A stretch of 44,479 nucleotides of DNA from an uncultured Psychrobacter sp. (GTDB lineage: Bacteria > Pseudomonadota > Gammaproteobacteria > Pseudomonadales > Moraxellaceae), in contig CAJXUF010000003.1 in NCBI GenBank assembly GCA_913061175.1, positions 1 to 44,479 on the forward strand, given 5' to 3'. The notes beneath the pieces were generated by a model. It was not told the origin of the DNA, made no database searches, and was given only the letters and a program-made list of their open reading frames with translations. Below are positions 1 to 44,479 of the stretch, piece after piece; position 1 is the stretch's first letter, and each line of letters begins with the position of its first letter. A program made the position numbers and the translations under genes.

Positions 1-1
1 G

Positions 2-1210
2 ATTTACAAAGAAAAAGATGTGGTAACTGGCGAATATCGCGGTGGCCCAGCTTATTACTTTGAACGTGCCCTTGGTCAAAAGTGGTACGGCATCCTCTTC
101 GCAATCGCTTCTATTTTATCATGCGGTATGTTCTTACCCGGTGTACAGGCGAACGGTGTTATCAGTGCATTTGCACAGGTAATGGGCGAAGGTACGATCA
201 TGAACGTTGCAGGCCTAGAAGTTGGCTCTATGCGTTTGGTCGGCTTGGCTATCATCTTAGTCGTGCTAGGTATCATCATCTTCGGTGGTATTAAGCGTAT
301 TGCAACCTTTACTGAGTTTGCAGTACCTTTCATGGCTTTAGGTTATATTGCCCTAGCGCTAATCATCATGTTCAGCAACTTCAGCTTGATTCCAGATGTA
401 TTTGGTATGATCGTTGGTGATGCATTCACTGCACAAGCAGGTTTTGGTGCTGCGATCGGTTGGGGTGTGAAACGTGGTATCTACTCTAACGAAGCTGGTC
501 AGGGTACAGGTCCTCACGCTGCTGCTGCTGCTGAAGTTGAGCATCCATCACAGCAGGGTCTAGTTCAGGCATTCTCAGTATATGTTGATACATTACTAGT
601 ATGTTCTGCTACTGCATTCATGATCTTGTCTACTGGCATGTACAACATTCAAGGTACGCTACCAGATGGCCAGTTCATCGTACAGAACGTTGCTGCTACT
701 ACTGAAATCAATGCTCCTGCGTTCACGCAAATGGCAATGGAATCTGTATACGGTACGTTTGGTAATGCCTTTATCGCAATCGCTGTATTCTTCTTTGCCT
801 TTACAACAATTCTGGCTTACTACTACATCGCTGAAGTAAACGTCGCTTACTTAACACGTTTCCTCGGTCGTAGTGCGAACAGAACTGGTCTATTCCTAGT
901 AAAAGTTCTTATCATGGCGATGGTTGCTTATGGTGGTCTAAACTCAGCTGGTTATATCTGGGCAATCGGTGATATCGGTGTTGGTCTTATGGCTTGGCTT
1001 AATATTGTTGGTATTCTTGTCATCTTCATCGTGGCTCGTCCAACTCTTACTATGCTTAAAGACTATGAAGCTCAGCGTAAAGCTGGCGTAACTCGCTATA
1101 GCTTTGACCCTGCTAAATTCGGTATCAAAAACGCACCGTATTGGGAAGAGCGTCATCTAGCGCAGCAAAAAAGCATGAACGCTGATCCATTACGTAAAGA
1201 TAAAGTGTAA
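2..1210 (+). CDS. Sodium:alanine symporter family protein (AlsT/AgcS-like), 5' truncated by window start
   Basis: Frame is open from base 2 (IYKEKDVVTGEYRGGPAYYFERALG...). RGGPAYY and GWGVKRGIYSNEAGQGTGPHAAAAAEVEHPSQQGLVQAFSVYVDTLLVCSATAFMIL are characteristic of the family. Confidence 0.95.
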   Translation: MYKEKDVVTGEYRGGPAYYFERALGQKWYGILFAIASILSCGMFLPGVQANGVISAFAQVMGEGTIMNVAGLEVGSMRLVGLAIILVVLGIIIFGGIKRIATFTEFAVPFMALGYIALALIIMFSNFSLIPDVFGMIVGDAFTAQAGFGAAIGWGVKRGIYSNEAGQGTGPHAAAAAEVEHPSQQGLVQAFSVYVDTLLVCSATAFMILSTGMYNIQGTLPDGQFIVQNVAATTEINAPAFTQMAMESVYGTFGNAFIAIAVFFFAFTTILAYYYIAEVNVAYLTRFLGRSANRTGLFLVKVLIMAMVAYGGLNSAGYIWAIGDIGVGLMAWLNIVGILVIFIVARPTLTMLKDYEAQRKAGVTRYSFDPAKFGIKNAPYWEERHLAQQKSMNADPLRKDKV

Positions 1211-1251
1211 GTCGATTTAATAGGATTGCTACTTAGTCTTATTGAATAAAT

Positions 1252-1284
1252 AAAAAGCCCGAGACCATGTTCTCGGGCTTTTTT
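1252..1284 (+). terminator. Intrinsic terminator after symporter
   Basis: AAAAAGCCCGAGACCATGTTCTCGGGCTTTTTT: GC stem plus T-run. Confidence 0.9.
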
Positions 1285-1546
1285 GTTTGGATGTTTTTCT
1301 ATACCGCTACAGAATAGCTTACCGAAAAAACATCGAAGCCCACGTTCATACGAGCTGATTTAATACCTTAAAACTACCTTTCTAATTTTTAAAATTAACT
1401 TGTATTTGACACAACATATAACTGTCATTTTGCATTTTTCCTGCCTTTGTATAGAGCTTACTTTGATATTTTATAACCTTATTTTTATTAGGTAGCCGTA
1501 CTCGTATAGTTAACCCATAGTTCCCCTATTCTTAATCTATAGACGT

Positions 1547-1577
1547 AAAAAAGCCTAGCACGATGGCTAGGCTTTCT
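1547..1577 (-). terminator. Intrinsic terminator after FAS1 gene
   Basis: AAAAAAGCCTAGCACGATGGCTAGGCTTTC; T-run lies on the minus strand. Confidence 0.8.
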
Positions 1578-1620
1578 TCAAATAACTTGTAGATTATGAA
1601 TCTATGCGTTAATAAATAGC

Positions 1621-2226
1621 TTATTCAGGCATTAATACTGCATCGATAGTGTGTACCACACCATTGGTTGCCATAATATCTGTACCAGTGATATTTGCTG
1701 TGTTACCAGTAGCATCAGTAATTACATTGTCTTCACTAATAGTAATGGTTTTACCATTCGCCGTTTCGATCTCAGTACCGTATGGAATATCAGCCGCTTT
1801 AACTTCCATTGCTAGTACATGGTAAGGAAGGACAGTTTTTAACAAGTCTGTATTGGCCAATAACTCTTCTTTAGTCACGCCTAGTTTTTCTAGTACTGGA
1901 GCAAATGCATCATCAGTTGGGGCAAATACAGTATGCTTAGTTTCTTCCATTAGCATAGTATCAAGACCAGCAGCCTGTAGCGCAGCGGTTAAGATAGTTA
2001 GATTTTCGTTTTCTGCTGCGATTTCAGCGATAGTCTGAGTCGCTTCCATGTCCATTTCGGCCATTGGCTCTGCTTCAACAGCTTCTGTTTCAGCAACTGG
2101 CTCAACTGCCATTTCTTCAGTGGCTTCTGGTTCAGTTGGCTCTGCAACAGTTTCAGTATCGTTACACGCTGCTAGTGACATGGCTGCGGTTACAACTGCG
2201 ATAGATAACAAGTTCTTCTTTAACAT
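1621..2226 (-). CDS. Fasciclin (FAS1) domain lipoprotein
   Basis: Signal peptide with lipobox (MSLAAC), acidic E/P-rich linker, FAS1 motifs HTVFAPTDDAF ... LPYHVLA ... NGVVHTIDAVLMP. Confidence 0.92.
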   Translation of the reverse strand: MLKKNLLSIAVVTAAMSLAACNDTETVAEPTEPEATEEMAVEPVAETEAVEAEPMAEMDMEATQTIAEIAAENENLTILTAALQAAGLDTMLMEETKHTVFAPTDDAFAPVLEKLGVTKEELLANTDLLKTVLPYHVLAMEVKAADIPYGTEIETANGKTITISEDNVITDATGNTANITGTDIMATNGVVHTIDAVLMPE

Positions 2227-2396
2227 AGGTAATTCCTTTTTGGATAAATAATTGATTAAGGGATTTATTTAAATTAATAACTTTCGATAAATATAATGGC
2301 GACCAATAATTGATAAATGTATCAATTACTTAGTCATACTATTTAGTCCGTTATATTGATAGTTCTCAGTCTAACTGTTTAATTTTCAAATGGTAT

Positions 2397-2467
2397 TTAC
2401 TTAGGTAGCAACACTGTATCAATCACGTATATAGCATTGTTTGCTTGTATATCAGTTATTGCGATTT
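2397..2467 (-). pseudogene. Remnant of a third FAS1 gene (C-terminal ~23 codons only)
   Basis: Minus-strand translation KIAITDIQANNAIYVIDTVLLPK-stop matches VKTDIAANNGVVHVIDRVLLPK-stop of the neighbour; preceded by an in-frame stop. Confidence 0.7.
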
Positions 2468-2560
2468 TTCAGACAAAATGATGGTGATTAACTATTTTCG
2501 GATTTTTACTTTGAAAATCTAACCTAAATAGAAACTTATATAGATAAAGCTCTAAAGTCT

Positions 2561-2605
2561 AAAACAGCCATTGTCTGATAACGAAATCATCACAAACAAT
2601 GGCTG
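2561..2605 (-). terminator. Probable intrinsic terminator after second FAS1 gene
   Basis: CAGCCATTGT...ACAATGGCTG perfect 10-bp stem, followed by TTTTA on the minus strand. Confidence 0.6.
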
Positions 2606-2648
2606 CTTAGTCTTATAATAAATACAGTTGATATGCCTCAGCTAATAC

Positions 2649-3203
2649 TTATTTAGGCAACAATACTCTATCGATTACATGGACAACACCATTGTTGGCA
2701 GCGATATCAGTCTTCACGATATTCGTTGTGCGACCGTTTTCATCCATTAATTTGCCTTCTTTGGTTACCATCAACGTGTCTTTGCTAGCGGTCATTACGT
2801 TACCAGGCTTGACGTCTTTGGCATACATAGCCATATCACCAGCGACTACGTGATAACCCAATACTTTGGTTAATAATGGCTTATTGGCAAATAACTGTGC
2901 TTTGGTCATACCTGTTTCTTGCAATGCTTGCATAAAGGCGGCATTGGTCGGTGCAAATACCGTATAGTGGGCGTTAGGATCAGACAACATATCTACTAGA
3001 CCTGCTGCTTGTACCGCTTCTACCAATACTGAAAAATCAGGATTGCTTTGGGCAATTTGTACAACATTCATCTTAGCCATACTCTGACTGTGCATTGGTG
3101 CTTTCATATCACCCGTCTTTGCTGGCATCATATTATTACAAGCACTTAGACCTGCAATTGAGATAGCCAATGTACCGATGGTGGCAATTTTAGTAAGTTT
3201 CAT
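2649..3203 (-). CDS. Fasciclin (FAS1) domain lipoprotein
   Basis: Lipobox ISIAGLSAC; HYTVFAPTNAAF, LGYHVVAGD, NNGVVHVIDRVLLPK. Confidence 0.93.
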   Translation of the reverse strand: MKLTKIATIGTLAISIAGLSACNNMMPAKTGDMKAPMHSQSMAKMNVVQIAQSNPDFSVLVEAVQAAGLVDMLSDPNAHYTVFAPTNAAFMQALQETGMTKAQLFANKPLLTKVLGYHVVAGDMAMYAKDVKPGNVMTASKDTLMVTKEGKLMDENGRTTNIVKTDIAANNGVVHVIDRVLLPK

Positions 3204-3775
3204 AACATTTTCCTTAATGATTTGAATTTCTTTGACGTTAGTATTGTTTCAACTATGGTATTACTGTCTTACAGATCATCCTGCCTGCTAATGCCATTTG
3301 CTCACCATACTGTATTACTAACACTGATACTCTTGGTGCCAGTTACTGCTAATAAATGAGCCTATATTTATAAGTAGGACTTACTAAGACCTTGTATTTC
3401 TGAAATTAAATTAACATGTAAGCAATCTTTATCAACCTGCCTTTGCGCAATTTTTTGTGGTATGGATGTAAATTCTGTCTGACTTCTGAGCGTTCCCGTT
3501 GGCTTTCATTTGCAAAAGAAAAGCTTTATGTAAGCCCTTAGCGAAATGATATTCATTTGTGCGTATCTGCTTTATGAAATAGACTCTAATACCTTGCTTT
3601 GTTACTTAGCTCTCCTCTTATTTATCTATTGCCAAAGAGGAATATGCAGTATCCCTATGTAGTAAACTTTTCATGCTAAAATAATGCAAATTTGCGGTCC
3701 TCTTCGTGAGACTCTGCACGCTACTGGTTTGTTATTCCTTCTTTTTTTAATAATTACGATATAAGCAGCACACCT

Positions 3776-6700
3776 ATGATTCCAACGACGACCTCACTAA
3801 CCGATTCTCATACCGATACCGCCTCTAACTCCTCATCCGCTAATGACTTTATATTAACGCCGCCTGCTGTATTTCCGTTTGAAGAGCAGCAGCTAACCGC
3901 TCGTGCCCGTATTACTGAGCAGATGGCATCACGCATTTTGATGTTAGACGGTGCGATGGGTACGCAGATTCAGACCTATAAGTTAGAAGAAGCGGATTAT
4001 CGTGGTGAGCGTTTTGCTGATATTGACCAAGATGTACGCGGCAACAACGACCTGCTGGTACTGACTCAGCCGCACATGATCAAAGACATTCATCACGATC
4101 ATCTGCTAGCGGGCGCTGATATCATCGAGACCAATACCTTTAATGGTACGCGTCTGTCGATGGCGGACTATGACATGCAGTATCTAGTGCCAGAACTGAA
4201 TAGGACAGCGGCCAAGATTGCTAGAGCAGCGGCGGATGAATTTACCGCAAAAACGCCTGAGAAACCGCGCTTCGTTGCAGGTGTCGTGGGTCCGACGTCA
4301 CGTACGTGCTCGCTATCGCCTGATGTCAATGATCCTGCGTTTCGTAATATTACCTTTGATGAGTTGGTACTCAATTATCGTGAAGCGACCTTATGCCTAA
4401 TAGAGGGCGGCGTCGATATTATTTTGATTGAGACGATCTTCGATACGCTCAATGCCAAAGCGGCGATATTTGCGATCACTGGTGTGTTTGATGATATTGG
4501 CTTTGAATTGCCAATCATGATTTCGGGTACGATTACCGACGCGTCAGGCCGCACGCTGTCTGGTCAAACGGCTGAGGCATTTTATAACTCTATCCGCCAT
4601 GCCAAGCCTCTATCTGTTGGCTTTAACTGTGCGCTAGGTGCTGATGCGCTGCGTCCACATATTCAGACATTGTCAAACATCGCTGATACTTACGTCTCTG
4701 CGCATCCAAACGCTGGTCTGCCCAATGAGTTTGGTGAGTATGATGAAACCGCTGAAGAAACGGCTGCCCTACTTGAAGGTTTTGCCAAAGCAGGTATCTT
4801 AAACATCGTGGGCGGCTGCTGTGGTACAACGCCTGAGCATATCCGTCAAATCGCTAAAGTCGTGGCGAACTATCCACCGCGTGTCATCCCTGAGATAGCG
4901 CCTGCCTGCCGCTTGTCAGGACTCGAACCATTTACCATCAACTCTGATAGCTTGTTTGTCAATGTCGGTGAGCGTACCAACGTCACAGGCTCTAAAAAAT
5001 TCCTACGCTTGATTAAAACCGAAGCCTATACCGAAGCACTCGATGTCGCTCGCGATCAGGTCGAAGGCGGTGCGCAGATCGTCGATATCAATATGGACGA
5101 AGGCATGCTCGACTCCAAGCAGGCGATGATTCACTTCGTCAACTTGGTCTCAGGCGAACCAGATATCAGCCGTGTCCCACTGATGATTGACTCGTCTAAA
5201 TGGGACATCATCGAAGAAGGCCTCAAGCGTACGCAGGGTAAATCGGTCGTCAACTCTATCTCATTAAAAGAAGGTCACGCTGAGTTCGTTGAGCGTGCCA
5301 AATTATGCATGCGTTACGGTGCCGCGATTATCGTCATGGCATTTGATGAAGACGGACAGGCTGACACTTATGAGCGCAAGATTGAGATATCTAAACGCAG
5401 CTATGACGTACTGGTCAACGAAGTGGGCTTCCCATCAGAAGACATTATCTTTGACCCAAATATCTTTGCCGTCGCCACAGGTATCACCGAGCATAATAAC
5501 TACGGCGCTGACTTTATCAATGCCACACGTTGGATTACGGAAAATCTACCAAATGCCATGGTCTCGGGCGGCGTATCCAACGTCTCGTTTAGTTTCCGTG
5601 GTAACCCAATCCGTGAAGCGATCAACTCCGTATTCTTGTACCACGCGATCAAAAACGGCCTAACCATGGGTATCGTCAACCCAGCCATGCTTGAGCTGTA
5701 CGATGATATTCCAAAAGAAGCCCGTGACGCTATCGAAGATGTCATGCTCAACCGCAATCAAGGTGAAACTGGTCAAGATGCAACTGAGCGTCTGATGACC
5801 GTCGCTGAAAACTACCAAGATGGCGGCAAGAAAAAAGACAGCACCGTCGATATGAGCTGGCGCGAAGGTACGGTAGAAGAACGTATCGCCCACGCACTGG
5901 TCAAAGGCGTGACGACCTTTATCGAAGCGGATACCAAAGAAGCATGGGAGAAATACCCTAAACCGCTAGAAGTCATCGAAGGCCCACTGATGGACGGTAT
6001 GAATATCGTCGGTGACCTATTCGGTGCAGGTAAAATGTTCCTACCGCAAGTCGTAAAATCTGCCCGCGTGATGAAGCAATCCGTCGCGTGGCTAAACCCG
6101 TATATCGAAGCGGAAAAAGTCGAAGGCGAAGTCAAAGGTAAAATCCTAATGGCAACCGTCAAAGGCGACGTACATGATATCGGCAAAAATATCGTCGGCG
6201 TGGTGCTTGGCTGTAACGGCTATGATATCGTCGATCTAGGCGTCATGGTACCTTGTGAAAAAATCCTCGATACTGCCATCGCAGAAAAAGTCGATATCAT
6301 CGGTCTGTCTGGTCTGATTACCCCAAGTCTCGATGAGATGGTCTATGTCGCCAAGCAAATGCAAGAGCGCGGCATGACACTACCATTAATGATTGGCGGT
6401 GCAACGACGTCGAAAGCGCATACTGCCGTCAAGGTCGAGCCGCAATATCAAAACGATGGCGTCATCTATGTATCGGACGCTTCGCGCTCAGTCGGCGTGG
6501 TGACCAAATTGCTATCAAAAGAGCACCGTCAAGCACTCATCGATGAGACACGTGAAGAATATGTCAAAGTGCGTGAGCGTCTGGCTAAGCGTCAACCAAA
6601 AGCCGCCAAAGTCACCTATGCTGAATCGGTCAAGATTGGCTTTCAGTATGATTGGAAAAACTATGTGCCACCCGTGCCAAATAAGCTAGGACAAGTGATA

Positions 6701-7579
6701 TTGGATGACTATCCAATCGCGAATCTGCTGCCTTATATTGACTGGACACCATTCTTTATTTCTTGGGGTCTGACCGGTAAATACCCGAAAATATTGCAAG
6801 ATGATGTGGTCGGTGAAGCGGCTCGTGATCTGTTTGAAAATGCAGAAGAGCTGCTACAAAAGATGATTGATGAGAAATCAATCGTAGCCAAAGGGGTGTT
6901 TAAACTGATGCCTGCGCGCCGTACTGGGGCCGATACCGTGACTGTGTATGATAATGCGCCTGCTGATGGTGGCAAACCAACCTATCAGTTTGAGCACTTA
7001 CGTCAGCAAAGCGACAAAGCTAGCGGCAAGCCAAACTTTAGCTTGGCAGACTTCATCTCACCATCAGAGACGCATACCGATCACTTGGGCGGTTTTACTG
7101 TCTCAATCGTCGGTACAGAAGCACTCGCTGAGCAATATAAAGCAGCAGGCGATGACTACAACGCCATCATGGTACAGGCACTGTCTGACCGCTTAGCTGA
7201 AGCATTCGCTGAGCATCTACATGAGCTCATCCGTAAAGAATATTGGGGCTATCAACCAACTGAGTCACTCACTAATGATGAGATGATTAAAGAAAAATAC
7301 GTCGGTATCCGCCCTGCACCTGGCTACCCTGCCTGCCCTGAGCATACGGAAAAAGGCAAATTGTTTGATTGGCTGGGTACAGTAGATGCGATTGGTACGA
7401 CGCTAACTGAAAGCTATGCAATGTGGCCTGCGTCATCGGTCAGCGGATTCTATTACTCACATCCTGATAGTGAGTATTTCAACGTCGGTAAAATCAGCCG
7501 TGACCAGTTAGAGAGTTATGCTGAGCGTAAAGGCTGGGATATGAAGACTGCTGAGAAGTGGTTAAATCCGAATTTGTAG
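3776..7579 (+). CDS. metH: Cobalamin-dependent methionine synthase
   Basis: [33 protein letters not shown]12 motif [20 protein letters not shown], activation domain [14 protein letters not shown]; 1267 aa. Confidence 0.98.
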
Positions 7580-7590
7580 GGATAGTTTGG

Positions 7591-7625
7591 AGTAGGATTG
7601 GTTTTTATAGCTGATCCTACTTTTG
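7591..7625 (+). terminator. Probable intrinsic terminator after metH
   Basis: AGTAGGAT...ATCCTACT plus T-run. Confidence 0.6.
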
Positions 7626-7690
7626 CTCATATTTCATTTAGCACTAAATATAAACATTCAAAATAATTTAGATCAACGACAAAATAATTG

Positions 7691-9466
7691 TTAATCATAA
7701 TTATAGTTTTTATTAATTAGTAAAGGTGTATTTTCAAGCTCAACGCCTCTTCTAGTCGTTCTTCCACTTTCGCTAATAAGATGAAGGTTTTGTTTAGCTC
7801 TTGAACAAATTACATATAACAGTTTTCTTGAGACTTCTAGTTCATTCACACTTCTCGACATGATTTCGTTCCAATGTGGTATATAACCTCTCAATAATCC
7901 GAAAGCAATTACTGTTTCAAACTCCTCTCCTTTGATACCAACACATGTGTTGATAACAACTCCTCTTCTTTCTTTATATAGATTTTTGAAAGATACAATA
8001 TCACTTGGAACATCGTAATTAGTGTCAGCAAATCGTCGATTTATATTTTCAAAATATACATTCCGACTTTCTTCGATAGTTTTAAAATTATTGATATTCA
8101 GTCCCAGTTCAACCAGAAATTTATCAAAGCACTCATGGAGATAAGGTATTGCTTCAGTTTCATATGAAGAAATAGAGTTAACTAGGCGTAAAATATTACG
8201 TTCAGAATTATGTGGTTCCACAAAAATATTACCGGTATGCTCATAGTATTTATCCATTAGTTCTCTAGCCCACTGATACCTTAAAGCATAAATATTAGGG
8301 CTAGGCTCTGTCAGAAACAGGCGAGACAATTTATACCAAAAATTATCTTTGTTCTTTGACATAGGCACAATTCCAGATGCATCAAAATTAATATTTGGTA
8401 GTATTGTTTGTAATTGCCTAGCTATAATTGTAATAAGCCACCATTGTGGAACTAATATACATATCTCATTTTCAGGAATATTCTTATCAATATTATCTTG
8501 TATTAATCTAGCTACTTCTGTTACTAAGTTATCTTTATGGATCGTATTGTTATACGTAATAACCCCCTGTACATTTGCCTTAACGCCAGTAGCAATAATT
8601 GGAATACCAATGCTTTGAAAACTATGATAAAAGTCAATAATTCTTTGTGTTGATCTAAAGTTTCCAGTTAATGGTAAATTCTTTACTTCTTCCCCATTTA
8701 GTTCGGTTTCAATCTCCTTCTTACTTTTGGCAACTCCTCCAAAGCTGTGATAAATTGCTTGATCCACATCTCCAGCCAAAAACAAGGAAGTAGCACCATC
8801 ACTTGCGTTAACAATAGAACAAAGTATCGCGTATGACAAATCCTGTGTATCCTGATATTCATCCACACATATTAAATGTAATAGCTTTGATAATACTTTA
8901 GAAATTTCTGGATAATCCTTAAGTAACTTAAACGAGTAATAAAGCAAAATATCAAAATCTATAAGTTTTTGTCTCTTCAATTCCGTATGATAATCTGTTA
9001 ACAATCTTATTTTTAGCGCGTCAGATTCTGCAAAACTTCCATCTCTTTCAAAACGTGTATTAATGTTATCGAAAGAATTTAATTGATGGATACCTTTTAA
9101 ATCGTTCAATAACGATGATGTAAAAGATTCATCAGCAATTATATAACCATTTTGAAGATCAGTTAAGTAGCAAGAATATGGTTTTATAATCCATTCTAAA
9201 CAGAAAGAATGCAAAGTACCTGACCAAACTTTTTTACTGTCTATACCCATACGTTCTAATCGTTTGAATATCTCTTCGGATGCTCGAACAGTAAAGGTAA
9301 CAGCAATAGCTTTTTTCTTACTTGTATCGTCTAATTGACTAACTTCATATGCTAACTTATGAATAATCGTTTTAGTTTTGCCACTGCCAGGGCAAGCAGA
9401 TAGTAAAACGTGACCTTCTTCTCTAACAGCTCTGATTTGTTCGGGGGTGAGATTATTAAAAATCAT
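7691..9466 (-). CDS. UvrD/PcrA-like superfamily 1 helicase, GajB-like (candidate Gabija)
   Basis: NLTPEQIRAVREEGHVLLSACPGSGKTKTI (Q motif and Walker A), CVDEYQDTQDL (Walker B), LTGNFRSTQRI (motif IV-like); overlaps the OLD nuclease gene by ~11 bp. Confidence 0.88.
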   Translation of the reverse strand: MIFNNLTPEQIRAVREEGHVLLSACPGSGKTKTIIHKLAYEVSQLDDTSKKKAIAVTFTVRASEEIFKRLERMGIDSKKVWSGTLHSFCLEWIIKPYSCYLTDLQNGYIIADESFTSSLLNDLKGIHQLNSFDNINTRFERDGSFAESDALKIRLLTDYHTELKRQKLIDFDILLYYSFKLLKDYPEISKVLSKLLHLICVDEYQDTQDLSYAILCSIVNASDGATSLFLAGDVDQAIYHSFGGVAKSKKEIETELNGEEVKNLPLTGNFRSTQRIIDFYHSFQSIGIPIIATGVKANVQGVITYNNTIHKDNLVTEVARLIQDNIDKNIPENEICILVPQWWLITIIARQLQTILPNINFDASGIVPMSKNKDNFWYKLSRLFLTEPSPNIYALRYQWARELMDKYYEHTGNIFVEPHNSERNILRLVNSISSYETEAIPYLHECFDKFLVELGLNINNFKTIEESRNVYFENINRRFADTNYDVPSDIVSFKNLYKERRGVVINTCVGIKGEEFETVIAFGLLRGYIPHWNEIMSRSVNELEVSRKLLYVICSRAKQNLHLISESGRTTRRGVELENTPLLINKNYNYD

Positions 9467-11624
9467 ATAAACTTAACAACTTTGTCAATGGATCTTCTGG
9501 TAGTTCATTCTGATAATTACTCATAAAAAACTCTTCATCATTTTGCAGTTCTTCACGCCAATCCCATTCATCACTATATTCCAACTCTCCTCCATCCACA
9601 AAGTCTTGATGGGTTAGCTCATAACGGGTATTTAATCTATATTCTGCTGATTTCACTTTGGAAGCCAAATCTAAATGAGGTGATGCCCAAGCAATCGCTT
9701 TTAAAATATACTCAGGTATATTCACATACTCATTTACCTGTTCTGCGACTGCGATAGCAAACCAACCTTTACCTGCTTTTTTAGCCAGTCTTAGCACCTC
9801 TGTACCTTGAATTTCTATATCATTACTTTCAAGTTTCTCTTTTGAGGATTCCATCGCCGTTAAAGACGTTTCTTCGTAAATTTCACTTAAGACTGGTACA
9901 AAGATATTGCTATTTTCATCGCTAATTAAATCTACTTCAAAAGTGTGTTTAGCATAGAAAGTTTTAATACAATCATTTTCACTACAAAACTCTTCAAGCT
10001 TTTCTCTTCTTTCTTGACCGCTTTTTTGCGAGTTTTTAGCTTTAGTTTGACCTGTAGTATGAGTAGAATCTGGGTTAGAAGGGAGCTGAATAAATGCCTC
10101 ATCTAAATCTGTAAGAATAGCGCATCTTCGATTCACTCTTTGCTGATGATATATATTGGCAATGTTCTCAAAACTTGTACTTCCAACGTTGATAACACTG
10201 ACTCCAATCTCATCCAAAGATAAACCAAATACTTTTTGAAATATTACTGGAAGTAAAATTTGTTCCGCATCCCCTTCAACTAGTACTACACCTTTAGCAA
10301 ATAGCAGATCACTTCTAACAGCGTCTAAATAACGCTCAATCCTCTTTATTTTATTAACCTCTAATCCATTTGTGGGGTTAAACACTACTGAACCGTTGCC
10401 TAAACGACTAAGAATATTGATACTACTAATCTTACTTACAGAAGATATCTGCGTGGAGTGGGTAGAGATGAATATTTGTGGCTTATGTTCATGTCTACCT
10501 AAGTTATCGAAAAGCGTCTTTTGAATATGAGTGTGTATATGAGCTTCAGGCTCTTCTATTAGTAGCAAATTAGCTACTTTATCTGTTTTTATTTTTTCAT
10601 ATTCATATAGTTTTAGAGAAAGGAAGATGAGATTAGCACCACCTAGACTCAACTCTGACAATCTACCTACATGTTCGTTATCTGAATCACCTACCCATAA
10701 TTTCAAAGACTGTAATAGCTTATCCATTTCATTAGGTAGTTCAGCTCTTACTTCTATATTGGGAGCATAAGTTGTACCAACTGCTTGTTTTAAGCTACTA
10801 TCAATTCCCTTTTGCACAGTAGATACTTCCTCAAGCTTTGAAATGTTTTCATTGAGTTCATTTATACTATTAACTAAATCTGACTGAATACCTATTTCTA
10901 CTTTTTTATCCTTACCTCTCAATAAACCAACCAATGGATTTTTCGAGTAAGAGCGTAAATCACTACTTACATCACGTAATGCTTTAATAAAAGTACAAGA
11001 TATTTCGTCGTATAAATTTAGTTCTCTAGGTAAATAAACACCATAAATTTGTGTTCCAGCTTGATTAGGATCTGGGAATATAATTTCTTCAAAATTACCA
11101 ACGTACTGATCATAAAAATCATCTTCACTACATTGTGCTGACCCCTTACATAGATAAACTGTTTCATAATCATCAATGGTTATTTTATCTAACAATACTT
11201 GTAATCCATCTTTATTTTTATCCACCTCTCGAGAGTAGTCATAAATTTCCTGTCTAACATGACGCTTAGGACGAAAGCAAAGCGTATAGCTTCCTTGAGT
11301 TTGATTTCGTTCGTTACTATTACTTACATCTCCACAAGCATGAATACTAAGCGCTTGAGTAGCATCATCGAAACCTAGTGCTTCGAAATTTAAAGTTAGT
11401 ATTATCCAATGCCCTCTCCAATCAGATAACTGTCTGCTAAAATCGTTTTCAGTAAGTTTAAGGTATCGAGGTAGTGTATCGTCTAACATTAGTCTAAGTG
11501 CATAGAACAAATTAGTCTTGCCTGAGCCATTTTCACCTATTATTGTATTTACTCCTTCGGAAAAATTTAATTGAGCAGATTCGAAGTTTCGAAAATTTCT
11601 AATGAAAAATTTTGATATATGCAC
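9456..11624 (-). CDS. OLD-family ATP-dependent endonuclease (AAA ATPase plus TOPRIM), GajA-like (candidate Gabija)
   Basis: FRNFESAQLNFSEGVNTIIGENGSGKTNLFYALRLML; LLIEEPEAHIHTHIQ; FISTHSTQISS; TOPRIM VVLVEGDAEQILLPVIF ... AILTDLDEAF. Confidence 0.9.
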   Translation of the reverse strand: MHISKFFIRNFRNFESAQLNFSEGVNTIIGENGSGKTNLFYALRLMLDDTLPRYLKLTENDFSRQLSDWRGHWIILTLNFEALGFDDATQALSIHACGDVSNSNERNQTQGSYTLCFRPKRHVRQEIYDYSREVDKNKDGLQVLLDKITIDDYETVYLCKGSAQCSEDDFYDQYVGNFEEIIFPDPNQAGTQIYGVYLPRELNLYDEISCTFIKALRDVSSDLRSYSKNPLVGLLRGKDKKVEIGIQSDLVNSINELNENISKLEEVSTVQKGIDSSLKQAVGTTYAPNIEVRAELPNEMDKLLQSLKLWVGDSDNEHVGRLSELSLGGANLIFLSLKLYEYEKIKTDKVANLLLIEEPEAHIHTHIQKTLFDNLGRHEHKPQIFISTHSTQISSVSKISSINILSRLGNGSVVFNPTNGLEVNKIKRIERYLDAVRSDLLFAKGVVLVEGDAEQILLPVIFQKVFGLSLDEIGVSVINVGSTSFENIANIYHQQRVNRRCAILTDLDEAFIQLPSNPDSTHTTGQTKAKNSQKSGQERREKLEEFCSENDCIKTFYAKHTFEVDLISDENSNIFVPVLSEIYEETSLTAMESSKEKLESNDIEIQGTEVLRLAKKAGKGWFAIAVAEQVNEYVNIPEYILKAIAWASPHLDLASKVKSAEYRLNTRYELTHQDFVDGGELEYSDEWDWREELQNDEEFFMSNYQNELPEDPLTKLLSLYDF

Positions 11625-11723
11625 GTTTAATCTCTATTTCTAGTTAATGTTTGACCTATCTATAATGATTGATATAACTACGTTGCTTATTTCATAGATT
11701 ATACTTATTTTCTAAATTTCAGC

Positions 11724-11870
11724 TCAATCTGTCTTACCCTTCCCCCGACGACACCGCTCAGAACAGTAAATCACCTGCTCCCAATCTTTCTCCCACTTTT
11801 TACGCCACGTAAATGGGCGCTGGCAGATGGGGCAGGTTTTTTGCGGTAAATTTACTTTTTTGTGTGCCAT
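11724..11870 (-). CDS. DUF2256-like small zinc-binding protein
   Basis: [48 protein letters not shown]; CxxC...CxxxC. Below the ORF-track length cutoff. Confidence 0.8.
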
Positions 11871-11921
11871 CATCTGCCCCCTTGTGCCGTATATCTAATA
11901 TCTATGGTTAATGTTTACTGC

Positions 11922-12092
11922 CTACTTATCTTCTTTTTGATGATCTAGCCCTTCATACTTTTTAACGCGGCGACATTGGTCGGAGCAATAGACCATGCTC
12001 TCCCAATTTTTATCCAACTTTTTAGTCCAGCTAAACTCGCGCTCGCAGACAGGGCAAAGTTTTTTGCGGACGTTCTTCTTTTTGTGCGCCAT
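11922..12092 (-). CDS. DUF2256-like small zinc-binding protein (tandem paralogue)
   Basis: MAHKKKNVRKKLCPVCEREFSWTKKLDKNWESMVYCSDQCRRVKKYEGLDHQKEDK. Confidence 0.78.
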   Translation of the reverse strand: MAHKKKNVRKKLCPVCEREFSWTKKLDKNWESMVYCSDQCRRVKKYEGLDHQKEDK

Positions 12093-12143
12093 AATTTTCT
12101 CATTGGTTTGTTTACTACATTAGTTACTGGTCACTATAGTCTA

Positions 12144-15100
12144 CTAATCATAGTCGTCAAATATTTTATTTAAGCGATTGAGACTATTAACGATTAGCTT
12201 GCCTGATTGATCGGTGCTGGTATCAATCGCCAGCTTCTCATCCATCCGCATCGTCAATGGCTCTAATGCTTGCTTGAGGGCAGTTGCCATCAGTGCCGTT
12301 TGCTGATGAATATTAGGGATATCGCTATCGGCTGTTTGATTATCATTATTGCTAACCAAGCTATCCGCCATTTTTTGCGCCAGTTGTTCAACGGCCTCAA
12401 CCAGCTGTACCATCAGTGCTTTTTGCACCTCTTGGTTTTGCTTGAGATACTCGCCTTCTGCCTTTCCAGCATTGTGATCGTGCTTATATATTTGCAGCAA
12501 TTGGCTCACGCTTTTTTCAAAGCCATTATCGATACTGTCGCTGACGACTTTGGCATTGTTAATGACGCTATCGGCGAGGATTTTCTGTGCTTCTAATTGG
12601 GCGTTTAGCTGGGCATCGAGTTGCGCTTGTTGTCCTGCTTCTCGTAAGCGAGCGATTTGCTCTGGGTCGTTTTTCGTTAAGTATGTCTCAAACTGGCTAC
12701 TGATGGCATTGAAGCCACTGGCCAAATCGACCAACTGCGCGACGATACGCGCGCCCGTATCACCATCTTCACCGCCCATGGCTTTGTTACGTAAGAAGTC
12801 GGCTTTGATTTGCGCCCAACGCTCTGTTTCTGCTTCGGTCAAGACACCACGCATCTCGCCAAGCTTGAGCAAGTTGCTCTCTGCGCCTTGGGTCAATAGC
12901 TGCGACTCGCCCAGATAATGATCATCTATCAGCTGGTTTAGCTCTTCTTCATTCATGACCGCCGATAGCTTTTCGGTCATCTTGTTCATATTACGATAAC
13001 TGCCTTGCAGCTTAAATATCGGCTCAACACGATACTTATCATCTTGCGAGGCGGAAGCAATATAGGCTTGGTTGACATCCAAAATGACTTCTTGCACCCT
13101 AAACATATGGCGCAAGATGGCGATAATCTCATTAACTTCTGAAGTGCTATACGGATACGTTAGGTCGCTGCTTTGTGCTTGGGCAAGATTCGCATTGTCT
13201 GTTTTTGCCATTTTAATCAAACGATGCACATCGCTTAAGTCACGGTTGGCCATTGGTGCGAGGACAGTATTAGAGGTCAGCGAGTTTTCAATATAACTGA
13301 GTGCAAACACCTCTTCCATGCCGCTCATGATATCGCCTAAGTTGTAGATATCGGCACGGTTGGCAAGCATATCAGGGACTTTGAAGGCTTCGCCGCTTTC
13401 GGTATATGGGTTACCTGCCATGACCACGCAGAACTTTTTGCCACGCATGTCATAAGTCTTGGTCTTGCCTTGCCAGACGCCATCGATACGGCGTGTACCA
13501 TCGCCCAATGAGATAAACTTTTGCAAAAATTCTGCATGGGTATGCTGAATATCATCGAGATAAAGCATGACGTTATTGCCCATCTCAAAGGCCAAGTTGA
13601 TTTTATTCAACTCTTCTCGTGCGGTGGCATTGGGCGCTTTTTCGGGGTCTAATGAGGTGACGTCATGACCGAGTGACGGACAGTTAATCTTCATAAAGAT
13701 AAGGCCAAGACGATTTGCCACGTATTCCATCAAGGTGGTTTTACCATACCCTGGTGGCGATATCATCATGAGGATACCCATCAAATCGGTACGCTTATCC
13801 TCGCCGACCGTGCCCATCTGTTTGGCAAGATTGTCACCGATAAGTGGCAGATAGCTCTCGTTAATCAGACGGTTACGCACAAATGAGGACAATGGACGCG
13901 GCATAAATTCGTCCAGTCGCAACGTCTCTTTTGAGTCATGCAATATCTCTGAGCGCATGGCCAGATAACGTCTATAGGCAGGGATAACTTGGGTATCATG
14001 ATGATGCAAACGATTTAAGAAATCATCGACGGCAAAGGTTAAGGTCTGCTGATGAATACGTATATGCTCACCCAGCAGGTTATTGACTTGTATCTCAAGT
14101 GATACCTTACCCGTGCTACGTTCAAAACTTTGCACTTGATTGAGCGGATTATTAATACTGGTCAATGATGTAGTCGATGACGTAGCCGACGAGGTGATTG
14201 AGGAAAATGACAAGGCCGATGGTGTGCCACTTGCGCCTGTACTGTTTAAACCTTGATTGCCCAATCCTTTAGCACTTAGCCCTTTATTAAAAGCCCCTTT
14301 ATTAAAGGTAGCACCTGAATCAATGAGTCGTTGCACCAAAGCTTCACGCTGGGCATCATTTAATTGGGTAAGCAAGACGGCAATGGCTTCTGGCACATAA
14401 TGACGGCCGCTCTCTAGCTGTTGCTTGCGTAGCGCTTCTTTTTCTTTACTCTCAGCAAGCTCCTCTTCACTGAGTGCCTCACCTGCTTCATTGGTGCCAT
14501 CAGTCGCTACGTTAACCGACTCTGTCCCACCATAAGTCTTATCAAGTAGTGCATGAAACCATGTGGCCAATAGCTCATAGGCTGATTTGGGTTGGAATCC
14601 AAGCTTACTGATAGAAGACTGTAGTTGATCAAAACTGGCCGTATTTTGCGTGCTGCCTGAGGCACTATTCAATGTTTGGCTTAACTGCTCACACAACTGC
14701 TGCGCTTGTTGACTGGTTTGCCATTTTATTGTGTTATATGCACCTGCACTTGATTCCGCCGACTGCCCCATGACGCTCACCAAATATTCACTGGCCAGTT
14801 GGACATAGCTTGGTTTGAATATGTTGGCGTTATGAGTATCACTGGTATTTGAATCTGGTTCTGAATGCTTGCTAGCACCGTTATCAGCGCTAAGACTGTC
14901 GTCATTATGAGCCATAACAAAATGACGCATCACTTGGCTCATGTCCTCGACCAATAGAGACTTCGCAGTATCGCTACCCAATGCACGGCGCAGTTGCTCG
15001 GCGGTCGCAGCTCTATCTGTCCAGTTGCTCGCGCGCGTCAGCACGGACTCATTTAACCAAGCGTCATAACCAAATTGACGTAAACTATCTAAACCAAGCG

Positions 15101-18100
15101 CTTGTACAATATTTAGCTGCCAATAAAACAACTGCGCTAACGCACGTACTTGCGGGGTATAAATCAGTAGCCCTGCCTCGCGCAATGTCGGCAGAATTTG
15201 CATCAATAATAGCGTGGCATCATGGTCATGAATGCCTTTGTCATATCCAAGCTGATAACGAGGGGTGGCGTAAGCTTTGACCAGTTTGGACAACGGGCTG
15301 TCATTATCAATATCGCCATTAACATCTAGGGTAATGATGGTCGCATCGTATGCTTGATATAGACGTTCTTCTGTTAGGCCATCTTGGCTGTTTTTGGCAC
15401 TTTCAATAATGCTATAGGCCAAGTACTCGGCGCGGTACACCTTGTCAGACTCGGAGGCGATATTCATATCCCAGTACGGGCGCAAGGCGTTTAGCTCAGT
15501 GTTATTAAGCACTTCATAATAGTCGGTGCCCGTTAGATGCAAGTTCAGCACACGCTTGCCATCTGACTGTTGACGGCTCAATAAGGTCAAATCTAATGGC
15601 TGAGTATTGACTGAAAAGCGGTGCTTGCCCAGTTTGATGATTTGACCACCATCTTCAAACAAGTCCGACTTGTCTTTTAGACTCTTATAGCTCTCGATTT
15701 GAATGGCTTTTAGACGGGCGTCGATATCATCGGCTTTTACGCTAAAGCCCATCGCTTGCAGCTCTTTTGCGATGTTGCGGACTTTTTGCACCAGACCATC
15801 AGCAGCAAAGTAGGTATTGAGCGATTCCTCTTCTGTAAATCCCGTGACACCTGTGCTTTGCGTGCGTTTTTTAATACTCTCAAGCATTCGCAGCGCGCCA
15901 TCACCCAAGTTTTGCGCTTTACGGTTGCGAGCATCAAGCAGTTGCTGCTTATGGTTTTCAAAGGTTTCGTAAATCTCTTCACGTTTACTAATAATATCGG
16001 CTAAAAACTGATCGCCACTATTGGTCTCTGGATCAGCGAACTGACTTTCCAACTCTTCTAGCTGTACCAGCAATTTTGCCATTTGCTCATCTGATTTCTC
16101 AGGCGTATTGGCAATGGATAACGCATTGGCTATGGACTGACCAAACAGCTTAAACTGCGCCCCAAATTGCGCGACAGCCTCCGCTGAGCCTAAATCTTTG
16201 CGTTTATGATTGAGCTTGGCTTTGCTTTGATTCAGGCTGGCGTAAATGGTCGATATGTCATCGATAATTTGCGTGCGTACTGTGGCATCGGCCACATCTA
16301 ACGTCCCTAATAGCTCGGTCAATAAATCTAACCCTTGCGCTGTTTCATCAATTTTTTCTAGTACGGGTTTTAGCTCAGCATTGGTTTCTGCGGTGTTTAA
16401 GCGCTCACTGACATCGACCAATATGCCTTCGTAGCTTGATAGTGCCTCTTCACCACTTAAAAACAATACCGTTTTTTCAGCCAGCTCGCTTTCTGCCTCT
16501 TCTAATTGCTTTTGCAGCGCTTGTAACTTATCAGCATCTAGATAGCGCAAATCCTCCAAGCTAACCAAACGGCCTTTTTGGCGTCTTAATGCTGACAGCT
16601 GATCGACATAATCACTGGCAGACTCAAAGCTAGTAACGCGTATCTGCCGCAAAATCTCACTTTGCTGCGTGTCAGCATCGGCTAGCGCGGTTTGGGTTTG
16701 CTTTTGGATACTTTGTACTTTGGCGAATTCATCAATGACCAGCTCAGCCGTGGCCGTCACTTCTTTAATACTACTGGCGACTTCGCTTAGCTCAGGCTCA
16801 GACAACCAATAATAGCTGTCAAAGAGTCGGCTGGTATTATTGGTAAGCTCTTCATAAAGCTTCTGTGACACGCTTTGATTGTCAATCAGGCGAGTAATGC
16901 TATACAGGTCGGAGATACCGCGTACCAGTTCTTTATTACCAATTTTGCCATAGAAGCTCGTGCTTTCTGGCAGCTCACTGACATACTCATGCGAGGCGTA
17001 AGGCGTGTGCCATATCTGCATCGGGTGAATACGAGATGGCTCGCTTTGGTCACTAAACAGCACCAAACGGCCATTCTCAGCCAAAGCCATACCGTTACAA
17101 TAGATAGGATTTGCCAATTGCTTTTTAATCAAGTTATAAGGAAACAGCCCCGTGACGCCCAAGTCTCGGTCGTAAAATAAGAATAAAACATCTTCCCCAT
17201 TTGGCGATACAATTTTACGCTTAAACCGTAAGTCAGTAGCACCAACATTATTGGCCTCGAACAGCTTATACTCACCCGTCTGTAGATAATAACCACCCGG
17301 AAACATGATGCCGTGGTCTTCTGGCAGCTGAACACACGACTGTCCAATCGCATCCAAACGCAGCACCGCTTCGGTCAAGGTGTTATAAACAAAATAACGG
17401 TAGTCCTCTTCACGATAGGGCAATATCTTAAGCAGTATTAAACTGCCCACTTTGGCATACGCAATCTCAGCATCGGTCAGCGACTGGGTACGGTCATTGA
17501 CTGGTTCGCTATAAATACCTTGCCCTGACTGCGTATTATCCTCAATCTTAATGGTCAAATCACCACCGACCGTTTCCACAAATATCGTGTCTAAGATATT
17601 CATATGGGGATATTTACCATTCACCATTTGATCGCGTGTGGTCTCAATCCAGTCAAAATCATAAGCAGGCGGCAATTCAATGTCACGCTCGCCTCGATTG
17701 TCCACATAAGCGACTTGCGCCGACTCTGGTGTGCCTTGGCTAAAATCTAGCGCGAAACGGAACACTCGAATATCAGTGATACGCTCTCCAATCTGAAACG
17801 CCAATAGCAATTTGCTATCTTTCACCGTTATTTGAATTAAGCGCGTTTGCTTATAATATCGGTACAGCTCATTGAAGTCTTGGACAAAGGCATCTTGACC
17901 CAAAAAAGTGCCTGTTAAATCGACCTCTTGAAGTTGGTACTCTTCTTCACTTTCGACTGGCTCAATCAAACGATATAGCGACAATACATCCTTAACATTG
18001 CTTGCACGTTTGAGTCCCATAAAAACGTTGTAGCCAAACAGTAGATATTCGCCTACTTGCACCATATCCTGCGCCACACTGTTATGTTCGGTACGGATAC

Positions 18101-18323
18101 GCGTACGGGCGATGACTTGCACTTGAGTACTGCCGAACTCTTCAAGGCGTGCAGTATTTAGCGTGGCCGTCTGTTGCTCTAAACGAGCACCTTGTTCTGT
18201 CAAACGTTTTTTGATGAGCTCGTAAGCATTGCCCGAGGCAACCGCCTGATCAGTTTGGCTTGCTTGACTAGCATTAGGGTTGTCATTGCTATCTGGAGTG
18301 GTTAGGTTTTGCGTGTCCGCCAT
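12144..18323 (-). CDS. Large AAA+ 'DNA repair ATPase' family protein (DUF3686-like N-terminal part, coiled coils, C-terminal AAA)
   Basis: Likely start MADTQNLTTPDS at 18323 (2059 aa) rather than the ORF start at 18464. Walker A ISPPGYGKTTLMEYVANRLG; Walker B NNVMLYLDDIQH; N-terminal FLGQDAFVQDFNELYRYYKQTRLIQITVKDSKLLLAFQIGERITDIRVFRF. Confidence 0.75.
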   Translation of the reverse strand: MADTQNLTTPDSNDNPNASQASQTDQAVASGNAYELIKKRLTEQGARLEQQTATLNTARLEEFGSTQVQVIARTRIRTEHNSVAQDMVQVGEYLLFGYNVFMGLKRASNVKDVLSLYRLIEPVESEEEYQLQEVDLTGTFLGQDAFVQDFNELYRYYKQTRLIQITVKDSKLLLAFQIGERITDIRVFRFALDFSQGTPESAQVAYVDNRGERDIELPPAYDFDWIETTRDQMVNGKYPHMNILDTIFVETVGGDLTIKIEDNTQSGQGIYSEPVNDRTQSLTDAEIAYAKVGSLILLKILPYREEDYRYFVYNTLTEAVLRLDAIGQSCVQLPEDHGIMFPGGYYLQTGEYKLFEANNVGATDLRFKRKIVSPNGEDVLFLFYDRDLGVTGLFPYNLIKKQLANPIYCNGMALAENGRLVLFSDQSEPSRIHPMQIWHTPYASHEYVSELPESTSFYGKIGNKELVRGISDLYSITRLIDNQSVSQKLYEELTNNTSRLFDSYYWLSEPELSEVASSIKEVTATAELVIDEFAKVQSIQKQTQTALADADTQQSEILRQIRVTSFESASDYVDQLSALRRQKGRLVSLEDLRYLDADKLQALQKQLEEAESELAEKTVLFLSGEEALSSYEGILVDVSERLNTAETNAELKPVLEKIDETAQGLDLLTELLGTLDVADATVRTQIIDDISTIYASLNQSKAKLNHKRKDLGSAEAVAQFGAQFKLFGQSIANALSIANTPEKSDEQMAKLLVQLEELESQFADPETNSGDQFLADIISKREEIYETFENHKQQLLDARNRKAQNLGDGALRMLESIKKRTQSTGVTGFTEEESLNTYFAADGLVQKVRNIAKELQAMGFSVKADDIDARLKAIQIESYKSLKDKSDLFEDGGQIIKLGKHRFSVNTQPLDLTLLSRQQSDGKRVLNLHLTGTDYYEVLNNTELNALRPYWDMNIASESDKVYRAEYLAYSIIESAKNSQDGLTEERLYQAYDATIITLDVNGDIDNDSPLSKLVKAYATPRYQLGYDKGIHDHDATLLLMQILPTLREAGLLIYTPQVRALAQLFYWQLNIVQALGLDSLRQFGYDAWLNESVLTRASNWTDRAATAEQLRRALGSDTAKSLLVEDMSQVMRHFVMAHNDDSLSADNGASKHSEPDSNTSDTHNANIFKPSYVQLASEYLVSVMGQSAESSAGAYNTIKWQTSQQAQQLCEQLSQTLNSASGSTQNTASFDQLQSSISKLGFQPKSAYELLATWFHALLDKTYGGTESVNVATDGTNEAGEALSEEELAESKEKEALRKQQLESGRHYVPEAIAVLLTQLNDAQREALVQRLIDSGATFNKGAFNKGLSAKGLGNQGLNSTGASGTPSALSFSSITSSATSSTTSLTSINNPLNQVQSFERSTGKVSLEIQVNNLLGEHIRIHQQTLTFAVDDFLNRLHHHDTQVIPAYRRYLAMRSEILHDSKETLRLDEFMPRPLSSFVRNRLINESYLPLIGDNLAKQMGTVGEDKRTDLMGILMMISPPGYGKTTLMEYVANRLGLIFMKINCPSLGHDVTSLDPEKAPNATAREELNKINLAFEMGNNVMLYLDDIQHTHAEFLQKFISLGDGTRRIDGVWQGKTKTYDMRGKKFCVVMAGNPYTESGEAFKVPDMLANRADIYNLGDIMSGMEEVFALSYIENSLTSNTVLAPMANRDLSDVHRLIKMAKTDNANLAQAQSSDLTYPYSTSEVNEIIAILRHMFRVQEVILDVNQAYIASASQDDKYRVEPIFKLQGSYRNMNKMTEKLSAVMNEEELNQLIDDHYLGESQLLTQGAESNLLKLGEMRGVLTEAETERWAQIKADFLRNKAMGGEDGDTGARIVAQLVDLASGFNAISSQFETYLTKNDPEQIARLREAGQQAQLDAQLNAQLEAQKILADSVINNAKVVSDSIDNGFEKSVSQLLQIYKHDHNAGKAEGEYLKQNQEVQKALMVQLVEAVEQLAQKMADSLVSNNDNQTADSDIPNIHQQTALMATALKQALEPLTMRMDEKLAIDTSTDQSGKLIVNSLNRLNKIFDDYD

Positions 18324-18571
18324 CGTTGCTCGTCCGTTTCTGTTTTTACATGTGGGGCAGTGATTAGTTGTGCATAGGGATAGTGAAGAAGATGTGCCCT
18401 TATTATCAACCACTAAGCCAATGATATCAAGGGTTAAGCATATTTGGCGGCGCTGGTTATGCACGAATACATTATGAGCAGGAATGAGAGATATTGATAT
18501 GATTGCGGTGTTTAATTGTGCATATATGAGGATAGTTTGATAGGCGTTTAAACGATGTTTAAATAGTGATT

Positions 18572-18600
18572 AAGGGCAGCCGCGATGGTTGCCCTTTTTT
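18572..18600 (+). terminator. Intrinsic terminator on + strand with no obvious + strand gene upstream
   Basis: AAGGGCAGCC-GCGAT-GGTTGCCCTTTTTT. Confidence 0.75.
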
Positions 18601-18614
18601 ATGGATGACGGTAA

Positions 18615-19001
18615 TTAGTGGGTTGGCAAGTAGCCGTCGAAGATATAAGACCGCTCAGCGTACAGAGACTTGAAGATGAAATCAGGATGATAGTTGTTGT
18701 AAAGGTCATATAGATTATAGCTTCCATTGCAAAAGCCTAATATATAAAGCCTGTGTTCGAAGCGATATATGCTTGGATAGACCATAAAAGAAGCAATACA
18801 GACATACAGTGTGCGATCCTGAAAAGGCAATTTTTGATAAAGGACGTATTCGCCACTCAACGGTAGGTCATGCTGACTGCGTCTTGGTATCCATTCACTG
18901 TAATACGGCTTGTACTGGCGCATTTCTTCTTTGACGAAATAGTCCATGCCAGACCTATACGCCAGCTCTTTGATATCGCAAATGTCCTTATCTGTCAGCA
19001 T
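18615..19001 (-). CDS. Hypothetical protein, 128 aa (host or prophage edge unresolved)
   Basis: Open frame with ribosome-binding site TAGGAGGCTAAG-ATG on the minus strand. Confidence 0.6.
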   Translation of the reverse strand: MLTDKDICDIKELAYRSGMDYFVKEEMRQYKPYYSEWIPRRSQHDLPLSGEYVLYQKLPFQDRTLYVCIASFMVYPSIYRFEHRLYILGFCNGSYNLYDLYNNYHPDFIFKSLYAERSYIFDGYLPTH

Positions 19002-19039
19002 CTTAGCCTCCTATGGTGTTGGCTAAGTATAGCACTGCG

Positions 19040-19071
19040 TTCTGGTACCGTCATCAATGAGGGTACCAGAA
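19040..19071. repeat. Perfect 10-bp inverted repeat, 12-nt loop
   Basis: TTCTGGTACC-gtcatcaatgag-GGTACCAGAA; no T-run. Confidence 0.75.
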
Positions 19072-19093
19072 GCGCTAGTCAGGCAGGCCATAG

Positions 19094-19537
19094 CTATTGT
19101 AACTCTCGTATTTGATGACGAGTATTTTCTATCTTTTCAACTAAAGGTTTGATAAATATAGATATTGTTACCATTCCGCCAATTAATATCCAGTATGCGA
19201 AAGGGTGGATATCGGTTAGAAGTGCCGCCAACGCTACACCTCCAGCAAGAACTAACATTAGAATTAGGAGAGGCAGTATTTTTTTCTTAAGCTGTTGCTG
19301 CTCAAACCTTAGTTGGTCTAGGTTTTCTAGCCTAATCAGTTCTTGTGCGTAAGCATCCATATTAAACCCACAATGAATGCAACAATCAGTCAGACGCCAA
19401 GTAAGTTCATCACACTGCACACAAACAATAGCGTTAGGATGATCTTCTGGCGGCGGTTTCTGCCGATATACATTGAAGCTGTCAGCTATTTGGGCGTTAG
19501 GGCTAGCAAAAACCCCTTTGTAATCAGGTGCTTTCAT
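19094..19537 (-). CDS. Zinc-ribbon, two-TM membrane protein; candidate lysogenic-conversion gene
   Basis: CVQCDELTWRLTDCCIHCGFN (CxxC/CxxC); TMs LPLLILMLVLAGGVALAALL and FAYWILIGGMVTISIFI. Confidence 0.7.
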   Translation of the reverse strand: MKAPDYKGVFASPNAQIADSFNVYRQKPPPEDHPNAIVCVQCDELTWRLTDCCIHCGFNMDAYAQELIRLENLDQLRFEQQQLKKKILPLLILMLVLAGGVALAALLTDIHPFAYWILIGGMVTISIFIKPLVEKIENTRHQIRELQ

Positions 19538-19541
19538 TGCA

Positions 19542-20039
19542 CTACCCTTTAAAGCTGTCTTCTATTTTTGCGTGTGGACTGCCAAAGATGCCTTTCTTAT
19601 CACCACCACTGTTGAGGCTGTCAAATCCGCCAATGATAAAGCGTAGCATCATGCGGCGCTGGTCATCATCTAAGACTCTAAACTCACTAAGTAGGAATCT
19701 CTCTTCTTCTGTGAGCTTATGCTGGGTATCAATCATGGCCTTGAGAGTATCTATAGCGTCCTCTACGCTGATACCCTTTGCAGCACTTATAGCGGCGATA
19801 TCAGGTATTTCTGTATTAACCTCTCCAGTATTTCCATCTAACCCATTAACCAACCAGTCTAAGCTTACATTAGCCGCTTTTGCAAAGGCTACTATGTTAG
19901 ACAGTTTTGGATCTGAAGTTCCTTCCTTCCATCTCGTCAATGTTGGATAAGTAATGCCTGCTTTTGCGCAAGCCAAACCAACCCCTCCTATTTTCTGGAT
20001 AGCTATTTCTAAGCGTTTTTCGAAATCTTTATTGCACAT
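19542..20039 (-). CDS. Phage repressor, HTH (XRE-like)
   Basis: VGLACAKAGITYPTLTRWKEGTSDPKLSNIVAFAKAANVSLDWLVNG; divergent from ner. Confidence 0.85.
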   Translation of the reverse strand: MCNKDFEKRLEIAIQKIGGVGLACAKAGITYPTLTRWKEGTSDPKLSNIVAFAKAANVSLDWLVNGLDGNTGEVNTEIPDIAAISAAKGISVEDAIDTLKAMIDTQHKLTEEERFLLSEFRVLDDDQRRMMLRFIIGGFDSLNSGGDKKGIFGSPHAKIEDSFKG

Positions 20040-20056
20040 GTAAGGTTACTCCAATC

Positions 20057-20199
20057 ATGTGCGTTTCATGAAAATGAAATCTAGCGCACATATTAAAAAT
20101 AAATTGATATTAAACAAGGGCTTATGATTATTCATGTTTAATTATCCTTTTTATTTAACATGTGCGGTTAAATAGATGTTGATTTAATCAAACGCACAT
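20057..20199. promoter_or_regulatory. Repressor/Ner operator region: four ATGTGCG/CGCACAT half-sites in two inverted pairs
   Basis: ATGTGCG at 20057-20063 and 20160-20166; CGCACAT at 20085-20091 and 20193-20199, in the divergent intergenic region. Confidence 0.65.
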
Positions 20200-20236
20200 G
20201 TTTAAATATGTTTATCAACTCAAAGGAGCAACTAAA

Positions 20237-20500
20237 ATGAACCACGTACAAGACAATCAAAAAAAACCACACGACTGGCATCGTGCGGATGTGATTGCAG
20301 CTTTACACAAGCGAGGTTGGTCAGTAGCAGCGTTAGCAAGGGCGCATAAATTAGGTGAAAGCACGGTACGCAGTGCCTTGGATAAACCTTATCCTAAATC
20401 TGAGCGGTTAATTGCGGAGGCAATTGGCGTTGCCCCTGAAACTATCTGGCCAGAACGTTTTGCTGAACGTAATTTTACACCAACCTTACGCTCATGTTAA
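20237..20500 (+). CDS. Ner-like transcriptional regulator (Nlp family)
   Basis: HDWHRADVIAALHKRGWSVAALARAHKLGESTVRSALDKPYPKSERLIAEAIGVAPETIWPERF; start at 20237 supported by AAAGGAG. Confidence 0.9.
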   Translation: MNHVQDNQKKPHDWHRADVIAALHKRGWSVAALARAHKLGESTVRSALDKPYPKSERLIAEAIGVAPETIWPERFAERNFTPTLRSC

Positions 20501-20522
20501 CTCATAATTGGGAGAAATGCAC

Positions 20523-22508
20523 ATGAGTGTTGAAATTAAATCCTATTACACAGCTAAAGAGATCGCAGATATGCGATTAAAGTCATTGCCTACGTTCCAT
20601 CGCAATGTGCGAACTACAGCTGAAAAAGAAAACTGGGTGTCTCGAAAAAGGTCGGGTCGCGGTGGCGGTTTGGAATATGCGTTTGATAGTTTACCCGCTG
20701 ACGCACAAGCAGAAATCAAAGCAAAGGCTTATAAGGCATTGATGCCCAAGCAATCGACAAAGGCGCAACGTGATATCGCGGTGATCGCTAACCGTAGTAT
20801 CGACACACTAGACAGTGACCAACGTGCGACTGCTGATGCTCGTTTGAGAATGACCTTACTGGTCGATCAATACGAAGTGTCTGCTGGTAATCGCACTGCT
20901 GCTATCAAGCTGGTGTCTGAGATGAGTCGTGATTTGGCGCTACCCGTTGATGAGTCAACTGACTACAACACTGTATGTGCAACGGCTTTGGCTAAGACTC
21001 GCGGTAAGGCTGGCGTCGGTGTGCGCAGGTTGCATCAATGGTGCCTAGATGCGGCGAAGTGTGAGACGCCAACCGAGCGACTGCTGGCACTTGCCCCACA
21101 AAAGCAAGGACAGCCTGTGATTAAGCCGACGCGTATGGAGTGGCTGCCTGATTTTATGGCTGTCTATCGCAATACCAATGGTGTCGGCATGGCTGAGGCG
21201 TATCGTACGTTTGCATTATCCTACGGCGCTAAGCATGGTGCGGACGCTGTCCCTCACTATGATGCCGTACGTCGCGCACTCGATAAAATGCCTAAGTTTA
21301 TCCGTGAAGCTGGTCGCTTGACTGGCGCGAAGATGAAAGCGCTTAAGACTTATCAGAAGCGCGACTGGTCAACGCTGGTCAATAACGATGTTTGGACAGG
21401 CGATGGTCATAGTCTAAAAATGAAGGTGCGTCATTACGAGCATGGACAACCGACTACACCTGAGGTGACGCTTATCATGGATACAGCAAGTCGCTATATC
21501 GTTGGCTGGTCACTTGCTTATTCAGAGAGTCATATTGCCGTTGGTGATGCGCTGCGTCACGCCATGATTAATCACGGTATACCTGCAATCTACTACTCAG
21601 ATAATGGCGGTGGTCAAAAGAACAAAGTGTTTGATACAGATTTATATGGAATATTTGCCCGCCTAGGCGTGCATCACGAAACAGGCATACCAGGCAATCC
21701 GCAGGGTCGCGGCATCATTGAACGTGTCATGAAAACTCTAGCCCATAGGATTGCAAGGCAGTTTGAAACGTATCACGGCCCTAATGTTGATAGCGACACG
21801 CATCGCAGAATCAGTACCGCAACGGCAAGTCTTGCCAAAGCTGAAGCTGAGGGACGCGAAGTGCTAACGCCTAAGCAAAAATGGGCTAAGGGCAAATTAC
21901 CAGACTGGAACCAATTGCTTGATGTGATCGAAGCAGCTGTGCACTGGTACAACACGGAGCATAAGCATAGCGCCATCGGTAATGTAACCCCAGCGGCGAT
22001 GCGTCAGCACATCATGAATCAAATGGATGCGGCCGACATTATTCCGCTGACTGAAGTAGAAGCCCGCGATATGTTTCGTCCTCACGCTACTCGTGTGGTG
22101 CAACGTGCATGGCTGACAGTCTATAACAACGAGTATTGGCACAAGGCGCTTGAGGTTTGGGATGGTAAGTCGGTTGTGGCTTATCTCGACCAGCATGACG
22201 CTAGCAGCATCATCGTGCGTGATGAGGATGGTAACTATATCTGTGATGCGATTCTAGATGGCAACAAAAAGGCTGCGTTTAGTGAAACGGTTGTCGAACG
22301 TAGTAAACGTCAACGTACTGAGCGTCGCATTAAGAAACTGGATGAGGAACGCGCCAAGGCTGAAGCTGAGCTACGTCCAACTATTGAGTACGAAAAAGCG
22401 CAGACGTTGCATGAGCTGATGCCGACGACTGTGACACCAGAAGCTAAAACCGAATATTTTATGTTTCTCACAGATGCTGAAGACACTAATAACAAACAAG
22501 CTAAATAA
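20523..22508 (+). CDS. Mu A-like DDE transposase
   Basis: N-terminal MuA-type HTH; DDE motifs NNDVWTGDGHSLK, YYSDNGGGQKN, GRGIIERVMKTLAHRIARQFETYHG. Confidence 0.95.
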   Translation: MSVEIKSYYTAKEIADMRLKSLPTFHRNVRTTAEKENWVSRKRSGRGGGLEYAFDSLPADAQAEIKAKAYKALMPKQSTKAQRDIAVIANRSIDTLDSDQRATADARLRMTLLVDQYEVSAGNRTAAIKLVSEMSRDLALPVDESTDYNTVCATALAKTRGKAGVGVRRLHQWCLDAAKCETPTERLLALAPQKQGQPVIKPTRMEWLPDFMAVYRNTNGVGMAEAYRTFALSYGAKHGADAVPHYDAVRRALDKMPKFIREAGRLTGAKMKALKTYQKRDWSTLVNNDVWTGDGHSLKMKVRHYEHGQPTTPEVTLIMDTASRYIVGWSLAYSESHIAVGDALRHAMINHGIPAIYYSDNGGGQKNKVFDTDLYGIFARLGVHHETGIPGNPQGRGIIERVMKTLAHRIARQFETYHGPNVDSDTHRRISTATASLAKAEAEGREVLTPKQKWAKGKLPDWNQLLDVIEAAVHWYNTEHKHSAIGNVTPAAMRQHIMNQMDAADIIPLTEVEARDMFRPHATRVVQRAWLTVYNNEYWHKALEVWDGKSVVAYLDQHDASSIIVRDEDGNYICDAILDGNKKAAFSETVVERSKRQRTERRIKKLDEERAKAEAELRPTIEYEKAQTLHELMPTTVTPEAKTEYFMFLTDAEDTNNKQAK

Positions 22509-22523
22509 ATAAGGATATTAATC

Positions 22524-23399
22524 ATGAGTATCGAACTATTAAAAGCGCATATCGAAGCCACTGGCATGAGTCAAAAGCAGGTCGGCTCGCAGCTTGGCTA
22601 CTCTGCCTCAGTCATCAATCAGTACCTTAAAGGGACTTATGGCGGCGACGTTAAAAGCATTGATAAGGCGGTTGCCGAGCTGACACAACGCCAAGAGAGC
22701 AAATCGACTGACGTGTCGAGTGAGTTTATCGCTACGCCAACCGCCAAACGCACGCTTGAAAGCTGTGGTTTTGCTCACGCCATGAACGATATGCAGCTGG
22801 TCATCGGTGATGCTGGGCTGGGTAAGACGATGGCGCTCAAAGAGTATGCCGCGCGTCATAGCAATGTGGTGATGTTAGAGGTTGATCCGACCTTCAGCGC
22901 GAAAGTGCTACTTGCTGAACTCTGCAACTTACTGGGCGTGACAACTGGACGCAACAACAACGCCATGATGACGGCTGTGATCGAAAAGCTAAAAGGCTCT
23001 GATCGCTTGCTCATCGTCGATGAGGCTGAGCTGCTGACGCTGAACTCGCTTGAGATATTGCGCCGCATCCATGACAAAGCTGGTATCGGTATCGTACTCG
23101 CTGGTATGCCGCGCCTACGTGCCAACCTGCGCGGTGCGCGTGGGCAATACAAGCAAATCTACAGCCGTATCGGTATGGTGCATGATCTCAAAATGCGCCT
23201 ACCTGCTACTGATATCGCGATGTTTTGCGAGGCTGCGCTGGGTACAGATGCGTTTAATGAGCGTTTAGAGAAAGTATCAGGCGGTAATGCTCGTCGTTTA
23301 AATAAGTTGCTGCGCGGTATCAATCGCCTAGCTGTCATTAACAAAGCGCCCGTCACGGTAGAGATGATTGATCGTTTTGCCGACATGTTGATTGACTAA
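22524..23399 (+). CDS. Mu B-like transposition ATPase
   Basis: N-terminal HTH plus VIGDAGLGKTMALKEYAA (Walker A), RLLIVDEAELL (Walker B). Confidence 0.93.
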   Translation: MSIELLKAHIEATGMSQKQVGSQLGYSASVINQYLKGTYGGDVKSIDKAVAELTQRQESKSTDVSSEFIATPTAKRTLESCGFAHAMNDMQLVIGDAGLGKTMALKEYAARHSNVVMLEVDPTFSAKVLLAELCNLLGVTTGRNNNAMMTAVIEKLKGSDRLLIVDEAELLTLNSLEILRRIHDKAGIGIVLAGMPRLRANLRGARGQYKQIYSRIGMVHDLKMRLPATDIAMFCEAALGTDAFNERLEKVSGGNARRLNKLLRGINRLAVINKAPVTVEMIDRFADMLID

Positions 23400-23412
23400 A
23401 AGGAGACACGGA

Positions 23413-23790
23413 ATGCCAAAGTTAAGTAAAGAGCAGATTAAGGCGTTGAGTGCTGAAAGCTATATATATTCAGGACTCAAACTCATGTGCGACGGCTACG
23501 CCATATCGCTACAAGAGCGGTTGTACAAACGCAAATTGCGAGTGGTTTTGTATGTTAACGGCCAGCTAAAGGGTGGTTGGATACTTGATCCTGAGCTGCA
23601 TCCTGAAAGTAAGTTTTACATGCCAAATGTTCGATATGTAAAAAAAAGCCCACGTAGCAAGAAGACGAAAAAGGTTGATATGGGGGTTCGCAGAGTTGAC
23701 TTTGCCAGTATCGGTCAGGCGCTACGCCACTTAAACAACGTCTGCGATAGCGTTGAAGTGATTGAGGAGAACGATTGTGAGCATCACTAA
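23413..23790 (+). CDS. Hypothetical phage protein
   Basis: ORF with AGGAG upstream of 23413 ATG. Confidence 0.65.
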   Translation: MPKLSKEQIKALSAESYIYSGLKLMCDGYAISLQERLYKRKLRVVLYVNGQLKGGWILDPELHPESKFYMPNVRYVKKSPRSKKTKKVDMGVRRVDFASIGQALRHLNNVCDSVEVIEENDCEHH

Positions 23791-24118
23791 AAGAGAGGTT
23801 AAGGCGTTTGAATTAGATGGCGACAAGGCTTGGCAAACCATTATGAGTTGCCAGTTCGCTGATAAAGGTGTTGCTGTTGAAACTTTAACCTTGCGCAAAG
23901 AGTCGAATGACAGTGTGTCGTGGGAACCGTGCATACATTTTAATGTATTGAATGGTACTTACCAACAAGGCGCTGCTACTCGTTTTGAAGGAGCGTCAGT
24001 CACTTTGAATGAGCATACAGCAAAATCCTTACGCGATTGGCTGATTGAGCGATGCCCGCTTGAACTGACTGAGCTTGCATTGCTTAAAAGCAAAATGGAG
24101 CAAACTGATGAACTCTAA
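23777..24118 (+). CDS. Hypothetical phage protein (GTG start)
   Basis: GAGGAGAACGATT-GTG; operon-style overlap on both sides. Confidence 0.6.
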   Translation: MSITKREVKAFELDGDKAWQTIMSCQFADKGVAVETLTLRKESNDSVSWEPCIHFNVLNGTYQQGAATRFEGASVTLNEHTAKSLRDWLIERCPLELTELALLKSKMEQTDEL

Positions 24119-24557
24119 AAAAATCCTCATGGCAAAGGTGCATATCGGCAAAAAAGACCTTGGTCTGGACGATGACACCTACCGCGACGTGCTGTGGCGA
24201 GTCACTGGCAAGCGCTCATGCTCTGATATGACCATCGCCCAGCTTGAGAGCGTGGTCAAAGACATGCAAAACAGCGGTTTTAAGCCAAAAGCCGCACCGA
24301 AACACGGCAAAAAACCTGATGTTATCAAGCGCCGTGAAGCCCTAATGGGGAAAATCCACGCGATGCTGGCTGATATGGGCCTACATTGGAACTACGCACA
24401 CGGCATGGCAGACAGCATGTTTCAAATCAAGCGCCTGCAATTCTTAAATGATAACCAACTATACAAAGTAACCCAAGCGTTGAGCGTGCATCAGCGTCGA
24501 GAGGCTAAAAAAGCGGCAGCAAAAGCAGCCAAAAAAGCGGTACCAGAACCGAAATAA
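24108..24557 (+). CDS. GemA/gp16-like regulator (DUF1018)
   Basis: KKILMAKVHIGKKDLGLDDDTYRDVLWRVTGKRSCSDMTIAQLESVVKDM. Confidence 0.9.
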   Translation: MNSKKILMAKVHIGKKDLGLDDDTYRDVLWRVTGKRSCSDMTIAQLESVVKDMQNSGFKPKAAPKHGKKPDVIKRREALMGKIHAMLADMGLHWNYAHGMADSMFQIKRLQFLNDNQLYKVTQALSVHQRREAKKAAAKAAKKAVPEPK

Positions 24558-24603
24558 CCGTAAAAATCGCAGATTAATCAAATAAACACAGTTGGAGCTG
24601 CCA

Positions 24604-25065
24604 ATGAGTAAGCAACAGATCGACATCGACGCATTAGTAAATGAGCTATTACCTGAACTACTACCAGACGTTGTCGTCGATATCTCAAATCTTATTGGTT
24701 ATGAAACGACGCTAAAACTTGTGCAAGCCTTTGGTGGGGTCGATTTTCCGATGCCAAAAGGCGAAGTCTCAAGCGCTGCGATGGATAAGTTGATCGCAGC
24801 GATTGGCGAAGATGCAGCGCGAAAGCTTATGCAAGCCTTTGGCGGTGATGATGTCTACATCCCGCGCTGTCATGTGGCGCTGATACAACTGCGCAATCAA
24901 GAGTTCCGTCAAAAAGTGATGATGATGGTCGCACGCGGTGACACACAGACCGCCGCTATTCATCTATACGCGCCGCAGTACGGATTTACTGAGCGCTGGG
25001 CATATACAGTGCTAGGCGCTGAGAGCAAGCGAGCTGATACGCAACTGAGTTTGTTTGATAACTGA
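24604..25065 (+). CDS. Mor/C-family transcription activator
   Basis: AFGGDDVYIPRCHVALIQLRNQEFRQKVMMMVARGDTQTAAIHLYAPQYGFTERWAYTVLG; TTGGAG ribosome-binding site. Confidence 0.85.
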   Translation: MSKQQIDIDALVNELLPELLPDVVVDISNLIGYETTLKLVQAFGGVDFPMPKGEVSSAAMDKLIAAIGEDAARKLMQAFGGDDVYIPRCHVALIQLRNQEFRQKVMMMVARGDTQTAAIHLYAPQYGFTERWAYTVLGAESKRADTQLSLFDN

Positions 25066-25100
25066 TTTTTGATTTTAACCCTGATTTTAACCTTAACGAA

Positions 25101-25520
25101 ATGGTGATGATGATGACGAATACGACGATGAAAAAACCGCCCGTACCGCTTGACGTTCCAGTACTACCTAGTGCTGATGACTATCGTGACGGCATGAACA
25201 AGATGCGTGCAAAAATCAACTGCCCAGTGCTGAGCACTGATGAGCAAGCGATGGCTGATGAGCTGCGTGAGTTTGATTGGGATGCGCCTGCCCATGATGA
25301 CTATCCTCATGCGCTACGACCCAGTGTCGATGAGTATCTCAAGCAACAATACCAAGCCTGTATGCTCGCTCGCTATCCTGATTTTGAGATGGCGACTGAG
25401 AATGACATCGCAAAGTTGAAGCTGCAAATGGATCAGATGTACGTCTTTAATATGGTCATTGTGGTGCTGCTGGGATTGCTACTAGCACTGGGTGTCTGGC
25501 TTATGTTTTTGGTGGCTTAG
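25101..25520 (+). CDS. Hypothetical phage protein with C-terminal TM (tail-anchored layout)
   Basis: FNMVIVVLLGLLLALGVWLMFLVA at the very C-terminus. Confidence 0.6.
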   Translation: MVMMMTNTTMKKPPVPLDVPVLPSADDYRDGMNKMRAKINCPVLSTDEQAMADELREFDWDAPAHDDYPHALRPSVDEYLKQQYQACMLARYPDFEMATENDIAKLKLQMDQMYVFNMVIVVLLGLLLALGVWLMFLVA

Positions 25521-25533
25521 GGAGATAAAGGTA

Positions 25534-25770
25534 ATGGAAAGTGAAATCAAATTTTATTTTTTGGGCGATTACGATCAAGCGATGGGAGCTGCTCTGAAGC
25601 TAATACCCAAAACAGCAAAAGATAGAGAGATAAAAATCGTTCTTGTTTCAGGCTCAAACTATAACCAGCCAACGAAGCATAGAGTCTCTGTGAAATTCGT
25701 TAACGAGCATGTATATGCAGTTGTCACAGAGGCTGCTGATATTTTTGATAATGAACCTATGGAGAGATAA
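25534..25770 (+). CDS. Hypothetical phage protein
   Basis: GGGAGATAAAGGTA-ATG; tight spacing. Confidence 0.6.
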   Translation: MESEIKFYFLGDYDQAMGAALKLIPKTAKDREIKIVLVSGSNYNQPTKHRVSVKFVNEHVYAVVTEAADIFDNEPMER

Positions 25771-25774
25771 ACAT

Positions 25775-25930
25775 ATGCAAGACGCTATCGCGTTAATGCT
25801 TGGTACGACGGTTCTTAGTATTGGTCTCGGATTTGGTTTTACGTTGGGTGCGAGGTTGTTTGATGCTCAATCAGATTTATTTGACCGCTTAACGAATGCT
25901 GTAATTAAGAAACTTAAAAAAGGAAAGTGA
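25775..25930 (+). CDS. Small membrane protein
   Basis: GGAGAGATAAACAT-ATG; MQDAIALMLGTTVLSIGLGFGFTLGARLF. Confidence 0.55.
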   Translation: MQDAIALMLGTTVLSIGLGFGFTLGARLFDAQSDLFDRLTNAVIKKLKKGK

Positions 25931-25932
25931 CT

Positions 25933-26199
25933 ATGTCAGAAAAAACCTATGCACTAGATGACGCGGGCGCTGCACAAATGTGCGACGCCATTAGTTTTGA
26001 AATATTAGTTAGAACCATTCGACGATTAGCGCCTGACTTAAAAACAGAAATTGAAAAGTCTGGTCAAGAATTTTTAGATAACCAAGACGCTGTCAGTGGT
26101 CACGCACTACTAGAAACGGTTGGTCTTATCGCCAACGAGTTGACAATCAAAATTACTTCCGACCATGCTAAAGCACAAAAGGAATCTATCCATGAATAA
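25933..26199 (+). CDS. Hypothetical phage protein
   Basis: AAAGGAAAGTGACT-ATG; operon context. Confidence 0.6.
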   Translation: MSEKTYALDDAGAAQMCDAISFEILVRTIRRLAPDLKTEIEKSGQEFLDNQDAVSGHALLETVGLIANELTIKITSDHAKAQKESIHE

Positions 26200-26944
26200 T
26201 CAAACTCAAACCACGACTGCTAGAACCTCTGTCACCAGAGCGCACGACAATTTTGCAATCAAAAATCAAGCAGTCAATATCGCTAATACTGCGCCACAGT
26301 TAACGCCTGTATCTACTGTACAGGGCACGTCAGACGACAATGCTACTCGTATCTTTTACATGGAAAACGCCAAAGGCCATCTGATCCCTATCGATAAAGT
26401 AAAGCCTGTCGATAAACTGCGTGACGAAGTCGTCAAAGACATGATCGCTATCGCTATCAAACAGCGTGCTGAGATGCGCATTGCTAAAAACAAGCTATTT
26501 GATAGCTTTAATGATTTTGTCGCGCTGTCTGCTCAAGAGTATGACGTGCAGCTTGGCGGTAAAAAAGGCAATACAACGCTACTCAGCTATGACGGTAAGT
26601 ACAAAGTGCAAGTCGCCGTCTCTGAAAACATCGTTTTTGATGAGCGTCTGCAAGTTGCCAAGCAGTTGATTGACGAGTGTCTGACCGAATGGACGCAAGA
26701 CAGCAACGACAATATCAAAGCCCTTATCAATCAAGCGTTCCAAGTGGACAAAGAAGGCAAAGTATCGACTGGCCGCGTGCTCGCGCTACGTAGTTTGGAT
26801 ATCAACGATGCGAAGTGGGATCGTGCGATGGATGCCATTAGTGATGCTATCCAGGTGACCGATACCAAAGAGTATATCCGCTTTTATGAGCGTGATGAGC
26901 AAGGCGCTTATCATCAAATCTCGCTTGATTTTAGTAACGTTTAG
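26192..26944 (+). CDS. DUF3164-like early phage protein
   Basis: NAKGHLIPIDKVKPVDKLRDEVVKDMI ... ALRSLDINDAKWDRAMDAISDAIQVTDTKEYIRFYERDEQGAY. Confidence 0.85.
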   Translation: MNNQTQTTTARTSVTRAHDNFAIKNQAVNIANTAPQLTPVSTVQGTSDDNATRIFYMENAKGHLIPIDKVKPVDKLRDEVVKDMIAIAIKQRAEMRIAKNKLFDSFNDFVALSAQEYDVQLGGKKGNTTLLSYDGKYKVQVAVSENIVFDERLQVAKQLIDECLTEWTQDSNDNIKALINQAFQVDKEGKVSTGRVLALRSLDINDAKWDRAMDAISDAIQVTDTKEYIRFYERDEQGAYHQISLDFSNV

Positions 26945-26957
26945 GAGCGCAAGGGTT

Positions 26958-27242
26958 ATGGCTAAGGAAGCAACAATACATGAAATCATGCATAGTATCG
27001 ACAAGCTCAAACTGGTTAGCGATAGGACTAAAATATGTCTAGATCGAATGGTTGAGCCTTTGAATGAGCGCCTTGAACAGTATGACATGATGGTTTGGTG
27101 GGACGGTGAAGAGTACATGATTAATCAAACAGCGGCTGATAAAAGTATTGGTATTAGCTTTAACTTAGATGATGAAAAGTTGCTGCGTCTAATGCTGAAG
27201 ACTGATAGAACCTTGCTCAGATACTGCAAAAACTGGGGGTAG
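26958..27242 (+). CDS. Hypothetical phage protein
   Basis: TTAGGAGCGCAAGGGTT-ATG. Confidence 0.6.
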   Translation: MAKEATIHEIMHSIDKLKLVSDRTKICLDRMVEPLNERLEQYDMMVWWDGEEYMINQTAADKSIGISFNLDDEKLLRLMLKTDRTLLRYCKNWG

Positions 27243-27247
27243 TCATC

Positions 27248-27541
27248 ATGAAACGACAACAGCATGACCCAAACGCAGCGCCAAGACGTATCAAGCGATA
27301 TATCAAAAAGCTAAACAGTCGGCTCAATGAACACGGCATCATCGTCCGCTTTGAGCGCGACACACGCCATATCGTTATCTGTAGACCCGCTTCAAGACAA
27401 GGTGATTGTAGCGTCTATCTGAGTGAAATCAGATACAAAAAGCTGATGCAATTGAAAAACGCTGATCTAGCGGCGTATTTTAAAGCTTGGCACCGTGACA
27501 AAACCATTCATCAACTCTCAACAACAAGGAAGGCATCATGA
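27248..27541 (+). CDS. Hypothetical phage protein, basic
   Basis: ORF in tight operon spacing. Confidence 0.55.
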   Translation: MKRQQHDPNAAPRRIKRYIKKLNSRLNEHGIIVRFERDTRHIVICRPASRQGDCSVYLSEIRYKKLMQLKNADLAAYFKAWHRDKTIHQLSTTRKAS

Positions 27542-27933
27542 GACTAGAAGAGATTAGAAAAATAGCGCAGCAGCAGGATACGAATACGTATCTAGTAAAT
27601 ATGGATACCATCAATGACGATATCGAACTGATATTTGAGATGCAAGTTGATATGCCTTACCAGTACTGGATTGAAATGCACCAGTTTTATATGGGGCATG
27701 AACAAAGTCTGAAGCAGTGCGGTGGTGATGTTATAAGACGTGTCATCAAGTTTTATGGTCAAAGGATTATTGAGTATCTCGCGGATGGCAAGCCTTGGAG
27801 TCCACGAGGTGTCAATCAGATGCTTGATGAGGTTGAGGGTTTGGTTGGCACTAAGTTTATCACCGTCAGCGTTATCGAATTTGATTTCGATTATGAAATA
27901 GCAACCAATTATGAAATTAAATCAAAAGGATAA
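27538..27933 (+). CDS. Hypothetical phage protein
   Basis: AAGGAAGGCATC-ATG; overlapping start/stop. Confidence 0.6.
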   Translation: MRLEEIRKIAQQQDTNTYLVNMDTINDDIELIFEMQVDMPYQYWIEMHQFYMGHEQSLKQCGGDVIRRVIKFYGQRIIEYLADGKPWSPRGVNQMLDEVEGLVGTKFITVSVIEFDFDYEIATNYEIKSKG

Positions 27934-27937
27934 AACC

Positions 27938-28216
27938 ATGAATAAGCAAGAATTAATCAAAGTAATGGCAGAGAATGCCGACATGACCCAAACCGCCGCA
28001 GCAAAAGCGCTTGATGCGTTTGAGTATGCCGTCGGCTCTACACTACAAATGGGTGATGAGCTAAAGCTGGTCGGATTTGGCACATTTAAGGCGACGCAGC
28101 AACCAGCACGAATGGGGCGTAACCCCGCAACTGGTGAACCTGTCGAAGTCCCTGCCAAAAAGCGTGTGAGCTTTGTCGCAGGTAAAGGATTAAAAGACAT
28201 CGTTAATTTAGATTAG
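27938..28216 (+). CDS. HU/IHF-family DNA-binding protein
   Basis: MNKQELIKVMAENADMTQTAAAKALDAFEYAVGSTLQMGDELKLVGFGTFKATQQPARMGRNPATGEPVEVPAKKRVSFVAGKGLKD. Confidence 0.96.
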   Translation: MNKQELIKVMAENADMTQTAAAKALDAFEYAVGSTLQMGDELKLVGFGTFKATQQPARMGRNPATGEPVEVPAKKRVSFVAGKGLKDIVNLD

Positions 28217-28241
28217 ATTTAAACGCCATTTAAACCCCCAT

Positions 28242-28270
28242 AAAGGCTGGCATTAAGCCAGTCTTTTTTA
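28242..28270 (+). terminator. Intrinsic terminator after HU gene
   Basis: AAAGGCTGGCATTAAGCCAGTCTTTTTTA. Confidence 0.8.
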
Positions 28271-28290
28271 TACCAAATTGGAATAACACT

Positions 28291-28545
28291 ATGTCAAAGG
28301 ATCGCAGCATAAACGCCCTTAACGGCCATCTGCATGATCAGCTCGAACGACTGTTAAACCCTGATCTAGAAGGTGACGCCATCGAAGCTGAAATCAAACG
28401 CAGCAAAGCCATTACCAATCTATCAGCACAAATCATCGACGGCGAGCGCGTCATCAACGAACGAGCCAGAATCATCGCGGAGTGGGCACCAGAAGAAATG
28501 GTCAGAACGCTGATGCCAAAGGAGATTACTCATGCAGGGTCGTAA
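28291..28545 (+). CDS. Conserved-type small phage protein of unknown function
   Basis: MSKDRSINALNGHLHDQLERLLNPDLEGDAIEAEIKRSKAITNLSAQIIDGERV; overlaps the HNH gene. Confidence 0.65.
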   Translation: MSKDRSINALNGHLHDQLERLLNPDLEGDAIEAEIKRSKAITNLSAQIIDGERVINERARIIAEWAPEEMVRTLMPKEITHAGS

Positions 28546-29131
28546 TAATCGCGCAATCGCATACTCAGACGCCGAACTTAGCTGGATAAAGACCAATCAA
28601 GTTGGTATCAGTCGCAAAGACCTGGCGATTAAATTTAACGAAAAATTTAATCGTGAGCTTAGCGGCGACAATCTAGGCGCATTGTGCAAACGTAAAAAAT
28701 GGGCAAATGGACTTGATACTGTCTTCAAAGAAGGTCAAGAGTCTTGGAATAAAGGCACTAAAGGGCTAACTGGCCGCAACAGAACCTCCTTTAAAAAAGG
28801 TCAAATGCCGTATAATCACAAGCCTGTCGGACACGAGTATAAAAACACTCAAGGCTATATCATGATTAAGGTTGCAGAGCCGCGTAAGTTTGAGTTAAAG
28901 CATCGTCATGTGTGGCAGCAAGCCAATGGCGAGATACCCGCACGGCATGTGATACGGTTTTTGGACAATGACCGCAGCAATTGCAGCCTTGATAATCTGA
29001 TCTGTGTGCCAGTCGAAGTCAATGGTAAGGTTAATCACCGCGATGAGCGATTTGCCGATGATGTCGATATCAACAAAGCCGTGCTACTGACTGAAACCAT
29101 CAATCATCATGTGAACCATAGAGCAAGATAA
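28532..29131 (+). CDS. HNH endonuclease with N-terminal HTH
   Basis: KHRHVWQQANGEIPARHVIRFLDNDRSNCSLDNLICV; N-terminal SRKDLAIKFNEKFNRELSGDNLGALCKRKKW. Confidence 0.8.
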   Translation: MQGRNNRAIAYSDAELSWIKTNQVGISRKDLAIKFNEKFNRELSGDNLGALCKRKKWANGLDTVFKEGQESWNKGTKGLTGRNRTSFKKGQMPYNHKPVGHEYKNTQGYIMIKVAEPRKFELKHRHVWQQANGEIPARHVIRFLDNDRSNCSLDNLICVPVEVNGKVNHRDERFADDVDINKAVLLTETINHHVNHRAR

Positions 29132-29149
29132 ATAACCGCCTTTACCTAA

Positions 29150-29181
29150 CCCGCTACCAGTCCTCTGATAGCGGGTTTTTT
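29150..29181 (+). terminator. Intrinsic terminator upstream of lysis operon
   Basis: CCCGCTA...TAGCGGG plus TTTTTT. Confidence 0.85.
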
Positions 29182-29186
29182 AGTGC

Positions 29187-29235
29187 CTACCTGAACCGCA
29201 TCATCTAACCGCTCTATCTCACCATCATCATAATG
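29187..29235 (+). promoter_or_regulatory. Candidate late promoter, copy 1 (upstream of lysis operon)
   Basis: CTACCTGAACCGCATCATCTAACCG-N14-CATCATAATG; CATAAT as -10-like hexamer at 29229. Confidence 0.65.
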
Positions 29236-29268
29236 GGCTTACATCAATTATTGATATGAGTTGTCATT

Positions 29269-29937
29269 ATGTCAAACGACAAATCTGCTACAACCAAGGC
29301 CGAGTTTTACGACTGGCTACGCGGTCATCAAGAAAATAAGCGCTTAGATCAGACGCAAGTCAATGCAATGGAACCATTGCTGGATAAAGTGTCGATTGCA
29401 GAGCTACAAGCCGCGCTGGGCAAACTAAATGGCTGGTACGTACCAGGCGCAGGTATGCAGCTATCAGCCGCAGCTGTAGAGATGCTCAAAGATTATGAAG
29501 AGTATGTTGGTCATCCGTATAAGGACATGGTCGGCAAGTGGACGATTGGGTATGGCAATACTTATTACCCTGATGGCACCAAAGTCAGATCAACTGACAA
29601 GCACATCACCGAGCCAGAAGCGGCAAAACTTAAACAGACCATCATCGACCAAGATTTTGGCCCTGGCGTCAATCGCATTTTTGCTGATGAAATCGCAGCG
29701 GGCAAACTCAATCAAAACCAGTTTGACGCGCTTGTGTCATTGGCCTACAACGTCGGTATAGCAACGCTTGCTAAATCTAACAGCATTACCAAAAACATCA
29801 AAGCTGGACACTATCAGTCTGCTGCTAATGGGTTTTTGAAATATAACAACGGCACAGTCAACGGTAAGTTTGGGCCTATCAACGGTCTGACCATTCGCCG
29901 TGGTAAAGAGCGTGCCTTATTTTTGAAGCAGGTTTGA
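29269..29937 (+). CDS. Endolysin, lysozyme (GH24-like, T4-type muramidase fold)
   Basis: LKDYEEYVGHPYKDMVGKWTIGYGNTYYPDGTKV ... LNQNQFDALVSLAYNVG ... FLKYNNGTVNGKFGPINGLTIRRGKERALF. Confidence 0.93.
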   Translation: MSNDKSATTKAEFYDWLRGHQENKRLDQTQVNAMEPLLDKVSIAELQAALGKLNGWYVPGAGMQLSAAAVEMLKDYEEYVGHPYKDMVGKWTIGYGNTYYPDGTKVRSTDKHITEPEAAKLKQTIIDQDFGPGVNRIFADEIAAGKLNQNQFDALVSLAYNVGIATLAKSNSITKNIKAGHYQSAANGFLKYNNGTVNGKFGPINGLTIRRGKERALFLKQV

Positions 29938-30407
29938 TGATGACTTACTTAGCGATTGCATGGCGATGGCGCTATGAAATTTTGACATTGTGCTTTGTTT
30001 TTGCATTTGCCACTGCTGTCGATAGCTGTAGCAAAAAAGCTGAGCAGATCAAACAGCTAAAGACCGAGCACGCGCTTGAGCTGACCACATTAAACGCTGA
30101 CTATCAGACCCGCGCACGCAAACTGGAGCAAGAGCAATATGACCAGACCATCACTGCTATCAATGCGGCAACCGCTCGCGCCAAAGCCGATGCTGCTAAT
30201 GCTGCTCGTGCTAACGCTACTAATGAGCGGCTGTCACAGACTATCGACCGACTCGCCGCCAATGCCGAAACCGACGCCACCTATCGTGCTCAGTACGCCG
30301 CTACCACAGGTCAGCTACTCAAAGAGTGTAGCGGATCAATTACAGCGCTGGCAGCAGCAGCTGATGGACACGTCAACGACATCAGACTCTTGCAAGACGC
30401 AAGGTAG
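29934..30407 (+). CDS. Rz-like i-spanin
   Basis: N-terminal TM plus long coiled coil; hosts an embedded lipoprotein ORF in another frame. Confidence 0.75.
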   Translation: MMMTYLAIAWRWRYEILTLCFVFAFATAVDSCSKKAEQIKQLKTEHALELTTLNADYQTRARKLEQEQYDQTITAINAATARAKADAANAARANATNERLSQTIDRLAANAETDATYRAQYAATTGQLLKECSGSITALAAAADGHVNDIRLLQDAR

Positions 30408-30420
30408 CTGCAATGAGTGA
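30163..30420 (+). CDS. Rz1-like o-spanin lipoprotein embedded in Rz frame
   Basis: MRQPLAPKPMLLMLLVLTLLMSGC lipobox, then Pro-rich mature segment (DSPPMPKPTPPIVLSTPLPQV). The exact start among several Met codons is uncertain. Confidence 0.7.
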   Translation: MRQPLAPKPMLLMLLVLTLLMSGCHRLSTDSPPMPKPTPPIVLSTPLPQVSYSKSVADQLQRWQQQLMDTSTTSDSCKTQGSCNE

Positions 30421-30427
30421 GGCAAAA

Positions 30428-30652
30428 ATGAAAATCAAACCTGTAGATAATTGGCGACATGGCTGGAAGTGGCTTAGTAACTGGGCATTTGTGCTCGTGG
30501 TTTTCTTAGCGACAACGCCGTTGCCGCCTGAGCTGCTCATGCTACTGCCAGAAGAGAACCAAAAACAAGCCATCGCTATCGTTGCTTTTGCGGGACTTAT
30601 CCTACGGTTTATCGATCAATCAAAAAGAATGGGACACGATCATGAGTCTTGA
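30428..30652 (+). CDS. Putative holin (short phage membrane protein)
   Basis: MKIKPVDNWRHGWKWLSNWAFVLVVFLATTPLPPELLMLLPEENQKQAIAIVAFAGLILRFIDQ; lysis-cassette position. Confidence 0.65.
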   Translation: MKIKPVDNWRHGWKWLSNWAFVLVVFLATTPLPPELLMLLPEENQKQAIAIVAFAGLILRFIDQSKRMGHDHES

Positions 30653-30866
30653 AGACATTGCAATACAGATCATAGATTTGACCGAGGAAGATTTTGCCGC
30701 GATGGAAGCTGAGTGCTTAAATCAAGCCAATTATCATCATCCGTTGAAGCCTGCGACTACCGCACAGATGCGCAAACTGGGACAGCATAATCTTAAATCG
30801 TTAAAACTGATGAAAGAGCTGCAATTACATATGGCTGAAGCCGAAAAAATGGAAAACGAGCTATAG
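30642..30866 (+). CDS. Hypothetical phage protein
   Basis: MSLEDIAIQIIDLTEEDFAAMEAECLNQ; overlap with preceding gene. Confidence 0.6.
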   Translation: MSLEDIAIQIIDLTEEDFAAMEAECLNQANYHHPLKPATTAQMRKLGQHNLKSLKLMKELQLHMAEAEKMENEL

Positions 30867-30867
30867 C

Positions 30868-31089
30868 ATGGACGATCTCATCGATAAAGCCAACGAACAA
30901 GCGCAGCGCCATCGTGACGCCGCTATAGCAGCCGCACGGCTTAAACAGCAAGCGCTGACGCCTAGTGATGCGACTGAGTGCGAGGACTGCGAAAAGCCTA
31001 TCGGTGAGAGGCGCAAGCAGTACATGCCGTCCGCGACGCGCTGCATTCCTTGCCAGAATGAGTTTGAAGCATGGGAGCGCAGACGATGA
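30868..31089 (+). CDS. TraR/DksA-type C4 zinc-finger protein
   Basis: ATECEDCEKPIGERRKQYMPSATRCIPCQNEFEAWERR. Confidence 0.88.
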   Translation: MDDLIDKANEQAQRHRDAAIAAARLKQQALTPSDATECEDCEKPIGERRKQYMPSATRCIPCQNEFEAWERRR

Positions 31090-31370
31090 CTGATACCTTG
31101 ATTATGTTTGGACTCGCTACCGTTGTCACTCTCGTGTCTACCGTGTTTTGGCGCTGGGTCAGCTCTATTAGCCAAGTCCAAGAAAAAAACGGCAATCAGA
31201 TTGATACGGTTGCAGCAGACGTGGCAGCGCTTAAGGCTGAAGTATATCGCGACTATCAAAGCAAGTCTGAGTCGCATCGTGATAGCGAGCAGATCCTCGG
31301 TATGCTGCGTGAGATTAAAACCGATGTCGTCCGACTTGGCGACAAAATGGACAAAAAGGCGGACAAGTAA
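31086..31370 (+). CDS. DUF2730-like phage membrane protein
   Basis: N-terminal TM plus coiled coil (DTVAADVAALKAEVYRDYQSKSESHRD); Mu-like gene position. Confidence 0.6.
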   Translation: MTDTLIMFGLATVVTLVSTVFWRWVSSISQVQEKNGNQIDTVAADVAALKAEVYRDYQSKSESHRDSEQILGMLREIKTDVVRLGDKMDKKADK

Positions 31371-31633
31371 TGCCCAATCAGCAACAGCACTTTAATAAGC
31401 AAGCCGCGCCAACGTCTACAGATGCGACAGACGCACCTAATGAGGTCGTCCAACTACTCGGCGATATCAAAGCGCAAAATCAAACCATGATGAGTCAGTT
31501 TGACGCGCTAGAGACCAATATCAGTAAACGCGCCACGATGGCGGGTGCAATGGCGGGTGCCTTTACTGGTGGTGTTGGTGGCACGGTCATCAGCGTCGGC
31601 ATCGAGCTTATCAAAGCTAAGTTTGGAGGCTGA
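31370..31633 (+). CDS. Hypothetical phage protein
   Basis: ORF with Gly/Ala-rich C-terminal hydrophobic segment (AGAMAGAFTGGVGGTVISVGIELI). Confidence 0.55.
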   Translation: MPNQQQHFNKQAAPTSTDATDAPNEVVQLLGDIKAQNQTMMSQFDALETNISKRATMAGAMAGAFTGGVGGTVISVGIELIKAKFGG

Positions 31634-31636
31634 TCG

Positions 31637-32137
31637 ATGGCGCACTCGCAGGCTACAAAAGACGATCTACGCAAGAAATACATCTTTGATGGCCTATCGC
31701 TAACAATGGCGGCTGTCACAACTGATGTCGGCTATGCAACCGCACAGCGCTGGAAAAATCAAGCAGCTGATGCGGGTGACGATTGGGACAAAGTCAAAGT
31801 TGCACACACGATGGCGGGTGGCGACCTAGAAGACATATCGCGGCAAATCTTGACTGATTTTATCATCCAGTTCAAGGCGACGATGGAGTCTATCAAAGCG
31901 ACTGATGATATTGGGCCAGGACAGCGCGTTGAGATGCTCACCTCGCTTGCTGATGCGTACAACAAAACCGTCGCATCAAGCCGTAAGCTGCTGCCTGAGA
32001 CGTCCAAACTCGCTATCGCGCTGCAAGTGCTGGAGCTGCTCGCAAAGTATATTCAAGAGCACAAGCCCGACCTGCTTATTGAGTTTATGAGTGTGCTTGA
32101 TCCGTTCGGTGATTTGATATCTAAGGAATTGAAATGA
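31637..32137 (+). CDS. DUF1804-like, probable small terminase subunit
   Basis: KDDLRKKYIFDGLSLTMAAVTTDVGYATAQRWKNQA...; immediately upstream of large terminase. Confidence 0.8.
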   Translation: MAHSQATKDDLRKKYIFDGLSLTMAAVTTDVGYATAQRWKNQAADAGDDWDKVKVAHTMAGGDLEDISRQILTDFIIQFKATMESIKATDDIGPGQRVEMLTSLADAYNKTVASSRKLLPETSKLAIALQVLELLAKYIQEHKPDLLIEFMSVLDPFGDLISKELK

Positions 32138-32292
32138 GACCGTCTGAAGAGATGCGTGAAGAAATGAGAGCTAAGGCCGCCAAGCATGAACGTAAAGACG
32201 TTAGGGTTTCAAGGTTGCTATGGGTGCTAGCTATTGTGTCAGGCATAGCTATGATCATCGATTTAATTGAGCAGTTTCAAACTCTGAGCTAG
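32134..32292 (+). CDS. Small single-TM protein, 52 aa
   Basis: MRPSEEMREEMRAKAAKHERKDVRVSRLLWVLAIVSGIAMIIDLIEQFQTLS; AAGGAATTGAA-ATG; not in ORF track. Confidence 0.55.
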   Translation: MRPSEEMREEMRAKAAKHERKDVRVSRLLWVLAIVSGIAMIIDLIEQFQTLS

Positions 32293-32301
32293 GAAAGTGT
32301 A

Positions 32302-32412
32302 ATGACCGAATTTGAAACCAAGCTGCTTGAACGATTAAAAACTATTAGCAGTCAGCTGTCATGGGTTTGTATCTGGCTATTTATCATTATGCTAAAGACG
32401 TGTGCGAGATAA
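32302..32412 (+). CDS. Small single-TM protein, 36 aa
   Basis: MTEFETKLLERLKTISSQLSWVCIWLFIIMLKTCAR; AGGAAAGTGTA-ATG; not in ORF track. Confidence 0.45.
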   Translation: MTEFETKLLERLKTISSQLSWVCIWLFIIMLKTCAR

Positions 32413-32413
32413 C

Positions 32414-34039
32414 ATGAAAAACAAAGAGTTTGCTGATCGCCTAAAGGACATCGCCCGTGCGCTGCAAGCCGACATCGATGCGCATTGCAATGACTGGGAT
32501 AATGATCCTGCTGCCATCAAAGCCCGCGTCGAAAAGGTCAATGATAAAGTCACAGGCTTTGAGTACTTTGTCACGCATTATTTTCCGCACTACTTGCGTA
32601 ACCCATCCCAGTCGCACCTGCATAAGTATCTGTTTGCTCGATTGCCACAGATTTTATCGTCTGAGCGCTCAGAGCTTGATGCTCTGGCCGCACCCCGTGG
32701 CGAGGCAAAATCAACCATCGTCACCCGTCTGTTTGCCCTGTACTGCGTCGTCACTGACCAAAAAAAGTACATTGCCATCATCTCTGACAGTATCGATCAG
32801 TCAGCCGAATTTTTGCAAGCCATCAAAACCGAGCTGGAAGTTAACCCACGCATCAAGACCGATTTCCCTAAAGTCTTTGGCGCTGGGCGTCTTTGGCAGG
32901 CTTATACCATCCATACCGCAAACAGTATCAAGATACAGTGTGCCGGTGCTCGTAAGAAAATGCGTGGTTGGGTGTATGGTGCGTATCGCCCTGATTTAGT
33001 GCTGCTCGACGACCTAGAGAATGATGAAAACGTAGAAAATCCCGATCAGCGCGACAAGCTGCAAAAGTGGCTACTACGCACGCCGCTCAAGTTGGCCGCT
33101 GCTGGCGAAAAGATGGATGTCGTGTATATCGGTACGATACTGCATTACGACAGCGTGCTCAATCGCATACTGAAAAACAAAGGCTGGACGACGCGAGTAT
33201 TCCGCGCATTGCTCGAATGGCCCGACAATATGCAGCTCTGGGACGAATGGGAAGCCATTTACCATGACGAAGGCGAGCTTGCCGCCATCGCGTTTTATCA
33301 CAAGCATAAACGCAAGATGGACAAAGGGTCAAAGGTGTCATGGGATGCCCGTCCCATCCTTGAGCTAATGATTATCCGTGCGCGTGACGGACACAGTAAC
33401 TTTGACAGTGAGCTACAAAACGACCCTGCTGCTGGTGAAGATTCGCCCTTCAGTGAGTCAATTAATTACTGGCGCGAGCTGCCTGCTGGTCTTATTTATT
33501 TTGCTGCTGTTGATCCCTCACTCGGCAAAAAAAGTAAAACCCGTAAAAAAGGCGACCCATCTGCAATCATTGTCGGTGGCTATGATCGGATGCACGGTAT
33601 TCTTTATATCGTCGTTGCTGATATCCAGCGGCGTACGCCAGACAAGATTATATCCGATGTCATTAAGTATCAAAAAGAATATCCGCAGATACTAGGTTGG
33701 GCAGTTGAGTCGGTAGCGTTTCAGGAGTTTTTACGTACTGAGTTGGTCAAGCGCTCGGCACAGCAAGGCATCCATGTGCCTGCTATACCTGTTTTTCCAC
33801 ACGGTGATAAGGCGTTACGTATTATCGCATTGCAGCCGCATATGGCAAACGGCCTCATTTTATTGCACCACAAACAAAAGACGCTGATTGCACATTTTAC
33901 CCATTTTCCTAAACACGAAAATGATGATGGCCCTGATGGTACCGAAATGGTTTGGAAGCTTGCGACAGGTTTTTCTAGGGCTGCCGCTACGCCAATGGCA
34001 GCATTCAATGTCCCTCAGCCCAGCTTGTACCACAATTAG
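32414..34039 (+). CDS. Phage terminase large subunit (Mu gp28-like)
   Basis: DALAAPRGEAKSTIVTRLFALYC (Walker A-like); PDLVLLDDLENDENVENPDQRDKLQKWL; FAAVDPSLGKKSKTRKKGDPSAIIVGG nuclease segment. Confidence 0.93.
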   Translation: MKNKEFADRLKDIARALQADIDAHCNDWDNDPAAIKARVEKVNDKVTGFEYFVTHYFPHYLRNPSQSHLHKYLFARLPQILSSERSELDALAAPRGEAKSTIVTRLFALYCVVTDQKKYIAIISDSIDQSAEFLQAIKTELEVNPRIKTDFPKVFGAGRLWQAYTIHTANSIKIQCAGARKKMRGWVYGAYRPDLVLLDDLENDENVENPDQRDKLQKWLLRTPLKLAAAGEKMDVVYIGTILHYDSVLNRILKNKGWTTRVFRALLEWPDNMQLWDEWEAIYHDEGELAAIAFYHKHKRKMDKGSKVSWDARPILELMIIRARDGHSNFDSELQNDPAAGEDSPFSESINYWRELPAGLIYFAAVDPSLGKKSKTRKKGDPSAIIVGGYDRMHGILYIVVADIQRRTPDKIISDVIKYQKEYPQILGWAVESVAFQEFLRTELVKRSAQQGIHVPAIPVFPHGDKALRIIALQPHMANGLILLHHKQKTLIAHFTHFPKHENDDGPDGTEMVWKLATGFSRAAATPMAAFNVPQPSLYHN

Positions 34040-34054
34040 CGATAAGGATGGATT

Positions 34055-35545
34055 ATGTTTGGCATAAAACCCAAAAAGCAAAAGGTAGACCAAAAAACAC
34101 TCTATGTCGCTTTTGATAGTGCGCTTGAGAGTAGCGATGCGGTCAGTGCCGACGTACTACTACAAGAGACGGGTAAGACGCGCCAAGAGCTGCTTGATGC
34201 TGTCATGGCAGACGATGAGGTCATCAGCTGCCGTGAGGATATCGAAGGTGCTATCAGCGCTGCTGCATGGCGTATTTGGGGTGACGATGTCAATGAAGAT
34301 ACCGTCAATCGGCTATATCGCATCATACGGCGCTTGCATAATGACTTTGCGTCGCTGGCAGTACTGGCAAAATTCAACGGTTACGCCGTGGCTGAATACG
34401 TCTTTAAAAAAGAGCCTGACGGATTTTTGACATTGCATAGTCTCTTGTCAAAAGATGGTGAGCTTGATAACTATACGCCCATGCGTGATGGCTCAATGCA
34501 GCTCAAGACTGAAGACGACAACATTGAAATCAATCAAACGATTAAGTACTTGGTGCTTACCAGTAAGGCCGTTCCCGCGCGCCCCGCTGGTGAGTTAATG
34601 ATTGTCCGTGCCTATCCTGCGGTCGCGCTGCGCCGCCGTGAGTGGGCGTATGCAGGTCAGTTTATCGCCCGTTACTCACAGCCCTATGTCGTCGGCATGC
34701 AAGGCTCTGACAGTGGGTTTGGCACGACGCTTGGTGACTTTACCAGTAAGATATTTAGCTTTATCAATGGCGGTGCTGCTGGTATCGGTAAAGACGATAA
34801 GATTGAGATGCACCAGCTTTCAGGCGATGGCTCAGCGTTTGAGCTGTTTGAACGCCTTGCCAATAGACGTATCCAAAAGCTGCTACTGGGACGCGTCAAG
34901 ACCAGTGAGTTGACCGCAGGCTCACGCTCAGCGCAAGAAACGGACGACGAAGCACGCCAAGACCGAGTGATGTCCTATCTAGGGCTGATGACTCGCGGCA
35001 TACAACATGCTATCGATGCCATCATTGCGGTAAACCAAGCATGGGGTGTGCCAATAAACGCCCCGCAAGGCATCTGGTTTGAATATCCAGTCGTCAAAAA
35101 GTTTAATAAAGATGAGGCCGAGATTGACGCAAAATACGTCAGTACTGGGCAAGTGCGCTTGACTAAGCAAAGACTGCTTAATGTCGGCTATGAAGAGTCT
35201 GAGTTTGAGATTATCGATGGTACTGCGCCTGCACCATCGCCAGTACCGTCTACGCAGCAAATACTTGACCAGCTATCACTACAATACAAGCTGTCGCAAA
35301 ACCTGCCAAACATCATTACTGACCCTGCGACGGATGACGACATCGAGCAAGAGCGCGGTTTGATGGAGCCTAAAATGGCTGCTCTGCTCGCACTATCACA
35401 AAAATGTGACAGTTATGATGAGCTAAAGCTAGGACTTGCCAAGCTTGATCTGCCTGATGAGGGTTTGGTTGCCGCTCTTGCTGACAAATTGGTCAATAGC
35501 TTTACTGATGGCCTAGGTATCAATAAGGACGACAAAGATGCCTGA
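34055..35545 (+). CDS. Portal protein (Mu gp29-like, DUF935)
   Basis: DEVISCREDIEGAISAAAWRIW ... PYVVGMQGSDSGFGTTLGDF ... KTSELTAGSRSAQETDDEAR. Confidence 0.92.
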   Translation: MFGIKPKKQKVDQKTLYVAFDSALESSDAVSADVLLQETGKTRQELLDAVMADDEVISCREDIEGAISAAAWRIWGDDVNEDTVNRLYRIIRRLHNDFASLAVLAKFNGYAVAEYVFKKEPDGFLTLHSLLSKDGELDNYTPMRDGSMQLKTEDDNIEINQTIKYLVLTSKAVPARPAGELMIVRAYPAVALRRREWAYAGQFIARYSQPYVVGMQGSDSGFGTTLGDFTSKIFSFINGGAAGIGKDDKIEMHQLSGDGSAFELFERLANRRIQKLLLGRVKTSELTAGSRSAQETDDEARQDRVMSYLGLMTRGIQHAIDAIIAVNQAWGVPINAPQGIWFEYPVVKKFNKDEAEIDAKYVSTGQVRLTKQRLLNVGYEESEFEIIDGTAPAPSPVPSTQQILDQLSLQYKLSQNLPNIITDPATDDDIEQERGLMEPKMAALLALSQKCDSYDELKLGLAKLDLPDEGLVAALADKLVNSFTDGLGINKDDKDA

Positions 35546-37202
35546 TGCTTATACGGATGCCAACTTTAACATCTTACCCAATGCCGAGGCGATTGCTGCT
35601 TTTAATGCAAAGATGGTTGGCTCAAGCTTTAGTTATCTAGACGTGTTGGCGCATGAGCACGCTGTCGCCTTTACCGTCGCTAAGATGATGGACGCTGATA
35701 TGCTGGCTGAGACTCGTGATGCTATCAGCGCGGCATTAGAAAACGGCACAGATTTTCGAGACTTTCAAAAGCGTCTCAAGCCTTATCTGATGAGTAAAGG
35801 CTGGTGGGGTGAGCAAGTCATGAGTGACCCAAAAGACGGCTCAATACAAAAGGTGCAACTAGGCTCAACCCGTCGTCTACGGACTATCTACCAAACAAAC
35901 CTGCACACCGCATACGCGGCTGGTCAATGGGATCGTATACAGCAGACTAAAGAGGCACTGCCATATCTGCAATATATGCCGTCCTTAGCAACCCGCAAGC
36001 GACGCGACCACAAGCAGTATTATGGCATCATTAGACCCGTTGACGACGCAATCTGGCAGCAAATACTACCGCCGAACGGCTACGGGTGTCTGTGCTGGGT
36101 TAAGCAACTAACACGCACTCAAGCCGAACGTGCGGGCGGCGTTACTGAAGATAAAGACATCGAGTACGAGGAAATCGAAAACCCACGTACAGGCAAGACA
36201 GAGCGTGTGCCGACGGGCATTAGCTTAAGCTTTGCGCATAATCATGGCGATAGGATCGGCTCACTACTGAAAATTGCTGAAGGTAAGCATGGTAGTGATT
36301 TTGCTAAGCAGCTGCAAGACGAGACTAATAAGATATTAGCACGCTACAACGTACCTGAAATAGCAACGGCTATATTGCCCGCTGCTGCTCAGTGGCAAGA
36401 GGCTGCTGCCATTGGTAAAGAAATCTACCGCAAGCACGCCGAGACATTTGATGCCGTCGATTTGGATAAAGAGTACGCATTTTCAGATGCGCTTATAGAG
36501 GTGATGGAGCGTGAGGGCGTGCCCACTGGGGCGCTTGCTAAGCTTGGTGGTGACAAGACCAGCGAGGTGCAAGCGATATTGGGGCGTTATCCGTCATCAT
36601 GGGTCGATAAAGCCAATGAAGCTGGTACGACCTATGTCAGAGAATTGTCGACTCGTGCATTTCACTTGTATGTTGATAGCGCCCAGACCTCGAACGTCTT
36701 AAAAACACAAATATCAAGGCATAAGCAGTTAAAAGTGTTTGCTAAATTCGTCGATGATATTGCGCCAGGCGACAGCTTTATGAAAGTTGGCAAGATGGCA
36801 AAAGGTAAGATGGATGCGGCAAGCTTTGATGTGGCTATCCATGAGTACGGCCATCGTTTGCAAGCCATCATGCCTGAGCTAGACGCTTATTTTAAACAGC
36901 TATGGATAGACCGTACCAAGGGCGAGCGCACGCGGCCACTGGCTCTGATACAAAAAGAGCGCGGCGAATATCCGTATTACGCACCAAGCGAAGTCGGCAG
37001 ACGAGACAACTTTGCCAATGTCTATATCGGTCGTAACTATGGCAGTGATGTAGACCCTAAGCCGCTTGAGCTGATTACTATGACGATGCAAACAGTCTTA
37101 GGCAGCGGTCAAGCGCAATCGCTTACGATAAAACACTTGTTAGATACTGATCCTGATATGCTATACTTAGCCATAGCTCTATTAACGAGATACACGCCAT
37201 GA
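35538..37202 (+). CDS. Phage head morphogenesis protein (Mu gp30/F-like) with C-terminal zincin-like extension
   Basis: LRTIYQTNLHTAYAAGQWDR...YLQYMPSLATRKRRDHKQYYGIIRPVDDAIWQQILPPNGYGCLCWVKQLT; C-terminal VAIHEYGHRLQAIMPELDAYF. Confidence 0.9.
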   Translation: MPDAYTDANFNILPNAEAIAAFNAKMVGSSFSYLDVLAHEHAVAFTVAKMMDADMLAETRDAISAALENGTDFRDFQKRLKPYLMSKGWWGEQVMSDPKDGSIQKVQLGSTRRLRTIYQTNLHTAYAAGQWDRIQQTKEALPYLQYMPSLATRKRRDHKQYYGIIRPVDDAIWQQILPPNGYGCLCWVKQLTRTQAERAGGVTEDKDIEYEEIENPRTGKTERVPTGISLSFAHNHGDRIGSLLKIAEGKHGSDFAKQLQDETNKILARYNVPEIATAILPAAAQWQEAAAIGKEIYRKHAETFDAVDLDKEYAFSDALIEVMEREGVPTGALAKLGGDKTSEVQAILGRYPSSWVDKANEAGTTYVRELSTRAFHLYVDSAQTSNVLKTQISRHKQLKVFAKFVDDIAPGDSFMKVGKMAKGKMDAASFDVAIHEYGHRLQAIMPELDAYFKQLWIDRTKGERTRPLALIQKERGEYPYYAPSEVGRRDNFANVYIGRNYGSDVDPKPLELITMTMQTVLGSGQAQSLTIKHLLDTDPDMLYLAIALLTRYTP

Positions 37203-37549
37203 CGACCATCGACTTTATGTTTGATAGCCAAAAACTGACTTTAGACCTCAAGCAAGGTTTACTAGTCGGTAATAGTGCTGCCAAAAATAAGCTGATGTCG
37301 ATCGTCGATAGTGCGCAGTCGTCAGCGATGTACTACGGCTCAGACTATACGCCAGTCCCTGCTATTACGATAGACGATGTATATCGTAATATTGAGCAGT
37401 TTGCTACTTGCTTGATGTTTGAGTTACCTGCTGATGAGTTCCCGATCACGTTGTCGCCTTATGTCGCAAAATGGCCTGATGATTTGGAGCCGCTCACAGA
37501 CGATGAGCAAATGGCCGCTGAGCTGCTAGATGATTTAATGATCTATTAG
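37199..37549 (+). CDS. Hypothetical phage protein
   Basis: ATGA overlap with gp30-like gene. Confidence 0.6.
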   Translation: MTTIDFMFDSQKLTLDLKQGLLVGNSAAKNKLMSIVDSAQSSAMYYGSDYTPVPAITIDDVYRNIEQFATCLMFELPADEFPITLSPYVAKWPDDLEPLTDDEQMAAELLDDLMIY

Positions 37550-37566
37550 CATCGTATCAATCAAGA

Positions 37567-37593
37567 AACCCACCTAATCGGTGGGTTTTTTTG
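37567..37593 (+). terminator. Intrinsic terminator
   Basis: AACCCACCTAATCGGTGGGTTTTTTTG. Confidence 0.88.
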
Positions 37594-37711
37594 TACCTGC
37601 CGTTTATGACCCTCTCAATCATAACCGCAATAGCGTTTAACACCCGTTTAATCGCTCGACTGTGAGGCGCAGACGCCAAATTCCTACCCTTATGTGAATA
37701 ATCCATCTATG

Positions 37712-37749
37712 ACCGCTTAAATCGCAAATTTGAGCGGTTTTATTTTTTA
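37712..37749 (+). terminator. Second intrinsic terminator-like hairpin
   Basis: ACCGCTTAAATCGCAAATTTGAGCGGTTTTATTTTTTA. Confidence 0.65.
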
Positions 37750-37756
37750 TGTGTGA

Positions 37757-37805
37757 CTACCTGAACCACATCATCTAACCGACTATAGCATCGACCATCA
37801 TAATG
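37757..37805 (+). promoter_or_regulatory. Candidate late promoter, copy 2 (upstream of protease/scaffold operon)
   Basis: CTACCTGAACCACATCATCTAACCG-N14-CATCATAATG; identical internal spacing to copy 1. Confidence 0.65.
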
Positions 37806-37867
37806 AGACTTTATCGACACTCTGTATTTTACGTTGTCACGCCTTTACTCATTAGCTGGACGTCATT

Positions 37868-38842
37868 ATGCCAAAAGACCACAAAAAGCCAAATATCTAC
37901 CTGCTCTCTGAAGTCAATGTCGCTGATGCCCCTGCTGATGCGGACAAGTCACTGCCTCGTAAGTTTAGCGGCGTCGCCAATAGCGGCAAGCCGTTCCAAT
38001 CAGGCGGTGAGTTGGTCGTTGCTGACTTATCTGACGTTAGCTATAAATCTAATGTACCTGCGTTATTGCTACATGACCGCGCCCAACGTGCGGGCTTTGG
38101 ACAGCTTACTGTAGAAAACCATCAATTACTGGTGACGGGCACGCTACTCGATAATCAGTACGGCCAAATGGTTGCCCAAGAGTCGGACGCTGGTTTTCCA
38201 TGGCAAATGTCTGTACACATCAGCGCGAAAAGCACCCAGCAATTAGGACAGAACGAAACAGCTGTCGTTAATGGTCAAACGGTCACTGGCCCTATGATCG
38301 TGATGAAAGATTGCAGTGTGTTCGAAATCTCATTTACGCCGACTGGTGTAGACAACGAAACGTCTGCAATCGCGCTTAGCGATGACGGCACAACTCAAAC
38401 CAGTACAAAGGACACCACTATGACACCTGAAGAAATCGCAGCCCTACAAAAGCAAGTCACTGACTTAACAGCAGAAAACGCAGAGCTGAAAGCAGAAAAA
38501 GCTGAGCTTGAGAAAGAAAAAACCGAAGCTGAAGCCGAAGCAAAAGCAGCCGCTATCGATGCGCAATTATCGCAAGCTGGCTTTACTAAAACTGAAGACG
38601 GCAAAAGCTGGAACGGCGTCGGCGCTGCAACCGTCAACATGCTGCTATCTGCATCGCCTGAAGATGCCAAAGAGATGATCGGTGATTTGCGTGCGCCTGG
38701 TAAGCAAGACAATGTGCCTGATTACTTGCTAGGTGAGCAGCACAAGCCAAATGGCAACGGTGGTCAAGAGCGTCAGTTGTCGTCTAATCCGATGCTTGCC
38801 AATGCTGAAGCGCGTGCAGTAGAAGCCAAGAACTATATCTAA
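37868..38842 (+). CDS. Mu I-like capsid maturation protease with C-terminal scaffold
   Basis: N-terminal protease-like part; C-terminal coiled coil (QKQVTDLTAENAELKAEKAELEKEKTEAEAEAKA) typical of protease-scaffold fusions. Confidence 0.85.
   Translation: MPKDHKKPNIYLLSEVNVADAPADADKSLPRKFSGVANSGKPFQSGGELVVADLSDVSYKSNVPALLLHDRAQRAGFGQLTVENHQLLVTGTLLDNQYGQMVAQESDAGFPWQMSVHISAKSTQQLGQNETAVVNGQTVTGPMIVMKDCSVFEISFTPTGVDNETSAIALSDDGTTQTSTKDTTMTPEEIAALQKQVTDLTAENAELKAEKAELEKEKTEAEAEAKAAAIDAQLSQAGFTKTEDGKSWNGVGAATVNMLLSASPEDAKEMIGDLRAPGKQDNVPDYLLGEQHKPNGNGGQERQLSSNPMLANAEARAVEAKNYI
38420..38842 (+). CDS. Nested in-frame scaffold protein (Mu Z-like) from internal start
   Basis: AAAGGA at 38407-38412, 7 nt before in-frame ATG 38420; encodes only the coiled-coil part (140 aa). 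Confidence 0.65.
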   Translation: MTPEEIAALQKQVTDLTAENAELKAEKAELEKEKTEAEAEAKAAAIDAQLSQAGFTKTEDGKSWNGVGAATVNMLLSASPEDAKEMIGDLRAPGKQDNVPDYLLGEQHKPNGNGGQERQLSSNPMLANAEARAVEAKNYI

Positions 38843-38927
38843 GCGATAACCGTGCTGGGCAAGTGTCTAGCGCGGACAGATGTTTCAATCACTTATTAGC
38901 CTTATCGATTAATCCTAGGAGCACAAC

Positions 38928-39272
38928 ATGCCAAGCGAACCTTACGTCACTATTGGCGATATTTTGAAGTCTGAAGCGGACTCAAGCAACCGTATCGCTA
39001 TTCCTGCTACTGACGGCACCAAGACTGGACAGCTGGTCAAATATACCGAGCGCAACGAGTATCTGTTTGCGTTGACTGACGAGACCAACGGCGAAGTGTT
39101 GGTACAACCGCACAATTGCACCGTGTTTTTGGGCAGTATCCCGCAAGCCAATATCGATGCGGTGTTTACCGATGAAGAAGGTTTGGTGCCACTAACAGTC
39201 GCTACGCTAAAAACCCAAGGCGATCTGTACGGTATCAAGTATATCGGCACGCCTAAAGCTGCAACCACTTAA
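38928..39272 (+). CDS. Head decoration protein (lambda gpD-like)
   Basis: MPSEPYVTIGDILKSEADSSNRIAIPATDGTKTGQLVKY; immediately upstream of capsid. Confidence 0.75.
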   Translation: MPSEPYVTIGDILKSEADSSNRIAIPATDGTKTGQLVKYTERNEYLFALTDETNGEVLVQPHNCTVFLGSIPQANIDAVFTDEEGLVPLTVATLKTQGDLYGIKYIGTPKAATT

Positions 39273-39342
39273 GCGCTGACTAACAGCCCTTTAAACCCGA
39301 CTTAAATCATATTTAACGCAGTATCAATATTAGGAATTACTT

Positions 39343-40332
39343 ATGCCTTTATCTAACGACAGTCAGTATGGCGTAGTGCCAATGACCGAGGCAATTAACA
39401 AGCTGCCTGCCAATCCTACCATTATCCGCGAGCTTGGCTTGTTTAAGCCGCAGTACGAAAGCACAACGTCTATCGCTGTGGAATCCAAAAACGGTGTGCT
39501 GACGCTAGTCAATGCTGTGCCACGCGGTACGCCTGGTGAGCCTGTAAAAACCAATCTTGGCAATCGTCAAGTCTTTGAGATGTTGCATCTACCTAAGAAC
39601 GATATTGTCCGCGCTGATGATGTACAAAATGTGCGAGCTTTTGGCAGTGGTAACAAAGCGCAAACGGTCGCTGAAAAGGTCAATGACAAACTCGCTGATA
39701 TGAAGTCCGACATCGAATATACCCGCGAGCATCTAATGCTTGGCGCATTGTCAGGCAAAATTTTGAACGCTAACGGCGACCCAATTGTTGATATCTATGA
39801 TCGCTTTGGGATCACTCGCCAAACCATCAATTGGAATTTATCGGCCACCAACGGCAACGTTGGATCAATGATTGACAGTGCCGTGCGTAATTTAAGCAAA
39901 AAGCGTGGCGGCGAGCCAGTCAATGGTTGGATCGTGCTTTGTTCACCAGAGTTTATGGATGCGGTTATTTATCACAAGACTGTTACTGCGATCTATGAGC
40001 GCTACCAAGAAGGTTCTGCCTATCGTAGCGGCGATACTAGCGTCGGTTTTGAGCATAAGAAATTGAAGTTTATCAACTACGATCATGTGTTTGACTCTGG
40101 TCTGCAAATCAAAGAAGGCGAAGCAATTATCTTACCTGCTGGTACCAAGAACACGTTTAAAGAGTTCTTTGCCCCTGCGGATATGTCGTCCACGGTCAAC
40201 ACCAAGGCGCTACCGTACTACGCCAGTCGTGAAAAGCTGGACCATGACAAAGGCTGGAGTCTTGAGGCGCAATCTAATCCATTGCCGTTGCTGCTGCGTC
40301 CTGAGCTGGTTGCCACGCTGAAGATGACCTAA
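39343..40332 (+). CDS. Major capsid protein (lambda gpE-like)
   Basis: MTEAINKLPANPTIIRELGLFKPQYESTTSIAVESKNGVLTLVNAVPRGTPGEP...VQNVRAFG...DIEYTREHLMLGALSGKI. Confidence 0.93.
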   Translation: MPLSNDSQYGVVPMTEAINKLPANPTIIRELGLFKPQYESTTSIAVESKNGVLTLVNAVPRGTPGEPVKTNLGNRQVFEMLHLPKNDIVRADDVQNVRAFGSGNKAQTVAEKVNDKLADMKSDIEYTREHLMLGALSGKILNANGDPIVDIYDRFGITRQTINWNLSATNGNVGSMIDSAVRNLSKKRGGEPVNGWIVLCSPEFMDAVIYHKTVTAIYERYQEGSAYRSGDTSVGFEHKKLKFINYDHVFDSGLQIKEGEAIILPAGTKNTFKEFFAPADMSSTVNTKALPYYASREKLDHDKGWSLEAQSNPLPLLLRPELVATLKMT

Positions 40333-40340
40333 TAGGTTCG

Positions 40341-40374
40341 ACCTTGACTGGCTACGGCTGGTCAAGGTGTTTTA
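40341..40374 (+). terminator. Possible weak terminator/hairpin after capsid gene
   Basis: ACCTTGACTGGCTACGGCTGGTCAAGGTGTTTTA. Confidence 0.45.
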
Positions 40375-40399
40375 CCCAAATTCTAACTAGGACAAAATC

Positions 40400-40624
40400 A
40401 TGAGTGATGATAAACCAAAAGTGAAAGGCTATCGCCAGCTAACAGATGCTGAGATTGCTGCTATCAATAAAGTCAAAGCTAAGGCTGAAGAAGTTGGTGA
40501 GTTGGTTTCGCAGCTACAGATGTCTAATGGTTTAGACCAACGCGCAATCAATATCGGTAAAACTGAGTTGCAAACTGGCTTTATGTGGTTAACGCGCGGT
40601 ATCGCCCAGCCTGATAGTTTTTAG
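40400..40624 (+). CDS. Acb2-like (DUF7681-type) cyclic-nucleotide sponge, candidate anti-CBASS protein
   Basis: YRQLTDAEIAAINKVKAKAEEVGELVSQLQMSNGLDQRAINIGKTELQTGFMWLTRGIAQPDSF; small size, helical layout and terminal IGKTxLQxGxMxLTRxxAxPxxF signature. Confidence 0.75.
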   Translation: MSDDKPKVKGYRQLTDAEIAAINKVKAKAEEVGELVSQLQMSNGLDQRAINIGKTELQTGFMWLTRGIAQPDSF

Positions 40625-40632
40625 GACTAGCC

Positions 40633-41064
40633 ATGATAACCCAACAAGATTTAATCGACCGCTTTGGCGAAAAAGAGCTTATCAAGCTGACTGATAGGGA
40701 CAATTATCAGGTCATTGTTGAGTCTGTCGTTGATACGGCTATCGCTGATGCTGAGGGTGAGGTTGCCTCATATTTGCGATCAGCCAATCTGGTTAGTATT
40801 GATGCGCTGGGCAAAGTTATCTACCGCAATGGCGCAAAACTGCCATCTGATCTAGCACTGCATACTTGTAATATCGCTCGTTATTATCTGTATGGCAACG
40901 GCACAACCGAAACGGTCGAAAAACGTTATGACGATGCGATTAAGTGGCTCGATAAGGTCAAAAAAGACCCAACGATGCTGACTGGCCCTGTCGCTGAGCA
41001 GCCCAATGCTAGCGGTGGTATCAGCGTCATACCTAACATCGTTCCTAGTATCTATCAGGACTGA
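40633..41064 (+). CDS. Mu gp36-like head-tail connector (DUF1320)
   Basis: MITQQDLIDRFGEKELIKLTDRD ... VVDTAIADAEGEVASYLR ... LALHTCNIARYYLYG. Confidence 0.9.
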   Translation: MITQQDLIDRFGEKELIKLTDRDNYQVIVESVVDTAIADAEGEVASYLRSANLVSIDALGKVIYRNGAKLPSDLALHTCNIARYYLYGNGTTETVEKRYDDAIKWLDKVKKDPTMLTGPVAEQPNASGGISVIPNIVPSIYQD

Positions 41065-41066
41065 TT

Positions 41067-41516
41067 ATGCAGATCAATGTCAACAGTCAATTACCAGAGC
41101 TACGTGACAATGTCAGCGAAATCTATCTCAAGCTTGGCGGCGACTTAACGCCGCTCATGCGCGGTGTGGCTGCTGTCATTGAAAACAGCACCCGCGATAG
41201 ATTCCGCACCAAGACCGCGCCTGATGGCTCGACTTGGGCAGACCTCAAACCGTCTACGCTTGAGGCCAAAAACGGACGTGGTAGCAAGATGGTTGAATAT
41301 GGCGATCTCATGCGCTCTATCACTAGCCACGCCAACAGCACGTCGGCGGCAGTTGGTACAGATAGACCATACGCCAAGTATCACCAGACTGGCACCAAGA
41401 ATCGCGACGGCTCAGAGCGTATGGAAGCCCGTCCGATATTTGGTATTTCGACGAAGGATCGTACCGATGTACTCGATCTCATGAACGACTTTATGGCAGG
41501 AGTAGTCAATGGCTAA
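41067..41516 (+). CDS. Phage virion morphogenesis protein (Mu gpG-like)
   Basis: MRGVAAVIENSTRDRFRTKTAPDGSTWADLKPSTLEAK ... YAKYHQTGTKNRDGSERMEARPIFGIS. Confidence 0.9.
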   Translation: MQINVNSQLPELRDNVSEIYLKLGGDLTPLMRGVAAVIENSTRDRFRTKTAPDGSTWADLKPSTLEAKNGRGSKMVEYGDLMRSITSHANSTSAAVGTDRPYAKYHQTGTKNRDGSERMEARPIFGISTKDRTDVLDLMNDFMAGVVNG

Positions 41517-41985
41517 TGTACCAGCTTGGAGCGACAACGCTTTGGCGTGTTACCCATATTTGCTCGAACGATTGAACGAAGTGACGCAAGTAAAACGCGT
41601 GCTAGAAGCGGCTGACTTTGCAGCGATTAGCGGTGCTAACCGTACTCAAGTCCCGCTTGATGGCGCGGTCTATTTGATACTAGATGGCTATACGCCAACG
41701 GCTAGCAATGGTCGTGGTCGTGAGCAGCTGATTGAGATTGGCTTTAGTGTGATATTGACCAAGCAGCAATTTACACCTAACCCTGCGGCTGACGATGTCG
41801 GTAAGACACTGACAGCAATATCAAAAGCGCTACAAGGCTTTGATCCAAAGAATGAACAAGGCCAAGCGTTAGTGACCGAACCATTTGAGTCACGCACCCC
41901 GCTACCGATCCAATACGAAGACGGTTTTGCTTTTTTTCCGCTGCGCTTCACCGCTGAAGTGGCAATCTTATCTGATAATCAATAA
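41509..41985 (+). CDS. Mu gp37-like protein
   Basis: Conserved position after gpG; ~158 aa; ATGG overlap. Confidence 0.7.
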   Translation: MANVPAWSDNALACYPYLLERLNEVTQVKRVLEAADFAAISGANRTQVPLDGAVYLILDGYTPTASNGRGREQLIEIGFSVILTKQQFTPNPAADDVGKTLTAISKALQGFDPKNEQGQALVTEPFESRTPLPIQYEDGFAFFPLRFTAEVAILSDNQ

Positions 41986-41995
41986 GGACAATTCT

Positions 41996-42088
41996 ATGTG
42001 GTCATCTAGTATTTTGGACTATCCCGCGCATTGGTTGCTTATCGCGCATAACGCACGTAATAACCGCCGCACTAAGTCTAAAAAGTAA
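41996..42088 (+). CDS. Tiny ORF (30 aa), uncertain
   Basis: AAGGACAATTCT-ATGTGGTCATCT: MWSSSILDYPAHWLLIAHNARNNRRTKSKK; the ORF track shows it with a long upstream extension. Confidence 0.4.
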   Translation: MWSSSILDYPAHWLLIAHNARNNRRTKSKK

Positions 42089-42156
42089 ATTTAACGCTTT
42101 ATTAACATACGTTTATACATCCATTAAACGACATTTAAATCAGAAGGAATAAGCAC

Positions 42157-42900
42157 ATGGCACAACAACGAGGCAAAAAGTATAGCGGCGATCTGTATGC
42201 TCGCAAACACGGCACAGACGACGGCTTTGAAAAAATCGGCAACGTGACGGAGCTGACGACGACTAAGGAGTCCGAAAGCAATCAGCTCACCAGTACAGGT
42301 CGCGGCGAATATGGCGAAGTGCTAGAGTCGGAAAGCGTGGCAGGTGCTACCAATGTCAGCATGAAATTTAACACCTTTGATAAGCACGCCATGGCACGAG
42401 TGATGATGGGCGAAGCAGTTGATCTATCGACCACGCCTATCGCCTTCACTGATGAGCCATTGACTGTCGGCTTAAACTGGTTAAAGCTTGCCTATCGTGA
42501 TATCGATGAGACGACGCTGGTACTGACTGATGATGCTGATGCAGTCATTGATGCGGCGACTTATGAAGTCAATCCACGTCTGGGCTTGGTACGATTTAAA
42601 GATACAGCCACAGTCACCGCAGGCGCTGATATTACTTATAGCGGCTCAACCAAAGGCTCAGCAGGCTATCAGATTGATGCCAATACATTGACGTCATTAC
42701 CGCTTGAGATGTACCTTGATGGCAAGGATCGTATCTCTGGACAAGACGGCATCCTAGATATGTATCACGGCGATCTATCGAGCGATAGTGATATCAACTG
42801 GTTTAGCGACGACTGGTGGGAAGGCGGACTATCTGGCCCACTTATCAAAGACCCAGGTAAGCCGACCATGCGTTTTACTGAGTACAAGCAACAGTCTTAA
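42157..42900 (+). CDS. Major tail tube protein (lambda gpV-like)
   Basis: RGKKYSGDLYARKHGTDDGFEKIGNVTELTTTKESESNQLTSTGRGEYGEVLESES ...; position after gp37. Confidence 0.85.
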   Translation: MAQQRGKKYSGDLYARKHGTDDGFEKIGNVTELTTTKESESNQLTSTGRGEYGEVLESESVAGATNVSMKFNTFDKHAMARVMMGEAVDLSTTPIAFTDEPLTVGLNWLKLAYRDIDETTLVLTDDADAVIDAATYEVNPRLGLVRFKDTATVTAGADITYSGSTKGSAGYQIDANTLTSLPLEMYLDGKDRISGQDGILDMYHGDLSSDSDINWFSDDWWEGGLSGPLIKDPGKPTMRFTEYKQQS

Positions 42901-42931
42901 TCGTAATCGCTATATAGTTTGATAAATACCC

Positions 42932-42969
42932 AAAGAGCAGTAGACAAATTTTGTTTACTGCTCTTTTTT
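42932..42969 (+). terminator. Strong intrinsic terminator upstream of moron
   Basis: AAAGAGCAGTAGACAAATTTTGTTTACTGCTCTTTTTT. Confidence 0.9.
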
Positions 42970-43022
42970 CGTATATGATGCTATTTTTCAAATTGATTAA
43001 TTTATAAGGTATTGGAGGTGTT

Positions 43023-43772
43023 ATGACTAGTTTGGTTTGTCCTCATTGCGATTCCGCGTTTGATTCAGATAAACGTCTAGCAAGAGCTGATGTGACAGAG
43101 TGCAAGCTCTGCCAGCAGAAATTTGTAGTAACACAAAGTACTTTGAAATCCTATAAAAAAGCGATGCCAGAAAAAACAACTTCACCATCCATGCCGCATT
43201 CAATAGAAAAACCATCTAAAATAAACTGCCCTCACTGTTCAGCAGGGCTAGAAGGACAAATGTCAACTGGTCAGATTGTTGAATGCTCTCAATGTCATAA
43301 ACAGTTTGAAGCGACACCTGAGCGTTTGAATAACACGACTCCTGTACTTGCTAAAGCAGATATATCACCTAATGAGGTGGTAAGTCGAAAATCTAAGTCC
43401 AAGTTAGGTATGTTGGCGCTTATTTTTCTAGCTTTGGTAGTGATTTTCCCCTTTATTGTGCCTGATAGCAATCCTGTTGGTGCTGATACAGATACCACTG
43501 CTGCGAAAACTACCATAGACCCTAACGCACCTGAGAACTTTTTTAGTGGTTGGAACGGTTCAAACAAAGAGCTCGTGGATTTAGTTAAATCTACCATGAA
43601 TGATCCTGATTCTTTTGAGCATGTGGAGACACGTTTTAGTGACAAAGGTAATAGCTTAAGCATACTAATGACATATAGAGGTAAAAATGGATTTAACGCT
43701 ACTATTACCAATAGCGTGTCAGCAGACTTAAATAAAGCTACAAGACAATTAAGCAACTTACAACAACGTTGA
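43023..43772 (+). CDS. Double zinc-ribbon, single-TM protein with C-terminal domain; candidate moron
   Basis: CPHC...CKLC and CPHC...CSQC ribbons; TM LGMLALIFLALVVIFPFIV; RBS GGAGGTGTT-ATG; flanked by terminators. Confidence 0.75.
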   Translation: MTSLVCPHCDSAFDSDKRLARADVTECKLCQQKFVVTQSTLKSYKKAMPEKTTSPSMPHSIEKPSKINCPHCSAGLEGQMSTGQIVECSQCHKQFEATPERLNNTTPVLAKADISPNEVVSRKSKSKLGMLALIFLALVVIFPFIVPDSNPVGADTDTTAAKTTIDPNAPENFFSGWNGSNKELVDLVKSTMNDPDSFEHVETRFSDKGNSLSILMTYRGKNGFNATITNSVSADLNKATRQLSNLQQR

Positions 43773-43779
43773 GCGCTAA

Positions 43780-43828
43780 CTACCTGAACTGCATCATCTA
43801 ACCACAAATCGCTCAAACCACCACAATA
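43780..43828 (+). promoter_or_regulatory. Candidate late promoter, copy 3 (upstream of tape measure)
   Basis: CTACCTGAACTGCATCATCTAACCA-N14-CACCACAATA; CACAAT at the same offset as CATAAT in copies 1 and 2. Confidence 0.55.
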
Positions 43829-43854
43829 ACCCTATCATTCGATGGGGTTTTTTT
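43829..43854 (+). terminator. Intrinsic terminator between copy 3 and tape measure start
   Basis: ACCCTATC-ATTC-GATGGGGT plus TTTTTTT (one G-U pair). Confidence 0.7.
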
Positions 43855-44432
43855 GTGGCTCAGACATTTGAAACAGAACTGCTAATCAAGGCTGGTGTCC
43901 AAGGGTTGGAGACCATCGCAAAGCTTGCTGCTGAAATTGAAGCTGCGGGCCTTGACGTCTCTAAACTTAGCGAAGAAGGCCTGGCACTCAATAAAACCTT
44001 TAACGAGATTGAGCAAAAACAAGGCCTGATCGATTTATTCCGCACGCAAAAATTAGCTGTGGTGGAAGCATCGGCCGCTTGGCAAGAAGCGCAAGAAAGC
44101 ACTAAGACGTTAGCACAAGAGTGGCAAGCCGCTACTGCTAATGCTGAGTCCCTAAAAGCAGCAATGGAAGCGTCCGATGAAGTCACCAAGGCTCAAAAAG
44201 ACGAATACAAAGCGGCCGCCAAGGAAGTCGAAAACTACGCAAAAGCACACGCCCAATCTGCTACTGAAGCGGCAAAGCTCAAAGATGAACACACGTCGCT
44301 AAATACCGAGCTGGGCGCTACACGTCAAGCGATGGCAGACACAGGTCTGTCAACGACTGATCTGGCTGCTCAATCTGTCGAACTGCAAGAGCAAAGTGCT
44401 GCCGCGACTGAGTCCCTTGCAGAGCTTAATGC
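43855..44432 (+). CDS. Tape measure protein, N-terminal part only (GTG start; truncated at contig end)
   Basis: AQTFETELLIKAGVQGLETIAKLAAEIEAAGLDVSKLSEEG... Long alpha-helical start. The apparent stop at 44477 lies in adapter sequence. Confidence 0.8.
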
Positions 44433-44479
44433 CTGTCTCTTATACACATCTGACGCTGCCGACGATATGCAGTGTGTAG
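44433..44479 (+). other. Nextera/Tn5 library adapter (artefact)
   Basis: CTGTCTCTTATACACATCTGACGCTGCCGACGA + TATGCAGT + GTGTAG: mosaic end, read-1 adapter, i5 index, start of P5. Confidence 0.98.

Follow-up and report, generated by a model that had tools for sequence, protein, structure and literature searches.

Acb2 proteins are phage sponges that bind cyclic di- and trinucleotides and in this way keep CBASS effectors off; they have been reported to be active in lysogenic induction, not in maintenance (PMC12043709). They were discovered in the podophage group of PaMx41 and PaMx33 (reviewed in PMC12043709 and PMC10419184), and not in transposable phages, as a sequence-only reading of the present DNA had stated. 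In the T4 homologue, the Y8A mutation disrupted dinucleotide binding, and the escape change F82C, affecting a residue that stacks on the ligand, reduced it (PMC12657218); the affinity of T68M, a change from a Panoptes-resistant phage, is described as lowered (PMC12657230). Tad1 (Thoeris anti-defence 1) belongs to the same Pfam hairpin family and shares the principle of a hexameric sponge, but has an antiparallel beta-sheet at its N-terminus (PMC12043709).

The stretch of Psychrobacter DNA analysed here (the window, 44,479 nt) contains a prophage which is Mu-like, as had been proposed, since homologues of transposase A, transposition protein B, GemA, the Mu portal and Mu F are present, as is Gp36. 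An open reading frame of 74 aa starting with ATG was found exactly where the sequence-only reading had placed it, with the C-terminal end INIGKTELQTGFMWLTRGIAQPDSF as quoted there, and Pfam matched both of its neighbours, the major capsid and gp36-like genes. The coordinates of this and other features are given in Table 1; the AGG of the likely ribosome-binding site is retained in seven relatives. Our preferred interpretation, to which we assign a probability of roughly 85%, is that the product is a short Acb2, the helical hairpin of which would form a hexamer that holds cyclic di- and trinucleotides and keeps the CBASS effectors of Psychrobacter off.

Table 1. Features of the acb2 locus and its surroundings, and a CBASS operon of the genus (positions are those of the window unless another locus is named)
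Feature	Position	Strand	Evidence or remark
GajB	7691-9466	-	PADLOC, E 7e-216
GajA	9456-11624	-	PADLOC, E 1e-270
Transposase A	20508-22508		Mu-like prophage gene
Transposition protein B	22524-23399		Mu-like prophage gene
Major capsid protein E (Phage_cap_E), left neighbour of acb2	39343-40332	+	Pfam, 5.5e-83
Hairpin of 12 pairs with a 4-nt loop, 3' of the capsid gene; bounds the exchanged acb2 cassette on the left	40341-40368	+	Folding, relatives
AGGA, 7 nt 5' of the acb2 ATG; likely ribosome-binding site	40389-40392	+	Sequence
acb2; encodes a short-hairpin member of the Acb2 family, 74 aa, tryptophan class W63	40400-40624	+	PF24729, PDB, Foldseek
Mu Gp36-like head-tail adaptor, right neighbour of acb2	40633-41064	+	Pfam, 1.2e-26
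CBASS operon: cyclase, E1-E2, JAB, NucC	L177, 4770-8650		Genome G019, P. aquimaris-like

The profile search that had been proposed as a check was positive: the 74-aa protein matched the Pfam family Acb2_Tad1_hairpin (PF24729) along the entire profile (positions 1-58 of 58) with 61.6 bits, the cut-off being 27 bits, and an E value of 8e-17, which places the match far beyond chance. Searched as a single sequence against the PDB, it retrieved p26 of phage PaP2 (5e-10) and T4 Vs.4 (0.006); with a profile of 29 relatives these values became 6e-32 and 1e-20, and the next match stood at 0.05. The p26 protein is itself an Acb2, in agreement with that of PaMx33 over the N-terminal 36 residues compared. 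The AlphaFold2 monomer model (43 sequences, mean pLDDT 88) predicts the hairpin of two helices that had been anticipated, at residues 16-41 and 47-69, and thus reproduces the layout of the Acb2 protomer, a short N-terminal element followed by two long antiparallel helices; the short N-terminal helix of that protomer is absent from the model. A structural comparison, suggested earlier as a check, placed crystal structures of Acb2 first: with the monomer model, ranks 1-9 of the Foldseek search against the PDB were all Acb2 and Vs.4 chains, with a probability of 1.00. Significant sequence and fold matches in the PDB were thus confined to Acb2/Vs.4, which supports the Acb2 interpretation, and we regard the protein as a clear member of this known family. 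NCBIfam gave nothing above its cut-off and PADLOC had no model that matched the protein. Tad1 membership was considered and rejected, as the model contains no beta-domain or strand and no Tad1 chain appears among the listed sequence or structure matches.

The comparison with the described proteins extends to individual residues. With the Acb2 of PaMx33 and PaP2 (p26; PDB 8H2J, 8H2X, 8IXZ) the window protein shares, besides the helical hairpin fold and the full-length profile match, the GYR motif, N23, K26, R48, T55, R66, A69 and the QPDSF end. With T4 Vs.4 (T4 Acb2, PDB 7UQ2) it has the family and fold in common at ~27% identity in the alignment; T4 Y8 and T68 correspond to Y11 and T55 here, whereas T4 F82 corresponds to A69, a site that is alanine in 114 of 118 distinct homologues. 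As mutation of the T4 equivalents of Y11 and T55 harms binding or function, their retention argues for an Acb2. The putative ligand residues Y11, K26 and T55 are all present; Y11 and K26 are also the positions at which dinucleotide-site mutants of PaMx33 Acb2 have been published, with the same numbering. Near-invariant positions in the 118 homologues are G10, Y11, R12, L14, N23, K26, R48, Q58, G60, M62, R66, A69, P71 and F74, every one of which is found in the window protein; the agreement of K26, R48, M62, R66, P71 and F74 with nearly all homologues adds to the support.

The turn at the tip of the hairpin is 19 residues shorter than in PaMx33 Acb2, and could alter the assembly of the protein. 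The tips of the homologues are between 1 residue shorter and 43 residues longer than that of the window protein. The description of the protein as a diverged Acb2 needs correction, as it is no outlier: 73 of the 118 homologues have exactly its length, the commonest in this sample, which was collected partly with short queries. A testable expectation for Acb2 in general is that assembly and binding should persist in forms with a short tip. A search of a phage protein collection returned 230 records, and among the matches listed most are annotated as hypothetical. A 74-aa hypothetical protein of Acinetobacter phage Ac42 is 57% identical to the window protein, and has the same length and motif pattern; it and the other homologues from phage records lie in other genome contexts, outside the capsid-gp36 slot.

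The hairpin that had been noticed beside acb2 is real (-20.4 kcal/mol, z -4.6), and all of its pairs are intact in seven relatives, in which the changes are one-sided only. It is followed by a weak T run (GTTTTA), and was not among the listings of a terminator scan of the window. The hairpin marks a step in the identity between related prophages. In a P. aquimaris relative (L036), the DNA of acb2 is 92.9% identical to that of the window, as against 71.8% for the capsid gene and 65.3% for gp36. The reverse is seen in L005, where acb2 is 72.9% identical, as against 91.2% for the capsid gene, 93.3% for gp36 and 96.9% for the gene after it. An acb2 allele may therefore be 93% identical where its neighbours are 59-72% identical, and 73% where they are 91-97% identical; the step lies at the hairpin on the left, and near the start of gp36 on the right. 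All near relatives have acb2 between the capsid and gp36 genes, whereas the distant relatives L028-L031, in which the genes are ordered alike, have no acb2, only ~19-28 nt separating the capsid and gp36 matches. An accessory slot, as first suspected, is thus empty in distant relatives and carries swapped alleles in near ones, so that the sponge allele moves separately from the head genes. The acb2 gene is an exchange cassette of Psychrobacter Mu-like phages, extending from the hairpin 3' of the capsid gene to gp36. In one relative (L002, 3831-3959, + strand) an open reading frame of 42 aa (MEPIKCKTGKLKPLKHNGIKSEAIGILAVTILAITVVAINSK), the second half of which is hydrophobic, is inserted between the capsid hairpin and acb2.

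These data also bear on whether the product could be a small protein of the head or connector with no more than a resemblance to Acb2. The constant position between the capsid and gp36 genes in all near relatives would suit such a protein, but relatives of the same gene order manage without the gene, its alleles do not track the head genes, its homologues in other phages adjoin unrelated genes, and its fold and sequence match Acb2 only; we regard this explanation as scarcely credible. A structural role in the head was accordingly rejected, on the absence of the gene from same-order relatives and the independence of its alleles. It is also very improbable that the gene is a decayed or ligand-free relic of acb2. 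T4-like phages on which Panoptes exerts pressure do carry loss-of-function acb2 alleles (PMC12657218, PMC12657230), and in L022 the C-terminal frame of acb2 is disrupted; there, the capsid gene is broken as well, and a sequencing error may be the cause. Against decay of the window copy stand its strongly conserved positions, all intact, and its differences from L036, which are nearly all silent: ~16 nucleotides but only 2 amino acids, from which purifying selection on the frame follows. This selection, together with the exchange of the gene as a unit, supports the Acb2 interpretation. In the draft genome that contains L022 and L034 (G059), the frame is lost in the capsid gene as well as at the C-terminus of acb2, and the disruption may represent either decay or a sequencing error.

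A putative counter-defence sponge thus sits in the late head operon of a group of Psychrobacter Mu-like phages, where its gene is exchanged as a block, independently of the head genes. The acb2 of PaMx33 and PaP2, in comparison, is a podophage gene that adjoins a large structural gene. By analogy with the PaP2/PaMx33 structures, the hairpin of the window protein would assemble into a hexamer, and the hexamer would capture cyclic di- and trinucleotides. The sponge would presumably be made together with the late head proteins, and the CBASS effectors of the Psychrobacter host would stay off during infection by, or induction of, the Mu-like phage. As the alleles are exchanged from the hairpin behind the capsid gene to the region of the gp36 start, the sponge would change and the head genes stay untouched. 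As phages without acb2 can evade CBASS by capsid mutation (review, PMC10419184), one may speculate that the place of acb2 directly behind the capsid gene matters. This idea is speculative because homologues elsewhere adjoin many kinds of genes: in a PHROGs scan of the nearest neighbours of ~70 homologues, carried out without a baseline, portal, terminase, protease and head genes recurred, and so did genes of DNA metabolism, so that we claim no general association of acb2 with capsid genes.

The 118 homologues obey an almost strict rule at sites 49 and 63. Exactly one tryptophan occupies one of these two sites in 117 of them (W49 alone in 90, W63 alone in 27); the remaining sequence has neither (F49), and none has both. 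Sequences with W63 mostly have A, C, N or S at site 49, and those with W49 mostly have A or S at site 63. The window allele belongs to the W63 class, as does T4 Vs.4, unlike the PaMx33/PaP2 proteins and the swapped alleles of L005 and L025, which have W49. In the model a single predicted helix contains both sites, which are separated by 14 residues (~21 Å); at this distance a direct contact would be made between protomers, or else via a shared pocket. The strict exchange thus predicts a contact or a pocket that can be checked in existing crystal structures. As a count the rule is strong, but it is uncertain how often the tryptophan has switched independently: a quick tree placed eight changes, with the poor branch support of such a short protein, only one independent pair lies on well-supported branches, and by mutual information the 49-63 pair ranks only 13th (z 3.8). 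No description of the rule was found in the literature searched, the original Acb2 papers lying outside its scope, and it may already be known. A further idea, which we consider rather unlikely, is that W49 and W63 represent two functional states of the Acb2 assembly or its pocket that differ in the range of ligands held. By exchanging the acb2 cassette at the fixed site next to the hairpin, Psychrobacter Mu-like phages would then pass from one state to the other, and their head module would carry a replaceable sponge that fits the types of CBASS or Panoptes met locally.

With two CD-NTase profiles, matches were found in 21 of 105 Psychrobacter genomes. In one of these (G147) the cyclase is accompanied by E1-E2, JAB and a phospholipase, as in phospholipase-type CBASS; another (G019) is a lysogen in which a NucC-type CBASS and a related acb2 prophage are found in a single genome, with acb2 locus coordinates as on contig NZ_JABASR010000007.1 of P. 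aquimaris DSM 16329. Phospholipase CBASS usually employs 3',3'-cGAMP and NucC CBASS cA3, the two kinds of ligand of Acb2. The occurrence of these operons in the genus supports the Acb2 interpretation. The same profiles found no CD-NTase in the window's own genome, a draft that is ~90% complete; in the SAVED search of this genome the control was without a match anywhere. Together with the short tip and the lack of a PADLOC or NCBIfam match, the absence of a CD-NTase match counts against an Acb2 directed at CBASS. This absence would be accommodated if the sponge served mainly another signal, such as the cA3 of type III CRISPR, the gcADPR of Thoeris or a different cyclic nucleotide, instead of CBASS products. 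Broad sponges do exist, as Tad1 of the same hairpin family binds both gcADPR and CBASS nucleotides, and cA3 is common to CBASS and type III CRISPR (PMC12043709). We nevertheless judge such a specialization improbable, given that the residues linked to cyclic dinucleotide binding in T4 Acb2 are retained, that roughly one in five genomes of the genus has CBASS, as does the lysogen G019, and that the Tad1 beta-domain is absent from the model.

Other features of the window lie outside the acb2 slot. A complete Gabija defence pair (7691-11624, - strand; PADLOC) lies upstream of the prophage. The gene between the two (12144-18464, - strand) encodes a protein of 2106 aa in which DUF3686 and AAA domains were recognized, and for which PADLOC gave no match. 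The end of the contig (44433-44479) consists of a Nextera adapter (CTGTCTCTTATACACATCTGACGCTGCCGACGA) and index-like bases, so that the last codons of the 3'-open frame at 43855-44478 are an artefact. Among the tail genes, a gene for a 249-aa zinc-ribbon-like protein (43023-43772, + strand) is flanked by two terminator-like hairpins (42932-42966 and 43828-43849), and the region 42932-43849 (+ strand) is probably another accessory slot.
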